Below, piece by piece: positions 1 to 57,633 of a DNA stretch of 57,633 nt. This stretch comes from Bacteroidales bacterium (lineage in GTDB: Bacteria; Bacteroidota; Bacteroidia; Bacteroidales; UBA932). Position 1 is the stretch's first letter. Each line of letters starts with the position of its first letter. The position numbers and the translations under genes were made by a program. Under the pieces are notes generated by a model. That model was given only the letters and a program-made list of their open reading frames with translations, ran no database searches and had not been told where the DNA came from. Location of the stretch: positions 1 through 57,633 of the forward strand of contig JAFWRQ010000035.1 in NCBI GenBank assembly GCA_017519865.1, in the 5' to 3' direction.

Positions 1-1
1 C

Positions 2-2128
2 GGCGAGGACCCTTATCTGATGGCAGTCCTCGGCGTCCAGAACGTAAAGGGCATGCAGGGCAATGACAAGAAGTATTACAAGACCCACGCCTGCGCCAAG
101 CATTATGCGGTGCACAGCGGTCCCGAGCCGCTCCGCCACAGCTTCGACGCATCCGTCCAGCTCCGCGACCTGTGGGAGACCTACCTCCCCGCTTTCAAGG
201 CTCTCGTGAAGGAGGCTGATGTGCGTGAGGTAATGTGCGCCTACAACCGCTACGAGGGCAAGCCCTGCTGCGCCAGCGACAGGCTCCTCGTGGATATCCT
301 CCGTAACAAATGGAACTACGAGGCCATCGTCCTGACCGACTGCGACGCCATCAACAACTTCTACAACAAGAACCAGCACGGCACGCATCCCGATGCCGAA
401 CACGCATCGGCCGATGCGGTCCTGAACGGCACCGACCTCGAGTGCGGTATCAGCATGGTGTCTCTCCTGGATGCCATCAAGGACGGCCTCATCGAGGAGT
501 CCGACCTCGACGGGCATCTCCGCAAGACCCTTATGGGACGCTTCGAGCTCGGAATGTTCGACCCTGCCGAGTATCTCCCCTGGGCCGGTCTCGGTGAAGA
601 TGTGATCAGCAGCGAGTCCAACGACGCCCTGGCCCGCAAGGCAGCGCGTGAGGCCGTGGTCATGCTCAAGAACGAAGGCGTCCTTCCTCTGTCCAAAAAT
701 GTGAAGAAGCTGGCGGTCGTAGGCCCTAATGCCGACGATGCAACCATGCTGAACGGAAACTACGGCGGCACCCCGACCGCTGAGCATACCCATTCCATCC
801 TTGAAGGCATCAAGGCTGCCGTTCCCGGTGCAGAGATCGTCTATTCCAAGGCATGCGAGATCATGGACGAGTACAACACCGTCTACCACGTCGGCGACTT
901 CAACGACGGCAAGGGACTCTATGTCGAGTTCTTCAACAGCCGCGGCCTGAAGGGTGAGCCCGCGGTTACCGGCTACTATACCAATTCTCTCAATTTCAGC
1001 ACTTTCGGCGGTTATGGATTTGCCGACGGCGTTAATACCAATGACATCTCCGTACGCATCACCGGCAAGCTGGTTCCCGATTTCACGGGTCCGCTCATGT
1101 ATTCCCTCTCTTCTGACGGAGACCATGTCCTGACCGTCAACGGCAAGGTCGTGGAGAAGTCCCAGCCCGGTATGGGCGGCATGATGCGCGGCTTCGGTTT
1201 CCGCGGCGCCAACCCCACCAAGTCCTTCGACGTCGAGGCCGGAAAGACCTATGACATCAAGATCGAATACACCCAGGGAGCCGGCCAGTTCGCTATGCTG
1301 AACGCCGATTTCTGCGAGCGCAGCCTCGCCGACTTCAGTTCTCTCGCCGAGCAGGTCAAGGATGCTGACGCCATCATCATCGTCGGCGGCATCTCCTCCC
1401 GCTTCGAGGGCGAGGGCGGCGACCGCAGTTCCATCGAGCTGCCCGTCGTACAGCAGCGCCTCGTCAAGGCGATGCACGCGACCGGCCGTCCCGTCATCTT
1501 CGTCAGCTGCTCCGGTTCGGCCATCGCCTTCGCCAGCGTCGAAGACCAGTATGACGCACTTCTTCAGGCATGGTACGGCGGACAGGCCGGTGCAGCCGGA
1601 CTCGCCGACGTCATCTTCGGCGACTACAACCCTTCCGGCAAGCTCCCGGTCACCTTCTATGCCTCTGATTCCCAGCTTCCAGACTTCCTTGACTACAACA
1701 TGGAAGGCCATACCTACCGCTATTTCCGCGGCGAGCCTCTCTATGCGTTCGGATACGGTCTGAGTTACACTACTTTCTCTTATGGTGATGCCAGGCTGTC
1801 CAAGTCCTCCGTCAAGGCCGGCAAGGGTGTCGAGGTCACCGTCCCGCTCACCAATACCGGTTCCGTTGCGGGCGAAGAGACCGTCCAGGTCTATGTCAAG
1901 CGTCTGGACGACGCCGGAGCCCCCATCAAGTCCCTCAAGGGATTCAAGAAGGTCTCCCTCGCTCCCGGTGCCAGCACCAAGGTGAAGATCTCCCTTGCTC
2001 CCGAGGCGTTCGAGTACTACGACGAGAACATCGACGAGCTCTCCATCCTCCCCGGAAGATACCGTATCCTCGTCGGCAGTTCATCGCGCGATGCCGATCT
2101 TCAGAAACTTGATTTCCAGGTCCTTTAA
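2..2128 (+). CDS. Glycoside hydrolase family 3 (beta-glucosidase/beta-xylosidase type) with PA14 insert, 5' end missing
   Basis: Exported-type GH3 exo-glycosidase that would release terminal glucose or xylose from oligosaccharides. The frame is open to the window edge and starts with GEDPYL, a typical GH3 segment, so the true start and signal peptide lie upstream; 708 residues are visible. KHYAV (about visible residue 33) and VLTDCDA (nucleophile Asp, codon near 338) mark the N-terminal barrel. The C-terminal GH3 domain holds FEGEGGDRS, interrupted before it by a PA14-like sugar-binding insert (about visible residues 295-435). YAFGYGLSYTTF leads into a C-terminal fibronectin-III-like domain. 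It is followed by an esterase, a DUF3237 protein and an arabinofuranosidase, which fits arabinoxylan or another branched hemicellulose. Substrate is inferred from context; the family is clear. Confidence 0.93.
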   Translation, partial: GEDPYLMAVLGVQNVKGMQGNDKKYYKTHACAKHYAVHSGPEPLRHSFDASVQLRDLWETYLPAFKALVKEADVREVMCAYNRYEGKPCCASDRLLVDILRNKWNYEAIVLTDCDAINNFYNKNQHGTHPDAEHASADAVLNGTDLECGISMVSLLDAIKDGLIEESDLDGHLRKTLMGRFELGMFDPAEYLPWAGLGEDVISSESNDALARKAAREAVVMLKNEGVLPLSKNVKKLAVVGPNADDATMLNGNYGGTPTAEHTHSILEGIKAAVPGAEIVYSKACEIMDEYNTVYHVGDFNDGKGLYVEFFNSRGLKGEPAVTGYYTNSLNFSTFGGYGFADGVNTNDISVRITGKLVPDFTGPLMYSLSSDGDHVLTVNGKVVEKSQPGMGGMMRGFGFRGANPTKSFDVEAGKTYDIKIEYTQGAGQFAMLNADFCERSLADFSSLAEQVKDADAIIIVGGISSRFEGEGGDRSSIELPVVQQRLVKAMHATGRPVIFVSCSGSAIAFASVEDQYDALLQAWYGGQAGAAGLADVIFGDYNPSGKLPVTFYASDSQLPDFLDYNMEGHTYRYFRGEPLYAFGYGLSYTTFSYGDARLSKSSVKAGKGVEVTVPLTNTGSVAGEETVQVYVKRLDDAGAPIKSLKGFKKVSLAPGASTKVKISLAPEAFEYYDENIDELSILPGRYRILVGSSSRDADLQKLDFQVL

Positions 2129-2137
2129 TTGAAACAA

Positions 2138-4210
2138 ATGAAAAGGTTATTCCTTTTGGCAGTATTGGGGCTCGGCTTTTCAGCCGGGCTCCTTGCGCAG
2201 CCTGTGGGCGGTATGTCACAGGCGCAACTCGCCGGGTTCAGCTTCCGTATGCCCGAGATCCGCTGCGGCGAGAAGTATATGGATGTCGATTATGCCGGCG
2301 ACGGTCAGGTGTACCACAAACTGGACATCTACCTCCCTGCGGAGAAACGCGACTCCTATCCCGTGGTCATCCACATCTACGGCAGTGCCTGGTTCTCCAA
2401 CAATTCCAAGGGCATGGCCAATCTTGACAGCATAGGCCAGGCCCTGCTCGATGCAGGATATGCCGTCGTCGCCCCGAACCACCGTTCAAGTTCTGATGCC
2501 AAGTTCCCTGCCCAGATAAACGACATCAAGGCAGTGGTGCGCTTCGTGCGCGCCAAGGCCGGCGAGTACGGCTTCGACGCGTCGTTCATCGGCATCTCCG
2601 GATTCTCGTCCGGAGGCCACCTGGCTTCGCTCGCAGGAGCGACTTCCAATATCAAGGAAGCGAAGGTAGGGGAGTACGAAGTCGACCTTGAGGGTTCCGT
2701 CGGACCTTATACCTCTTTCAGCAGCGCCGTGGACGTCGTCTGCGACTGGTCAGGTCCCATCGACCTGCTGAATATGGAGTGCGAGTCGGAACGCCCCTGG
2801 GGCGGAACTCCCGAGGAGGCTCTTCTGGGCGTGAATTACTCCGGACAGGACGACCTGTTCCGCACTCTCTCGCCGATCACCTATCTGGATCCAGCCGACC
2901 CGCCGCTCATCGTCTTCCATGGCACCAAGGACAATGTCGTCCCTCACTGCCAGGGAGTTGAGTTGTACGAGGCATGGGACAAGGCCGGAATAAATGCTGA
3001 CCTGAACCTCGTAGAGGGCGCCGGCCACGGCATCAATCTCTTTGTCGACCCCTGGCTCTCAGAGATGGTCGAGTTCGTCAATTCCGCCCGTAACGCCAAG
3101 ATACAGAAGGAATTGGAGCCTAAACTCCAGGGTGCAGTCTCACCGGTCACCAACATCAACGCATCCGGTTTTCCGAAGGTCCTGGCTGACAATTCCGTGG
3201 TTTTTAAGGTCCGCGCTCCCCAGGCCGAGCGCGTACAAATCGACCTGGGAGGCCGATATGACGGCGTGAAGGATGCCTCAGGCACCTGGACGATTGTCAC
3301 GAAGCCCCTCCTTCCCGGTTATCACTATTATTCACTTGTCGTCGACGGAGTATCCGTGGCGGATCCTGCCAGCGAGTCCTATTTCGGCACCAGCAGGATG
3401 GCCAGCGCCATCGACATCCCCGAGCCGGGGTTGGACCTGTTCGAAACGCAGGACGTTCCGCACGGTCAGGTCCGCGAGCTGACCTACTGGTCCGACTATG
3501 CCGAAGCCTGGAGGCCCGTTTTCGTGTATACTCCTGCCGATTATGAGAAGGGCAGGAAGAAGTATCCCGTGATGTACATCCATCACGGAGGCGGAGAAGA
3601 CCATCGCGGCTGGATCCAGCAGGGCCGCACCGCCACCATCCTAGACAACCTCATCGCCCGCGGCGAAGCCGTCCCCATGATTGTCGTCAGCGTCAACTCC
3701 AATATCCCGCGCAAGCCCGGCGCTCCCGCCTCTATGGGCGGGTACAGCTGGGAGGGTATGCAGCCCTACCGCGAGGAGCTTATGGGTAGCATCATCCCCT
3801 TCATCGAGTCCAATTTCCGCGTCAAGGCCGATGCCGGGCATCGCGCTATGTGCGGTCTCTCGATGGGCGGCGGCCAGTCCTTCTTCATCGGATTGCGCTG
3901 TCCCGAGACCTTCGCCAACGTCGGCATTTTCTCGACGGGCGTCTTCGGAGGCATCCAGGGTTCTTCCAACTTCGACCTCGAGGCCAACATCCCCGGAATG
4001 CTTACGGCTCCCGACAAGTTCAACTCCGGCCTCGACTGCTTCTTCATCTCCTGCGGCGAGCAGGATCCGCGCATCGAGTACACCCGCGCCATCGTCGAAA
4101 AGATGAGGGCGGCCGGCGTCAAGGTCGAGTTCCAGTCTTTCCCCGGCGACCACGAGTGGCAGCCCTGGCGCAAGTCGCTTGCAGCCTTTGCACGAATGCT
4201 CTTCAAATAG
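2138..4210 (+). CDS. Secreted double esterase: BD-FAE-like alpha/beta hydrolase + E-set/CBM48-like linker + CE1/esterase D domain
   Basis: Predicted to remove acyl or feruloyl decorations from plant polysaccharide. The ATG at 2138 starts a clear signal peptide (MKRLFLLAVLGLGFSAGLLAQ); the in-frame TTG at 2129 adds only three residues and is less likely. The N-terminal hydrolase (about 30-315) has nucleophile motif GFSSG (Ser about 157), HGTKDN (acid) and GAGHG (His). A beta-rich segment (about 335-430, VVFKVRAPQAERVQI) resembles the E-set/CBM48 module often preceding CE1 esterases. The C-terminal domain (about 440-690) has its own triad motifs CGLSMGG, CGEQD and GDHEW. Both catalytic sites look intact, so one chain may carry two esterase activities. 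The gene starts 9 nt after the GH3 stop, suggesting one transcript. Exact ester specificity cannot be read from sequence. Confidence 0.88.
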   Translation: MKRLFLLAVLGLGFSAGLLAQPVGGMSQAQLAGFSFRMPEIRCGEKYMDVDYAGDGQVYHKLDIYLPAEKRDSYPVVIHIYGSAWFSNNSKGMANLDSIGQALLDAGYAVVAPNHRSSSDAKFPAQINDIKAVVRFVRAKAGEYGFDASFIGISGFSSGGHLASLAGATSNIKEAKVGEYEVDLEGSVGPYTSFSSAVDVVCDWSGPIDLLNMECESERPWGGTPEEALLGVNYSGQDDLFRTLSPITYLDPADPPLIVFHGTKDNVVPHCQGVELYEAWDKAGINADLNLVEGAGHGINLFVDPWLSEMVEFVNSARNAKIQKELEPKLQGAVSPVTNINASGFPKVLADNSVVFKVRAPQAERVQIDLGGRYDGVKDASGTWTIVTKPLLPGYHYYSLVVDGVSVADPASESYFGTSRMASAIDIPEPGLDLFETQDVPHGQVRELTYWSDYAEAWRPVFVYTPADYEKGRKKYPVMYIHHGGGEDHRGWIQQGRTATILDNLIARGEAVPMIVVSVNSNIPRKPGAPASMGGYSWEGMQPYREELMGSIIPFIESNFRVKADAGHRAMCGLSMGGGQSFFIGLRCPETFANVGIFSTGVFGGIQGSSNFDLEANIPGMLTAPDKFNSGLDCFFISCGEQDPRIEYTRAIVEKMRAAGVKVEFQSFPGDHEWQPWRKSLAAFARMLFK

Positions 4211-4219
4211 TCTGGAGGA

Positions 4220-4744
4220 ATGAAAAGGATAGTATCATTTGCAGCAATGCTGCTGCTCTCTGCCTTGTGCGCATTTGCGCAGGCGCAGGCTAAGCCGGCC
4301 GCACTGCCCGAGGGCCCCGGCCTCGAGTTCGTCTGCGAACTCCGCGTCAACTGCGAGGGTACTTATACGGTAGGGGATACTTCGCACGGCACTAGGGTCG
4401 TGATACCCATCGTAGGAGGTACTTTCGAGGGCCCCAATATGAAGGGGACCATCCTCTCCGGAGGCGCCGACTACCAGCTCGTCGACTCTGAGCACGGCCG
4501 CACCGAGGTGGAGGCCATCTACTCGATAAAGACCGACGATGGCGTGTACATCCACATCCGCAACAAAGGACTCATTTATACAGGTCCCGGTGCCGACGGG
4601 AAGCCGTCGTTCTACTTCCGTACGGAGCCTCATTTCGAGGCTCCGCAGGACTCTGCCTACGGCTGGCTCAACAATGCCATCTTCGTCTGTATGCCCGGTC
4701 CCGCGATGGACTGCATCTGCCTGAGAATCTGGAAAGTCCTCTGA
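4220..4744 (+). CDS. Exported DUF3237 family protein
   Basis: A 174-residue protein with a Sec signal peptide ending near AFAQA, followed by one DUF3237-like beta-barrel domain: GLEFVCELRVN at the start of the domain, then GTRVVIPIVGGTFEGP and GADYQLVDSEHGRTEVEAIYSI. DUF3237 proteins have no established biochemical role; here the domain is exported and lies 9 nt after a double esterase and 7 nt before a GH127 gene, so a role in handling a sugar or aromatic product of hemicellulose breakdown is an inference from position only. No catalytic motif is recognisable. Confidence 0.8.
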   Translation: MKRIVSFAAMLLLSALCAFAQAQAKPAALPEGPGLEFVCELRVNCEGTYTVGDTSHGTRVVIPIVGGTFEGPNMKGTILSGGADYQLVDSEHGRTEVEAIYSIKTDDGVYIHIRNKGLIYTGPGADGKPSFYFRTEPHFEAPQDSAYGWLNNAIFVCMPGPAMDCICLRIWKVL

Positions 4745-4751
4745 TACCACT

Positions 4752-6677
4752 ATGAAAAATACCTTTCTGGCTTCGGTCCTTCTCCTGCTCGCATCCCTCT
4801 GCGCCGCAGGTCAGGACCGCCTGTATGACAACGAGTTCCCGATCGGGGACGTGAAACTACTCGACGGCCCGTTCAAGCACGCCCGCGACCTCAACATAGA
4901 GGTCCTGCTGCAGTATGACGTGGACCGCCTTCTGGCCCCGTTCAGGGCTGAGGCGGGGCTTCCCAAGAAGGCCGAGTACTATCCCAACTGGGCCGGTCTC
5001 GACGGCCACGTCGCCGGCCATTATCTGACGGCGCTGGCCATCAATTACGCCACGACAGGCGATTCCGAGTGCCTGCGCAGGATGGAGTATATGGTCGACG
5101 AGCTGGCCGACTGCGCCGCGGCAAATGCCGTGAACCATCCTTCCTGGGGCGTCGGATACATCGGAGGAGTCCCTGACAGCGATGCCCTGTGGTCCTCTTT
5201 CAAGGAAGGTGATTTCAGGCTCTATTCCTCCGCCTGGGTTCCGTATTACAACATCCACAAGATGTATGCTGGCCTGCGTGACGCCTGGCTTTATTGTGGC
5301 AGCGAGAAGGCCCGCGAGCTGTTCCTGGGCTTCTGTGACTGGGGTATAAACATTACCGCCGGCCTTTCCGACGCGCAGATGGAAGAGGTGCTACGCACCG
5401 AGCACGGAGGAATGAACGAGATGTACGCAGACGCTTATGCGATGACCGGCGACTCCAAGTACTTGACCGCGGCAAAGCGCTATTCGCACAAGTTCCTCCT
5501 GGAACCCCTCGCACGCGATGAGGACCGCCTGGACAACCTCCACGCCAACACCCAGGTGCCCAAGGCCATAGGTTTCGCCCGTATCGGGGAACTGGGAGGC
5601 GGTTCCGACTATTCCGAGGCAGGCCGCTTCTTCTGGCAGACAGTCACCCGGAACCGCTCGCTCGCATTCGGCGGCAACAGCCGCGCGGAGCATTTCCCGA
5701 GTGCCGAGGCGTGCATCGATTTCGTAAGTGCGGAAGATGGTCCCGAGACCTGCAATTCCTACAATATGCTGAAGCTGACGGAGGATCTCTTCCGGATGTC
5801 CCCAAGTGCTTCGTATGCCGACTTTTACGAGCGTACGATGTTCAACCATATCCTCTCCTCGCAGCACCCGGAGCACGGCGGATATGTGTATTTCACCTCC
5901 GCCCGTCCACGCCATTACCGCGTCTATTCGGTTCCCAACGAGGCTATGTGGTGCTGCGTCGGTTCAGGAATGGAGAACCAGTCCAAGTACGGGCAATTTA
6001 TCTATACCCACGAGGGTAACGATCTGTATGTCAATCTATTCGTTGCTTCCGAGCTGAACTGGAAGGACAAGGGACTCGTCATCCGCCAGGATACGGAGTT
6101 CCCCTCGCAGGAGGGGACCAGGCTTACGGTCGTATCCGGCAAGGGCAGGTTCAAGCTCTTCGTCCGTTGTCCGGGCTGGATCAAGACCGGGACGATGACG
6201 GTCTCCGTCAACGGAAAGCCCCTGAAAGTGTATGGCACCCCGTCTTCTTATGTAGCCATCGACCGCAAGTGGAAGAAGGGTGATGTAGTAGAGGTCGGCC
6301 TGCCTATGCAGAATACCGTCGAGCATATGCCCAACGTGCCCGACTATATTGCAATAATGCACGGCCCCATCCTTCTGGGTATGCGTACCGGCACGGAGGA
6401 CTTGGCCGGGCTTCTGGCCGACGACGGGCGCTGGAGCCAGTACGCGGCCGGTACCAAACTACCCGTGGACCAGGCTCCAATACTCGTGTGTGATGACGTT
6501 GACCATATCGGTAATCACATACGCCCCGTGCCCGGAAAGCCCCTGCATTTCCGTTTCGAGGGCATAGAGATGCTGAACCCGATCGATGCCGACCTTGAAC
6601 CTTTCAGCGGCATACACGATTCGCGTTATCAGATTTACTGGATGGTCCGGAACAAGGCGGACGAAGGATCTAAGTAG
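4752..6677 (+). CDS. GH127-type beta-L-arabinofuranosidase (DUF1680)
   Basis: Exported 641-residue glycosidase of the GH127/GH146 group, which removes beta-L-arabinofuranosyl residues. Signal peptide MKNTFLASVLLLLASLCAAGQ, then an (alpha/alpha)6 barrel (DVKLLDGPF, NWAGLDGHVAGHYL) and C-terminal beta domains. The zinc-thiolate site of the family can be seen: ETCNSYNM supplies Glu and Cys ligands and MWCCVGSG supplies the Cys pair, one of which is the nucleophile in characterised GH127 enzymes. It closes the four-gene carbohydrate run; the next gene is convergent. GH127 versus GH146 assignment needs alignment. Confidence 0.9.
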   Translation: MKNTFLASVLLLLASLCAAGQDRLYDNEFPIGDVKLLDGPFKHARDLNIEVLLQYDVDRLLAPFRAEAGLPKKAEYYPNWAGLDGHVAGHYLTALAINYATTGDSECLRRMEYMVDELADCAAANAVNHPSWGVGYIGGVPDSDALWSSFKEGDFRLYSSAWVPYYNIHKMYAGLRDAWLYCGSEKARELFLGFCDWGINITAGLSDAQMEEVLRTEHGGMNEMYADAYAMTGDSKYLTAAKRYSHKFLLEPLARDEDRLDNLHANTQVPKAIGFARIGELGGGSDYSEAGRFFWQTVTRNRSLAFGGNSRAEHFPSAEACIDFVSAEDGPETCNSYNMLKLTEDLFRMSPSASYADFYERTMFNHILSSQHPEHGGYVYFTSARPRHYRVYSVPNEAMWCCVGSGMENQSKYGQFIYTHEGNDLYVNLFVASELNWKDKGLVIRQDTEFPSQEGTRLTVVSGKGRFKLFVRCPGWIKTGTMTVSVNGKPLKVYGTPSSYVAIDRKWKKGDVVEVGLPMQNTVEHMPNVPDYIAIMHGPILLGMRTGTEDLAGLLADDGRWSQYAAGTKLPVDQAPILVCDDVDHIGNHIRPVPGKPLHFRFEGIEMLNPIDADLEPFSGIHDSRYQIYWMVRNKADEGSK

Positions 6678-6688
6678 GGAAATACTTA

Positions 6689-8662
6689 TCAGGAATTCTG
6701 TTCCGGAGTGTCGTAGATGCTGAACCTCGAGTTCTGGCTCTTGAACTCCGGAACACTTTTTTTCATCAGTTTGACCATCTCGGGAATCTCGACGGCACGG
6801 GAAAGGGTTTCCAGACGGTCGACGATATGCTGAGCTTCCGAGTAGTCGTACTGGCGTACGCGGGCGATACGGATGCGGTCGTGGGAAGTGGGCTCGGTGT
6901 TCTCAGCGCTGGAGAGCACTTCCTCGTAGAGTTTCTCGCCGGGGCGAAGTCCGGTGTACTCTATGTCGATATCCTTTCCGACCTTGAGTCCGGCAAGCGC
7001 GATCATCTTCCTGGCCAGGTCGTCGATCTTGACGGATTCGCCCATGTCGAATACGAAGATCTGGTTGCCCTTGGATAGGGTCGCGGCCTCCAGCACGAGG
7101 CGGCAGGCCTCGGGAATGGTCATGAAGAAGCGGGTGATGCGCGGGTCGGTGACGGTGACGGGACCGCCTTTCTCGATCTGCTCGCGGAAGCGGGGGATGA
7201 CGGAGCCGTTGGATCCCAGGACGTTGCCGAAGCGCGTCGTGACGAACTTGGTCTTCCCCTGGACCTTTCCCGTCTCCAGGGCAAGTCCCAGGGACTGGAC
7301 ATAGATCTCTGCGAGGCGCTTGGTACAGCCCATTATGTTGGTGGGGTTGACAGCCTTGTCGGTGGAGATCATGACCATCTTCTCGACGCCGTACTCTATA
7401 CACTTGTCAGCGACGTTCCTTGAGCCATGTACGTTGACCAGCACGGCCTCGCAGGGGTTCTCTTCCATCAGCGGGACATGCTTGTATGCGGCGGCGTGGA
7501 ATACTATCTGCGGATGCCATTTGCGGAATACGTAGTCCAGGCGTGGGACCTGGCGTACGTCGCCGATCACCGGAACGAAATCGAGTTCCGGGAAGCGTCC
7601 CTCCAGTTCCAGCCTTATGTTGTGCATCGGTGTCTCGGCATTGTCGAACAGGAGAAGCTTCTTCACTCCGAAACCGGCCAGCTGGCGGCAAAGTTCGCTG
7701 CCGATGGACCCGGCCGCTCCGGTCACAAGGATGGTCTTTCCTTCGCATTCGGCCCTGATCTCGTCAATATTGAGGCGGATCTCCTCGCGTCCCAGCAGGT
7801 CCTCGATCTTGATTGCGCGGACCTTGTTCTTCATTATTCGCCCTCCGACCACTTCGTCGATGGTCGGCGCGAGCAGTATCTTTACTCCGTTCTCGGAGCA
7901 GAAGCGCACGAGCGCATCCTTCTCAAGTTTGGCGTCGGACTCCGTGGCGAAGAGTATGCAGTCGAGAGTGAAGCGGTCGAAAAGGGCTTTGAGCTTGGCC
8001 TCGCTGTTATATCCGTATACGGGGGTCTCCGCTACTGTGTACTGGGTGGGAAGGCTATGGGGAACTACGAAGCCAACAACTTGATAATGAGGGGAGTCCT
8101 TGAGACGTGACACGATGGCTACAGACTTCTCGGTCGTTCCGTAAACCAGTACGCGCTGGAGGTGGTGCTGGGCCTTCAACTGTCTCTTGTAAATGTCATA
8201 CACCAGGATCATTGCGATCCTGAGTGCGACGAGCAGGAAGGATGTCAGAAGGAAGTCGAACAACAGTGCCAGGAGGACTGTGCGGTTGACCGTGGCCAGG
8301 ATAGCGAGGACCGCGAGCATGATGATTACCTTCAGGGCGGAAATCCTGAATATGCTCGCGAGGTCGCGGAGCTGGGAATGGCGGATGACTATCTTGTAGT
8401 TCTGGAGAAGCAGCAGCGAGATGATCGTAGCGGCGAGGGCTCCCAGCAACCACCATAGGGTGAAGTGACCCTGATAGTAGGACTTGCTGTTGGCGAATAC
8501 GGTGACGAGGAAAAGGACGAGTACTGAAGACAGGCAGGACAGCACAAGGTCGGTCATGAAGATGACCCTCGTGTCCAGATACTCGAACATATATCTTTTC
8601 AGCCTCTCAGGCAGCATCCTGAGAAGCCTTCCGGGGTTGTCCTTCTTTTTGGTCTCGGTCAT
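6689..8662 (-). CDS. Membrane nucleoside-diphosphate-sugar epimerase/dehydratase (CapD/WbpM-like)
   Basis: About 657 residues. An N-terminal block of four predicted membrane helices (LVLSCLSSVLVLFLVTVFA, WWLLGALAATIISLLLL and two more) is followed by a CoA-binding/Rossmann-like middle region (VLVYGTTEKSVAIVSRL) and a short-chain dehydrogenase domain with NAD motif GAAGSIGSELCRQL, a downstream STDKA motif and GLRPGEKLYEEV. Such proteins convert UDP-N-acetylhexosamines in the first steps of capsule or O-glycan synthesis at the inner membrane. The start at 8662 (MTETKKKD) is preferred over the upstream in-frame codon at 8713, because a TAnnTTTG promoter box lies between them. It stands alone, divergent from the cysteine genes. 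Confidence 0.9.
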   Translation of the reverse strand: MTETKKKDNPGRLLRMLPERLKRYMFEYLDTRVIFMTDLVLSCLSSVLVLFLVTVFANSKSYYQGHFTLWWLLGALAATIISLLLLQNYKIVIRHSQLRDLASIFRISALKVIIMLAVLAILATVNRTVLLALLFDFLLTSFLLVALRIAMILVYDIYKRQLKAQHHLQRVLVYGTTEKSVAIVSRLKDSPHYQVVGFVVPHSLPTQYTVAETPVYGYNSEAKLKALFDRFTLDCILFATESDAKLEKDALVRFCSENGVKILLAPTIDEVVGGRIMKNKVRAIKIEDLLGREEIRLNIDEIRAECEGKTILVTGAAGSIGSELCRQLAGFGVKKLLLFDNAETPMHNIRLELEGRFPELDFVPVIGDVRQVPRLDYVFRKWHPQIVFHAAAYKHVPLMEENPCEAVLVNVHGSRNVADKCIEYGVEKMVMISTDKAVNPTNIMGCTKRLAEIYVQSLGLALETGKVQGKTKFVTTRFGNVLGSNGSVIPRFREQIEKGGPVTVTDPRITRFFMTIPEACRLVLEAATLSKGNQIFVFDMGESVKIDDLARKMIALAGLKVGKDIDIEYTGLRPGEKLYEEVLSSAENTEPTSHDRIRIARVRQYDYSEAQHIVDRLETLSRAVEIPEMVKLMKKSVPEFKSQNSRFSIYDTPEQNS

Positions 8663-8681
8663 TTTAGTACTATTCCAAACA

Positions 8682-8689
8682 CAAAAGTA
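8682..8689 (-). promoter_or_regulatory. -7 box (TACTTTTG) for the sugar epimerase/dehydratase gene
   Basis: On the minus strand TACTTTTG matches the Bacteroidetes -7 consensus TAnnTTTG, 20 bases before the ATG at 8662. No convincing -33 TTTG was found at the usual spacing. Confidence 0.5.
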
Positions 8690-8720
8690 AGAATAAAAAA
8701 GCATTATTTCCAATTATGCC

Positions 8721-8751
8721 TTGCAAATGAGGAAGGAATGTACTTACTTTG
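8721..8751 (+). promoter_or_regulatory. Promoter of the cysK-cysE leader
   Basis: TTG at 8721-8723, a 20-base spacer and TTACTTTG at 8744-8751 (one mismatch from TAnnTTTG). The predicted transcription start is about 8755-8758, just before the ATG of the short Cys-rich frame at 8760, so that frame would be translated with almost no 5' leader. Confidence 0.55.
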
Positions 8752-8759
8752 TATAAGAT

Positions 8760-8831
8760 ATGATTAGAACCAGCGCATATTGTCTCTGTTGTACCGTTCC
8801 CTCCGACCGGTACGGACGCCTGTATGTATAG
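8760..8831 (+). CDS. Putative Cys-rich leader peptide of cysK-cysE
   Basis: A 23-codon frame that starts with ATG at 8760 and ends with TAG at 8829-8831. Residues 1-11 read MIRTSAYCLCC: codons 8, 10 and 11 are Cys (TGT at 8781, 8787 and 8790). It lies immediately after a promoter, ahead of a strong intrinsic terminator, and upstream of the two genes that make cysteine. This is the architecture of amino-acid-responsive attenuation, in which a ribosome paused at codons for the end product changes read-through. The function is inference from layout; the frame, the codons and the terminator are seen directly. Confidence 0.65.
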   Translation: MIRTSAYCLCCTVPSDRYGRLYV

Positions 8832-8851
8832 TCTGGAACAGATATACCTGG

Positions 8852-8881
8852 AGCCCCGCCGGAAAACCGACGGGGCTTTTT
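8852..8881 (+). terminator. Intrinsic terminator inside the cysK leader (attenuator)
   Basis: AGCCCCG (8852-8858) pairs with CGGGGCT (8871-8877). Inside it CGG pairs with CCG across one mismatch around an AAAA loop, and the stem is followed by T residues to 8881. No plus-strand gene other than the short leader frame precedes it, because the neighbour on the left is transcribed away. It can therefore only act on transcripts that start in the leader. No other TAnnTTTG box is seen between it and the cysK ATG at 8916. Confidence 0.85.
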
Positions 8882-8915
8882 GTTATTGAACGATAAACAC
8901 TTAACAATTATTATC

Positions 8916-9851
8916 ATGATTTACGATTCCCTTACTTCCCTTGTGGGCAACACTCCGTTGCTGCGCGTTTCCGGCCTTGATGGCCAATTGGCGGAAATCA
9001 TCCTGAAACTTGAGTATTTCAATCCCGGCGGAAGCGTCAAGGACCGCGTGGCCCTTGCGATGATCGAGGATGCCGAATCGAAGGGCATCCTTCTGCCGGG
9101 AGCATCCATCATAGAGCCGACGAGCGGCAACACCGGCGTCGGCCTTGCCTGGGTAGGCCGTTCCAAGGGCTACCGGGTAGTGCTCACCATGCCCGATACT
9201 ATGAGCCAGGAACGCCGGAGCCTACTCAGGGCACTTGGTGCCGAACTGGTCCTGACACCCGGCTCCGAGGGCATGAAAGGCGCCATCCGCAAGGCGGAGG
9301 AACTGCGTGACTCCACGCCAGGCGCCGTCATCCTCGGCCAGTTCGTCAATCCGGCCAATCCCGCCGTACACGAGCGTACGACTGCGGAGGAGATCTGGCG
9401 CGACACAGACGGTCGCCTGGACATCTTCGTGGCGGGAGTGGGCACGGGAGGTACCGTCAGCGGTACCGGGCGGGCGCTCAAGCGCCACGATCCCGCAGTG
9501 CGTGTCGTGGCCGTCGAGCCCGCAGGTTCGCCAGTGCTCTCCACCGGCGTCCCCGGCAAGCACGGCATCCAGGGCATCGGCGCGGGCTTCGTGCCCGCCA
9601 CCTACGACGCTTCCGCCATCGACTCCGTCCTGACGGTGGAGGATAAGGAAGCTGTCGGCGCTTCGAGGCTGCTGGCCGCGCGGCTGTGCCTTCTGGTGGG
9701 CATCAGTTCCGGCGCAGCATTCGCTGCCGCCCTGAGGCTTGCGCGTCAACCGGAGAATGCCGGCAAGCGCATAGTCGCCCTGCTCCCGGACACAGGCGAG
9801 CGCTATCTCTCCACAGTATTGTATGCATTTGACGAATATCCCGTAGAATAA
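8916..9851 (+). CDS. cysK: Cysteine synthase (O-acetylserine sulfhydrylase)
   Basis: PLP enzyme of about 311 residues that replaces the acetyl group of O-acetylserine with sulfide to give cysteine. PLP Lys42 lies in NPGGSVKDR, the substrate loop is PTSGNTG (68-74), the phosphate-binding glycine loop is GVGTGGTVSG, and GISSGAA is near the end. The start at 8916 is chosen because the longer frame from 8880 would begin in the terminator tail. It overlaps cysE by one base (TAATG), so the two are translationally coupled. Expression is probably controlled by the leader at 8755-8881. Confidence 0.95.
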   Translation: MIYDSLTSLVGNTPLLRVSGLDGQLAEIILKLEYFNPGGSVKDRVALAMIEDAESKGILLPGASIIEPTSGNTGVGLAWVGRSKGYRVVLTMPDTMSQERRSLLRALGAELVLTPGSEGMKGAIRKAEELRDSTPGAVILGQFVNPANPAVHERTTAEEIWRDTDGRLDIFVAGVGTGGTVSGTGRALKRHDPAVRVVAVEPAGSPVLSTGVPGKHGIQGIGAGFVPATYDASAIDSVLTVEDKEAVGASRLLAARLCLLVGISSGAAFAAALRLARQPENAGKRIVALLPDTGERYLSTVLYAFDEYPVE

Positions 9852-10588
9852 TGAGCGTATCCCTCAACCAGACTGTCGGACATCTCAAGTCGCTGATGTC
9901 CAGCGTAAAGGATGTCGTTTTCCCGATGTACAGCGAAGTGCGTACCGAAAGCGCCCTTTCCAATATCTCCGACCGCCTGGCTGCCGTCAGTTCCCGTGAT
10001 GTCGCGGAGGCCTTCATCGGAAGGCTTCCGGCCATCCGGGAGCTCGTGGAAACCGACGTCGAGGCCGTCGTCCACAACGACCCTGCCGCCAGCGATCCCA
10101 GGGAGGTGGTTTTCTGCTATCCCGCCGTCACCGCCATGCTCTATTACCGCACGGCTCACGAACTCCATCTCCTGGGGGTCCCGGTCATACCGCGCATGCT
10201 CACCGAGTATGCGCACTCGGTGACCGGCATCGACATCCATCCCGCCGCGGTGATCGGTGACCATTTCGCCATCGACCACGGCACCGGGGTGGTGATAGGG
10301 GAGACGTCAGTCATCGGTAGTCATGTGACGCTCTATCAAGGAGTTACTTTGGGAGCGAAGAACTTCTCGTACGATAGTGAGGGCCATCCGATGCGCATCC
10401 CCCGTCATCCCGTCCTCGAGGACAACGTCACGGTTTATTCCAACGCCTCCATCCTCGGACGCATCACCATCGGCGAGGGGTCCGTCATAGGCGGCAACGT
10501 GTGGCTGACGCATTCTGTGCCGAAGCATTCGCGTATCCTGCAAGGGAAAGTACAGGACCTTGGTTTTACCGACGGAGCGGGAATCTGA
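9851..10588 (+). CDS. cysE: Serine O-acetyltransferase
   Basis: Left-handed beta-helix acyltransferase of 245 residues that makes O-acetylserine from serine and acetyl-CoA, supplying the substrate of the CysK encoded just upstream. Family motifs: IDIHPAAVIG, DHGTGVVIGET, LYQGVTLGA and the hexapeptide run ITIGEGSVIGGNVWL. The N-terminal helical part is typical of the longer SAT form. Start and stop overlap with cysK by one base. Known SATs are feedback-inhibited by cysteine, so attenuation of this operon would be a second level of control. Confidence 0.95.
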   Translation: MSVSLNQTVGHLKSLMSSVKDVVFPMYSEVRTESALSNISDRLAAVSSRDVAEAFIGRLPAIRELVETDVEAVVHNDPAASDPREVVFCYPAVTAMLYYRTAHELHLLGVPVIPRMLTEYAHSVTGIDIHPAAVIGDHFAIDHGTGVVIGETSVIGSHVTLYQGVTLGAKNFSYDSEGHPMRIPRHPVLEDNVTVYSNASILGRITIGEGSVIGGNVWLTHSVPKHSRILQGKVQDLGFTDGAGI

Positions 10589-10606
10589 CGTTTTTAGGCC
10601 CGATTC

Positions 10607-10637
10607 TTGGACATTGCGAAGAAAATCACTTACTTTG
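10607..10637 (+). promoter_or_regulatory. Promoter of the outer-membrane protein gene at 10658
   Basis: TTG at 10607-10609, a 20-base spacer and TTACTTTG at 10630-10637. It lies after the cysE stop and 20 bases before the ATG, and excludes a longer upstream start. Confidence 0.5.
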
Positions 10638-10657
10638 TATGCTTAAATGATAACAAT

Positions 10658-11479
10658 ATGAAGAGATTTTTCTTCCTTGCCGCCCTTCTGGCGATCCTTA
10701 TGCCTGCCCGCGTCTCCGCCCAGGCTGACCTTCCTTTCAGTATGTCAGCCGGTGTCAGCGTCGGCGTGATGGACGGCGCAGGTGTAGGCCTCGCTTTCGG
10801 TGTCCTGGACAACCTCAATGTCCGCGTCGGTTACGGTGTCATCCCGTCTTTCCTCATTCCGGAATATGCCATCGACCTCCCCACCTGGGGCAACAACCCC
10901 GCTACCAGCACCGCCCTTTCGGGCAGTATCGCAGGCAGCGGCAATCTCCTTGTAGACTATCACCCCACGGGCGGTTCCTTCCGCATTACCGCGGGTATGT
11001 TCCTCGGGGCAAAGGATTATATCAACTTCTTTAATACCAAGGCATTGCCTGACTCATATCATCAGGCCGGAGTAAGTTATTATGTTGACGGCGATACTTC
11101 CGACATGACCAAGTTCTATCGCATCCAGTCCGACGAGAACGGTATCGTCAGTGCGGCATTCAAGTCCGCTTCTGTCAGGCCTTTCATCGGTGTCGGCTTC
11201 GGCTCCGCCGTGCCCAAGAACCGCGTCGGCATGACCTTTGACCTCGGCGTCGAGTACATTGGAGGCATGGACCTCCGCACCGATGCCCGCAACAGGAAAG
11301 GCGATCTCGAAAACATCGCCCTTACGACGGATGGAGTACTCCAGACTATCTATGAGATCCGCGGCCATGGAGCAGAACGCCCCATGTCCTATGACAAATA
11401 TGTTTCATATGTTGACAAACTCCGCTCGCTTCCCGTCCTTCCGGTGGCTCGCCTGAGCGTTTTCGTCAAACTGTTTTAA
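10658..11479 (+). CDS. Outer-membrane beta-barrel protein, uncharacterised
   Basis: 273 residues with a signal peptide (MKRFFFLAALLAILMPARVSAQ). Alternating hydrophobic strands rich in Gly and aromatics (SAGVSVGVMDGAGVGLAFGVL, VRPFIGVGFGSAVPK, GMTFDLGVEYIGG) and a last residue Phe are typical of a small outer-membrane barrel. It resembles the many porin-like or OMP_b-brl-like proteins of Bacteroidales but no specific family is recognised. Two lipoprotein genes follow in the same direction, the first only 12 nt away, suggesting a common transcript and a surface assembly. Confidence 0.65.
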   Translation: MKRFFFLAALLAILMPARVSAQADLPFSMSAGVSVGVMDGAGVGLAFGVLDNLNVRVGYGVIPSFLIPEYAIDLPTWGNNPATSTALSGSIAGSGNLLVDYHPTGGSFRITAGMFLGAKDYINFFNTKALPDSYHQAGVSYYVDGDTSDMTKFYRIQSDENGIVSAAFKSASVRPFIGVGFGSAVPKNRVGMTFDLGVEYIGGMDLRTDARNRKGDLENIALTTDGVLQTIYEIRGHGAERPMSYDKYVSYVDKLRSLPVLPVARLSVFVKLF

Positions 11480-11491
11480 GACCAGAGAGTT

Positions 11492-12379
11492 ATGAAAAGT
11501 TATAAGATCCTGATTGCAGCGCTTCTCGTACTGCCCGTCTTCTTCTCCTGTGGGGGTAAGAACAACCACACCCCCGATAACCCGAATACTCCGTCGACAC
11601 CATCGACACCGTCGAATCCGACCACGCCTACCAATCCGGATAACCCTCCGACCCCTCCGACTCCTCCGGAGCCGGAACCGGAACCGCCCATCGAGTTCCG
11701 CAGGACCGTGCGTTTCGGCCAGGTTATCCTTTCCTTCAACAGCAGCAACGACTTCATCGCCATCTATCCTGAGTCGGTCATGACCAAGTCCGGAGATTCC
11801 CGCAAGATTTCCACCGGCACCTACACCTTCTCCCAGGAAGACAAGACTTATACCCTCAAGGATCTCGGCAAACTCGAAGTCCTGAAGGACGACAAGGTCG
11901 CGTTCACTCCCAAGGACGGAGAACGTAAGGAATATACGGCCAAGACGTCTTTGATCGTTGACAACGAGAAGACTGAGGCGTACCTCGTAAACAAGAGCTG
12001 GACCATCAACGAGTCCATCCTCAAGTTCCGCGGAGCCAACTACTCCTTCGACGGACTGGACCTCAACGAGGTCGAGAAGATCGCCCGTGACCAGGGCATC
12101 CAGTTCAAGTACCATATGAAGGATGGCATGGTGGCGAAGAAACTCATAGTCACCGATGCCTTGGTTGCCGCCGAGTTCAAGAACGGCGAGTCCTATGCCG
12201 CCGAGCATACACTTCGTTCCGGAACGTCATTCGACCTCTCCGAGTTCACCAACGCCCTCAAGGGATCCGCTACGATCCAGTTCGACAAGGAAGATCCGCA
12301 GTGGTGCTATCTCACCATCAAGACCACTCTTGACGAGTCTCCCGCCGAGGTCGTGTTTACTCTGAAGGAAATTAAATAA
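11492..12379 (+). CDS. Surface lipoprotein with Pro/Thr-rich linker
   Basis: 295 residues. Lipobox VFFSC gives a lipidated Cys, followed by a low-complexity linker (about 25-65) of Pro with Thr, Ser, Asn and Glu, built from short TPS/TPP/EPEP units. After it comes a beta-rich domain (RTVRFGQVILSFNSSNDF onward) with no recognised catalytic motif. The linker probably lifts the folded domain away from the membrane. A terminator-like hairpin follows the stop. Function unknown. Confidence 0.7.
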   Translation: MKSYKILIAALLVLPVFFSCGGKNNHTPDNPNTPSTPSTPSNPTTPTNPDNPPTPPTPPEPEPEPPIEFRRTVRFGQVILSFNSSNDFIAIYPESVMTKSGDSRKISTGTYTFSQEDKTYTLKDLGKLEVLKDDKVAFTPKDGERKEYTAKTSLIVDNEKTEAYLVNKSWTINESILKFRGANYSFDGLDLNEVEKIARDQGIQFKYHMKDGMVAKKLIVTDALVAAEFKNGESYAAEHTLRSGTSFDLSEFTNALKGSATIQFDKEDPQWCYLTIKTTLDESPAEVVFTLKEIK

Positions 12380-12400
12380 CATACAGAATAATCTTTGTGC

Positions 12401-12438
12401 ATGGTTTTTGCTTCCTCAGGAAGTGAAAACCATTTTTT
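12401..12438 (+). terminator. Strong terminator-like hairpin just upstream of the next start codon
   Basis: ATGGTTTT (12401-12408) and CTTCC (12411-12415) pair with GGAAG (12419-12423) and AAAACCAT (12426-12433); the two bases between them form G-U pairs and the loop is TCA. A T-run follows to 12438. The next ATG is at 12446, too close for a separate promoter after the hairpin. It may end the upstream gene with partial read-through or act as an attenuator for the downstream one. Confidence 0.8.
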
Positions 12439-12445
12439 ATACGCT

Positions 12446-14191
12446 ATGAAACGGATTTTACGCTATTTCTGCCTCGCGGCGGCATTTGCCGGCCTGCTGA
12501 CTGGCGCCGGCTCCTGCATATCTTCGACCAGCCATCATCGCGGTGGCCACGATCCCTATTCGCCCGACGATCCTACCCGCCCGGGTGAGAACACGGAAGA
12601 ACTCCGTGACATCACCCTCACTACCGGATACGGCGAGTATTGGGGACAGTGGTACAACAACAAATCTGACAGTTTCCTCATATATCTGTACGAAGGCCCC
12701 ACCGACAGCCAGGGCAATTTCACCGGCGCAGCCCATATGCTGACCCTCGATGTCCTGCTGCCCAAGACCGGCGAGCTCAAACTCAAGCAAGGGGTTTACC
12801 GCTGTACCGACAGGGAAGGGGAAACCATGATATTCATACCCTCCTACGAGTCCATCAACGAGCAGGGCGAGAAATACCTCGACGGGTCCACCCTGTATGT
12901 CCAGCGTGACAAGAACCACGGCAACACCTATGCTATCACTGATGGTACACTTATCGTAAAGACCCTCGTGACAGGACGTTACGAGATAGAGGCTACGATC
13001 GTGGCGAACGGAGGGGAGTATACCTTCCACTATAAGGGAGCCATAAACATAGAGGACAAGACCCAGGGAGGCCAGGGAGGCGATACCGGCATTCCCGGAC
13101 AGGATACTTACAGCCTGAAGGCAAAGGCCCTCTATAACGGAGAGGTCTATGACGGCAGCGACGATTATACCCTGTACCTGTATTACGGCGAGTATCTCGA
13201 CAACGGAGACTTCAAGACCGTCGGCACCGAGATGGTGTTCGAGATCCTGACGAAGAAGACCGGCGAGATGGTCATCACTCCCGGAAAGTACACCTGCACC
13301 GGAAACGATTTCACTGTAGGACACTTCCTCGAGGGATTGGAGGAGGACGGGACGACCTTCCCTTCCTATCTGTACAGGCAGTATGACAACAAGGGCAACT
13401 ACAGCCTCGAACTCGTGACAGGTGGAGACCTGACCATCTCCAAGTCCGGATCCGAGTATCAGGTCAGGGCGTCGTTCACCACGCCTTCAGGGTCGTTCCT
13501 CAGCGAATACAAGGGACCCATTACCATCACCGACAACCGTAAGGAGGAAGTCCCCAAGGATATCGAGATGAAGGACATCTCGAAGGTCGTCGCCCTGGAC
13601 TGCGGGCAGGTCTGGGACGGCATCGAGTGCACCGACTACCGCGACTGGATCCTGTATTTCTATGACAAGGATGCGGAATCCACCAACGAATATACTTGTG
13701 TCGAATTCCTTACCAAGGAGAATGTCAAGGGCTCTCTCCCGGATATGACCCTCGACAAGGTCGTCCAGGTCGGCAACCCTTCGGACTTCGTCCCCGGTGT
13801 CATCATTGGCGGTTATACCGACGATGACAGTTACGCATGGGGTACATGGTACTGCAAGGGCGGCACGGCCCACTATGCGGCCACAAAGGGTACTCTTGGA
13901 GTCAAGCATTCCGGTGACGATTATGCACTGTCCTTCGACTTCGCGGACGAGGAGTACAACGGCACCTTCAAGGGCAGCTATACCGGTCCGGTGGAGTTCA
14001 AGGTAGACCAGGGCGCGTCGGGCACGGCGCGCAGGTCCGCGGGCAAGGCTTTCAGCCCGCGCCGCGGAGCGATGGTACCGCGCACGGCCGCGCCCGCAGG
14101 GCGTCAGGCCGTCGGCCAGGGCCGCAAGGCGGCTCCCGCCGCCCCCGCCCCGGCACTGCGCCGCACCCGCACCCTGCCGCAGGCAGACTAA
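12446..14191 (+). CDS. Lipoprotein with three repeated beta domains and an Arg/Ala/Pro-rich tail
   Basis: About 581 residues from the ATG at 12446 (MKRILRYFCLAAAFAGLL, lipobox GAGSC). Three divergent copies of a roughly 150-residue domain follow, the first two ending in YKGAINI and YKGPITI and the third in YTGPVEF. Each copy has an early W/Y-rich strand and a later TGEL/TGEM turn. The last about 60 residues change to a basic Ala/Pro/Arg-rich stretch (RRSAGKAFSPRRGAMVPR) encoded by very GC-rich DNA, unlike the rest. No enzyme motif is seen; surface binding or scaffold function is a guess. Confidence 0.65.
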   Translation: MKRILRYFCLAAAFAGLLTGAGSCISSTSHHRGGHDPYSPDDPTRPGENTEELRDITLTTGYGEYWGQWYNNKSDSFLIYLYEGPTDSQGNFTGAAHMLTLDVLLPKTGELKLKQGVYRCTDREGETMIFIPSYESINEQGEKYLDGSTLYVQRDKNHGNTYAITDGTLIVKTLVTGRYEIEATIVANGGEYTFHYKGAINIEDKTQGGQGGDTGIPGQDTYSLKAKALYNGEVYDGSDDYTLYLYYGEYLDNGDFKTVGTEMVFEILTKKTGEMVITPGKYTCTGNDFTVGHFLEGLEEDGTTFPSYLYRQYDNKGNYSLELVTGGDLTISKSGSEYQVRASFTTPSGSFLSEYKGPITITDNRKEEVPKDIEMKDISKVVALDCGQVWDGIECTDYRDWILYFYDKDAESTNEYTCVEFLTKENVKGSLPDMTLDKVVQVGNPSDFVPGVIIGGYTDDDSYAWGTWYCKGGTAHYAATKGTLGVKHSGDDYALSFDFADEEYNGTFKGSYTGPVEFKVDQGASGTARRSAGKAFSPRRGAMVPRTAAPAGRQAVGQGRKAAPAAPAPALRRTRTLPQAD

Positions 14192-14193
14192 AG

Positions 14194-14207
14194 GATGATT
14201 AATCATC
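14194..14207. repeat. 14-bp perfect palindrome
   Basis: GATGATTAATCATC lies 3 bases after a stop codon and about 30 bases upstream of the tmRNA promoter box. It could be an operator or part of a transcript end; no known site was recognised. Confidence 0.4.
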
Positions 14208-14209
14208 AA

Positions 14210-14251
14210 AGTGGTGCAAGGTTCGCATATTATTGCTAACTTTGCACCACT
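14210..14251 (+). promoter_or_regulatory. tmRNA promoter (TAACTTTG) enclosed by an inverted repeat
   Basis: TAACTTTG at 14237-14244 matches TAnnTTTG, 17 bases before the mature tmRNA 5' end. AGTGGTGCAA (14210-14219) and TTGCACCACT (14242-14251) are perfect inverted arms 22 bases apart; the right arm overlaps the -7 box. The repeat may end the upstream transcript or serve as a regulatory site. Confidence 0.6.
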
Positions 14252-14260
14252 ATTTGTTCT

Positions 14261-14657
14261 GGGGATGTTTTGGTTTTGACAGCATCGATGCGGGACAGTA
14301 AGCACGCCGTGAGTCGGAAGCCCTCACGTAAATACCAGTTTCCAAAAAACTAGTTGGCAACAACAATTACGCACTCGCTGCTTAATTTGACCAAGTCAAA
14401 TGGCTTAATCCGATCCGCCTAGGCTGCGGGTCAGACGAGTATCCCTCCGGGCTTTATGCCGGTTATGACCGGGTCAAGGGGTATCATTCAAACCGGACGC
14501 GTGGGGTAATTCCTCTGAATCCTCACTAAGACGCAGGGGATAAGCTTCGGGTGGCCCGCCTTCCGGCAGCCCGTCGCCGACAATCAAAGGACGGATAAGC
14601 GTGTAGAAAGCTCTCTTGTGCGTTGTTTGGACGGCGGTTCGAGTCCGCCCATCTCCA
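14261..14657 (+). ncRNA. ssrA: Transfer-messenger RNA (tmRNA)
   Basis: The tmRNA frees stalled ribosomes and tags the unfinished peptide. The 5' end GGGGATG pairs with CATCTCC near the 3' end to form the acceptor stem, and GGTTCGAGTCC before it is the T arm. CCA does not appear to be encoded. The tag frame at 14356-14385 reads GNNNYALAA then TAA, close to the Bacteroidetes tag pattern ending NYALAA. Conserved opening TTTTGGTTTTGACAGCATCG is visible. Length is about 397 nt. Confidence 0.95.
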
Positions 14658-14659
14658 CG

Positions 14660-14687
14660 AAAAAGCCGGTCGGACGACCGGCTTTTT
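14660..14687. terminator. Bidirectional terminator between tmRNA and the thioesterase gene
   Basis: AAAAAGCCGGTC (14660-14671) pairs with GACCGGCTTTTT (14676-14687) around a GGAC tetraloop. It has A- and T-runs on both sides, so it can end tmRNA and the convergent gene. Confidence 0.9.
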
Positions 14688-14691
14688 CAGT

Positions 14692-15105
14692 TTACTGCAG
14701 GTTCTTGAAGGAATGTGGAACACGGCCGGTGTAGGCCTGGCCGGTGAAGGTGGCGACGTGTACGCCTTCCTGGTTCGAGACTATGACTTCGGCGGTGGGG
14801 ATGCGGTGATGGCCGCAGACGATGCGGCCTTCAGCGCGGAGGATATCTCCTTCGCGGGCGGATACGTGGTAGTAGATGGTGGAGTTGATGGCGAACGTGA
14901 GGAACTCGCCCTGATTCACGAGCGCGGCGAACACGAGGTCGGCGAGCGTGAAGATGGCTCCGCCCTGGCAGACGCCGCCGGCGTTGAGGTGTCCGGGGCC
15001 CACTTTCATCTCGGCCCGGGCGGTGCCGGGGCCGATTTCGATGAGTTGCGCACCGCTGGCGGCGGCGAAGCGGTCGCCTGTGTTAAGGTAGTCTTTGAGA
15101 GTCAT
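14692..15105 (-). CDS. PaaI-like hotdog-fold thioesterase
   Basis: 137 residues of the PaaI/YdiI hotdog family, which hydrolyses acyl-CoA or aryl-CoA thioesters in the cytosol. The motif HLNAGGVCQGGAIFTLADLVFAA contains the family's Asn-Gly-Gly-Ala helix, and AINSTIYYHVSA is the second strand pair. The ATG at 15105 is used: an upstream GTG at 15135 overlaps the promoter box and cannot be in the message. The natural substrate is unknown. Confidence 0.85.
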   Translation of the reverse strand: MTLKDYLNTGDRFAAASGAQLIEIGPGTARAEMKVGPGHLNAGGVCQGGAIFTLADLVFAALVNQGEFLTFAINSTIYYHVSAREGDILRAEGRIVCGHHRIPTAEVIVSNQEGVHVATFTGQAYTGRVPHSFKNLQ

Positions 15106-15134
15106 TGTGCGGGGAATGAGGGGTTTTGCAGACA

Positions 15135-15142
15135 CAAATATA
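15135..15142 (-). promoter_or_regulatory. -7 box (TATATTTG) for the thioesterase gene
   Basis: TATATTTG on the minus strand, 29 bases before the ATG at 15105, matches TAnnTTTG exactly and decides the start. Confidence 0.55.
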
Positions 15143-15186
15143 GGAAACCTTCATCAAGGAATGATGCGGATGCGGCCTGTTTTTTG

Positions 15187-15216
15187 TTTGAAAATGCAGT
15201 AGAATGACTATATTTG
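15187..15216 (+). promoter_or_regulatory. Promoter of the plug-domain lipoprotein gene
   Basis: TTTG at 15187-15190, 18-base spacer, TATATTTG at 15209-15216. It is one of the best matches to the Bacteroidetes -33/-7 pattern in the window and shows that the ATG at 15237 is the start. Confidence 0.7.
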
Positions 15217-15236
15217 AAAGAATAATCGGAATGGAT

Positions 15237-15800
15237 ATGAAAAAGATCTTCATACTTGCAGTGGCTGCCGCCGCTCTTTGCGCCTGCGGCAGTTCCCGTG
15301 TTGCGACCAACGTCTACAGTGCCGATGACGACACTGTCGGTGAAGAAGCAGTCAATGTCGGCTATGGGACCGTTGACAAGAAGTCCCTTACCTACTCTGT
15401 GACCCAGGTGGAAGTCAATGACAATGAATCTGTGGTTTACACCGACATTTGGGAGTATTTGCGCGGACGCGTCCCCGGCGTCATGATCGGCAATTCAGCT
15501 CCTGGCCAGACTCCTTCCATAGTTGTCCGTGGTATAGGTTCCGTCAACAGCTCTACCCAGCCGCTCTTCATCCTTGACGGTGTTGAGACTCCCGACATCT
15601 CGTTCCTCAACCCCAATGACGTCGCTAACGTCAGTGTCCTGAAGGATGCATCTGCGTCCATCTACGGCACCCGTGGAGGCAATGGCGTCATCCTGATCAC
15701 CACCAAGACCGCCAAGGAGGTCGCGCGTCGCGAGGCTGCCGCCAAGAAGGAGGCGCGCCAGGCCGCCAAGGCTGCACGTCAGGAAAGGAAAAAAAAGTAA
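15237..15800 (+). CDS. Lipoprotein consisting of a TonB-receptor plug domain and a basic tail
   Basis: 187 residues. Signal with lipobox (AAAALCAC) then an isolated plug domain of the SusC/RagA kind: DIWEYLRGRVPGVMIG, PSIVVRGIGSVNSSTQPLFILDG, DVANVSVLKDASASIYGTRG and GVILITTK. In a SusC receptor this segment plugs a 22-strand barrel; here no barrel follows, in this gene or the next. The C-terminal 30 residues are almost all Ala, Lys, Arg and Glu, likely helical. Similar plug-only proteins occur in Bacteroidales, but I know no assigned role. It has its own promoter and converges on the pseudouridine synthase gene. Confidence 0.85.
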   Translation: MKKIFILAVAAAALCACGSSRVATNVYSADDDTVGEEAVNVGYGTVDKKSLTYSVTQVEVNDNESVVYTDIWEYLRGRVPGVMIGNSAPGQTPSIVVRGIGSVNSSTQPLFILDGVETPDISFLNPNDVANVSVLKDASASIYGTRGGNGVILITTKTAKEVARREAAAKKEARQAAKAARQERKKK

Positions 15801-15806
15801 CCGGAA

Positions 15807-16751
15807 TCAAATACGGCCGAAGGCCGCAGGCAGGGGAGAGCTGAACCGCAGTATCTCCCCTCCGTAAGGATTGCGCAGGGTGAGGGAACCCGCGTGCAGC
15901 GCCGTACGTCCGCCGAAACTCACGCTTGAACCGTACTTGCGGTCTCCGGCGACGGGATGGCCGAGAACCTCTGCGGCGTGGACGCGTATCTGGTGCTTCC
16001 TGCCCGTCTCCAGGCGGAAATCCACCACTGCGAACTTGCTCCTCTCGGAGACCACCTGGTAATGGGTCACTGCCCTCATCCCGCCGTCGTCCTCAGGCGA
16101 GGACATCATCTTCAGCGACTTGGGGTTCTCGGTCAGCCAGCTTTCTATCCTGCCGGACTTCTGCTCGGGACAGCCCTCGAGCAAGGCGGTAAACGTAAGA
16201 TCCTGGACCAGTTCGTTCCATTTGCTCTGGAGGAGTTCCTTGGTGTATTCGTCCTTGGCGAGTAGCATCAGACCGGAGGCATCGCGGTCCAGCCTGTGTA
16301 TGAGGAAAACGCGGGAGGAGTCGCTGTAACTGCCTGTTCCGGCCTTGATGTTGGCCCGCTTCTCAGTGTGCATGTAGTCCGTCATAAGGGACTGTACGGA
16401 CTTCGCACGTTTCCCGTCCTTGGCGGATTTCTGTGTGGTGGTGGGGACGCCGGCATTCTTGTCGATAACTAACAGATGAGCGTCTTCGTAAACGATGGAG
16501 ATGCCCTCGCGGCGCAGCAGGGTCAAAGCGTCCGCCTTCATGTCACGGCCGATGGAAGCGCCCTTGGAAAGTATCTCGACGGTGTCTCCGGCTTTCAAGG
16601 GCCAGTCGAATGCGGTACGGTTCTCGCCGTTGACCAGGACGCGTCCGTCCTTGAGGTATGCTTTCACTCCCGTGCGGCTCTGCTGCGGGAAAAGCTCGAA
16701 GAGACAGTTCAAAAGCGAGGAGTCGTGGGAAACGGTGAATCTTTGTGCCAT
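15807..16751 (-). CDS. RluA-family pseudouridine synthase
   Basis: 314 residues converting specific uridines in rRNA or tRNA to pseudouridine. An N-terminal S4-like RNA-binding part (GVKAYLKDGRVLVNGENRTAFDWPLKAGD) precedes the catalytic domain; HRLDRDASGLMLLAKD holds the catalytic Asp, and GRKHQIRVHAAEVLGHPVAGDRKYG is the second family motif. The ATG at 16751 is 2 nt after the stop of the upstream gene, so it is the second gene of a leftward pair. Which uridine it modifies cannot be told; RluD- or RluC-like sites are possible. Confidence 0.9.
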   Translation of the reverse strand: MAQRFTVSHDSSLLNCLFELFPQQSRTGVKAYLKDGRVLVNGENRTAFDWPLKAGDTVEILSKGASIGRDMKADALTLLRREGISIVYEDAHLLVIDKNAGVPTTTQKSAKDGKRAKSVQSLMTDYMHTEKRANIKAGTGSYSDSSRVFLIHRLDRDASGLMLLAKDEYTKELLQSKWNELVQDLTFTALLEGCPEQKSGRIESWLTENPKSLKMMSSPEDDGGMRAVTHYQVVSERSKFAVVDFRLETGRKHQIRVHAAEVLGHPVAGDRKYGSSVSFGGRTALHAGSLTLRNPYGGEILRFSSPLPAAFGRI

Positions 16752-16753
16752 GG

Positions 16754-17218
16754 TTATTTGAGAAGCTCGAGGTCTTTCTTGAGGATGATCTTGGGGTCCA
16801 TCAGGGAGACTTTCTGGAACAGGCGTACGCGGTTGCCCAGGGAGAGATGGACCTTGTCCTCGTGCTTGCCCTTGCGCCACCATTTGTAGAAGCCGATGGG
16901 GTCATTCTCGAAGGGTATGCTGGCCTTTATGCCGCTGCTGTAGCCGGGGAAGTCGATGATGAGGTTGAGCCCCATGTAACGCTTGTAATAGTCGGGGTCG
17001 GCGCGGCGCAGTTTGCTGACGAGGGGGTTGAGCACTTCGAAGGTGTCGACCTTAATGGTCTTGTCCTTGATGATCATCCGATGGATGCGGACCGGGTCGT
17101 AATTGAGCCATGCCCCCATCCTGAGAGTCTTGGGACCCTCATCCGTATCAAGAGTCAGCTCGTCCATGGAAAAATAGGTCTTCTCTGGGTCGAGCGGAAA
17201 AATCTGTTCGGATTCCAT
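16754..17218 (-). CDS. Conserved-looking protein of unknown function
   Basis: About 154 residues, no signal peptide or membrane segment, rich in charged residues. Visible features are TLRMGAWLNYDPVRIHRMIIKD, a Trp pair KWWRKGKH and a lysine-rich C-terminus (IILKKDLELLK). No family was recognised. The ATG at 17218 is preferred over 17233, which would give an almost leaderless message given the promoter at 17244. It is 2 nt upstream of the pseudouridine synthase gene, so a role linked to RNA or ribosomes is possible but unsupported by motifs. Confidence 0.6.
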   Translation of the reverse strand: MESEQIFPLDPEKTYFSMDELTLDTDEGPKTLRMGAWLNYDPVRIHRMIIKDKTIKVDTFEVLNPLVSKLRRADPDYYKRYMGLNLIIDFPGYSSGIKASIPFENDPIGFYKWWRKGKHEDKVHLSLGNRVRLFQKVSLMDPKIILKKDLELLK

Positions 17219-17243
17219 CGCGGGAGCTAGCATATCATTAGTG

Positions 17244-17251
17244 CAAATTTA
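17244..17251 (-). promoter_or_regulatory. -7 box (TAAATTTG) for the unknown protein and pseudouridine synthase genes
   Basis: TAAATTTG on the minus strand, 25 bases before the ATG at 17218. Confidence 0.5.
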
Positions 17252-17296
17252 CGAACTATTTTGTTAAAACCTAACTGCAAAGACTGAAAAAATCCG

Positions 17297-17304
17297 TATA
17301 TTTC
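17297..17304 (+). promoter_or_regulatory. Possible -7 box (TATATTTC) for the arginase-family gene
   Basis: TATATTTC differs from TAnnTTTG only in the last base, 34 bases before the ATG at 17339. Weak candidate. Confidence 0.35.
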
Positions 17305-17338
17305 GTGTCTAAAACGCCATGAAACGCGTTTTTTTGCA

Positions 17339-18121
17339 ATGAAGAACATCATACTCGACCTATCCGGAGCCTGCAGTGAAGAAGGCCTGGACCGTTTGCT
17401 TCCCGATGCGGAGAAACTCGACCTGACCTCCATCGAGGGGACCAACTGCTACTGCGACGAAGCCGCGGCCGCGGCCATCCGCTCCGCCATCGCGGAGTTT
17501 CCCGCCGCGGCGCTCCACTGGGATGACACCGGCGATTACCATTATCTCAGCCGTTTCTGGCTGGAGAAGGCATCCTCCGACAATGGGGGAGAGCCATTCG
17601 CCCTGGTACTTTTCGACCATCACCCGGACATGCAGGAACCCGCCTTCGGCCGGGTGCTCTCCTGCGGAGGCTGGGCACGGGATGCATTCGGGTCCGTCCC
17701 CGGGCTCTCACAGGTCCTGCTTGTGGGCATAAATCCTGACCTGGAGATAGAGATCCTCGACCTGGTCTTCGACGGCGTCCTGGCAGTGACGACGGACGAT
17801 CTGCGCCACACCGGCGACGTCCTTTCACAGGATGTACTGGAGATGTTCTCGCTGCTGGAACCGGGCATTCCCGTCTACATCTCCGTCGACAAGGATGTCC
17901 TGACCAAGGACTTCGCCAGGACAGACTGGGACCAGGGTTGCATGACCCTGGCGCAGTTGGAGGCCGCCGTGCTCCGCGCCGCCGCCGGGCACCGGCTGCT
18001 TGGCGCGGACATCTGCGGCGGCCTCACCCGCGCCAAAGGCGCGACGGATGCCGACCTCAGTCTCAACCTTTCCACCGACTCCGCGCTCGCGAAACTGTTT
18101 GGTAATCTCATAATAGATTAG
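17339..18121 (+). CDS. Arginase/ureohydrolase-family protein
   Basis: 260 residues with a full set of candidate ligands for the binuclear manganese site of the ureohydrolase fold: His68 in GDYHYLS, Asp93/His95/Asp97 in FDHHPDM, and Asp184/Asp186 in SVDKDVL. It is shorter than typical arginases and agmatinases (about 300) and the sequence around the first His is GDYH rather than GDH. The family acts on guanidino compounds (arginine, agmatine, formiminoglutamate); the substrate here is not evident. The 3' end carries the promoter of the glycine cleavage operon. Confidence 0.8.
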   Translation: MKNIILDLSGACSEEGLDRLLPDAEKLDLTSIEGTNCYCDEAAAAAIRSAIAEFPAAALHWDDTGDYHYLSRFWLEKASSDNGGEPFALVLFDHHPDMQEPAFGRVLSCGGWARDAFGSVPGLSQVLLVGINPDLEIEILDLVFDGVLAVTTDDLRHTGDVLSQDVLEMFSLLEPGIPVYISVDKDVLTKDFARTDWDQGCMTLAQLEAAVLRAAAGHRLLGADICGGLTRAKGATDADLSLNLSTDSALAKLFGNLIID

Positions 18122-18129
18122 TATCTTTG
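18098..18129 (+). promoter_or_regulatory. Promoter of the gcv operon
   Basis: TTTG at 18098-18101, 20-base spacer, TATCTTTG at 18122-18129; the -33 box lies inside the arginase-family gene. It leaves a leader of about 85 bases before gcvT. The leader has an imperfect hairpin (ATGAAG/CTTCAT) but no glycine riboswitch signature that I can see. Confidence 0.65.
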
Positions 18130-18220
18130 AACGATTGAATGAAGGGTGGGGATTTGTGCTGAAAAATCGTAACTTCATCGTCACTTTTTATAACAGATCG
18201 TAATCAAATAATACTGAGAC

Positions 18221-19321
18221 ATGGAAGATAACCTCAAGCTGACCTGCCTGTATGACAAGCACGTTGCACTGGGCGCAAAGATGAGCCCCTTCGCCGGCTA
18301 TATGATGCCCATCCAATATACCGGCATAACAGACGAGCACCTCGCAGTCCGCACCAAGGTCGGAATGTTCGACGTCTCGCACATGGGCGAGATCTTCATC
18401 AGCGGTCCCGATGCGGAACGGTATGTCAACCACATCTTCACCAACGACGTCCGCGGTCTTGACGCCGGCAAGATCCTCTACGGGATGATGCTGTACCCCA
18501 CGGGCGGAGTCGTCGACGACCTGCTCGTGTACAAGGAGTTCACTCCGGACAGTTTCCTGCTCGTTGTCAACGCCTCTAACATCGGCAAGGATTACTTGTG
18601 GATGTTGGACAATGCCGCCGGCTTCGACGTCCGCATCGACAACGCATCGGAAGAGTGGGGCCAGATCGCAGTCCAGGGCCCCGATGCCGAAAAGGTCGTC
18701 GTCGACGTGCTTGGCTGGCCTGGCGCCGCTTCCCTCGGTTTCTATACTTTCTCAGACTTCGAATGTGGCGAGCGCATGATAATCAGCCGCACCGGCTACA
18801 CCGGCGAGGACGGCTTCGAGATATATGCCAGCCCCGAGATGACAAACCGCCTTTGGGACGATTTCCTCAAGGCCGGGGTCGCCCCCTGCGGCCTGGGCTG
18901 CCGCGACACGCTCCGCTTCGAGGCCGGCCTGCCGCTGTACGGTGACGAGCTCAGCGCCGACATCACCCCCGTCGAGGCGGGTCTCTCGATGTTCTGCAAG
19001 CTCGACAAGGACGAGTTCATAGGCAAGGACGTTCTAGTGCGCCAGAAGGCCGAGGGCACGGCGAAGAAGCTCGTCGGCCTGGAGATCTTCGACAAGGCCA
19101 TCCCCCGCGCCGGCTATCCCGTCGAACTTGAGGACGGCACAGCAGTCGGCGTCGTCACTACCGGCTATCATTCCATCTCGCTTGACAGGAGCATCTGCTT
19201 CGCCCTTGTGGACTCCGCATATTCCAGACTTGGTACTCCTCTCTGGATCCGCATCCGCAAGAAGGTATTCCCCGGCGAGGTCGTCAAGAAGAGATTCTAT
19301 CAGACAAACTACAAAAAATAA
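18221..19321 (+). CDS. gcvT: Aminomethyltransferase (glycine cleavage T protein)
   Basis: 366 residues. T protein moves the methylene group from the lipoyl arm of H protein to tetrahydrofolate and releases ammonia. Family signatures: PFAGYMMPIQYTGITDEHLAVR, VGMFDVSHMGEI, the folate-binding core GYTGEDGFEIY and GLGCRDTLRFEAGLPLYG. First gene of an operon T-H-PA-PB with spacings of 9, 4 and 4 nt, so the glycine-decarboxylase-specific proteins are made together; the L protein (lipoamide dehydrogenase) is not in the window. Confidence 0.97.
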   Translation: MEDNLKLTCLYDKHVALGAKMSPFAGYMMPIQYTGITDEHLAVRTKVGMFDVSHMGEIFISGPDAERYVNHIFTNDVRGLDAGKILYGMMLYPTGGVVDDLLVYKEFTPDSFLLVVNASNIGKDYLWMLDNAAGFDVRIDNASEEWGQIAVQGPDAEKVVVDVLGWPGAASLGFYTFSDFECGERMIISRTGYTGEDGFEIYASPEMTNRLWDDFLKAGVAPCGLGCRDTLRFEAGLPLYGDELSADITPVEAGLSMFCKLDKDEFIGKDVLVRQKAEGTAKKLVGLEIFDKAIPRAGYPVELEDGTAVGVVTTGYHSISLDRSICFALVDSAYSRLGTPLWIRIRKKVFPGEVVKKRFYQTNYKK

Positions 19322-19330
19322 CTTACGGAT

Positions 19331-19708
19331 ATGTCAAAGATTATTGAAGGATTGCTCTACAGCGATTCGCACGAATGGGTCAAGGTGGACGGCGACGTGG
19401 CCGTCATCGGTGTTTCTGACTTCGCACAGGCCGAGATGGGCGACATCACTTATGTCGATATGCCTGAAGTGGACGACGAAGTGACCAAGGGTGAGGATTT
19501 TGGCGCCCTTGAGAGCGTCAAGGCCTCCAGCGAGCTTTATTCTCCCGTTTCCGGTGTAGTCGTCGAGGTCAACGAAGCCCTCGAGGATGCTCCCGAGCTC
19601 GTCAACGAAGATGCCTTCGCCAACTGGATTATCAAGGTCAAGATGAGCGACAAGTCCGAACTGGACGACCTCATGGATGCTGCAGCTTACGCCGAGATCG
19701 CCAAGTAA
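19331..19708 (+). CDS. gcvH: Glycine cleavage H protein
   Basis: 125-residue lipoyl carrier that shuttles the aminomethyl group between P, T and L proteins. Lys64 in ALESVKASSELYSPVSG is the lipoylation site, and EWVKVDGDVAVIGVSDFAQAE is the family opening. Normal length, and it lies directly between gcvT and gcvPA. Confidence 0.98.
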   Translation: MSKIIEGLLYSDSHEWVKVDGDVAVIGVSDFAQAEMGDITYVDMPEVDDEVTKGEDFGALESVKASSELYSPVSGVVVEVNEALEDAPELVNEDAFANWIIKVKMSDKSELDDLMDAAAYAEIAK

Positions 19709-19712
19709 GCCC

Positions 19713-21038
19713 ATGGAGAACTTCTCTTATTTTCCTCATACAGAGGATGATATCCGGCAGATGCTCGAACGTGTGGGGGTAAAGTCCTTGGATGACCTCT
19801 ATGCCGACGTACCTGCCGGATTCATCTACAAGGGGGAGTACGATCTTCCCGACGCGCTCTCCGAGCAGGAGGTGCGCGACTGGTTCGAGGGGCTGGCAGC
19901 CCGCAACACCAGGCTCAAGGTCTTCGCCGGTGCCGGTGCATATGACCACTATACTCCGTCGGTCGTTCCCTACATCATCTCCCGTTCCGAGTTCCTGACG
20001 GCCTACACTCCGTATCAGTGCGAGATCTCGCAGGGCACGCTCCGCTACATCTTCGAGTTCCAGAGCATGATCTGCGCCCTGACCGGGATGGATGTCAGCA
20101 ATGCCTCGATGTACGACGGCCCCACCGCGGCTGCGGAGGCCATGCGTATGGCTGTAGCCAGCGCCAGGAAGAAGAACACCGTGCTCCTCTCGAGCACCCT
20201 CCTTCCGAATGTCGTCAAGACGGTCGAGACCTATGCCAAGTATTTTGGCACCAACATAGTCATGATCGGGTCCGAGAACGGACAGACATCGCTCGAAGCC
20301 CTTCGCAGGGCGATGGAGTGCGGCGATGTCGCCGGCGCCATCGTGCCGGGCATCAACCGTTTCGGCATCGTCGAGGACCTGACCGGCTTCGCGGAGACTC
20401 TCCACGAGGGCAAGGCCCTCTTCGTCGAGTACTGCGACCCTTCCGCCCTCGCCGTGCTTAAGACTCCGGCGGAGTGGGGAGCGGACGTAGCCGTCGGAGA
20501 CGGCCAGCCGCTCGGCATCCCGCTCTGCTTCGGCGGTCCTTACGTCGGCTTCATGGCCTGCACCAAGGACCACATGCGCAAACTCCCCGGACGTATAGTC
20601 GGAGAGACCGTGGACGGGCAGGGGAGACGCGCTTTCGTGCTTACCCTGCAGGCCCGCGAGCAGCATATCCGCCGCGAGAAGGCTACGTCCAACATCTGCT
20701 CCAACGAATCCCTCATGGCACTCTTCGTGACGGTCTACCTGTCGCTGATGGGACCCGAGGGGATGAAGGAGGTCAATGAGAAGTCCTACGCCGGAGCCCA
20801 TCTGCTCCACGACGAACTGCTCAAGACAGGGAAGTTCGAGGAAGTGTTCGACAAGCCTTTCCTCAAGGAGTTCGTGCTGAAGCCCCTCGTGGATGTAAAG
20901 GCCCTTCAGGCCAAGCTGTACGAGAGGGGATTCTTCGGCGCCCTCGAGACCGAAGAAGGCTATGTAAGTTTCTGTGTGACAGAGAAAAGGACCAGAGCTG
21001 AGATTGAAGCCCTGGTCGCAGCGGTAAAGGAGGTATAG
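19713..21038 (+). CDS. gcvPA: Glycine dehydrogenase (decarboxylating) subunit 1
   Basis: 442 residues, the N-terminal half of P protein as a separate chain (structural, lacks the PLP lysine). Motifs YTPYQCEISQGTLRYIFEFQ and MDVSNASMYDGPTA are typical of GcvPA, and CTKDHMRKLPGRIVG lies in the second half. The ATG at 19713 is used; a longer frame from 19677 would run into gcvH. It pairs with GcvPB 4 nt downstream to form the glycine-decarboxylating enzyme. Confidence 0.96.
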   Translation: MENFSYFPHTEDDIRQMLERVGVKSLDDLYADVPAGFIYKGEYDLPDALSEQEVRDWFEGLAARNTRLKVFAGAGAYDHYTPSVVPYIISRSEFLTAYTPYQCEISQGTLRYIFEFQSMICALTGMDVSNASMYDGPTAAAEAMRMAVASARKKNTVLLSSTLLPNVVKTVETYAKYFGTNIVMIGSENGQTSLEALRRAMECGDVAGAIVPGINRFGIVEDLTGFAETLHEGKALFVEYCDPSALAVLKTPAEWGADVAVGDGQPLGIPLCFGGPYVGFMACTKDHMRKLPGRIVGETVDGQGRRAFVLTLQAREQHIRREKATSNICSNESLMALFVTVYLSLMGPEGMKEVNEKSYAGAHLLHDELLKTGKFEEVFDKPFLKEFVLKPLVDVKALQAKLYERGFFGALETEEGYVSFCVTEKRTRAEIEALVAAVKEV

Positions 21039-21042
21039 CGCC

Positions 21043-22515
21043 ATGAAGTACTACGACAGACTCATTTTCGAACTCTCGAAAAGCGGCCGCAGGGCCTATA
21101 CCCTTCCGGCATCGGCCGACCCCGCTTCGCGCTTCGCCATCCCTGCGGGACTGCTCCGCGCGGAGGCTCCGGCTCTGCCGGAAGTCAGCGAGGTGGACGT
21201 CGTCCGCCACTATACCAATCTCTCGCAGATGAATTTCGGCGTGGACACCGGCTTCTATCCTCTCGGCAGTTGTACTATGAAGTACAACCCCAAGATCAAC
21301 GAGGAGATCGCCGCCATGCCCGCCTTCCAGGGCATCCATCCGCTCCAGGACGAAAGCACCGTCCAGGGCGTGCTGGAGGTCTATTACCAGATGGACAAGG
21401 CCCTGTCCGCCATCACCGGCATGAAGCATTTCACGCTCAATCCTTGCGCAGGCGCGCACGGCGAGCTCACCGGACTGATGGTCATGCGCAGCTATCACGC
21501 ATCGCGCGGCGACTTCGCCCGCACCAAGGTGATCGTCCCCGACAGTGCGCACGGCACCAACCCCGCCTCCGCGGCTGTCTGCGGCCTCAGCATCGTCGAG
21601 GTCAAGTCCAATGCCTCCGGCCTTGTGGACGTCGAGGACCTCAAGCCGCTGCTCGGTCCCGACATCGCGGGCATCATGATGACCAACCCCAACACCCTTG
21701 GTCTCTTCGAGAAGGACATCAGGGAGATTGCCTCCCTCGTGCACGACTGCGGAGGACTTCTGTACTATGACGGGGCCAATATGAACCCGCTCCTGGGCGT
21801 CGTCCGTCCCGGAGACATGGGTTTCGACATCATGCACCTCAACCTGCACAAGACCTTCTCCACCCCGCATGGCGGAGGCGGTCCCGGCTCCGGCCCCGTC
21901 GGCGTCGCCGACAGGCTTGCGGAGTTCCTTCCCACCCCGAAGGTGGTGGAGGAGAACGGCCGTTACCGCATCGTGGGCGATGCTCCTCTGTCGGCCGGCC
22001 AGGTTTCGGGTTATATGGGCAATTTCGGTGTCATCCTGAGGGCGTACGCCTACATCCTGATGCTCGGCAAGCAGCATCTGGCACTGGCGGGCAAGCTCGC
22101 TACGCTCGGCGCCAACTACATCAAGGAAAGCCTGAAGGATGCGTACAAGCTTCCGATCCCGTCAGTCTGCAAGCACGAATTCGTCTTCGACGGACTGATC
22201 GACGACGGCTCCGCCACCGGCAAGCCCGGCGCCACCACGCTTGACGTGGCCAAGCGCCTGCTCGACTTCGGCTTCCACGCCCCGACCATCTACTTCCCGC
22301 TGTTGTTCCATCAGGCACTGATGATCGAGCCCACCGAGACCGAGTCCAAGGAGACCCTGGACGCCTTCATCGACGTCATGCACGAGATTGCGCGTGAGGC
22401 GGCAGAGGATCCCGACATACTGCACGGTGCACCGCACAATGCCCCCATCTCCCGTCCTGACGAGACGATGGCGGCACGCAGGCCTGTCCTGAAGTACCAG
22501 GACGAACTCAGTTGA
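21043..22515 (+). CDS. gcvPB: Glycine dehydrogenase (decarboxylating) subunit 2
   Basis: 490 residues carrying the PLP site: Lys270 in LNLHKTFSTPHGGGGPGSGPVG. Also GFYPLGSCTMKYNPK and GAHGELTGLMVM typical of GcvPB. It decarboxylates glycine together with GcvPA and loads the aminomethyl group on GcvH. The 3' end overlaps the convergent SEC-C gene by 8 bases. A split P protein is the form seen in many Firmicutes and archaea, whereas the Bacteroides I know of carry a single long GcvP. Confidence 0.97.
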   Translation: MKYYDRLIFELSKSGRRAYTLPASADPASRFAIPAGLLRAEAPALPEVSEVDVVRHYTNLSQMNFGVDTGFYPLGSCTMKYNPKINEEIAAMPAFQGIHPLQDESTVQGVLEVYYQMDKALSAITGMKHFTLNPCAGAHGELTGLMVMRSYHASRGDFARTKVIVPDSAHGTNPASAAVCGLSIVEVKSNASGLVDVEDLKPLLGPDIAGIMMTNPNTLGLFEKDIREIASLVHDCGGLLYYDGANMNPLLGVVRPGDMGFDIMHLNLHKTFSTPHGGGGPGSGPVGVADRLAEFLPTPKVVEENGRYRIVGDAPLSAGQVSGYMGNFGVILRAYAYILMLGKQHLALAGKLATLGANYIKESLKDAYKLPIPSVCKHEFVFDGLIDDGSATGKPGATTLDVAKRLLDFGFHAPTIYFPLLFHQALMIEPTETESKETLDAFIDVMHEIAREAAEDPDILHGAPHNAPISRPDETMAARRPVLKYQDELS

Positions 22516-23707
22516 GGATCTTTCCGTGGCAGCGTCTGTAAGAAAGGCCGCTGCCGCAAGGACACGGCTCGTCGGGGCCTACATGCCTGACAGCCATGTT
22601 GTACTTGTAGAATTCATTCAAGGGACCGGCGTTATCGTCCGGTCCTTTTTTCGAGTCTTCCGCCCTCGAGAGCTCCTCTTCGAAGGAAGACTCGTCGACC
22701 TGGATGCTGAGCTTCAGCAGGTCGGTTTCCGTGGAGGAATGGCCCTTGAGCAGCCACTTGGGGACTGAGTTGGCGTAGTCGGCTATGGTGTTGATATACC
22801 GGCGATACTCCTCGAAGGTGTCGATCTCGTCGATCTTGTCGTTGATGCAGCTGAACAGCGCTTCGGCGCAGGCCTCCTCCATCGAATACTGTGCGTTGAC
22901 CCAGACCTCGTTCAGGCAGTCCAGGATGTCCTGGCGGTCGTAGCCGAGGTCCTCGAGCACCGCCCAGGCTGCGTCGTACTCGGGCGTGCCGTGGCCGTAG
23001 GCGCAGAACGGGGCGTCGCAGCCTGCGTACAGGGCCTCTTCCCGGGTGAACGATGCGAACTCGCGCTTGCCGGGGAACTGCTTCCAGCCGTCTATGAGCT
23101 TCTCGTATTCGTAGGCGTAGGGAGATATGAGGTAGATCTCTCCCTTGTAGAATACCCGCTGCATGGCCACCAGGCGGTTCTCCGCGATGCGGGCGAACTC
23201 CTCCGCTCCGTTGCCGGTATCCTCCAGCATATCGAAGGCCTGCTTGACGAAGGCTTCGACCGTGACGACTCCGTAAAGGTTCAGAAGGCCGAGTGCCAGA
23301 TGCTCGACCTCGAACGATCCGTCGGCGCGCTTCTCGGCGATGACGTGGTCGATGATGGCGGCGACGGGGAAGAACAGCGCCTCGTCCAGGCAGGCATAGA
23401 CGAAGTCCTTGTCCCTGTCGTCTATGTATATGAGATTCAGCATCTCCAGCATCGAGGGATAGTCCGGGTTCAGGAGTTCGACCCATTGTCCCGGTCCGGC
23501 GGAGACCAGGTCGCGCAGAAGCATCAGGTCACTCTCCGGGAGCATGTACATCCATGCCCGGGGATTGCCTCCGATGAAGAGGGTGGCCTGGTCCACGAGA
23601 CCGGCTTTCTTCACGCTCTTCTCCACCGGCTGGTCGAAAAAGCCGAGGATGTCCGTGAGTTCCGCCTTCGTGAAGCGGCCGAAAAATGTTTTCAGCGCCG
23701 TGCTCAT
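22508..23707 (-). CDS. SEC-C motif protein of unknown role
   Basis: 399 residues, cytosolic, acidic and largely helical. The last 20 residues form a SEC-C zinc motif ([17 protein letters not shown]), as at the end of SecA, where it binds zinc, SecB and ribosomes. The N-terminal part resembles the helical domains of Bacteroidales proteins that carry such tails but has no catalytic motif. The ATG at 23707 follows a good promoter box (23722-23729). SecA in this window has the same tail, so a shared zinc-finger partner is conceivable; this is inference. Confidence 0.75.
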   Translation of the reverse strand: MSTALKTFFGRFTKAELTDILGFFDQPVEKSVKKAGLVDQATLFIGGNPRAWMYMLPESDLMLLRDLVSAGPGQWVELLNPDYPSMLEMLNLIYIDDRDKDFVYACLDEALFFPVAAIIDHVIAEKRADGSFEVEHLALGLLNLYGVVTVEAFVKQAFDMLEDTGNGAEEFARIAENRLVAMQRVFYKGEIYLISPYAYEYEKLIDGWKQFPGKREFASFTREEALYAGCDAPFCAYGHGTPEYDAAWAVLEDLGYDRQDILDCLNEVWVNAQYSMEEACAEALFSCINDKIDEIDTFEEYRRYINTIADYANSVPKWLLKGHSSTETDLLKLSIQVDESSFEEELSRAEDSKKGPDDNAGPLNEFYKYNMAVRHVGPDEPCPCGSGLSYRRCHGKILN

Positions 23708-23721
23708 ATCGTAATTCCGGT

Positions 23722-23750
23722 CAAAGATAGGAGTTTTATTCTTATTTTTG
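23722..23750. promoter_or_regulatory. Divergent -7 boxes for the SEC-C gene and the hydrolase fusion gene
   Basis: TATCTTTG on the minus strand (23722-23729) for the SEC-C gene and TATTTTTG on the plus strand (23743-23750) for the gene at 23769. Their polymerase footprints would overlap, so the two genes may compete for initiation. Confidence 0.55.
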
Positions 23751-23768
23751 TGAAAACTGCCTGAGATA

Positions 23769-24785
23769 ATGGAATTATATGAGTTCGCACGTCCCGCGCT
23801 TATGGCCGGCAAGACTGTGCTTTTCGTACACGGATTCGCATCCAGCGGCCGCAGCGGTACGGCCCGTTCGCTCCGCGTCCTGCTGCCGGAGGCGGAGGTC
23901 CTCGCCCCCGACCTTCCGGTCGGGCCGCACGAGGCCCTCGCGCTCCTGCGCAGCATAGTGGCGGAGCGTCACCCGGACCTCATTCTCGGTACCTCCATGG
24001 GCGGAATGTATGCCGAGCAGCTCTATGGAGTCGACAGGATACTTGTCAATCCCGCTTTCCAGCTGGCGGATACCATTCTCAAGAACAATGGCCTGGGGCG
24101 TAAGGAGTTCCACAATCCACGGGAGGACGGACAGAAGGATTTCCTGGTAACTAAAGGCCTGCTGGAGGAGTTCCGGGAAGTGTCTTCACACTGCTTCTCC
24201 GGGGTTGATGAAGAGGAGCAGGGCAGAGTCTTCGCATTATTTGCCAGCCGGGATGCTCTCGTGCATACTCATGACCTTACGCGTGAGCATTATCCTCAGT
24301 GCATCGGATATGACGGTGAGCACAGCCTCAACGACTCCGCCCTCCTGCACTCCGTGCTGCCGGTGATGCAGTGGATAGATGACAGGCAGAGAGGCATCTC
24401 GAGGCCGAGTGTTCTGCTCGCCTTCGATGACGTGCTGCGTTACCGGCACAACGGCGAGCCTGCCAGCGCAGTACTCAAGGCGGTGCATTTCCTCGCGCAG
24501 CGCTTCGAACTCCAGTTCGTCGTCAGCGGCGATGCGGACGGCTGGAGCAGCATGGAGGAGAAGCGCGCCTGGGTGGAGGAGTATATAGGGGTTCCTGCAT
24601 GGAACCGTGTCGTACTCACCACCCGCAAGGACCTCCTGTTAGGGGATTACCTGATCGATGCCCACCCTGGAGAATGTGGCGGGAACGCTTTCATGGGCAC
24701 CCTCGTACCTTTCGGAGCGCCGGATTTCAGGGATTGGGAGGAGACGATGACGTATTTCGCCCGTATCTGCGGCGAGAGCAGATAA
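23769..24785 (+). CDS. YqiA-like alpha/beta hydrolase fused to a HAD 5'-nucleotidase-like domain
   Basis: 338 residues. The N-terminal half (1-190) is a small esterase of the YqiA/UPF0227 type: LFVHGFASSGRSGTA, nucleophile motif GTSMGGMYAEQLYG, FASRDALV (acid) and GEHSLND (His). The C-terminal half (about 208-335) aligns by eye with 5'(3')-deoxyribonucleotidases: SVLLAFDDVL, FVVSGDADG and RKDLLLGDYLIDAHPGE. In the HAD motif the first Asp (nucleophile) is replaced by Ala while the second is kept, so this half may bind but not hydrolyse nucleotides. Only the esterase half looks active. Confidence 0.75.
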   Translation: MELYEFARPALMAGKTVLFVHGFASSGRSGTARSLRVLLPEAEVLAPDLPVGPHEALALLRSIVAERHPDLILGTSMGGMYAEQLYGVDRILVNPAFQLADTILKNNGLGRKEFHNPREDGQKDFLVTKGLLEEFREVSSHCFSGVDEEEQGRVFALFASRDALVHTHDLTREHYPQCIGYDGEHSLNDSALLHSVLPVMQWIDDRQRGISRPSVLLAFDDVLRYRHNGEPASAVLKAVHFLAQRFELQFVVSGDADGWSSMEEKRAWVEEYIGVPAWNRVVLTTRKDLLLGDYLIDAHPGECGGNAFMGTLVPFGAPDFRDWEETMTYFARICGESR

Positions 24786-24791
24786 TCGATA

Positions 24792-25490
24792 TCAAAGCAG
24801 ATCGAAGCCGGTGACCGTAAGGGAGCCGACTTCTGCCTTGAAGCGGATGTCCAGTCCGCAGAAGGGCATGCCGTAGACGCGCTCAGGGTCGTCCTGGTAG
24901 CGTGGTCTGGGGTCCTGGGCCAGCACCCCGACGAGCGTCTCGAGGCCCTCGGGGCCGAGACGGAGCTCCAGGTCGGCGCGGACGGTGTCAGGAATCCGGA
25001 CTTTCAGCGGTTTCCAATCCTCGGAGTCCGTGAACCCTCCCGCAGCCTCAGGATGAGCGTCGGAGTAGGGGATGTACGGCTTGATGTCGTAGATGGGCGT
25101 ACCGTCCATAAGGTCGGCGCCGAGGACGTGTATGACCGGCGCCTCGGCGCAGTCGAAGTCGATGCGTTCGATGCGGACGCAGGACAGGCCCAGCGGATTG
25201 GGGCGGAAAGGGGAGCGCGTGGCGAAGACGCCCAGGCGCGCATTCCCGCCCAGCCGCGGCGGCCGGACCGTCGGCTGCCAGGCCGCGTCCGGGTCGCGCC
25301 TGTTGGCGGAGAACTCCCAAATAAGCCAGATATAGTCGAAGCCTTCGAGTCCCCTGACGGCCTCCGGACGGCGGTATTTATCCGTGAAACGGATCTCGCC
25401 GCGGAGCCCGGGGACGAGTCCGCTCTGTCTCGGGATGCCGAATTTGGAGGCGAATGGAGACTTGAAATGGGCTATGGGCTCCAGGTTCAT
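24792..25490 (-). CDS. trmO: tRNA (N6-threonylcarbamoyladenosine(37)-N6)-methyltransferase
   Basis: 232 residues of the TsaA/TrmO beta-barrel family, which methylates t6A37 of tRNA-Thr with S-adenosylmethionine. Motifs: FASKFGIPRQSGLVPGLRG, GLEGFDYIWLIWEF, GVFATRSPFRPNPLGLSC and DLMDGTPIYDIKPYIPYSDA. The start overlaps the stop of the upstream peptidase gene (ATGA), so it is the last gene of a three-gene leftward operon. Confidence 0.93.
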   Translation of the reverse strand: MNLEPIAHFKSPFASKFGIPRQSGLVPGLRGEIRFTDKYRRPEAVRGLEGFDYIWLIWEFSANRRDPDAAWQPTVRPPRLGGNARLGVFATRSPFRPNPLGLSCVRIERIDFDCAEAPVIHVLGADLMDGTPIYDIKPYIPYSDAHPEAAGGFTDSEDWKPLKVRIPDTVRADLELRLGPEGLETLVGVLAQDPRPRYQDDPERVYGMPFCGLDIRFKAEVGSLTVTGFDLL

Positions 25491-26725
25491 AATGAAGTCG
25501 AAAGGCTGTCCGTGGGAACTGCTATGGTGACGCTGTCCATTTCCGCCATAAGGGCCTGGAAAGTAGAGTCAAGCGCGGGACGGAACTCTTCCCTGATGGG
25601 TTCGGCCGAGGGCGACTCGAGTGTAAGGGGATTGATGGCGGTGCCGTCCTTGTAGACGCGGAAATCGAGATGCGGGCCTGTGGCCGTGCCGGTCATGCCG
25701 ACATAGCCGATGACCTGTCCCTGCTTTACGTGTACACCGGCCTTGATGCCAGGCCCGTATTTGGACAGGTGCATGTAACTGGTGGTGTAAACGCTGTTGT
25801 GGCGTATCTTGACGGTATTCCCTCCGCCTCCGGCCCAGCTGGCGCTGAGCACGGTGCCGTCGCCGATGGCGACCACCGGCGTGCCCGTTGGCGCCGCATA
25901 ATCAATGGCCGTATGGGGCCTCACCTGACCTGTGACGGGGTGTTTGCGGGCGTAGGAGAAACCGGAGGAGATGCGCTTGAACTCGAGCGGGGCCTTGAGG
26001 AAAGCCTTGCGGAGGCTTTCGCCCTTCTCGTTCCAATAGACGTTGCCGCCGTCGCCCTGGTCGAAGAGGATGGCGTAGACGTCGTCGTCCTCGTGGGTGA
26101 AGCGGGCGAAATAGACCGTGTCTATGCCGATGTGCTCACCGTCGACCTCGCTCTCCTCGTAGATGACGCGGAAACGGTCGTCCTTCTGCAGACCGAAGAA
26201 ATCGACGCTCCACGCGTAGATGTCGGAGAGTTTCATGATGAGGGCGGGGGAGGATCCGGCCTTTGCCATATCTGCCCAGAGTGAGGAACTGATGCTGACG
26301 TCGGCGTAGCGGCGGTTCTTGACTACCGGTTTCTCATAGATCCTTACACCGAGCGTATCCTTGCAGCGGAAGACCGCCTGGCGGATACGGTCCATGTCAT
26401 AGACCACATAGTGGAGTTCATGGGTGAGCGTGTCGGTATAGGCGCGCACGGCGTTGCCTGCGCGCATCCGGGTCACGTCGAACAAGGTGTCGCAGGCCAT
26501 AGCCAGCATATATGTGTCGTTGGCGTCGAGGCCGTACCTGTTCATCACGCTGGAGAAGGTGTCTCCGCTTCGGACAGTGCCCTCCTCGCAGTCGAAGTCC
26601 TCGACGAAGAAGCCGATGGGAGGGATCTGCTTCTCCTCCTCCTGGACCTCTTCGGCAGGCTGGCCGCAAGATAAGGCTGCGGCGGCCAGCACGACCGCCG
26701 CCATTATGCGGGTGCATTCAGTCAT
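25487..26725 (-). CDS. M23-family peptidoglycan endopeptidase, lipoprotein
   Basis: 412 residues with signal and lipobox (AAAALSC). An N-terminal LysM-like or OapA-like segment (GTVRSGDTFSSVMNRYGLD) precedes a middle domain, then the LytM/M23 catalytic domain: HTAIDYAAPTGTPV carries the first zinc His and Asp, and TGPHLDFRVYKDG carries the other His. The usual HLH appears as HLD, a form I have seen in Bacteroidales members. It probably cuts peptide cross-links in the periplasm. It overlaps trmO downstream and the DUF1810 gene upstream, both by ATGA. Confidence 0.9.
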   Translation of the reverse strand: MTECTRIMAAVVLAAAALSCGQPAEEVQEEEKQIPPIGFFVEDFDCEEGTVRSGDTFSSVMNRYGLDANDTYMLAMACDTLFDVTRMRAGNAVRAYTDTLTHELHYVVYDMDRIRQAVFRCKDTLGVRIYEKPVVKNRRYADVSISSSLWADMAKAGSSPALIMKLSDIYAWSVDFFGLQKDDRFRVIYEESEVDGEHIGIDTVYFARFTHEDDDVYAILFDQGDGGNVYWNEKGESLRKAFLKAPLEFKRISSGFSYARKHPVTGQVRPHTAIDYAAPTGTPVVAIGDGTVLSASWAGGGGNTVKIRHNSVYTTSYMHLSKYGPGIKAGVHVKQGQVIGYVGMTGTATGPHLDFRVYKDGTAINPLTLESPSAEPIREEFRPALDSTFQALMAEMDSVTIAVPTDSLSTSL

Positions 26726-27141
26726 AGCATGTCAACTGTTTTCTGGTCCAGTTTTTCGTCGAAATACCTGGCCAGTACTTTCCGGAATATCTCCTCCTTG
26801 CCGGAGACGAGATAGAAGAGCGTCATCGAAGAGCGGAGTTTCATCGTATCCACTGGACCGAAGATGTCGGCGGCGGATTTGCCGCGGACCTGGACCAGGG
26901 AGTTGCAAATCTCGCGCAGGCGGCCTCCGAGGACCTTGTCGGCAAGGTAGGCTTTTGCCTCGCCCTTGCCGATGATGCCGTAGTACATGGCCATCGATGA
27001 CTTCCCGAGCCCTCTCAACTGAGGGAATACATACCACATCCAATGCCCCGTCTTGAGACCGTTGCCGATCTCTTTCAAGGCATTCTTGTATGCATTACCT
27101 TCGTCCTGCGCTTTCCTGAAGCGTTGCAAATCGTACTCCAT
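26722..27141 (-). CDS. DUF1810 family protein
   Basis: 139 residues, cytosolic. The DUF1810 signature is clear: YDLQRFRKAQ, LKTGHWMWYVFPQLRGLGKSSMAMYYGI and the conserved DTMKLRSSMTLF. The biochemical role of the family is not established. The ATG at 27141 is used because a promoter box (27163-27170) sits just upstream. Its stop overlaps the start of the M23 gene. Confidence 0.88.
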   Translation of the reverse strand: MEYDLQRFRKAQDEGNAYKNALKEIGNGLKTGHWMWYVFPQLRGLGKSSMAMYYGIIGKGEAKAYLADKVLGGRLREICNSLVQVRGKSAADIFGPVDTMKLRSSMTLFYLVSGKEEIFRKVLARYFDEKLDQKTVDML

Positions 27142-27162
27142 ATCGTCCGGAAGATTGATTTG

Positions 27163-27170
27163 CAAAGATA
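27163..27170 (-). promoter_or_regulatory. -7 box (TATCTTTG) for the DUF1810-M23-trmO operon
   Basis: TATCTTTG on the minus strand, 21 bases before the ATG at 27141, between the end of the lipid kinase gene (27197) and the DUF1810 gene. Confidence 0.6.
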
Positions 27171-27196
27171 CGTAAAAATACGGTAACGGAGAAGAT

Positions 27197-28069
27197 TTAT
27201 TCCGCCGGGACGACCAGGCGGACGGCGGAGGGGACGACCCTGATGCTGAACTGCCTGTCTGTAAGAGGGCGCCCGTCTGCATAGAGCGTCAGGTCCTTGG
27301 AGGACTCGATGATGAGGGTCCCAACCCTACGCAGGATAATGTCCGCGGCGAAGGCGGGATCGTCACCCAGTTTTCCTTCTGAAAGCAGCGGGAGCAGTTT
27401 CATCAGGCGAGTCGGGGACATATTCCTGACCGCGCAGAGGTCTAGCTTGCCGTCGTCGTTGGCGGCCTGGGGGGTGCAGAACAGACCTCCTGACCCGTAA
27501 CGGCCGTTGGCCAGGGTCAGGATGAGGACGTTGCCTGCGTCCAGCGGAACGCCGTCGGCCGTCATCCTGACGGAACTGAAACTCCTCCGGAGGACGGCCG
27601 AGAGGGAGTGGAACAGCCCCTTGCCTTCGGACAAGTCTTCGAGTCCGAATGTGCAGGAGTTGAGGGCGTAGGTGTTGTTGACCCTTATCATGTCGATGCT
27701 TGTCGCGTCGCCGGCCAGGAGCCTTGCGACGCTGCCGAAGTCGCGCCCTTCGTAATACCTGGCCAGGCTGTTGGTGCCTTCAGGGTCCCAGACTGCCATG
27801 GTCTTGCCCTCGTCGGCTCCCATGAGGCCGGACGCCACTCCGGACGTGAGCCCGTCGCCGCCGCAGGCTACGAAGCAGGTGTCCAGGCCGGCGTGCAGGT
27901 CGCAGTAGAGGCTGACGTGGCGGAGGGCGTCCTCAGGACCCGCGGCTGCGTAGAAGTCGTATTCTACGCCGCGGTCGGCCTCCTTCATCTGGCGTATCAG
28001 GGAGTCGCGCTGAATTGCAGACTCCGCGCCCGCATCCTGGATGAAGAGATATCTGGATACGGAGATCAT
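27197..28069 (-). CDS. Diacylglycerol-kinase-family lipid kinase
   Basis: 290 residues of the DAGK/LCB5 kinase fold. The nucleotide loop is CGGDGLTSGVASGL (usually GGDGT), and VLILTLANGRYGSGGLFCTPQAANDDGKLDL is the family's C-terminal motif. Such enzymes phosphorylate diacylglycerol or other membrane lipids at the inner face of the cytoplasmic membrane. The start overlaps the stop of the deformylase-like gene (ATGA), so the two are translationally coupled. The lipid substrate is unknown; sphingoid bases are a possibility in Bacteroidales but nothing here proves it. Confidence 0.85.
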   Translation of the reverse strand: MISVSRYLFIQDAGAESAIQRDSLIRQMKEADRGVEYDFYAAAGPEDALRHVSLYCDLHAGLDTCFVACGGDGLTSGVASGLMGADEGKTMAVWDPEGTNSLARYYEGRDFGSVARLLAGDATSIDMIRVNNTYALNSCTFGLEDLSEGKGLFHSLSAVLRRSFSSVRMTADGVPLDAGNVLILTLANGRYGSGGLFCTPQAANDDGKLDLCAVRNMSPTRLMKLLPLLSEGKLGDDPAFAADIILRRVGTLIIESSKDLTLYADGRPLTDRQFSIRVVPSAVRLVVPAE

Positions 28070-28686
28070 GGCACTAGCTTGTCTATGTACAGCACTCCGT
28101 CGAGATGGTCGGTCTCGTGCTGGAAGATCACGGCCGTGAAACCCTGGACGGTCTCTGAGGTGTCCCGGCCCGTGGCTGGCGAGGTATAGGCGATGTCAAT
28201 GTCCTGCCAGCGCAGGACGTCGCCCCGCCTGCCCGGGACCGACAGGCATCCCTCGGGCCCCGGCTCTGGCTCGCCGCGCCTGGCGGTGACGCGGATGTTG
28301 GGGTAGACCTCGAAGGGCTCGCCCGGCTTGTCGAAGCGCTGGACGGCCACGACCCTGCGGCCTATGCCGACCTGAGGTCCTGCGATACCGACACCGTCCT
28401 GTTCGGGGGAGGTCACGGTTACGAGCATCCTTTCAGCCAGAGCGGTATACTCCGGAGATTGTATCTCTTTAAGTGTCAGATTCTTGCATGGAGTCCTCAG
28501 GAACAGGGAGTCCTTTTTGTCATCTATCGTGAGCACGCGCATGACGCCTTCACCTTTGATGACGGACTTCTCTTCCTGGCTCCACGAAGCCTTGGAACCA
28601 GGCAGGAAAATGAGCAGGAAAACCATGAGCAGAAGCAGCAGGAAGTATAGGGGACTTATTTTGTAAGGTGTCCGTCTCATAGGCAT
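28066..28686 (-). CDS. Membrane-anchored peptide deformylase-like metalloenzyme
   Basis: 206 residues. All three deformylase motifs are present: GVGIAGPQVG, EGCLSVPG (zinc/iron Cys) and QHETDHLDG (two His and catalytic Glu). Before them is a hydrophobic segment (about 13-30, LYFLLLLLMVFLLIFLPG) preceded by MRRTPYK. Positive charges before the helix and a neutral-to-acidic stretch after it predict N-in/C-out topology, which would put the catalytic domain outside the cytoplasm. Ordinary deformylases are soluble and act on nascent chains. An alternative start is the ATG at 28680. It is coupled to the downstream lipid kinase gene; the pair has a promoter box at 28718-28725. Confidence 0.85.
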   Translation of the reverse strand: MPMRRTPYKISPLYFLLLLLMVFLLIFLPGSKASWSQEEKSVIKGEGVMRVLTIDDKKDSLFLRTPCKNLTLKEIQSPEYTALAERMLVTVTSPEQDGVGIAGPQVGIGRRVVAVQRFDKPGEPFEVYPNIRVTARRGEPEPGPEGCLSVPGRRGDVLRWQDIDIAYTSPATGRDTSETVQGFTAVIFQHETDHLDGVLYIDKLVP

Positions 28687-28717
28687 GCGTGGAAAAAGAT
28701 GGTACGATTTATCCTTT

Positions 28718-28725
28718 CAAATTTA
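28718..28725 (-). promoter_or_regulatory. -7 box (TAAATTTG) for the deformylase/lipid kinase pair
   Basis: TAAATTTG on the minus strand, 31 bases before the ATG at 28686 and about 20 bases from the oppositely directed pfkA box. Confidence 0.5.
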
Positions 28726-28745
28726 GGCATTATTTTCCTTTTTAT

Positions 28746-28753
28746 TAACTTTG
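28746..28753 (+). promoter_or_regulatory. -7 box (TAACTTTG) for pfkA
   Basis: TAACTTTG, an exact TAnnTTTG match, 21 bases before the ATG at 28775; it rules out the in-frame TTG at 28751 as the start. Confidence 0.6.
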
Positions 28754-28774
28754 TACATCCAGAAATTAGATGAT

Positions 28775-29749
28775 ATGAGAACTATCAATTCCATAGGTAT
28801 CCTTACCTCGGGAGGTGATTCTCCCGGAATGAACGCGGCCATCCGCGCCGTCACCCGCTCAGCCATCTACTCGGGCATGAAGGTCTTCGGCATCTACCGC
28901 GGTTGGGAAGGTCTCATCAACGGTGAGATCAAGGAGCTCACCACCGAGAGCGTCAGCAACACCATCCAACGCGGAGGCACCATCCTCAAAACCGCCCGAA
29001 GTGAAGCGTTCCGCACCGTCGAAGGCAGGCAGAAAGCCTACGACACCATGTGCCGCTTCGGCATCGAGGCCCTCGTCGTCATCGGCGGCAACGGCTCGCT
29101 GTCCGGCGCAGTGGAACTCGCGCGTGAGTTCGACGTTCCGGTCATCGGTCTTCCCGGCACCATCGACAACGACCTGTATGGCACCGACTCCACCATAGGC
29201 TACGACACGGCGCTCAACACCATCGTCGAGTGCGTCGACAAGATCCGTGACACCGCCACCTCGCACGACCGCATCTTCTTCGTCGAGGTGATGGGGCGTG
29301 ACGCCGGCTTCCTGGCGCAGAACAGCGCCATCGCCGCCGGCGCCGAGGCCGCCATCATTCCCGAGGACGAAACCCATATCGACCAGCTCGCTTCCTTCAT
29401 CGAGCGCGGTATCCGAAAGAGCAAGAACAGCAGCATCGTCATCGTCTCCGAAAAGGACGGCGGCGCCATGCATTACGCCGAGCGCGTCCGCAAGGAGTAT
29501 CCGCAGTACAACGTGCGCGTGTCCATCCTCGGACACCTCCAGCGCGGAGGCAAGCCCACGGCGTATGACCGCATCCTCGCCAGCCGTATGGGCGTCGCTG
29601 CCATCGAGGCCTTCAACGAGGGCCAGCGCAATGTCATGATCGGCATCAAGGATGACAAGATCGTGTATGTCCCGATAGCCCGTGCCGTCAAGATCAACCG
29701 CCCCATCGAGAAGGAACTCATCAGCGTACTCAGCATACTCTCAACATAG
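28775..29749 (+). CDS. pfkA: 6-phosphofructokinase
   Basis: 324 residues; phosphorylates fructose 6-phosphate in glycolysis. The ATP loop is [18 protein letters not shown], the catalytic loop is [12 protein letters not shown], and substrate motifs [12 protein letters not shown] and [15 protein letters not shown] are intact. The segment [12 protein letters not shown] has Asn where E. coli PfkA has Asp103, next to the Gly104 that marks ATP- rather than PPi-dependent enzymes. It is followed after 6 nt by an acyl-ACP thioesterase gene. Confidence 0.93.
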
Positions 29750-29755
29750 CCGCAC

Positions 29756-30499
29756 ATGAATAAAACCACGAGAGATTTCGACGTCCCCTGCTTCATGACG
29801 GACGGCGAATACCGCCTCCGCGCGTCCGCTTTCATGGACGTCTCCCAGGATATGGCGCTGCAGGGCTCGCAGGAGCTCGGCTTCGGCTTTGACAAGATGA
29901 ATCCCGTCCACCTCGGCTGGGTACTGTACCGAATGTATTTCAAGTTTTTGCGCCCGGTCATCTGGAGGGAGCACATGACCATGAATACGTGGCACAAGGG
30001 TCAGGAAGGCCTGGTTTTCCTGCGCGACTACGAGCTTCTCGGCAAAGACGGCGGGCGTGCCGTAGTCGGCACAAGTTCCTGGGTGGTCCTGGATATGCAG
30101 AACCGTTCGTTCGTACGCAACGAGTCGCTTCCCGAGTTCGTCAATCCCGAAGCTCAGAACCGTGAGAATGCAGTGGAGTTTCCTGCTCCCAAAGTCGTAA
30201 TCCCGTCCTCGCTCACAAAGACTGTCGTACGCGAGCACACCGTGCAGTACTCCGACATCGACTTCAACGGCCATACCAACAATGTAAAGTACGTTGTTTG
30301 GGCCATGGACTGCATCGACCGCGCTTTCACTTCGACACACCAGGTCAGTGAGGTGGCCGTCAACTTCAACCGTGAGACAAGGCTCGGCGACAAGGTCGAA
30401 CTCCAGATGGCTGAAGAAACGACGGATACCTCCCGGGTGTTCTATGTCGAAGGCTTCGTCGAAGGACGGCAGTCCTTTGCCGTAAAACTGGTTTTCTAG
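29756..30499 (+). CDS. Acyl-ACP thioesterase (FatA/FatB-like)
   Basis: 247 residues with two hotdog domains. The second carries DIDFNGHTNNVKYVVWAMD, the family's catalytic Asn-His pattern, and the first has GWVLYRMYFKFLRP. It cleaves fatty acyl-ACP to free fatty acid at the end of fatty-acid synthesis in the cytosol. It shares a transcript with pfkA and ends at a strong hairpin. Confidence 0.88.
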   Translation: MNKTTRDFDVPCFMTDGEYRLRASAFMDVSQDMALQGSQELGFGFDKMNPVHLGWVLYRMYFKFLRPVIWREHMTMNTWHKGQEGLVFLRDYELLGKDGGRAVVGTSSWVVLDMQNRSFVRNESLPEFVNPEAQNRENAVEFPAPKVVIPSSLTKTVVREHTVQYSDIDFNGHTNNVKYVVWAMDCIDRAFTSTHQVSEVAVNFNRETRLGDKVELQMAEETTDTSRVFYVEGFVEGRQSFAVKLVF

Positions 30500-30520
30500 T
30501 TTCGGACACAGGTATAAAAT

Positions 30521-30554
30521 GAGGGCGGATGCGTCTCGCGACGGATCCGCCCTC
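30521..30554. terminator. Long hairpin between convergent transcripts
   Basis: GAGGGCGGAT (30521-30530) pairs with ATCCGCCCTC (30545-30554). Inside it CGTC pairs with GACG across a G-G mismatch around a TCGC loop. It has no T-run but separates two convergent operons and probably stops both. Confidence 0.7.
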
Positions 30555-30577
30555 AACCAACTTTATGAGTGGCGTAA

Positions 30578-33214
30578 CTAGCTTCCGACGTAGCCCCATA
30601 GCCACGTTGCCGTGAAACCGTTTACGTCGATTGTGACCAGGTGGGATTCGCCCATGCCGATGGTGGCGTCCCAGTTCTCCTCAAGGCTCCATTCGTCTGA
30701 AACCGTTATGCTGTCCATGGGATCGGCCTGGCCGTATGGCGATGTCACTTCGTGCCGGACGCCCTGGTAATCGTCGTACCAGATGCTCTGCTGGACATTG
30801 AGCCTGAAGGGAGGATTGCCCTGCTGGATGCTGACGATGCCGGCACTGCCGAAGTGGGCTCCGCTCAACTGGGAGGTATTACTGATGCTGGAGGTCCTTC
30901 CGCTGCCTTGGATGAAGAAGACGTTGATGTATGCGTGCAGCCTGGCAACGTTGGTTACTACGTCGAAGGACGTGTCTCCGGACCGGCGGAAGCCGTTGGA
31001 AGGGTCAGTGAACTCCACGCGGAGCGGGATACCGCTGCCCACGCCAATGCAGCCGTTCTCGAGGATATATTCGGGATGGTCGTAGTCGTCGACGACATAG
31101 GAATCGTAGGTTTTCACCTCCGTCCTTTCAGAGCCGACAAGCGTTATCTTGACGGTAGGCGCATTCAGGCCTCCCGACTCTATCTCGGAGTAATGCCAGA
31201 CACTCTTCGAAGGCGTGATCTCCGCTCCGGTGTAGCCGTGCATCGTCCCGCTTATGGTTACCGTCAGTCCTCCGTATGACAGTTTGAGCGTGTAGACGGG
31301 CGAGGACGTGACCCAACTGCCGGACATGCCCCACCAGTCTTTCGCCACGATGTTCCTGCCGTCCCACGTGACCAGGCCGGCTGGAGCGGAGCCGCAGTCC
31401 AGGCTTTCGACCCTGGCCTGGGCCGTGACGTCGCGGACGTTTCCTGCACCGTCATCATAGGTGAGGGTAACAGGATAGGAGTTTCCTCCCCAGGTGTCCT
31501 GTTCCGTAAGCGAAGCCGTCAGTACGGGCACAGGGACAAAGACTTCGACAATCTCCACCTGCTTCGAGTCGTATACGTTGCTGTCCTCGCGGAGCACTGC
31601 CGTGACCGTGCATGAACCGCCCTTGACTCCGGTGATGATACCTCCGTTTCCGATGACGGCATATTCACAACTGGTCGGGAGCGCCTCCGGCGAGGTGCCG
31701 AAACCCCACATTAACAGGTCGTTGGATACAATCTCCCCGACGGTGTCGGTCTCGGTGAGCACTCCGTCCGTATAAGTATCAGTGTAAAGCTTCGCCTTGA
31801 GCGTTTTGCTTTCTCCGACGTTTACAGTCCCGATGTTGAGGATTTCCAGGCGGTGGACGTAGGTGATGACAGGGTCGTCCGGCTGCGCCGGTTCGAGCGT
31901 GATTATGTCCGCCGTACCTTTGATACCGTTGTAGGTCGCCCGGACGACTGCGGAGCCGGGGCCGGAGGCCCAGGTGAACACACCCCGCCCTTCGCCGGTG
32001 ACGTAACTCTTTCCGGACTGGACCACCCAGGTGGCATTCCTGGTGACATCCCTGCGGCGTATTTCGGAAGGGGTGTCACTGATGCGGACACCGTCGGCAA
32101 GGATGTAGTCCCTCTCTATGTAAGTAGCTGTAAATGCGATGCTTTCGCCTTCTTCCAGTCTTGCCCGTCCAGGGTCAAGGACGACCTCTTTCTCGGTCTC
32201 TGTGGTGTACTCGGGGCCATTCACTATCCATTCGCCGGACTCGATCTTCCAGGAGCCGCGTTCACCGTGCATCTCGCCGTCCGTCGGGATCAGTGTGACC
32301 GTGTACATGCAGTTGCGCTGTACGTCGAAATTGGTGGTGGCGTCCTTGCCCAGGTACATCCTGTAGGTGATGTCCGAGCAGCTCTCGGTGTCGGTCTCGT
32401 AAGAACAGTCCACTTCGAGATAGGTGCAGTATGGGCCGGCATTCCCGATGTTGGAAGGGACCTTCCGCCACGGGTCGGTATTGCCCGGCAGAAGCGTCCC
32501 CTGCATGTTCTCGAAAGCGTACAGGACGACTTTCGATCCGGAGTTGAGCCTCGAGAGGTCGGAAGGGGAGGCGCTGTCGAAGACATAACCGCCCCCTCCG
32601 CTGTGCTCACGGCTGACACTCCCGGCGAATGCCGTATAGGCCTCGACCGGGTTGAAGATGCTCACTCCCTTGACCTTGAAGCCTTCGGGATTGCTCAGCC
32701 TCCCGGGGTCGAGGCCGAACTCCACGCGGGCCATCATCCGCTTCAGCGGGATGACCGCACGGTCGCCGTTGCCTGTCACGACGATCTCGCTGCAGCCCTC
32801 GCTGAACATCGGGATGCCCGAAGCCGCTATCCCGGAAGCCGAAACGTGCCTGACGGCCTCCGTGAAATCCTCCAGTCTGCCCACTCCTATCCTGCCTCCG
32901 AGGTTGGCGGCGGCCCAGAGCTTGTATAGGGTGCCGACGCTGCCGGTGAACTGCAGGTCGGAGGGGGAGGCGGAGTACAGCACGTCGTGGAGTGCCCCGT
33001 CACCGGTGGTTACGACTACCTGGATGTCGCTTATGGAATCCTCCCCCCAGGAGAAGGAGGAACGGGTCTGTGCGAGATCTTCCTGTACGAAGCGTATCGT
33101 CACTTGTGCTGCATTGGCGGCGTCCTGTTCCGCGGCGGGTGTGCAGGCGGCCAAGGCTGCGGCCGCTGCCGCGCACAGTGACCTGAGGATGTGTCCGGTG
33201 TGGTGTCTGTTCAT
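30578..33214 (-). CDS. DUF4906-type fimbrial tip-like lipoprotein with Ig-like domains
   Basis: 878 residues, lipobox (AAALAAC). The N-terminal third resembles fimbrillin-type domains (VTIRFVQEDLAQTRSSFSWGED, LYKLWAAANLGG, MMARVEFGLD); the middle has TYRMYLGKDATTNFDVQRNCMYTVTL, typical of DUF4906/Mfa-type minor subunits; later parts are Ig/BIG2-like beta domains (GVFTWASGPGSAVVRATYNGIKGTADI, GNGGIITGVKGGSCTVTAVL). The likely role is a minor, tip-located adhesin of a type V fimbria. It is the last and largest gene of the leftward fimbrial operon. Confidence 0.8.
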   Translation of the reverse strand: MNRHHTGHILRSLCAAAAAALAACTPAAEQDAANAAQVTIRFVQEDLAQTRSSFSWGEDSISDIQVVVTTGDGALHDVLYSASPSDLQFTGSVGTLYKLWAAANLGGRIGVGRLEDFTEAVRHVSASGIAASGIPMFSEGCSEIVVTGNGDRAVIPLKRMMARVEFGLDPGRLSNPEGFKVKGVSIFNPVEAYTAFAGSVSREHSGGGGYVFDSASPSDLSRLNSGSKVVLYAFENMQGTLLPGNTDPWRKVPSNIGNAGPYCTYLEVDCSYETDTESCSDITYRMYLGKDATTNFDVQRNCMYTVTLIPTDGEMHGERGSWKIESGEWIVNGPEYTTETEKEVVLDPGRARLEEGESIAFTATYIERDYILADGVRISDTPSEIRRRDVTRNATWVVQSGKSYVTGEGRGVFTWASGPGSAVVRATYNGIKGTADIITLEPAQPDDPVITYVHRLEILNIGTVNVGESKTLKAKLYTDTYTDGVLTETDTVGEIVSNDLLMWGFGTSPEALPTSCEYAVIGNGGIITGVKGGSCTVTAVLREDSNVYDSKQVEIVEVFVPVPVLTASLTEQDTWGGNSYPVTLTYDDGAGNVRDVTAQARVESLDCGSAPAGLVTWDGRNIVAKDWWGMSGSWVTSSPVYTLKLSYGGLTVTISGTMHGYTGAEITPSKSVWHYSEIESGGLNAPTVKITLVGSERTEVKTYDSYVVDDYDHPEYILENGCIGVGSGIPLRVEFTDPSNGFRRSGDTSFDVVTNVARLHAYINVFFIQGSGRTSSISNTSQLSGAHFGSAGIVSIQQGNPPFRLNVQQSIWYDDYQGVRHEVTSPYGQADPMDSITVSDEWSLEENWDATIGMGESHLVTIDVNGFTATWLWGYVGS

Positions 33215-33224
33215 GGTGTCATCT

Positions 33225-34013
33225 TTAGAATGTGAATGTACAAACCTCTGTGTCCCAGTCCACTACTCCAATCGTGACTATACCCGGGGTAAAGAGCCCG
33301 AGGGACAGGTAGATGTCGTCGAGGTCTTCCTTTTCCCAGGAGTAGCCGGAGTTGGCAATCAGTTCACCGGCCTTGACGGTACGATAAAGCGTCCCGTCCA
33401 GGAACACCTCCAGTTCCAGGGAATCGTCGTACTGGCGCGGTACGGTGACCATGTGGTGCATGTCCTCGTCCAGTTCGGCGAAACAGTGGAAACTGCCCCT
33501 GGTGGGTTCGAGAGTGGATATGTCGAAGCCGTTGGCATTGCCCTTCGCCCGCAGTACGACTTCGCCTTCGACCCGGTCCGGAAGTTCGATCCGGACGTGG
33601 ATGACCGCGTGCTGCTTGTGCAGGACTATATGGTCCTCGGCATGTTCGCCCGTTGCATCTATCGTCTCTCCGCGGTAAGCCCAGACCGGGTCGCAGGGCT
33701 TGCCTTCGGGAATGATGAGCCTGTCGCCCTTGGCGGACATTGCGGTGTTTCCGCAATAAGCACTGACGTGCAGGAAGCATTTCTCCACTTTCTTGGAATA
33801 GGAACCCGGGTACTGGTCCGGGGCTATCTTGTCAAGGAAAAGCCTGTCGGAACTGTTGTTCCATCCCGCGACGGCCAGCCTGTCTGCGAAATCGCCACTG
33901 TTTCCGAGGTAGATGTCCAGCACGCAGGGACATGGCCCCCTGTCCTCCTTGATGGTGCAGGAGGCCATGGCCGCGCAGAGCAGCGCGGGCAGTATGAGTC
34001 TTGTCGCTCTCAT
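33225..34013 (-). CDS. FimB/Mfa2 family fimbrial anchor lipoprotein
   Basis: 262 residues. Lipobox MASC followed by TIKEDRGPCPCVLDIYL, the hallmark opening of FimB/Mfa2 proteins, and the mid-domain LHVSAYCGN plus late-domain DLDDIYLSLG. In known type V fimbriae this family ends and anchors the fibre at the outer membrane. The gene sits 10 nt upstream of the tip-like gene and 18 nt downstream of the major subunit gene. Confidence 0.9.
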   Translation of the reverse strand: MRATRLILPALLCAAMASCTIKEDRGPCPCVLDIYLGNSGDFADRLAVAGWNNSSDRLFLDKIAPDQYPGSYSKKVEKCFLHVSAYCGNTAMSAKGDRLIIPEGKPCDPVWAYRGETIDATGEHAEDHIVLHKQHAVIHVRIELPDRVEGEVVLRAKGNANGFDISTLEPTRGSFHCFAELDEDMHHMVTVPRQYDDSLELEVFLDGTLYRTVKAGELIANSGYSWEKEDLDDIYLSLGLFTPGIVTIGVVDWDTEVCTFTF

Positions 34014-34031
34014 GTCCCTGGCGTCATGGTG

Positions 34032-35027
34032 TCAGATGGTTTCGGTATAGTCGAGGATGACGTCCCACTGGACGACCTGGACCGTGACCGTACAACTGCC
34101 GTCCCGGACGGGAACATAAGGATAGTCCGAGCCTTTCTTGGTTATGACCAGTTCCTCGATGATGATGCATTTGTTCCTGCCGATGACCGGAAGTTCGATG
34201 GGATAATATGTCTGCTCGCCGCCGAGCGATGCGTCGATGACCAGCATGGTGTGCCTGGGCGACCAGGTGGATTCGAAGGACTCGCCGCTGATGAGGTTGG
34301 GGTAGCAGTAGAAACTGTGCTCCTTTGTGTAAGAGGACCTGTAGGGGATGGTGGCGTTGACCGGGTCCGAAAGGAGCTGGAAGGACTGGCAGGCAGGGTC
34401 GTTGCGGCCTTCCATCAATTTGTTGTACCAGATGGTAGGCTCCGAGGTGGCGGCATAGGTGTTGTCGCCGGCCACGTTGAGGAGATATATGGACTTGATC
34501 CTGAACTCCTTGGACGCGTTGTTGGAAGATGTGAAGGCGGATGTGACCTTCTTGATCATTACCTTGGAGATGATCCTTGTCACCGGTATGGCTATGCTGC
34601 CGCCGTCCTGGAGCACGGCTTCGACCTCTCCGGTCATGACCATGGAGCCTAGGGAATTCTCGGAGAGCAGGGAAGTCCTGGTGAGCAGCGCAGTGCGCGT
34701 GCCGATGCTTTCCATGTTGGGAGCATTGACTACGGCCATCACGGTTTTCTTTCCCTCCTTGGTGACGATGTCTCCGGTCGAGGATGCTCCGGCGTCCAGG
34801 TAGAACTCCTTGGCGCCGCCCTCGTCGAAGACGAATATCTGGAGATTCTTGATGTTGTCCTCTTCTGTCGAAGTCACGTCAGTGACACGGGTTTCAGGGC
34901 TGCCGGTGATGCGGATAGTGGTGTGGATAAGGTTGTCCGCAGGCGTCTCCACGCTTTGCCGGCCGTTGCATCCGGCCAGGCAAAGGGTCAGCATGGCGGC
35001 TGCGATGAGATGGTAATTGTTTTTCAT
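34032..35027 (-). CDS. Major fimbrillin (Mfa1/FimA-like) lipoprotein
   Basis: 331 residues from the ATG at 35027 (MKNNYHLIAAAMLTLCLAGC, lipobox). NIKNLQIFVFDEGGAKEFYLDA and KTVMAVVNAPN are typical of the N-terminal domain of Bacteroidales fimbrillins, and the second domain includes SFYCYPNLI. In this system the precursor is lipidated, transported, and cleaved by an Arg-specific protease so that a freed strand joins the next subunit; candidate Arg residues lie in the first strand (ETRVTDV). Confidence 0.85.
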   Translation of the reverse strand: MKNNYHLIAAAMLTLCLAGCNGRQSVETPADNLIHTTIRITGSPETRVTDVTSTEEDNIKNLQIFVFDEGGAKEFYLDAGASSTGDIVTKEGKKTVMAVVNAPNMESIGTRTALLTRTSLLSENSLGSMVMTGEVEAVLQDGGSIAIPVTRIISKVMIKKVTSAFTSSNNASKEFRIKSIYLLNVAGDNTYAATSEPTIWYNKLMEGRNDPACQSFQLLSDPVNATIPYRSSYTKEHSFYCYPNLISGESFESTWSPRHTMLVIDASLGGEQTYYPIELPVIGRNKCIIIEELVITKKGSDYPYVPVRDGSCTVTVQVVQWDVILDYTETI

Positions 35028-35052
35028 GATATTGATGTTTAAGGGTTGTTGA

Positions 35053-37005
35053 TTACCAGTCAGAGTTGAGGCCATAGCGGCTGATGAGTTCGCTGATCTC
35101 GGGGTCGAGGTTGCCCCTGTGGATGTAGGACGGATCCTGGTCGCATGCGTCGAGATAACTCTGCACTGCGTCCTGGTCCTCACCCTTGCGGGCATGTACG
35201 ATGGCCAGGAGGTAGTTCACGGCAGGGGTCTTCTCGAGCCGGCCAAGTATGTCCAGGGCGCTCTCGTTGTAGTCCATGCAGCAGAAGGCGACGGCGGCGT
35301 TGTAGTCGCCGTAGGGGCGGAGGATGGTGACTGCGGTGCGGTAGTCGCGGTCGCGGATGGCCTGTATGCCGCGCATGTATGCCGTATCCAGCACGGTGGT
35401 GTGGATGGTATCCTTGACCATGCCCTTCCGGTGCAGGTGGAAGTCGAATCTGACTGTCCTCAGCCTTGGGTAGAGGACGGTCCGGAGCCGGGGATAGTAT
35501 GGCGCGGAGGACAGGCCCCGTTCACGCGCGTCCGGGTCGCGGACTTCCGCCCTGCGGAGGTAGTCCTCGCGCTCGTCTCCACCAAGTTCCGTATCTGTGG
35601 CGACGAGTTCTGCGAGCATCTCCCAGTTCTCCGGTATGTTCCTGGAAACGAATGGGATACGCCCTCCCGGAGATGAACCTCCGTCGTACGTTGCGTCCAT
35701 GGAGTAGAAGAGCCCCGCCTCCCGTGTCAGCGAGTCGCGGTACCGGCGGATGTATTTGTCGAAATACTGCGACACCGACGCGCTCCTCCTTCCGGACAGC
35801 GACTCGTTGGACCTGTAGTCGCCTTCGGGGGAACACGAGGCGGTGACGATTATGGAGTCGAGGTCGAATTCGCGGTTCTCGAGCAGGTCGCCGAGATGGC
35901 GCTTTATGCGGGAGATTTCGGAAGCGTTCTCACCAAGGCCGGGATCGATGTCGGCGCGTCCGGTCTCGAAGTCTATCCAATACGTGGAGTTGGCCGTTAC
36001 CCTCCTGCCTATGACCTGTGTGAGGTATCTCTCCTCGTTCTGCGTAAGCGTGCTGAGTGAACTGATATAGAATGTCAGAGGGTCCGCTGATGGTATGGTG
36101 TAGAGGTCGTGTTCCTCCTCGAAGATGGCTCCGGACAGGGTGACGTCGACCTTCCTCAACTCCGGGGCGGTGTTGACTGTCTGCACGTACTCGTAGATGA
36201 AGTCGCCCGAGGACGTGACCATCACCGTGTCCAGGCGAAGGCCGTCGGTGACGATCGGGACCTTGACATAGCGGTTGAACATCCTGTCCTTGCGCTCTAT
36301 CTTGCGGCGGTTGAACGCTGCGGCGAGCATCCGCGTGTAATGCTCGACGGCCTCGCGCTCCGTGACACCGTAGATGGAAGCGAATCTTTCGTCGGATACG
36401 AAGGTGGTATCGGTCTTGAGCTGATACAGGTCGGGGATGTTCCTGTGCAGGAAGACCTCGAGCTCGTGCCGGCGTATGAAGCGCGTGGTATCTGTAATGA
36501 TGGAGTTGATGAAGCGCTCATACTGCTGGTAGCCGCGCAGCTGCGCCTTGCGGTAATCCTTGCCGGTGATGAGTACAGGCTCGAGAAGGATGTCTTCTCC
36601 CAGGACGTTCATCGCGGGCGTCAGGCGCAGCTGCCACCGGCTGTTGAGCATCGTCTGCGGCACGGTCACGAGGAAGCGCAGGTCGACCTTGCCGTGCCGT
36701 TCGGCGACGTTGCGGAAGCGGGCGGTGACAACGGCCGCGTCGATGACGTCCGTGGCCACCATCTCGCCGTCTTCGTTGCGCACGGCCTTCATGATGATCA
36801 TCTCGCGGCCGTCGGGAGCCTGGACACGCAGAGTGTCGCGGTGCGCCCGCAGGCTGTCCATGGACATCTCGGGCAGGCGGTCCTCCCGCGCCAGGGCGAG
36901 GGTGGCCGCCGGCCCCTTCCGTACGCTGCGCAGCCTGGACTGCGTCGAGCAGGAGAGGACGGCCGCTATGGCAAGCACAGGGATGATATAGCGGTATGCG
37001 CGCAT
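35053..37005 (-). CDS. OmpA-like, DUF3868-like lipoprotein of the fimbrial operon
   Basis: 650 residues. Lipoprotein signal (AAVLSC). The N-terminal region (VVTARFRNVAERHGKVDLRFLV) looks like the DUF3868 module often placed first in fimbrial operons. The centre (about 345-430) resembles an OmpA peptidoglycan-binding domain (IDFETGRADIDPGLGENASEI, VTASCSPEGDYRSNESLSGRR). The C-terminus has TPR-like helices (AVNYLLAIVHARKGEDQDAVQSYLDA). A tandem copy YPRLRTVLYPRLRTV (about residue 515) marks a small internal duplication. It likely ties the fimbria to the cell wall. The start overlaps the SSB-like stop by one base. Confidence 0.75.
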   Translation of the reverse strand: MRAYRYIIPVLAIAAVLSCSTQSRLRSVRKGPAATLALAREDRLPEMSMDSLRAHRDTLRVQAPDGREMIIMKAVRNEDGEMVATDVIDAAVVTARFRNVAERHGKVDLRFLVTVPQTMLNSRWQLRLTPAMNVLGEDILLEPVLITGKDYRKAQLRGYQQYERFINSIITDTTRFIRRHELEVFLHRNIPDLYQLKTDTTFVSDERFASIYGVTEREAVEHYTRMLAAAFNRRKIERKDRMFNRYVKVPIVTDGLRLDTVMVTSSGDFIYEYVQTVNTAPELRKVDVTLSGAIFEEEHDLYTIPSADPLTFYISSLSTLTQNEERYLTQVIGRRVTANSTYWIDFETGRADIDPGLGENASEISRIKRHLGDLLENREFDLDSIIVTASCSPEGDYRSNESLSGRRSASVSQYFDKYIRRYRDSLTREAGLFYSMDATYDGGSSPGGRIPFVSRNIPENWEMLAELVATDTELGGDEREDYLRRAEVRDPDARERGLSSAPYYPRLRTVLYPRLRTVRFDFHLHRKGMVKDTIHTTVLDTAYMRGIQAIRDRDYRTAVTILRPYGDYNAAVAFCCMDYNESALDILGRLEKTPAVNYLLAIVHARKGEDQDAVQSYLDACDQDPSYIHRGNLDPEISELISRYGLNSDW

Positions 37006-37352
37006 CAGAACTCGTATTGGAGGAATTCGTCGGTCTCGATGATCTGCAGCTTGGAGGCGAGTACGTCGTATGCGTTGCGTTCCGTGCCGTCGGCGGCGGT
37101 ATAGCGCTGGCTCCTGAGGCGTCCGACTACATATACCTTGTCACCCTTGTGGATGGTCGTCAGGTCGGGGATGTTCTTTCCCTCCCAGGCACTGACGTAA
37201 TGCCACGTGGTTTCGATGACGGGATCGCCGTCGCGCCCTTTGTATACGTAGTTCGTGGCCACGGAGATCCTTGCCACGCGGGAATTGCCTACTACCTGGA
37301 GCCTGACGGCACCGACGTTGCCCCTGATTTCAATGCGATTGAGTTGTTCCAT
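37005..37352 (-). CDS. SSB-like single-stranded DNA-binding protein heading the fimbrial operon
   Basis: 115 residues, one OB fold: NRIEIRGNVGAVRLQVVGNSRVARISVAT, TWHYVSAWEGKNIPDLTTIHKGDKVYVVGRLRSQRY. It lacks the long flexible region and the DDDIPF-type tail of a housekeeping SSB and ends DEFLQYEF, so it is a paralogue rather than the main SSB. The ATG at 37352 follows a promoter box. Its stop overlaps the start of the OmpA-like gene (TGATG), which ties its expression to the fimbrial genes. Role there is unknown. Confidence 0.85.
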   Translation of the reverse strand: MEQLNRIEIRGNVGAVRLQVVGNSRVARISVATNYVYKGRDGDPVIETTWHYVSAWEGKNIPDLTTIHKGDKVYVVGRLRSQRYTAADGTERNAYDVLASKLQIIETDEFLQYEF

Positions 37353-37398
37353 AAGTCTGAGTTTGAAGGTTCGGGCCCGGACTGCGCTGACCGCCAGC

Positions 37399-37442
37399 GT
37401 CCCCGGCCGTGACAAAGTAAGACCATTCCCGGCCGGGGACAA
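37399..37442 (-). promoter_or_regulatory. Promoter of the fimbrial operon wrapped in an 11-bp inverted repeat
   Basis: On the minus strand: TTG (37440-37442), 19-base spacer, TTACTTTG (37413-37420). The perfect arms GTCCCCGGCCG (37399-37409) and CGGCCGGGGAC (37430-37440) lie one in the spacer and one around the expected transcription start, with 20 bases between them. This is the position expected of an operator, or of a structure that forms when the DNA melts. Confidence 0.6.
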
Positions 37443-37521
37443 GGGAACATAAAGAAAGATGACGGGGGTTTCGTATGTTTTTATATGATCAGCCTTTTTT
37501 TTGATACGTCCCCAGGAATAA

Positions 37522-37550
37522 AAAAACAGAAATACCACGCTTCTGTTTTT
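37522..37550. terminator. Hairpin with A- and T-runs between divergent genes
   Basis: AAAAACAGAA (37522-37531) pairs perfectly with TTCTGTTTTT (37541-37550) around 9 bases. It looks like a bidirectional terminator but lies between divergent genes, so it may be a leader hairpin for the zinc-ribbon gene. Confidence 0.55.
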
Positions 37551-37613
37551 GTAGGTTCCTTGGATATGTCGTCAGGCCTGCGCAACTTGGAGGCCCAAAC
37601 AAGGGAAGGAACC

Positions 37614-37994
37614 ATGGATTATCGGGAGAAAGACTCCGACCGTCCGGTCTGCCTGGAATGCGGGGACGAGATCATGTACGGAAGGACAGGCAGGAAGTTC
37701 TGCAGCGACAGCTGCAAGAACAGGTATCACAACCGCAAATACCATTACTCCAGGTCGGTGCGGCTGCACGTGCTGGGCGCTCTGGACAAGAACTACTCCG
37801 TACTGGAGAAGCTCCTCCGCCTGGACATCCGCTCCATCAGCCTTGGCGACCTGGCGCAGATGGGTTACAATAAAGAATTCGTGACCTCCTACCACAAGGT
37901 CGGAGGTCACGACGAATACAGGTGTTTCGATATCAAATACTACTGCACGTCCACCCGGATCTTCCGGATAGAACGGGTGCAGGAGGAGGACTAG
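37614..37994 (+). CDS. Small zinc-ribbon protein (DUF2116-like)
   Basis: 126 residues from the ATG at 37614 (preceded by AGGGAAGG). The N-terminal zinc ribbon has CLEC and CSDSC pairs in CLECGDEIMYGRTGRKFCSD followed by KNRYHNRKYHY. The C-terminal region (LGDLAQMGYNKEFVTSYHKVGGHDEYRCFDIKYY) is a small alpha/beta part. It is probably a nucleic-acid-associated protein by its zinc ribbon and basic patch; no partner is evident. The 3' end overlaps the convergent transporter gene by 4 bases. Confidence 0.75.
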   Translation: MDYREKDSDRPVCLECGDEIMYGRTGRKFCSDSCKNRYHNRKYHYSRSVRLHVLGALDKNYSVLEKLLRLDIRSISLGDLAQMGYNKEFVTSYHKVGGHDEYRCFDIKYYCTSTRIFRIERVQEED

Positions 37995-39268
37995 GCCTGT
38001 TTTTTCTGCGGATCCTTGAAGAGGATCGCGAAGAGGATGCCCACGACGAAGGCGTAAGCCGCGAAGATGTACCAGGCGGTGCTCCAGGACGGGTCGGCGG
38101 CGTTGTAGACGTAGTGGTTGACGACGCGTCCTGCGGCCCAGGTGCCTATCGACGCACCGAGGCCGTTGGTCATAAGCATGAACAGTCCCTGTGCGCTTGA
38201 GCGGATGCCCTTGTCTGTGTTCTCGTTGACGAAAAGCGAGCCGGAGATGTTGAAGAAATCGAATGCGACGCCGTAGACGATGCAGCTCAGCACGAACATC
38301 CATACTCCACCGCCGGGGTTGCCGGCTCCGAAGAGTCCGAAGCGGAACACCCATGCGAACATCGCGATGAGCATCACTTTCTTGATGCCGAACTTCTTCA
38401 TGAAGAACGGGATGAGCAGGATGCAGAGCGTTTCGGAGACCTGGCTGAGCGAGATCAGTGCGTTGGCGTTGTTGGCGCCCCAGGCATTGGCGAATGCGGG
38501 ATTGTCCTTGAACGAGGTGATGAAGGTATTGGCGTAGCCGTTGGTGACCTGCAGGGAAGCTCCCAGCAGCATCGAGAAGATGAAGAACACGGCGAACTGG
38601 CGGTCCTTGAAGAGGCGGAAGGCATTGAGACCGGTGGCCTCTGCGAAGGACTGCGTACCCTCGGACTTGGGCTTGCAGGGGCAGTCAGGCAAGGTCAGGG
38701 CGTATCCGCAGAGGATCAGGCTGATGATACCCGACACGAAGAACTGGTTGTATGTATGCTGGAACTGTATGCCGTCGGTTCCCTTGACGAAATTGACGAA
38801 GAGCATCGTGAGGATGAAGCCGATCGTGCCGAAAACGCGGATCGGGGGAAAGTCCTTGACCGGGTCCTTGCCCGACTTCTCCAACGCATTGTAAGCCACG
38901 GAGTTGGAGATGGCGATGGTGGGCATGAAGAAGGCTATGCTGACGGTATAGAGCGCATAGAACGGGCCGAAACTGATGTTGGAGCCGGCGCTCATGGCGT
39001 ACCATCCCGCCGCGAGCATCGCGAGTCCGGCCACTCCCTGGCAGAGGGACAGGACCTTCTGGGCGGGTATCCACTTGTCCGCGATGATGCCCATCAGGGC
39101 GGGCATGAAGATCGAGACGAAACCCTGGGTGGCGAAGAAGAGCCAGATCTGGGTGCCGAAGCCGCAGCGCGCCAGGAAACTGCCCATGGACGTAAGGTAT
39201 GCACCCCAGGCCGCGAATTCCAGGAAGTTCATGATAATCAGCCTGAGGCTGATGTTCTGATTTTTCAT
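37991..39268 (-). CDS. NupG-type nucleoside:H+ symporter (MFS)
   Basis: 425 residues with about 12 hydrophobic helices. The first, MNFLEFAAWGAYLTSMGSFLA, and the loop GIIADKWIPAQKVL are typical of nucleoside-proton symporters of the NupG/XapB family, which import nucleosides across the inner membrane. It is a single gene leftward with its own promoter box (39310-39317), divergent from tgt. Confidence 0.85.
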   Translation of the reverse strand: MKNQNISLRLIIMNFLEFAAWGAYLTSMGSFLARCGFGTQIWLFFATQGFVSIFMPALMGIIADKWIPAQKVLSLCQGVAGLAMLAAGWYAMSAGSNISFGPFYALYTVSIAFFMPTIAISNSVAYNALEKSGKDPVKDFPPIRVFGTIGFILTMLFVNFVKGTDGIQFQHTYNQFFVSGIISLILCGYALTLPDCPCKPKSEGTQSFAEATGLNAFRLFKDRQFAVFFIFSMLLGASLQVTNGYANTFITSFKDNPAFANAWGANNANALISLSQVSETLCILLIPFFMKKFGIKKVMLIAMFAWVFRFGLFGAGNPGGGVWMFVLSCIVYGVAFDFFNISGSLFVNENTDKGIRSSAQGLFMLMTNGLGASIGTWAAGRVVNHYVYNAADPSWSTAWYIFAAYAFVVGILFAILFKDPQKKQA

Positions 39269-39309
39269 ATGAAAACTGTTTTAGTTGTGTTTCGTTCCGG
39301 TGTGTTCTG

Positions 39310-39317
39310 CAAAAATA
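39310..39317 (-). promoter_or_regulatory. -7 box (TATTTTTG) for the nucleoside transporter gene
   Basis: TATTTTTG on the minus strand, 41 bases before the ATG at 39268. Confidence 0.5.
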
Positions 39318-39339
39318 GAAGAAATTGCGCAGTTTTTAC

Positions 39340-39347
39340 TATCTTTG
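39340..39347 (+). promoter_or_regulatory. -7 box (TATCTTTG) for the tgt operon
   Basis: Exact TAnnTTTG match, 22 bases before the tgt ATG at 39370. Confidence 0.6.
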
Positions 39348-39369
39348 AAGGTTAAAAAAAAGACGACAG

Positions 39370-40500
39370 ATGAAATTTGTCCAGACCGCAGCCGATCCTT
39401 GCAGCTCCGCACGTTGCGGAGTGCTCAGCACCGACCATGGCGACATCCATACTCCCATCTTCATGCCCGTCGGTACCCTCGGGTCCGTCAAGGGCGTGTA
39501 CCATAAGGAGTTGAAGGATGACATCGGCGCGGAGATCATCCTGGGCAACACCTATCACCTGTACCTCCGTCCCGGCCTGGACACGCTCCGCGCCGCCGGA
39601 GGTCTCCACAAATTCGAGTCCTGGGACAGGCCCATCCTCACGGACAGCGGCGGCTTCCAGGTCTTCTCGCTCAGCCCCATCCGCAAGCTCAGGCCCGAGG
39701 GCTGCACCTTCTCCTCGCACATCGACGGCTCGCGCCACACCTTCACCCCTGAGAACAACGTCGATACCCAGCGCATCATCGGGGCCGACATAATGATGGC
39801 CCTCGACGAATGCTGCCCCGGCGATGCCGACTACAGGTATGCCGAGAAGTCGCTGAAACTCACGCAGTCGTGGCTGGAGCGCTTCGCGCGGCGTTTCCGC
39901 GAGACTGAGCCGTTGTACGGCCATTCGCAGTGCTTCTTCCCGATCGTCCAGGGCTGCGTTTATCCCGACCTGCGCCGCCGCGCGGTCGAGCACGCCGTGC
40001 AGTTCGATGCCGACGGCTATGCCATCGGCGGCCTCGCGGTCGGGGAGCCTACCGAGAAGATGTACGAGATGCTCGAGGTCGTGGACCCCATCCTCCCCAA
40101 GGACCGTCCCCGCTACCTGATGGGTGTCGGAACGCCGGCCAACATCCTAGAGGGCATCGCCCGCGGCGTGGACATGTTCGACTGCGTTATGCCCACGCGC
40201 AACGGCCGCAACGGCATGCTTTTCACCTGGGAGGGCATCATGAACATGCGCAACGCCAAATGGGCGGAGGATTTCTCGGAACTCGACCCCAACGGTACGT
40301 CGTTTGTGGACCATACATATACCAAAGCCTACCTGAGGCACCTTTTCATCGCCGGTGAGATGTTCGCCGCCATGATCGCCTCGGAGCACAACCTCGCATT
40401 CTATCTCGATGTCGTGCGGCAGGCGCGCAAGCACATTGAAGAGGGCGACTTCGCCTCCTGGAAGGAGGAGGCCGTCCGGAAAGTGACCAGAAGACTGTGA
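39370..40500 (+). CDS. tgt: Queuine/preQ1 tRNA-ribosyltransferase lacking the zinc cysteines
   Basis: 376 residues; swaps guanine 34 for the queuosine precursor in tRNAs with GUN anticodons. The catalytic Asp residues are in ILTDSGGFQVFS and DMFDCVMPTRNGR, and IGGLAVGEP is conserved. The C-terminal zinc site usually reads as CxCxxC before the segment YSRAYLRHL; here that place reads DPNGTSFVDHTYTKAYLRHL, with no cysteine. Either the zinc is replaced by another fold contact or this lineage has lost it. It is followed by lptG after 1 nt. Confidence 0.92.
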   Translation: MKFVQTAADPCSSARCGVLSTDHGDIHTPIFMPVGTLGSVKGVYHKELKDDIGAEIILGNTYHLYLRPGLDTLRAAGGLHKFESWDRPILTDSGGFQVFSLSPIRKLRPEGCTFSSHIDGSRHTFTPENNVDTQRIIGADIMMALDECCPGDADYRYAEKSLKLTQSWLERFARRFRETEPLYGHSQCFFPIVQGCVYPDLRRRAVEHAVQFDADGYAIGGLAVGEPTEKMYEMLEVVDPILPKDRPRYLMGVGTPANILEGIARGVDMFDCVMPTRNGRNGMLFTWEGIMNMRNAKWAEDFSELDPNGTSFVDHTYTKAYLRHLFIAGEMFAAMIASEHNLAFYLDVVRQARKHIEEGDFASWKEEAVRKVTRRL

Positions 40501-40501
40501 T

Positions 40502-41590
40502 ATGACACTCCAACCGAAGAAACTGGACTGGTACATATTCAAGAAGTTCATGCTGACCTTCGTCATCGCGCTGGTGCTCATCATCGGCATCGTCATCGTG
40601 TTCGACATCAGCGAGAAGATTGACAAGTTCGTGGCCAACCAGGCGCCGCTCAGGGCGATCATAGTGGACTACTACATGAACTTCATACCGTTCTTCGTGA
40701 ACATGTACAGCGCGATGTTCGTGTTCATCTCGGTTATCTTCTTTACCTCGCGTATGGCTGCCAACTCCGAGATCATAGCCATCCTTTCCGGCGGCGTCAG
40801 TTTCCATCGCATGATGGTGCCGTACATAGTGGCTTCGAGCATCATAGCGCTGGTGTCGCTCGGACTGAACCTGTACGTGATCCCGCGCTCGAACCAGCAG
40901 CGACTGCTCTTCGAGAGGGAATTCGTAAAGGACAAGCGCACCGCGGTGCGCGACGTCCATTACCAGATTGCGCCGGGCCAGTTCGTCTATGTCGAGAGTT
41001 TCAGCACCTGGAACAACACCGCATACCGCTTCACCCTCGAAAGCATCGAGGACAACAAGATAGTGAGCAAGCTTTCCGCCGAGACGGCGGCCTGGGACAG
41101 CCTCTCCGGGGCATGGAACCTGAAGAAGTATTTCATCCGCGACTATACTTCCGGCATGTCCGACCAGATCCGTTCCGGCGCACAGCTCGACACCGTCATC
41201 GCATTGACCGTCGACGATTTCTACCGCAACGCCCAGACTGTCCAGACCCTCCCGTACAACGAACTCCAGTCACTCATCAAGACCCAGCAGATGCGCGGCG
41301 ACTCCAATATCATGTACGCCCAGATCGAGAAGCACAACCGCTGGGCCATGCCCTTTTCCTGCATCATCCTGACCATCATCGGAGTGGCTCTCTCTTCGCG
41401 CAAGAAACGCGGAGGCCTTGGCTGGAACCTGGCCCTGGGCATAGCCATTACGTTCTCATATATCCTATTCCAGCGTTTCGCGCAGATGTTCGTCTATACG
41501 GGCATAATGCCGCCGGGGCTGGCCATCTGGATACCGAATTTCCTGTTCGCCATCATCGCTGCGTTCCTCTACAGGGTGGCGCCAAAGTAA
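40502..41590 (+). CDS. LptF/LptG-family LPS export permease
   Basis: 362 residues of the YjgP/YjgQ family: three N-terminal helices (FMLTFVIALVLIIGIVIVFD, IPFFVNMYSAMFVFISVIFF, MMVPYIVASSIIALVSLGL), a periplasmic beta-jellyroll (PGQFVYVESFSTWNNTAYRFTL) and three C-terminal helices. It forms the inner-membrane part of the lipopolysaccharide export bridge. Whether it is LptF or LptG cannot be decided. It is tightly packed after tgt and followed 9 nt later by dut. Confidence 0.9.
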   Translation: MTLQPKKLDWYIFKKFMLTFVIALVLIIGIVIVFDISEKIDKFVANQAPLRAIIVDYYMNFIPFFVNMYSAMFVFISVIFFTSRMAANSEIIAILSGGVSFHRMMVPYIVASSIIALVSLGLNLYVIPRSNQQRLLFEREFVKDKRTAVRDVHYQIAPGQFVYVESFSTWNNTAYRFTLESIEDNKIVSKLSAETAAWDSLSGAWNLKKYFIRDYTSGMSDQIRSGAQLDTVIALTVDDFYRNAQTVQTLPYNELQSLIKTQQMRGDSNIMYAQIEKHNRWAMPFSCIILTIIGVALSSRKKRGGLGWNLALGIAITFSYILFQRFAQMFVYTGIMPPGLAIWIPNFLFAIIAAFLYRVAPK

Positions 41591-41599
41591 AATGCATAT

Positions 41600-42034
41600 A
41601 TGATAGTCAAGATTGTAAACCGGTCGCAGTGGTCTTTGCCGCAATATGCGACCCCATTGTCCGCAGGTGTGGACCTGCGGGCGGACATCCCGGAGGGGAT
41701 CGTTCTGGAGCCCCTCGGCCGGGCCATTGTGCCCACGGGGTTTTACCTTGAGATACCGGCCGGGTACGAGGCGCAGGTGCGCCCGCGCAGCGGCCTTGCC
41801 GCGAAGAAGGGCGTCACCGTCCTCAACTCGCCGGGCACGGTCGACGCGGACTATCGCGGCGAGGTGAAGGTCATCCTCGTGAACCTCTCGTCAGAGCCCT
41901 TCACCGTGGAGCCCGGAGAGCGCATCGCACAGATGGTTTTCGCCCGTCACGAGCAGGTTGAATGGGATGAGGTTGAAGTACTTGAAGAATCGGAACGCGG
42001 AGCCGGAGGCTTCGGAAGCACTGGAGTGAAATGA
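41600..42034 (+). CDS. dut: dUTP diphosphatase
   Basis: 144-residue trimeric dUTPase that hydrolyses dUTP to dUMP. All five motifs are visible: [44 protein letters not shown] and the C-terminal GAGGFGSTG. It overlaps murF by 4 bases (ATGA). Confidence 0.97.
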
Positions 42035-43353
42035 CGATTGAAGGATTATATCAGGAGTATAAGGCCTGCGGCTGTCGCGTTACGACAGACAGCAGGGCCA
42101 TTTCCGGGGGCGAGATGTTCATAGCCCTCAAGGGTGATAATTTCGACGGCAACGAGTATGCGCTGAAAGCGCTGGAGGCGGGCGCGGCGCGCGCCGTCGT
42201 GGACGACGGCAGCGCCGCGGCAGCCAGCGGCGATCCCCGCGTCATCGCCGTCCCCGACGGCTTCGACGCGCTGCGGTCGCTGGCGCGCCATCATCGCCGC
42301 AACTGTCTGGGAGACAATCATCTGACGGTTCTTGGCCTGACTGGCACCAACGGCAAGACCACCACCAAGGAACTGATCCGCGCCGTCCTTTCCGCCAAGT
42401 ACAGGGTGACCGCGACGGAGGGCAATCTCAACAATGACATTGGCGTTCCGCTTTCCCTGCTGAAGATAACTCCCGAGACGGAATTGGCCGTCATCGAGAT
42501 GGGTGCAAGCCATCCCGACGACATCAAGCATCTCGTCGACGTCTGCGAGCCCGACTGCGGCCTCATCACCAATGTGGGCAAGGCACACCTGCTGGGCTTC
42601 GGCAGCTTCGAGGGAGTAAAGCAGGCCAAGGGGCAGCTTTACGATTTCATCGCCGCCCACGGCGGGGAGGTGTTCGTCAACGTAGATGACGACAACCTCC
42701 GCGCAATGGCGGGGGAGCGCGCCGGCCTGTCCATCATCCCTTACGGGATGGACTACAACGGCGCAGAGGTCGTCCCGCCCACCCCTGAGCATCCCTTCCT
42801 TCGTATCCGCCTGGGTGACAGGGAGATAAATACCAGTCTCGTCGGTGCTTACAATGCAATGAACGTCCTGGCGGCGCTCTGTATCGGATGCCATTTCGAG
42901 GTGCCTTTCGACGACGCTGTCGCTGCGGTGGAGGCCTATACGCCTTCCAACAACCGCTCCCAGATGCAGAAGACCGAACGCAATACCCTCATTCTGGATG
43001 CCTACAACGCCAATCCTTCAAGTATGGGAGTAGCCCTGGACAGCTTCGCTTTGATGGAGGCGCCGCGCAAGGTCGCCCTGCTTGGCGACATGCGCGAACT
43101 CGGAAACAATTCCCTCCAGGAGCACGTCAAGGTGGTTGAAAAGATCGCCGCTTCGGATTTCGAGGCGTGCCTGGTGGGGGAGGAGTTCGGAAAGGCTCTG
43201 GAGGTCGCAGGCATGCCTGCGAATGTCCTCGGCCATTTCGCCAGCTCGGATGAGCTGGCCGGATGGCTGCAGGAACATCCGCTGGCCGGAGCCTGCGTAC
43301 TTGTCAAGGGTTCCCGCGGTATCCGTATGGAGAAGACGGTTCCAGCCTTGTAG
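42031..43353 (+). CDS. murF: UDP-N-acetylmuramoyl-tripeptide--D-alanyl-D-alanine ligase
   Basis: 440 residues; adds D-Ala-D-Ala to the peptidoglycan precursor in the cytosol. N-terminal motif [27 protein letters not shown] loop [28 protein letters not shown], and the C-terminal YNANPSSM. It is last in the rightward run tgt-lptG-dut-murF. Its 3' end overlaps the convergent PAP2 gene by 50 bases. Confidence 0.96.
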
Positions 43354-43918
43354 CGAGTACGGTGAAGATGCGTGCTATACTGTAGCCGATGATGAATCCG
43401 GCTATCGCACCGACCACCACGTCCCCGAAATAATGCTTGCCCGCGAAGATACGGCTGAGACCTATCAGGGCCGCCCAAATGAATATGAACCACTGGTACG
43501 CTCCGTACCGGTGGTTTCTGTCTGCCTCAAGGCAGACGCTGGAGGCCGCCGCGAAGCCGAAGGCGTTGGCGGCGTGCCCCGAGAAAAAGCCGTAGTAGCC
43601 TGCACGGCCTTCAAGCACGTGCAGGCCATGCCTCAGCATGTCTGCATTGTAGCACGGTCGCAGGCGGCAGACGGAGTTTTTTACCAGATTCGCGAACTGG
43701 TCGCAGGCAACGACGGTAAGGACCATCGCCAGTACCGCCATCAAGCCTTTCTTCCATCCCATCCTCTTGATTACCAGGAAAATGACTGCAGCATATAACG
43801 GATACCAGGTTTCTTTCAGGGAGAAGAACTGCCAGAGGCAGTCTCCCGCTTCAAAATGGAGGCTGTTCAAGGTCAGCGTAATCCGCTGATCGAGGGCGTC
43901 GATGGCTTCCAGACTCAT
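43304..43918 (-). CDS. PAP2-family membrane phosphatase
   Basis: 204 residues, about five helices. The acid-phosphatase triad of motifs is complete: [20 protein letters not shown] and [15 protein letters not shown]. It probably dephosphorylates undecaprenyl diphosphate or phosphatidyl substrates at the outer face of the inner membrane. Start overlaps the obg stop (ATGA), so it is coupled to obg; the tail runs 50 bases into murF on the opposite strand. Confidence 0.9.
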
Positions 43919-44907
43919 TTCTGGAGGGTTTTCCAGAGGGTTTCCTTAAGTTCCTTGAGACCTTCCTGGGTCATTGAGGAGATGAATACATGCGGTATGT
44001 CGTCAGGAAGGGTGGGCTCGATCTCCTTCTCGATCTGGGGGTCGATGAGGTCGCACTTGGTTATGGCGAGCACCCTGTCCTTGACGAGCAGTTCGGGATT
44101 GTATTCCTCGAGTTCCTTGAGGAGGGTACTGTATCCTGCGGCGATGTCGTCCTCCTCGGCGGAGACCATGAACAGGAGTACGGAGTTGCGCTCGATGTGG
44201 CGCAGGAAGCGGATGCCTATGCCGCGGCCTTCGTGAGCGCCTTCGATGATGCCCGGGATGTCGGCCATTACGAACGAGCGGTCGTCGTAGTACTTGACAA
44301 TTCCCAGGTTGGGCTCCAGTGTGGTGAAGGCATAGTTGGCAATCTTCGGTTTTGCAGATGTGATGGTAGCCAGGAGGGTGGATTTGCCCGCATTCGGGAA
44401 TCCGACCAGTCCCACGTCAGCCAACAGCTTGAGTTCCAGTATGAACCATCCTTCGACCCCTTCCTCTCCGGGCTGCGCGAAGCGCGGCGTCTGGAGGGTC
44501 GGTGTCTTGAAATTGGTGTTGCCCAGGCCGCCGCGGCCGCCACGGCAGAGGATGCGCTCTTCGCCGGCCTCGACGAGCTCGAAGAGCTCCTCGCCGGTCT
44601 CGGCGTCCTTCGCCACGGTGCCGAGCGGGACATCGAGGTAGATGTCACCGCCGTTCTTGCCGTGGCGGTTGCCGCCCTCGCCCTTGCCGCCGTCCTCGGC
44701 CTTGACGTGCTTGCGGTACTTGAGGTGGATCAGGGTCCAGAACTGCGGGTTGGCGCGCAGGATGATGTGGCCGCCGCGGCCGCCGTCGCCGCCGTCAGGC
44801 CCGCCCTTCGGGATGTACTTTGCACGGTAAAGGTGGGTGGAGCCCGCGCCTCCGTGTCCGGACGCGCAGAATATCTTGACGTAGTCTATGAAGTTGCTCT
44901 CGGCCAT
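43915..44907 (-). CDS. obg: GTPase ObgE/CgtA
   Basis: 330 residues. Glycine-rich Obg fold (1-158: [19 protein letters not shown]) and the G domain: G1 [12 protein letters not shown]3 [10 protein letters not shown]4 TKCD. It lacks the OCT C-terminal domain found in some Gram-positives. It is a ribosome-assembly and stringent-response GTPase. Its promoter box is at 44930-44937, with an unusual tandem repeat array further upstream. Confidence 0.97.
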
Positions 44908-44929
44908 GTCGTTATCATCTGATTCGCTG

Positions 44930-44937
44930 CAAAGTTA
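44930..44937 (-). promoter_or_regulatory. -7 box (TAACTTTG) for obg
   Basis: TAACTTTG on the minus strand, 22 bases before the obg ATG, 55 bases downstream (in the direction of transcription) of the tandem repeat array. Confidence 0.65.
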
Positions 44938-44992
44938 GCGATTATTTGCCGTTTCTCCGCAACTCTTCCGTCCAACTTCTCCTTTTCCCCTC

Positions 44993-45286
44993 CATCCTTC
45001 GCCTTTTTGCCGAAGGATGTGCCGCTTCCCCCAACATCCTTCGCCCTTTTGCCGAAGGATGTGCCGCTTCCCCCAACATCCTTCGCCCTTCTGCCGAAGG
45101 ATGTGCCGCTTCCCCTGACATCCTTCGCCTTTTTGCCGAAGGATGTGCCAGTTCCCCCGACATCCTTCGCCTTTTTGCCGAAGGATGTGCCGCTTTCCCC
45201 GACATCCTTCGCCCTTTTGCCGAAGGATGTGCCGCTTCCCCCAACATCCTTCGCCCATTTGCCGAAGGTTGCGGCCTTTTCGGCGT
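44993..45286. repeat. Seven tandem 42-bp units, each with a 9- to 10-bp inverted repeat
   Basis: Unit starts are 44993, 45035, 45077, 45119, 45161, 45203 and 45245, exactly 42 bases apart. Each contains CATCCTTCG ... CGAAGGATG able to form a hairpin with a 9-base loop, then a C-rich linker. The left arm is unchanged in all seven units and the right arm in the first six; differences fall in the loop and linker, and the seventh unit decays after its left arm. Since 42 is divisible by 3, frames stay open on both strands, but unit differences change amino acids in each frame I checked, so it is not obviously coding. It lies between the NlpC/P60 gene and the obg promoter. Confidence 0.9.
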
Positions 45287-45486
45287 AATCCTCTACCGGA
45301 GGTTGAGGGTTGAGAGGGAAAACGGGAAAAAAGGGGTTAACCCTCAACCGTGGGTGGAAGGTTGAGTGAGGGGGAACGGCGTGGAGGAACACGGAAACTG
45401 AGAGTCAGTAGACGTGAGAATCAAAGGGAGCGTAGGTCTACGGACGGGGGGGTGTATGGAAGCGGATGGCCAGCGGATGTTGAGGG
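45287..45486. other. Non-coding stretch with an 11-bp inverted repeat
   Basis: GGTTGAGGGTT (45301-45311) and AACCCTCAACC (45339-45349) are perfect inverted arms 27 bases apart. The rest is G-rich on the plus strand with a run of seven or more G near 45450. No gene, RNA or promoter was recognised here. Confidence 0.55.
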
Positions 45487-46563
45487 TCAGCGGACGCGGA
45501 GGCGGCGGCCGATATGCAGGATTGTTCTCCGGGTGATGCCGTTGAGTTCGCAGAGGCGGTCTATGGTGGTGCCGTAGGTCTTGGAGATCCTGTCGAGGGT
45601 ATCGCCGCTGCGGATGGTGTGATACTCGGCGCCAGCAGGGTCGGAGGCCGGTAATGCTGCGGACTGGGTTGAGGATTGGGCCGCAGACCGGGTTGAGGAT
45701 TGTGATGTGGACTGTGATGCGGACTGGGCAGCAGGTTTAGGCGCCGGTGCGGGAGCGGCAGGGGAACCGGCTGCCAGCGACGGCACCCGCACGCTGGAAG
45801 TGCTCTCGGAGAGAGCCTGCCACGTGCCGCCTGGGTTCAGGACGATCCGTCCTCCCAGGGCGGAGCCTTCGCCGGGTCCGGACAGCGTGCCGTCCGCGTT
45901 CTGGACGGCCCAGGTTCCGTCCCCGAACAGGACGAGCCGGCTGTCTGCCGTCCCGAGCGACAGCGTATCCTGTACCGGAAGGAATACATTGCCGTAAACT
46001 TCTTCGAAATCAATGGGTTCCGGCTCCGGAACCTCTATCTCGAAATCCGGGAGGATGCGTCTTGCCCCGAGGAATCTCGCTGCATAATACTCCTCCGTAA
46101 TGTGCGAAACCGTGATGCCTCCGTGGGTGGCGGCATGGATGAAAGTGAAATCCTGACCGTCCGGAGACATCTCGATGAATATGCCGACGTGGCCGACGGT
46201 TTTGCGGCTGGCCCTGGCGCCGAAAATGATTATGTCTCCTTTCTGCATGTCCGCATACGTGCCTTCGACTGCTCTGCCGTACTTTGCCTGGTCCCTGGAT
46301 GTATTCGGAAGCGTGTATCCCAGCTTGCGGTAAACATAGCAGGTAAAACCGGAGCAGTCGAAGGCCTTGGGGCCGCGGGCAGCGTACCTGTACGGGGTAC
46401 CGATATGACTGTAGGCCTCGTCAATGAGCAGGTCGGCGACCTGCGCGGCGCTGAGCGTGACGCTGTCGGCGGCCGCGTGCCCGGCCGCGACGGCGCACTG
46501 CGCGCCGCCCACCACCGCCGTGAATACGGTAATGATCAATATCTGGAGTTTCTTCGCTTGCAT
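45487..46563 (-). CDS. NlpC/P60 peptidoglycan hydrolase with C-terminal LysM
   Basis: 358 residues with signal peptide. The NlpC/P60 domain (about 45-165) has Cys in FDCSGFTCYVYRK and His in VGHVGIFIEM, with a further His in FIHAATHGG. A middle region (SRLVLFGDGTWAVQNADG) is followed by an Ala/Pro/Ser/Gln-rich linker (about 275-310) and a LysM repeat (YHTIRSGDTLDRISKTYGTTIDRLCELNG) that binds the glycan. It cuts peptide bonds in the cell wall from the periplasm. It stands alone leftward; the tandem repeat array lies downstream of it. Confidence 0.92.
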   Translation of the reverse strand: MQAKKLQILIITVFTAVVGGAQCAVAAGHAAADSVTLSAAQVADLLIDEAYSHIGTPYRYAARGPKAFDCSGFTCYVYRKLGYTLPNTSRDQAKYGRAVEGTYADMQKGDIIIFGARASRKTVGHVGIFIEMSPDGQDFTFIHAATHGGITVSHITEEYYAARFLGARRILPDFEIEVPEPEPIDFEEVYGNVFLPVQDTLSLGTADSRLVLFGDGTWAVQNADGTLSGPGEGSALGGRIVLNPGGTWQALSESTSSVRVPSLAAGSPAAPAPAPKPAAQSASQSTSQSSTRSAAQSSTQSAALPASDPAGAEYHTIRSGDTLDRISKTYGTTIDRLCELNGITRRTILHIGRRLRVR

Positions 46564-46614
46564 TCTCGATAATAATTGCTAAAATTACAAAATTTTTCGA
46601 TAACACTCTTAACA

Positions 46615-47388
46615 ATGAAGGATTATTTTGATTTCAAAGGCCAGGTCGCTCTCGTGACCGGCTGCTCCGGCGGCCTGGGAGTGCAGATGGCCAAAGCCCT
46701 TGCCAATCAGGGATGCAATATCGTCCCTGTCGCCCGTCGAATGGAGAAACTTGAAGAGGTGGCATCCGAACTCCGCTCCACTTATGGTGTCGAGGTTCTT
46801 CCCATCAAGTGCGACATTACTTCTACGGAACAGGTGGAAGCTGCTGTAAAGCAGGCACTTGCTCATTTCGGGCGCATAGATGTCGTCATAAACAATGCCG
46901 GCACTGGCGCCGTCGCGCCGGCCGAGGATATAACTGACGCCCAGTTCGAGAGCGAGATGCAGATCGACCTTTTCGGTACGTTCCGCGTCGCCCGTGCGGC
47001 CGCCAAGCTTGCGATGATTCCCGCGGGCTATGGCCGCGTGATCAACATCGCCTCGATGTACGGCCTTGTCGGAAACAAGATCGCCCCCGCGTCCCCGTAC
47101 CATGCTGCCAAGGGAGGCGTCGTCAACCTTACCCGCGCACTTGCCGCAGAGTGGGGCAAATACGGCATCACCGTGAACACCATCTGCCCGGGCTATTTCT
47201 ACACTCCTCTGACCAAGGAAACGCTTGATTCAGAGTTCTTCCAGAACTATGCGCACAGCGTTATCCCGATGGAGCGCTACGGCAATGAGGGCGAGCTCGA
47301 CTCCGCAGTCCTCTTCCTCGCGTCTCCGGCATCGACCTATGTCACCGGAATCGCGGTACCGGTCGACGGCGGCTACACCTGCGTCTAA
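46615..47388 (+). CDS. Short-chain dehydrogenase (gluconate 5-dehydrogenase-like)
   Basis: 257 residues, NAD(P)-dependent SDR. Cofactor loop TGCSGGLGVQMA, NNAGTG, catalytic Ser in INIASMYG, Tyr-x3-Lys in SPYHAAKGG, and CPGYFYTPLT. The N-terminal segment DYFDFKGQVALVTG and the overall pattern resemble gluconate 5-dehydrogenase/KduD enzymes that reduce sugar acids, but substrate is not certain. The ATG at 46615 is used rather than a longer frame from 46576. It ends at a strong terminator. Confidence 0.85.
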   Translation: MKDYFDFKGQVALVTGCSGGLGVQMAKALANQGCNIVPVARRMEKLEEVASELRSTYGVEVLPIKCDITSTEQVEAAVKQALAHFGRIDVVINNAGTGAVAPAEDITDAQFESEMQIDLFGTFRVARAAAKLAMIPAGYGRVINIASMYGLVGNKIAPASPYHAAKGGVVNLTRALAAEWGKYGITVNTICPGYFYTPLTKETLDSEFFQNYAHSVIPMERYGNEGELDSAVLFLASPASTYVTGIAVPVDGGYTCV

Positions 47389-47409
47389 CCTCATTCCAGA
47401 ATGCTTATC

Positions 47410-47441
47410 CGGAACGGCCTCACAGCCGTTCCGTTTTTTTT
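47410..47441 (+). terminator. Intrinsic terminator of the SDR gene
   Basis: CGGAACGGC (47410-47418) pairs with GCCGTTCCG (47425-47433) around CTCACA, followed by eight T. Confidence 0.92.
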
Positions 47442-47556
47442 GCCATAGAATGAACGTGGCGCACTCGCTGTTCATTCCGTGGCATCAATCCGTGTCAGAA
47501 CGGGCTGTTTTGAGCCACAGGATGAATGTCAGGGCTCTCCAGTCCATTCCGTGGCA
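47441..47556. repeat. Two related palindromic elements upstream of secA
   Basis: Element 1: TGCCATAGAATGAAC (47441-47455) against GTTCATTCCGTGGCA (47470-47484), a 15-base stem with two non-Watson-Crick positions. Element 2: GCCACAGGATGAATG (47514-47528) against CCATTCCGTGGC (47544-47555), less perfect. Both end in ATTCCGTGGCAT and start with GCCA, so they look like two copies of one mobile or regulatory palindrome. The region between them and the secA promoter holds nothing else that I can recognise. Confidence 0.6.
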
Positions 47557-47625
47557 TAAGACATGGAGGTCGGGGGGCTGACAGAATGGCAGTTGAGAAG
47601 AATGTTGGTAACTTCGGGCAATGAT

Positions 47626-47657
47626 TTTGTTAATATGGTAGAAAATGAGTAATTTTG
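47626..47657 (+). promoter_or_regulatory. Promoter of secA
   Basis: TTTG at 47626-47629, 20-base spacer, TAATTTTG at 47650-47657. It leaves a leader of about 90 bases before the ATG at 47752; a translation-control element for secretion stress could sit there but none is evident. Confidence 0.6.
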
Positions 47658-47751
47658 CATGAATATGGTTTATTCCGTGCTGCGGTGTGTGGAGAGAGGG
47701 GCTTCGAGGGCCGGAAGATTATTGTGAATCAGACTATAAGTATTAATAAAT

Positions 47752-51030
<3,279 letters not shown>

Positions 51031-51054
51031 CAGAATAATCAAGTAAAAACAGAT

Positions 51055-51501
51055 ATGGCTAAAACAATGGAACCTACAGTTAATGTAAACGAAGTCAGCA
51101 GGATCTCCACCGGCACCACTGTCAAAGGCGAGATCTCATCCTCCAACGACATCCGCATCGACGGCACATTCGAAGGCAAGATTTACTCCAAGGGCAGGGT
51201 AGTGGTCGGTGAGAAGGCCCTCATCAAGGGCGACATCGTCTGCTCCAACGTCGATTTCTGGGGCACCATGGAGGGCAACTTCTTCGTCAAGGACACCCTC
51301 TCCCTCAAGAGCTCATCCAAGGTTAAGGGAGACCTTCACATCAAGCGTCTGCAGGTCGAACTCGACGCCAAGTTCGACGGCACCTGCCAGATGATCAGCG
51401 AGGCCGATTTCGACCGCCTTGTCGGCGGCGCGGCCCCTGCGAAGCCGGCTGCAGCGCCGCAGGCGCCTTCCCAGCCCGCCGCACAGTCACAGAACAAATA
51501 A
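51055..51501 (+). CDS. Bactofilin (polymer-forming cytoskeletal protein)
   Basis: 148 residues. The bactofilin beta-helix core (about 16-110): STGTTVKGEISSSNDIRIDGTFEGKI, KGRVVVGEKALIKGDIVCSNVDFWGTMEG, followed by an Ala/Pro/Gln tail. Bactofilins polymerise without nucleotides and position cell-wall enzymes. It starts 24 nt after secA and precedes lemA by 19 nt. Confidence 0.93.
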   Translation: MAKTMEPTVNVNEVSRISTGTTVKGEISSSNDIRIDGTFEGKIYSKGRVVVGEKALIKGDIVCSNVDFWGTMEGNFFVKDTLSLKSSSKVKGDLHIKRLQVELDAKFDGTCQMISEADFDRLVGGAAPAKPAAAPQAPSQPAAQSQNK

Positions 51502-51520
51502 CCTATAATCATACGAAGCC

Positions 51521-52069
51521 ATGACACTCCTTATCATTCTTGCCATTGTCGCCCTTTTGGTGCTTTGGGTCATCGGTGTTCAGCGCAAGCTTGTCGAAAA
51601 GGACGAGCTCTGCAAGAATGCACTCAGCCAGATCGGTGTCCAGCAGGCCAGCCGCTGGGATGCCCTTACCGCCCTCGTCGAACTCGTCAAGTCCTATAAC
51701 GAGCACGAGTACAACACTTTGCGCGATGTCATCGCCCAGCGCAAGAATATCACCGGAGAAAGCACCGTCGCCGAGGCCCAGGCCCAGGAGCAGGCCCTCA
51801 CCGGTCTCGTACGCAACATCAACCTCGTCGCCGAGCGCTATCCCGAGCTCAAGGCGAACGAGAACTACGCCAAGGCCATGGACAGCGTCAACCTCTACGA
51901 GAACCAGGTACGTCTCAGCCGCATGACCTTCAACGACACCGTGACCAAGTACAACAAGGAGATCCGTCAGTTCCCGACCTCGCTCGTCGCCGGCGCCCTC
52001 GGCTTCAAGACCCGCGACTACCTCGACGAGGCGGTCGGCAAGTCGGAAATGCCTTCGATGAAGATCTGA
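51521..52069 (+). CDS. LemA family protein
   Basis: 182 residues: one N-terminal helix in the membrane (LLIILAIVALLVLWVIGV), then the helical LemA domain (QIGVQQASRWDALTALVELVKSY, INLVAERYPELKANENY, YNKEIRQFPTSLVAGALGF). The family is conserved but its role is unclear. Its stop overlaps the start of the DUF2207 gene (TGATG), a pairing I have often seen for LemA. Confidence 0.93.
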   Translation: MTLLIILAIVALLVLWVIGVQRKLVEKDELCKNALSQIGVQQASRWDALTALVELVKSYNEHEYNTLRDVIAQRKNITGESTVAEAQAQEQALTGLVRNINLVAERYPELKANENYAKAMDSVNLYENQVRLSRMTFNDTVTKYNKEIRQFPTSLVAGALGFKTRDYLDEAVGKSEMPSMKI

Positions 52070-53757
52070 TGAGACGTCTTTTCGCCTCCCTCATAGCAGC
52101 ATTGGCTTTCGCCAGTGCTGTTTTCGCTGTAGACTGGAGCGTACACGACATCAATGTCAATGTCCGCCTCTACCGTGACGGCAGCGCCATAGTCAGCGAG
52201 GTTTGGAACCTCACTGCCCAGGAGGGGACAGAAGTGTATGTAACCCGAACCAATCTCGGCGACATCGAGATCACGGACCTTTCGGTTTCGGACGAGACCG
52301 GCACGATGTACACCTTCGAGAACCGCTGGGACGTGGACCGCAGCCTGGCCCGCAAGGCGGGACGCTGCGGTTTCAACCGCGTCCCCGGAGGACTCGAGAT
52401 ATGCTGGGGCCTGGGTAGTTACGGTACCCACACCTACAGTGTCCGCTACCGTATGTCCAATGTAGTCAAGTCCTTGCGTGACTACGACATGCTGCATCTG
52501 CAACTCGTCAACGACGAGATGCCGTCGCCCCCGGAGCACGTCAAGGTGACGGTCGAGGCGCAGAATGCGCAGATCGACACCTCCTGGGTGCGCATCTGGG
52601 GCTATGGCTTCCACGGCGACGCCTCCTTCGAGGACGGCAAGGCTGTATATGAATCTACCGAGAAGTTCCGCTACGAGAGTTCCGTCATCGCGCTGATGCG
52701 CTTTGACAAGGGAGTCTTCGAGCCCAAGAGCGTCCAGGACAAGGATTTCCAGACCATCCTGGACCGCGCCATGGAGGGCTCGGACTATTATCGTGAGCCT
52801 GTGAAGAAGACCTGGCAGCAGAAACTTGCCGAACTGTTCTTCTCCCTGTTCGGAGTCTTCATCACCTTCTGCTTCATACTCCTTCCTTTCCTGCAGTTCC
52901 TCAACGGCAACAAGCTGTCGCGCCGTCAGAAGCGCAAGGTCCTCGGAGGTCCTGCGGACAAGGTCGCTTGGTGGCGCGACCTGCCTTTCCAAGGAGACAT
53001 CTACAAGACCGACTACATACTCGACCTGCTTGAGACCAAGCGCCAGAGCAACGGCGTTGCCTCCGCCATGATACTCCGGATGATCGAGAAGGGTTTCCTC
53101 CTCGTCTCCAAGGATGAGAAAGGCAAAGTAGAGATACGCTTCAACGAGGCACTTGACACCAAATTGCTGGACTCCAATGAACTCGGGCTCTATGACATGA
53201 TGAAGCAGGCCAGCGGCGCTGACCTTGTCCTCCAGGACAAGGAGTTCTCCCGCTGGTCGCAGCGCTCGCGCAGCCAGGATACCATCCGCCTCTGGGCGAA
53301 TGGCATCAACCTGGATGCGAGGCGCGGGCTCCGTGCGGACAACATCGTCAGCGGCAAGAAATTCTCCGAGAAAGGCAAGGTCGAGGCTCAGCACGTGATG
53401 GGCTTCAAGAACTTCCTCAACGACTTCACGCTCAGTTCGGAACGCGAGTCGGTCGAGGTCGGTCTATGGAAAGACTATCTCGTATACGCCGCGCTCTACG
53501 GCATAGCCGACAAGGTAGCCAAGGAACTCAAGGACATCGACCCGAAGGTCTTCGAACAGGTAATGGTATACGACTACACCATGTTCAATGACGTGGTCCG
53601 CATGACCAACAACCTCGGCCGTTCCATCACCAATGCACGATATGCTCCGCAGTCATACTCCGGGCCGCGCGGCGGCTTCGGAGGTTTCGGCGGCGGCACC
53701 TCCTTCGGTGGTGGCGGCGGCTTCTCCGGAGGAGGCCACGGCGGCGGAGTCCGTTAG
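52069..53757 (+). CDS. DUF2207 membrane protein with Gly-rich C-terminus
   Basis: 562 residues. Signal peptide (MRRLFASLIAALAFASAVFA), an extracytoplasmic beta domain (about 25-190: INVNVRLYRDGSAIVSEVWNL, TYSVRYRMSNVV), one membrane helix (about 262-282), a helical cytosolic region with GFLLVSKDEKGKVEIRF, and a tail of Gly, Phe and Ser (GGFGGFGGGTSFGGGGGFSG). This layout is that of YciQ/DUF2207 proteins encoded next to lemA; role unknown. Confidence 0.88.
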   Translation: MRRLFASLIAALAFASAVFAVDWSVHDINVNVRLYRDGSAIVSEVWNLTAQEGTEVYVTRTNLGDIEITDLSVSDETGTMYTFENRWDVDRSLARKAGRCGFNRVPGGLEICWGLGSYGTHTYSVRYRMSNVVKSLRDYDMLHLQLVNDEMPSPPEHVKVTVEAQNAQIDTSWVRIWGYGFHGDASFEDGKAVYESTEKFRYESSVIALMRFDKGVFEPKSVQDKDFQTILDRAMEGSDYYREPVKKTWQQKLAELFFSLFGVFITFCFILLPFLQFLNGNKLSRRQKRKVLGGPADKVAWWRDLPFQGDIYKTDYILDLLETKRQSNGVASAMILRMIEKGFLLVSKDEKGKVEIRFNEALDTKLLDSNELGLYDMMKQASGADLVLQDKEFSRWSQRSRSQDTIRLWANGINLDARRGLRADNIVSGKKFSEKGKVEAQHVMGFKNFLNDFTLSSERESVEVGLWKDYLVYAALYGIADKVAKELKDIDPKVFEQVMVYDYTMFNDVVRMTNNLGRSITNARYAPQSYSGPRGGFGGFGGGTSFGGGGGFSGGGHGGGVR

Positions 53758-53795
53758 TCCCGCTTCTCCCCGTAAAAGTGTATATCACTCGGAAT

Positions 53796-54488
53796 ATGAA
53801 ATCATTCAGCAGACTGCTCATACTGGTGGCGGCGATAGTTGCCGCCACCGTTGTCGGCTGCCGCGTGCAGAAGACCGTTGTCATCCTCGGCGACTCTTAT
53901 TCTACTTTCGAAGGGTATGTGCCTGAAGGCTTCGCCGTCTGGTACGACTCCAACGCAAAGGAAGAGAATGATGTCGATGAAGTCGGGCAGACGTGGTGGT
54001 TCAAGCTTTGCCGGCAGACCGGTCTTAAACTTTTGGGTAACAACAGCTACAGCGGTTCGACTGTCTGCAATACCGGCTATGACGGAGATGACTACTCCGA
54101 CAGATCGTTCATAACCCGCATGCCGCAAACACTTGGATATCAGGAGGAACATCCCGATATCATCCTGATCTTCGGTGGCACCAACGACTCTTGGGCAGAC
54201 GCTCCCCTCGGCTCCCTCAAGTTCGGGGGCTGGACCGAGGATGACCTCAAGCAGGCATTGCCGGCGTACTGCTACATGCTGGATTACTATAAAGTGAATG
54301 CTCCCGACACGCGTGTCATAAACATTGTGAACGACGGCCTCAAACCCGAGATCACGGATGGAATCATTGCTGCGGCAAAACACTACGGAATGGAGTATAT
54401 CCTTCTGGATGGCATAGACAAGGGCTGGGGTCACCCTACCATCAAGGGAATGCAGCAGATTTGCGATGCAGTCGCTGCGGCGCTCTGA
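53796..54488 (+). CDS. SGNH/GDSL hydrolase, lipoprotein
   Basis: 230 residues from the ATG at 53796 (MKSFSRLLILVAAIVAATVVGC, lipobox). SGNH blocks: VVILGDSYSTF (Ser), NNSYSGST (Gly/Asn), FGGTND (Asn) and GWGHPTIKG (His in the last block). It is likely an esterase or deacetylase acting on glycans at the cell surface. No related gene is adjacent. Confidence 0.85.
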   Translation: MKSFSRLLILVAAIVAATVVGCRVQKTVVILGDSYSTFEGYVPEGFAVWYDSNAKEENDVDEVGQTWWFKLCRQTGLKLLGNNSYSGSTVCNTGYDGDDYSDRSFITRMPQTLGYQEEHPDIILIFGGTNDSWADAPLGSLKFGGWTEDDLKQALPAYCYMLDYYKVNAPDTRVINIVNDGLKPEITDGIIAAAKHYGMEYILLDGIDKGWGHPTIKGMQQICDAVAAAL

Positions 54489-54490
54489 CC

Positions 54491-54521
54491 TTTGTTTTTC
54501 CGTTGAAAAGTACTATATTTG
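54491..54521 (+). promoter_or_regulatory. Promoter of the binding protein/phosphatase pair
   Basis: TTTG at 54491-54494, 19-base spacer, TATATTTG at 54514-54521, 22 bases before the ATG at 54544. Confidence 0.65.
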
Positions 54522-54543
54522 AAAATCTACCGAACCTTGCACG

Positions 54544-55482
54544 ATGAATTTCAAGCGTTTACTCTTCGTCCTTGCATTGGCCGCCGCACTTCCAGCCTTC
54601 GGCCAGACCAAGTTCGTGTTCACGCCCCAGTGGTCTGCCCAGGCCCAGTTCGCCGGCTACTACGTGGCGAAGGACATGGGATTCTACAGGGAAGAGGGGC
54701 TTGACGTCGAGATCAGGCATCCTTTCTCGACGCAGACCCGCGAGGAGATAGTCCTCTCCGGCGGGAGCGATGCTGTCTCCCTGTTCATGTGCGAGGCCAT
54801 GGAAATGGTGGACAAAGGGATACCCCTTGTGAACATCCTTCAGACATCGATGAACAGCGGCATGACCATCATCTCCCGGTATGGAGGCGATCCGATGACG
54901 CTGCGTAATGCCAAGGTCATCAAGTGGAGGGCTGGTTTCAGCCAGGTCGCCATGGCGATGGCTACTCGAGAGCATCTTGATTACAAGTGGATTACAGCTG
55001 CTTCAAGTCTGAATATCTTCGTGTCCGGAGTAGTCGATGCAGCCCTGGCGATGAGTTACAACGAGTATTACCAGTTGCTTTCCACCGGGATTATCAGTCC
55101 GGGGAAGGGCATATACCGTTTTTCAGAGCACGGCTACAACGTCCAGGAAGACGGTGTCTATATGACTGCTGAGGGGTACGGGAAGAACCGCGACGCAGCC
55201 GAGCGCTTCGCCCGGGCCAGCCGCCGGGGCTGGGAGTGGTGCGCCGCGCATCCCGAAGAGGCTCTGGAGATCGTCATGAAGTATGTAAAACAGTTCCGCA
55301 TCCCCACCAACCAGGTCCTGCAGCAACTTATGCTGGAGGAGATTCTCCGGCTTCAGCTAGACCCCGATTCCGGGAAACGTGAATTCCGCTTGCGTCCGGA
55401 TATGGTGAAGTTTTCCAGCGACCTTATGCTGGAAGGCGGCATCATCAAGAATGAGGTGACTTATGAAATGCTGATGCCATGA
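54544..55482 (+). CDS. NMT1/THI5-like periplasmic binding protein
   Basis: 312 residues with a cleavable signal (MNFKRLLFVLALAAALPAFGQ). NMT1/SsuA-type fold: FTPQWSAQAQFAGYYVAKDMGFYREEGLDVEI is the family opening; GSDAVSLFMCEAMEMVDKGIPLVNI follows. Members bind thiamin precursors, sulfonates or nitrate and normally feed an ABC importer. No permease or ATPase gene is nearby. Instead the stop overlaps the start of a membrane SpoIIE-type phosphatase gene (ATGA), so it may be the sensing subunit for that phosphatase. Ligand unknown. Confidence 0.88.
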   Translation: MNFKRLLFVLALAAALPAFGQTKFVFTPQWSAQAQFAGYYVAKDMGFYREEGLDVEIRHPFSTQTREEIVLSGGSDAVSLFMCEAMEMVDKGIPLVNILQTSMNSGMTIISRYGGDPMTLRNAKVIKWRAGFSQVAMAMATREHLDYKWITAASSLNIFVSGVVDAALAMSYNEYYQLLSTGIISPGKGIYRFSEHGYNVQEDGVYMTAEGYGKNRDAAERFARASRRGWEWCAAHPEEALEIVMKYVKQFRIPTNQVLQQLMLEEILRLQLDPDSGKREFRLRPDMVKFSSDLMLEGGIIKNEVTYEMLMP

Positions 55483-57434
55483 GAAGGATTATCGATATCT
55501 TCCGCAAGTCGTTCTCGGCCAGGGTTTCCCTTTATGCCGTCCTTGCTGCCGCCGGTGTTTTCCTCCTTGCGTTGTCTTACGTATCCCGGTATTCCAGACG
55601 TTCAGTCTGGGACGAGGCGACCAAACGCGCCTCGCAGGTCCTTGAAAACTGTGAGCTCCGTCTCACCCGTATCCTGGAGGACGTGGAGGCTATGGCTGAC
55701 AATGTCGAATGGCTGGTCTACCGCCATCTCGATTCTCCCGATACGCTTGTAGAATACACCAGGACCGCCCTCCAGGGCAATCCCGACCTGGTCGGATGTG
55801 CCATCTCCTTCGAACCTTATTTCTTTGAAGGTGAGGAGTATTTCTCAGCCTATTCCAGCCGCGACGAGAATAATGTCATCACTACGGAACAGGAAGGAGA
55901 CGAGGACTACCAGTATTTCTATCTCGACTGGTACCTTATGCCGAAACTTCTGAACCAGCCGGTGTGGACTGAACCATACTGCGATTGGGATTATGACGAC
56001 GATTTCTCGCTCAATACGGAGATGCTTATCTCTTACAGCAAGCCCCTTACTGATGCGGAAGGCAACTTCATCGGCGTAGTCTCGATGGACCTCTCTCCCA
56101 AGTGGCTTTCCGAACAGCTTTCGTCCATCAAGCCTTATCCCCATTCCTTCTGCATGCTGCTAAGCCGTGGCGGGACATACCTCATCCATCCGGACCCTGA
56201 GAGGCTTTTCTATCAGACCATATTTACGCGGACCCTTTTGGAGAATGATCCCCTTTTCGAAAAACTGGGACACGACATGCTGGACCAGAAGGAGGGTACG
56301 CAACTGGTGAAGATTACCGGTCAGGACAGTTATGCTTTCTACAAGCCGATGAAAAAGACCGGCTGGAGCCTGGGCATCGTCTGCATGGAGAAAGATATTT
56401 TCGACCATTTCGACCGCTTGCGCATCATAACCCTGGTCATCCTTCTCCTTGGCTTGCTGGCCATGTTCATTGCATCCATAAAGATCATCGGCGGGACGAT
56501 GAAACCTTTGAAAGCGTTGGTTGCGGAGGCGGAAAACATCGCTGAAGGCGATTTCGGCCACAAACTGCCGGAACTCAACCGTGTCGATGAGATCGGAACC
56601 CTCTCGAGGTCGTTCTCGCACATGCAGTCTTCACTGGTGTCATATATCGAAGAATTGAAGGAGACCACGGCCACCAAGGAGAGGATAGACGGCGAACTCC
56701 GTATCGCCCACAGCATCCAGATGGCCATGGTACCGAGCGTATTCCCGGCTTTCCCTGAGAGGAAGGAACTGGACCTGTATGCCTGTATGAATCCTGCCAA
56801 GGAAGTCGGAGGCGACCTGTATGACTATTTCCTGCTGGACGACAAACTGTACTTCTGCATAGGGGACGTGAGCGGCAAGGGTATTCCTGCCAGTCTCTTC
56901 ATGGCCACGACGCGCAACTTGTTCCGCGTCGTAGGCAAGGAGGCCGTCGCGCCTTCCGAGATAGCGCGCCGGCTCAACGCTACACTGTCGGAGAACAATG
57001 AAACGCTCATGTTCGTGACCGCGTTCATCGGCGTCCTGGACCTTGTCAGCGGACGCCTCGAGTTCTGCAATTGCGGTCACAATCCGCCGGTGCTTATCCC
57101 TAAGGCTGGCGGCAAAGCCGCCGATACCGTTCCGGCGTTCCTGGACTGCATCCCGAATACACCGATAGGCGCTTGCCCGGACTGTGAGTTCAAAGGTCAG
57201 GAGATTGAAGACTTGCACGGCTGCACGCTCTTCCTATATACCGACGGACTTACCGAGGCAGAGAACTGCGCCCACGAGGCTTTCGGCGACTGGCGTCTTC
57301 TCGAAAACCTGGCAAACTATCCTCGCGTCAATCCCGAGGCTCTCGTGTCCCGTCTGAGGGGTGCCGTAGCCTCACACGTCGGCTCCGCAGAGCCCAGTGA
57401 CGACCTCACGATACTCTGTCTGGAACTGAAATAA
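55479..57434 (+). CDS. Membrane sensor phosphatase: Cache-like domain + HAMP + SpoIIE/PP2C
   Basis: 651 residues. One helix near residues 15-32, a periplasmic dCache-like domain (about 40-300: GVVSMDLSPKWLSEQL, GTYLIHPDPERLFYQTIF), a second helix (about 310-330), HAMP (about 335-390, with EAENIAEGDFGHKLPELNRVDEIGTL), a short coiled coil, and a PP2C/SpoIIE (RsbU-like) domain (about 430-650: KEVGGDLYDYFLLDD, CIGDVSGKGIPASLFMA, DGLTEAENCAHEAFGDWRL, PSDDLTILCLEL). Asp residues of the metal site are intact. Such enzymes dephosphorylate anti-sigma-antagonist proteins; no such partner gene is in the window. Confidence 0.93.
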   Translation: MRRIIDIFRKSFSARVSLYAVLAAAGVFLLALSYVSRYSRRSVWDEATKRASQVLENCELRLTRILEDVEAMADNVEWLVYRHLDSPDTLVEYTRTALQGNPDLVGCAISFEPYFFEGEEYFSAYSSRDENNVITTEQEGDEDYQYFYLDWYLMPKLLNQPVWTEPYCDWDYDDDFSLNTEMLISYSKPLTDAEGNFIGVVSMDLSPKWLSEQLSSIKPYPHSFCMLLSRGGTYLIHPDPERLFYQTIFTRTLLENDPLFEKLGHDMLDQKEGTQLVKITGQDSYAFYKPMKKTGWSLGIVCMEKDIFDHFDRLRIITLVILLLGLLAMFIASIKIIGGTMKPLKALVAEAENIAEGDFGHKLPELNRVDEIGTLSRSFSHMQSSLVSYIEELKETTATKERIDGELRIAHSIQMAMVPSVFPAFPERKELDLYACMNPAKEVGGDLYDYFLLDDKLYFCIGDVSGKGIPASLFMATTRNLFRVVGKEAVAPSEIARRLNATLSENNETLMFVTAFIGVLDLVSGRLEFCNCGHNPPVLIPKAGGKAADTVPAFLDCIPNTPIGACPDCEFKGQEIEDLHGCTLFLYTDGLTEAENCAHEAFGDWRLLENLANYPRVNPEALVSRLRGAVASHVGSAEPSDDLTILCLELK

Positions 57435-57452
57435 TAAAATATCTAAAAAAAG

Positions 57453-57484
57453 TTTGGAGTTGTCAAAGGAAAAGCCTACCTTTG
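57453..57484 (+). promoter_or_regulatory. Promoter of the tRNA cluster
   Basis: TTTG at 57453-57456, 20-base spacer, TACCTTTG at 57477-57484, 16 bases before the tRNA-Lys gene. Confidence 0.65.
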
Positions 57485-57500
57485 CAATCCCAAAACGGAG

Positions 57501-57573
57501 GACTCGTTAGCTCAGTTGGTAGAGCACAACACTTTTAATGTTGGGGTCTCGGGTTCGAGCCCCGAACGGGTCA
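57501..57573 (+). tRNA. tRNA-Lys (anticodon UUU)
   Basis: 73 nt. Acceptor GACTCGT pairs with ACGGGTC. The D arm (GCTCAGTTGGTAGAGC), the anticodon stem CAACA/TGTTG with loop CTTTTAA (anticodon at 57534-57536), and the T arm (CGGGTTCGAGCCCCG) are standard. CCA is not encoded. Confidence 0.97.
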
Positions 57574-57607
57574 CAAGAGGATTATACAGTTCTTTCAAGA
57601 TATACAA

Positions 57608-57633
57608 GCTTCCTTAGCTCAGTTGGTAGAGCA
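57608..57633 (+). tRNA. 5' part of a second tRNA, cut by the window edge
   Basis: Acceptor strand GCTTCCT then TAGCTCAGTTGGTAGAGC, the D arm. The anticodon lies outside the window, so the identity is unknown. It is probably transcribed with tRNA-Lys. Confidence 0.85.

Follow-up and report, generated by a model that had tools for sequence, protein, structure and literature searches.

A probable cysteine-responsive leader-peptide attenuator before cysK–cysE in an uncultured Bacteroidales genus

Genes and signals at the cysK–cysE locus

The window analysed here is a 57,633-nucleotide stretch of DNA from a Bacteroidales genome, probably of the genus Candidatus Cryptobacteroides, that comprises 37 contigs and is 75% complete. 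Its plus strand carries a cysteine synthase A gene, cysK (8916–9851; TIGR01139, 417 bits against a cut-off of 350.95; Pfam PALP), followed at 9851–10588 by a cysE-like serine O-acetyltransferase gene whose start shares one base with the cysK stop codon. The product of this second gene contains a hexapeptide repeat and matches TIGR01172 at 158.9 bits, below the NCBIfam cut-off of 210.65 bits. The left neighbour of cysK lies on the minus strand and reaches approximately position 8662. Elsewhere in the window, an Rfam scan placed a tmRNA at 14261–14660 and a tRNA gene at 57501–57573.

Upstream of cysK, the plus strand contains a short frame of 23 codons, MIRTSAYCLCCTVPSDRYGRLYV (8760–8831; ATG at 8760, TAG at 8831), with cysteine at codons 8, 10 and 11 (8781–8783, 8787–8789 and 8790–8792), just as a first-pass annotation made from the sequence had described. 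Among 349 ATG frames of 10–45 amino acids in the window, five have at least three cysteines within six codons, and only the frame at 8760–8831 among them has a terminator after it by the criterion applied. The intrinsic terminator that the annotation had placed before cysK is likewise present, as a hairpin spanning 8851–8878 (−19.3 kcal/mol) with a T run at 8877–8881, and was missed by a simple consensus terminator scan. As had been argued, the minus-strand orientation of the left neighbour leaves no other plus-strand gene that this terminator could serve.

Sequence inspection and a pattern scan located promoter-like boxes on the plus strand at 8721–8751 (TTG at 8721–8723, a 20-nt spacer and TTACTTTG at 8744–8751), resembling what we take to be the Bacteroidetes promoter consensus. 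The boxes proposed earlier as the promoter are present, but the loose pattern used is non-specific, with 12 matches over both strands of the window, so they are a plausible promoter and not proof of one. Contrary to the accompanying remark that no second promoter is seen in this interval, one weak sigma-70-like match lies at 8886–8914 (9/12), between the terminator and cysK. The leader ATG of the window lies 8 nt 3' of the TTTG box, a spacing which suggests that translation may begin on a near-leaderless RNA. Over 38 leader frames of the genus, the nearest TTTG falls at most 10 nt 5' of the start in 20, counting any TTTG, promoter-like or not.

Cysteine-codon leaders and competing helices across the genus

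A DNA search of 61 genomes with the window leader matched only the leader itself, and mean column identity in the leader alignment was 50%. Since the leaders are this divergent, relatives were sought through cysK and the DNA upstream was then read. We searched 151 genomes of the genus, revealing cysK matches in 65 at E 1e-30 (73 matches in total), and examined the surroundings of 70 matches, with three partial ones left out. An ATG frame with at least three cysteines in six codons was found within 420 nt upstream of cysK in 18 of these 70 regions. Direct reading of 32 upstream regions that lacked such a frame or were otherwise of interest added three more (L023, L039 and L041) for a set of 21 leaders, with peptides that include MRNMNAYACLCCAGPEDR, MTRIYTSVCCICTILSDWYGV, MRNEMIISMSACCCCCFAPVSDWYGKPAL and MNKQSFSMCCCCAALKVGTV. 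A terminator was found by script in 20 of the 21, the exception being L054, and the hairpin was placed 29–98 nt from the cysK start. The comparison of relatives that the first-pass annotation had proposed as a check thus found the cysteine codons, the frame and the terminator kept in many genomes of the genus, and no leader outside it in the material searched; the outcome said to count against attenuation, non-conservation of the codons or frame, did not appear.

Of the 59 genus cysK matches with an identity of 60% or more, 21 have the leader and 38 gave none, the frame script being the sole test for some of the latter. In a check of gene order, cysE lay 3' of cysK in 20/20 leader loci whose sequence extends past cysK, which that of L070 does not, and in 23/38 loci where no leader was found. 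Codon counts were taken over 38 frames, a set that differs slightly from the 38 leaders folded below (L047 is included and L217 is not), revealing 105 TGT and 30 TGC codons in the clusters, with only two cysteines in the cluster in two of the frames.

In three leader loci (L022, L025 and L029), the leader ATG lies 4 nt beyond the stop codon that closes the preceding gene, by eye rpoC, so the attenuator may there sit inside a longer transcript. At another locus, L014, cysK occurs without cysE, and the DNA before it shows, by eye, a short frame free of cysteine (MQDFLQQYKYTLPISG) between a TTTG box and a terminator-like hairpin; the Cys codons of a former leader may have been lost here.

We scanned a leader alignment, A1, for helices, using 18 of the 21 leaders and omitting the divergent L047, L054 and L056 (L054 also being without a terminator by script). 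The scan identified three helices that share arms, designated 1:2, 2:3 and 3:4 after the regions that they join. On the plus strand of the window, region 1 (GTACCG, 8791–8796), made up of the last Cys codon and the next bases, pairs with 8808–8813 in the whole-leader fold. Region 2 (CCGGTACGG, 8807–8815) lies inside the leader frame and has alternative partners, forming either the 3' arm of the 1:2 hairpin with region 1 or the 5' arm of the predicted antiterminator with the terminator 5' arm. The latter begins at 8851 within region 3 (8850–8862), and region 4 (8867–8881) consists of the terminator 3' arm (8867–8878) and the T run.

Helix 2:3 was paired in 92.5% of 159 cells in the 18 leaders, compared with at most 49.6% for slid versions of the helix, and showed 27 both-side changes versus 11.1 in shuffles, with 0/500 shuffles as high; because all leaders are related and belong to one genus, shuffles overstate independence here and in the comparisons that follow. 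Helix 3:4 was also paired in 92.5% of cells, with 35 both-side changes versus 10.7 in shuffles. Helix 1:2, a candidate protector hairpin over the control codons, was paired in 83.3% of cells with no covariation beyond shuffles in these leaders, and a claim of covariation for it was dropped. The first-pass annotation had suggested an antiterminator in which 8835–8842 pairs with 8785–8790 or 8796–8800; these pairings are not the conserved ones and were discarded, the conserved helix lying elsewhere, between 8807–8815 and 8850–8862.

A covariance model, R1, was built from these 18 sequences; its structure included helices 1:2 and 3:4 and omitted 2:3. Applied to 400 genus genomes, the window's own included, it returned 41 places in 40 genomes, recovering all 18 training loci together with 23 further places. 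Directly before cysK were 20 of the 23, with cysE after cysK in 17 of them within the available DNA (cysE was not seen in L210 or L212, and the L191 sequence ends inside cysK). Frames with at least two cysteines in six codons occur at 21/23 further places, comprising L211, L218 and 19 of those before cysK; the twentieth of these, L217, is truncated at a contig end and had no Cys frame counted. L211 sits at a contig edge and encodes a peptide identical to that of training leader L005. By eye, the L218 leader is joined to an apparent cysK interior, by deletion or misassembly, and as its terminator part is missing it was left out of the 2:3, folding and shuffle counts. The remaining place, L221 (E 0.0086), is no leader. 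In 20 leaders outside the model, helix 2:3 was paired in 167/176 cells (best of 1,000 shuffles, 154) with 22 both-side changes (maximum of 1,000 shuffles, 16), and it was the best helix in the scanned range.

The duplex of regions 2 and 3 had a z score under −2 against shuffles in 14 of 20 leaders, with a mean energy of −18.2 kcal/mol for own pairs versus −13.3 kcal/mol for foreign pairs; for L018 and L023, the simple hairpin preceding the T run was used in this test instead of the composite terminator given by the script. The leaders that missed −2 were L003, L023, L047, L056, L070 and that of the window, whose duplex shows no advantage over shuffles (−13.8 versus −14.3; z = +0.18). The region 2 motif GGTTGGTAYGG falls in another frame in L018 and past the stop codon in L023, which indicates that region 2 is kept as RNA.

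Folding was modelled in 38 leaders (18 training and 20 others). A ribosome was represented by 12 covered nucleotides at the final aligned Cys codon, and at least four region 2:3 pairs counted as an antiterminator. With the ribosome so placed, the antiterminator was predicted in 38/38 leaders, compared with 231/1,520 (15%) in a shuffle control, and with region 2 covered the terminator was predicted in 38/38. Without a ribosome, the terminator was predicted in 32/38 and the 1:2 hairpin in 28/38, with neither in 6/38. For the window, a ribosome at codon 11 gave a predicted antiterminator (−17.8 kcal/mol) that pairs 8807–8811 with 8858–8862 (GCCGG) and 8814–8815 with 8854–8855, together with three outer pairs; the region 3 bases engaged upstream are 8858–8862, 8853–8855 and 8850–8851. 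It encloses a hairpin at 8826–8847 (GTATA and TCTG with CAGA and TATAC), which is part of the predicted fold of the window only. This 2:3 fold was predicted in two codon-11 maskings, and masking at codon 8 led to another fold. The predicted antiterminator of the window is short and weak. Once region 4 was present, the terminator was the best fold in 3/3 maskings, so the switch in the window would rest on the order of synthesis. The outcome in known attenuators is likewise set by the order in which the RNA is made.

Proposed attenuation mechanism and its alternatives

Very probably, this leader controls cysK–cysE by ribosome-mediated transcription attenuation in response to charged tRNA-Cys. 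The first-pass annotation had taken the locus for a cysteine-responsive attenuator, and this reading is supported by the same-genus Cys-codon leaders with a terminator before cysK and by the covarying antiterminator. The traits of the attenuator class occur together here: a cluster of end-product codons in a predicted frame, a terminator before the first gene, an antiterminator exclusive of it and cysteine-making genes downstream. RNA polymerase would start at about 8756–8760, and translation would begin at the ATG, located at the 5' end of the RNA or close to it. When cysteine is sufficient, the ribosome would read past the Cys codons as far as the stop codon and cover region 2, allowing the 3:4 terminator to form and transcription to end before cysK. 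When charged tRNA-Cys is scarce, the ribosome would wait at the Cys codons and cover region 1, leaving region 2 free to pair with region 3 as the antiterminator and polymerase free to continue into cysK–cysE. If the leader were not translated, region 1 would pair with region 2 and the terminator would form. The two genes would thus probably be read only when cysteine is short.

Work on mycobacteria suggests a different arrangement, in which control is translational: a stalled ribosome would alter access to the cysK start and the hairpin would be incidental. Excerpts of PMC1262725 describe Mycobacterium Cys leader frames without conserved terminators, and translation attenuation in M. smegmatis appears among the work cited in the accessible part of PMC13236596. 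We regard this as very unlikely at the present locus, where a hairpin with a T run stands between the frame and cysK in 20/21 leaders, at the 29–98 nt from the cysK start given above, and covaries.

A structured, covarying leader could also be expected of a metabolite riboswitch or a tRNA-binding T-box that drives the terminator, the Cys frame being a by-product. Only the tmRNA and the tRNA reach the Rfam gathering score in the window, however, none does in ten related loci, and clusters of in-frame Cys codons that vary synonymously between TGT and TGC make sense only if translated; this reading is almost certainly wrong. The leader might instead be mainly an independent gene, ending at its own terminator, for a free small RNA or a peptide that acts elsewhere, with cysK served by a promoter after the terminator. 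The 9/12 match at 8886–8914 could supply such a promoter, and a leader peptide acting in trans, peTrpL, is reported in the portion of PMC7298713 available to us. The location of 20/23 non-training R1 places before cysK, together with a conserved 2:3 pairing for which a simple small RNA would have no obvious need, makes a gene of this sort extremely improbable.

The trp and his attenuators of enterobacteria are the classical leader-peptide systems for amino acids. The cysK leader resembles them in its end-product codons within the leader frame, its mutually exclusive regions 1–4 and its terminator before the first gene, and differs in the amino acid (cysteine), the genes (cysK–cysE), the lineage (Bacteroidales) and a start codon that is probably near the RNA 5' end. 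Against the Rfam Trp_leader family (RF00513), the leader scored 16.9 bits, short of the threshold of 41, and weak Rfam matches below threshold were set aside.

Polycysteine leaderless short ORFs of mycobacteria were reportedly described by Canestrari in 2020, according to papers that cite the work. Going by that title the mycobacterial frames are leaderless; here the ATG follows the TTTG box by 8 nt and the start site is a predicted one. The mycobacterial and actinobacterial leaders, as far as the excerpted sources describe them, share with ours the runs of Cys codons in a short frame before cysteine genes. Unlike the leaders known in Actinobacteria, for which the excerpts of PMC1262725 report no conserved terminator, those described here have a conserved terminator, and terminator and antiterminator covary. 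In Rhodobacterales, the uORFC-8-2 motif before cysS combines a short frame, conserved Cys codons in the first stem (two, usually 14 and 15) and a terminator, and ribosome-mediated attenuation has been proposed for it (partial text of PMC8632094). The likeness, a short Cys-codon frame with a terminator, is one of description only; the motif belongs to another phylum and, in the same partial text, controls a cysteinyl-tRNA synthetase rather than biosynthesis.

Within Bacteroidota, leader-peptide attenuation has been suggested for amino-acid operons of Flavobacterium psychrophilum (PMC9723704), and short ORFs in 5' UTRs have been reported in Bacteroides thetaiotaomicron (PMC7366714); the available sections of these two papers name neither cysteine biosynthesis nor cysK. 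No Bacteroidota cysteine case is named in the available sections of PMC2965389 or PMC4833913. The first-pass annotation knew of no described Cys leader for Bacteroidetes cysK–cysE, and we found no report of a Bacteroidota cysteine leader among the top matches in open-licence full-text literature, which is not proof of novelty. The kind of attenuator is known; its cysteine version appears to be new in Bacteroidota and is well supported by sequence comparison. For a gut lineage not yet in culture, it would supply a specific cysteine control circuit that can be tested by experiment; we found few publications on amino-acid attenuation in this phylum. In the material searched, the complete four-region attenuator occurs in a single genus and serves one amino acid.

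Candidate leaders for other amino acids and outside the genus

We also scanned for short frames rich in other amino acids, allowing GTG and TTG starts, with thresholds chosen while looking and no shuffle control. His-run frames preceded hisG in 17/18 genus loci (L228–L245), including MNDRTRTTQGHHHHYTM in the window's own genome (L236), and in 25/30 order-level loci (L286–L315), one of which, L315, is incomplete and may be misread. Most of these His frames have a terminator after them. With a nearer limit, His frames were found in 24/30 order-level loci, with a terminator in 20 of the 24. Trp-run frames preceded trpB in all five genus loci over the trpB cut-off (L266–L270; for example, MIYSNSYWWWRFYNFNKS), each with a terminator. 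At least three phenylalanines in seven codons were found by script before prephenate dehydratase in 8/20 loci (L246–L265), not all of them leader-like; L253 carries the Phe-rich frame MKTRFFAFGFYFYYPIR in this position. No Rfam match was obtained in ten loci (two hisG, L236 and L290; two trpB; one prephenate dehydratase; and five cysK).

The scan of 247 order genomes with R1 (the window's own and 246 others) revealed six weak matches in the 246. The best match outside the genus (L222; E 0.0012) was a Trp leader from another Bacteroidales family, with MKSILVNAYWWRHLQLQKS and a terminator before trpB. The other five were judged by eye not to be Cys leaders, two of them (L224 and L227) having no downstream frame in the available DNA. 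No Cys leader adjoined cysK in the 25 of 29 order-level cysK loci read by script, where L075 has one Cys frame 306 nt upstream, and a cysK search at E 1e-80 in 25 genomes of a sister genus was negative. With no leader adjoining cysK and few, weak R1 matches, an order-wide Cys leader was dropped.

Given the His frames before hisG, the Trp frames before trpB and the Trp leader as R1's best outside match, we lean slightly towards the view that Bacteroidales leader-peptide attenuators for much of amino-acid biosynthesis share one RNA layout, which Cryptobacteroides re-coded for cysteine. The median distance from TTTG to start was 16.5 nt in 20 measured order-level loci and 9.5 nt in 14 genus loci, so a very short 5' end is not order-wide; this, the GTG and TTG starts and the uncontrolled His and Trp scans count against a shared layout. 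The work points to Bacteroidales His and Trp leaders without an Rfam match, and such leaders could serve as amino-acid-responsive parts in Bacteroides.

Among 80 Clostridia loci, 12 gave matches, from which we picked by eye eight with Cys-cluster short frames before cysK (L141, L143, L148, L157, L162, L167, L175 and L177). These are perhaps convergent cysteine leaders, and in three of them (L148, L167 and L177) a terminator-like hairpin was also visible by eye.
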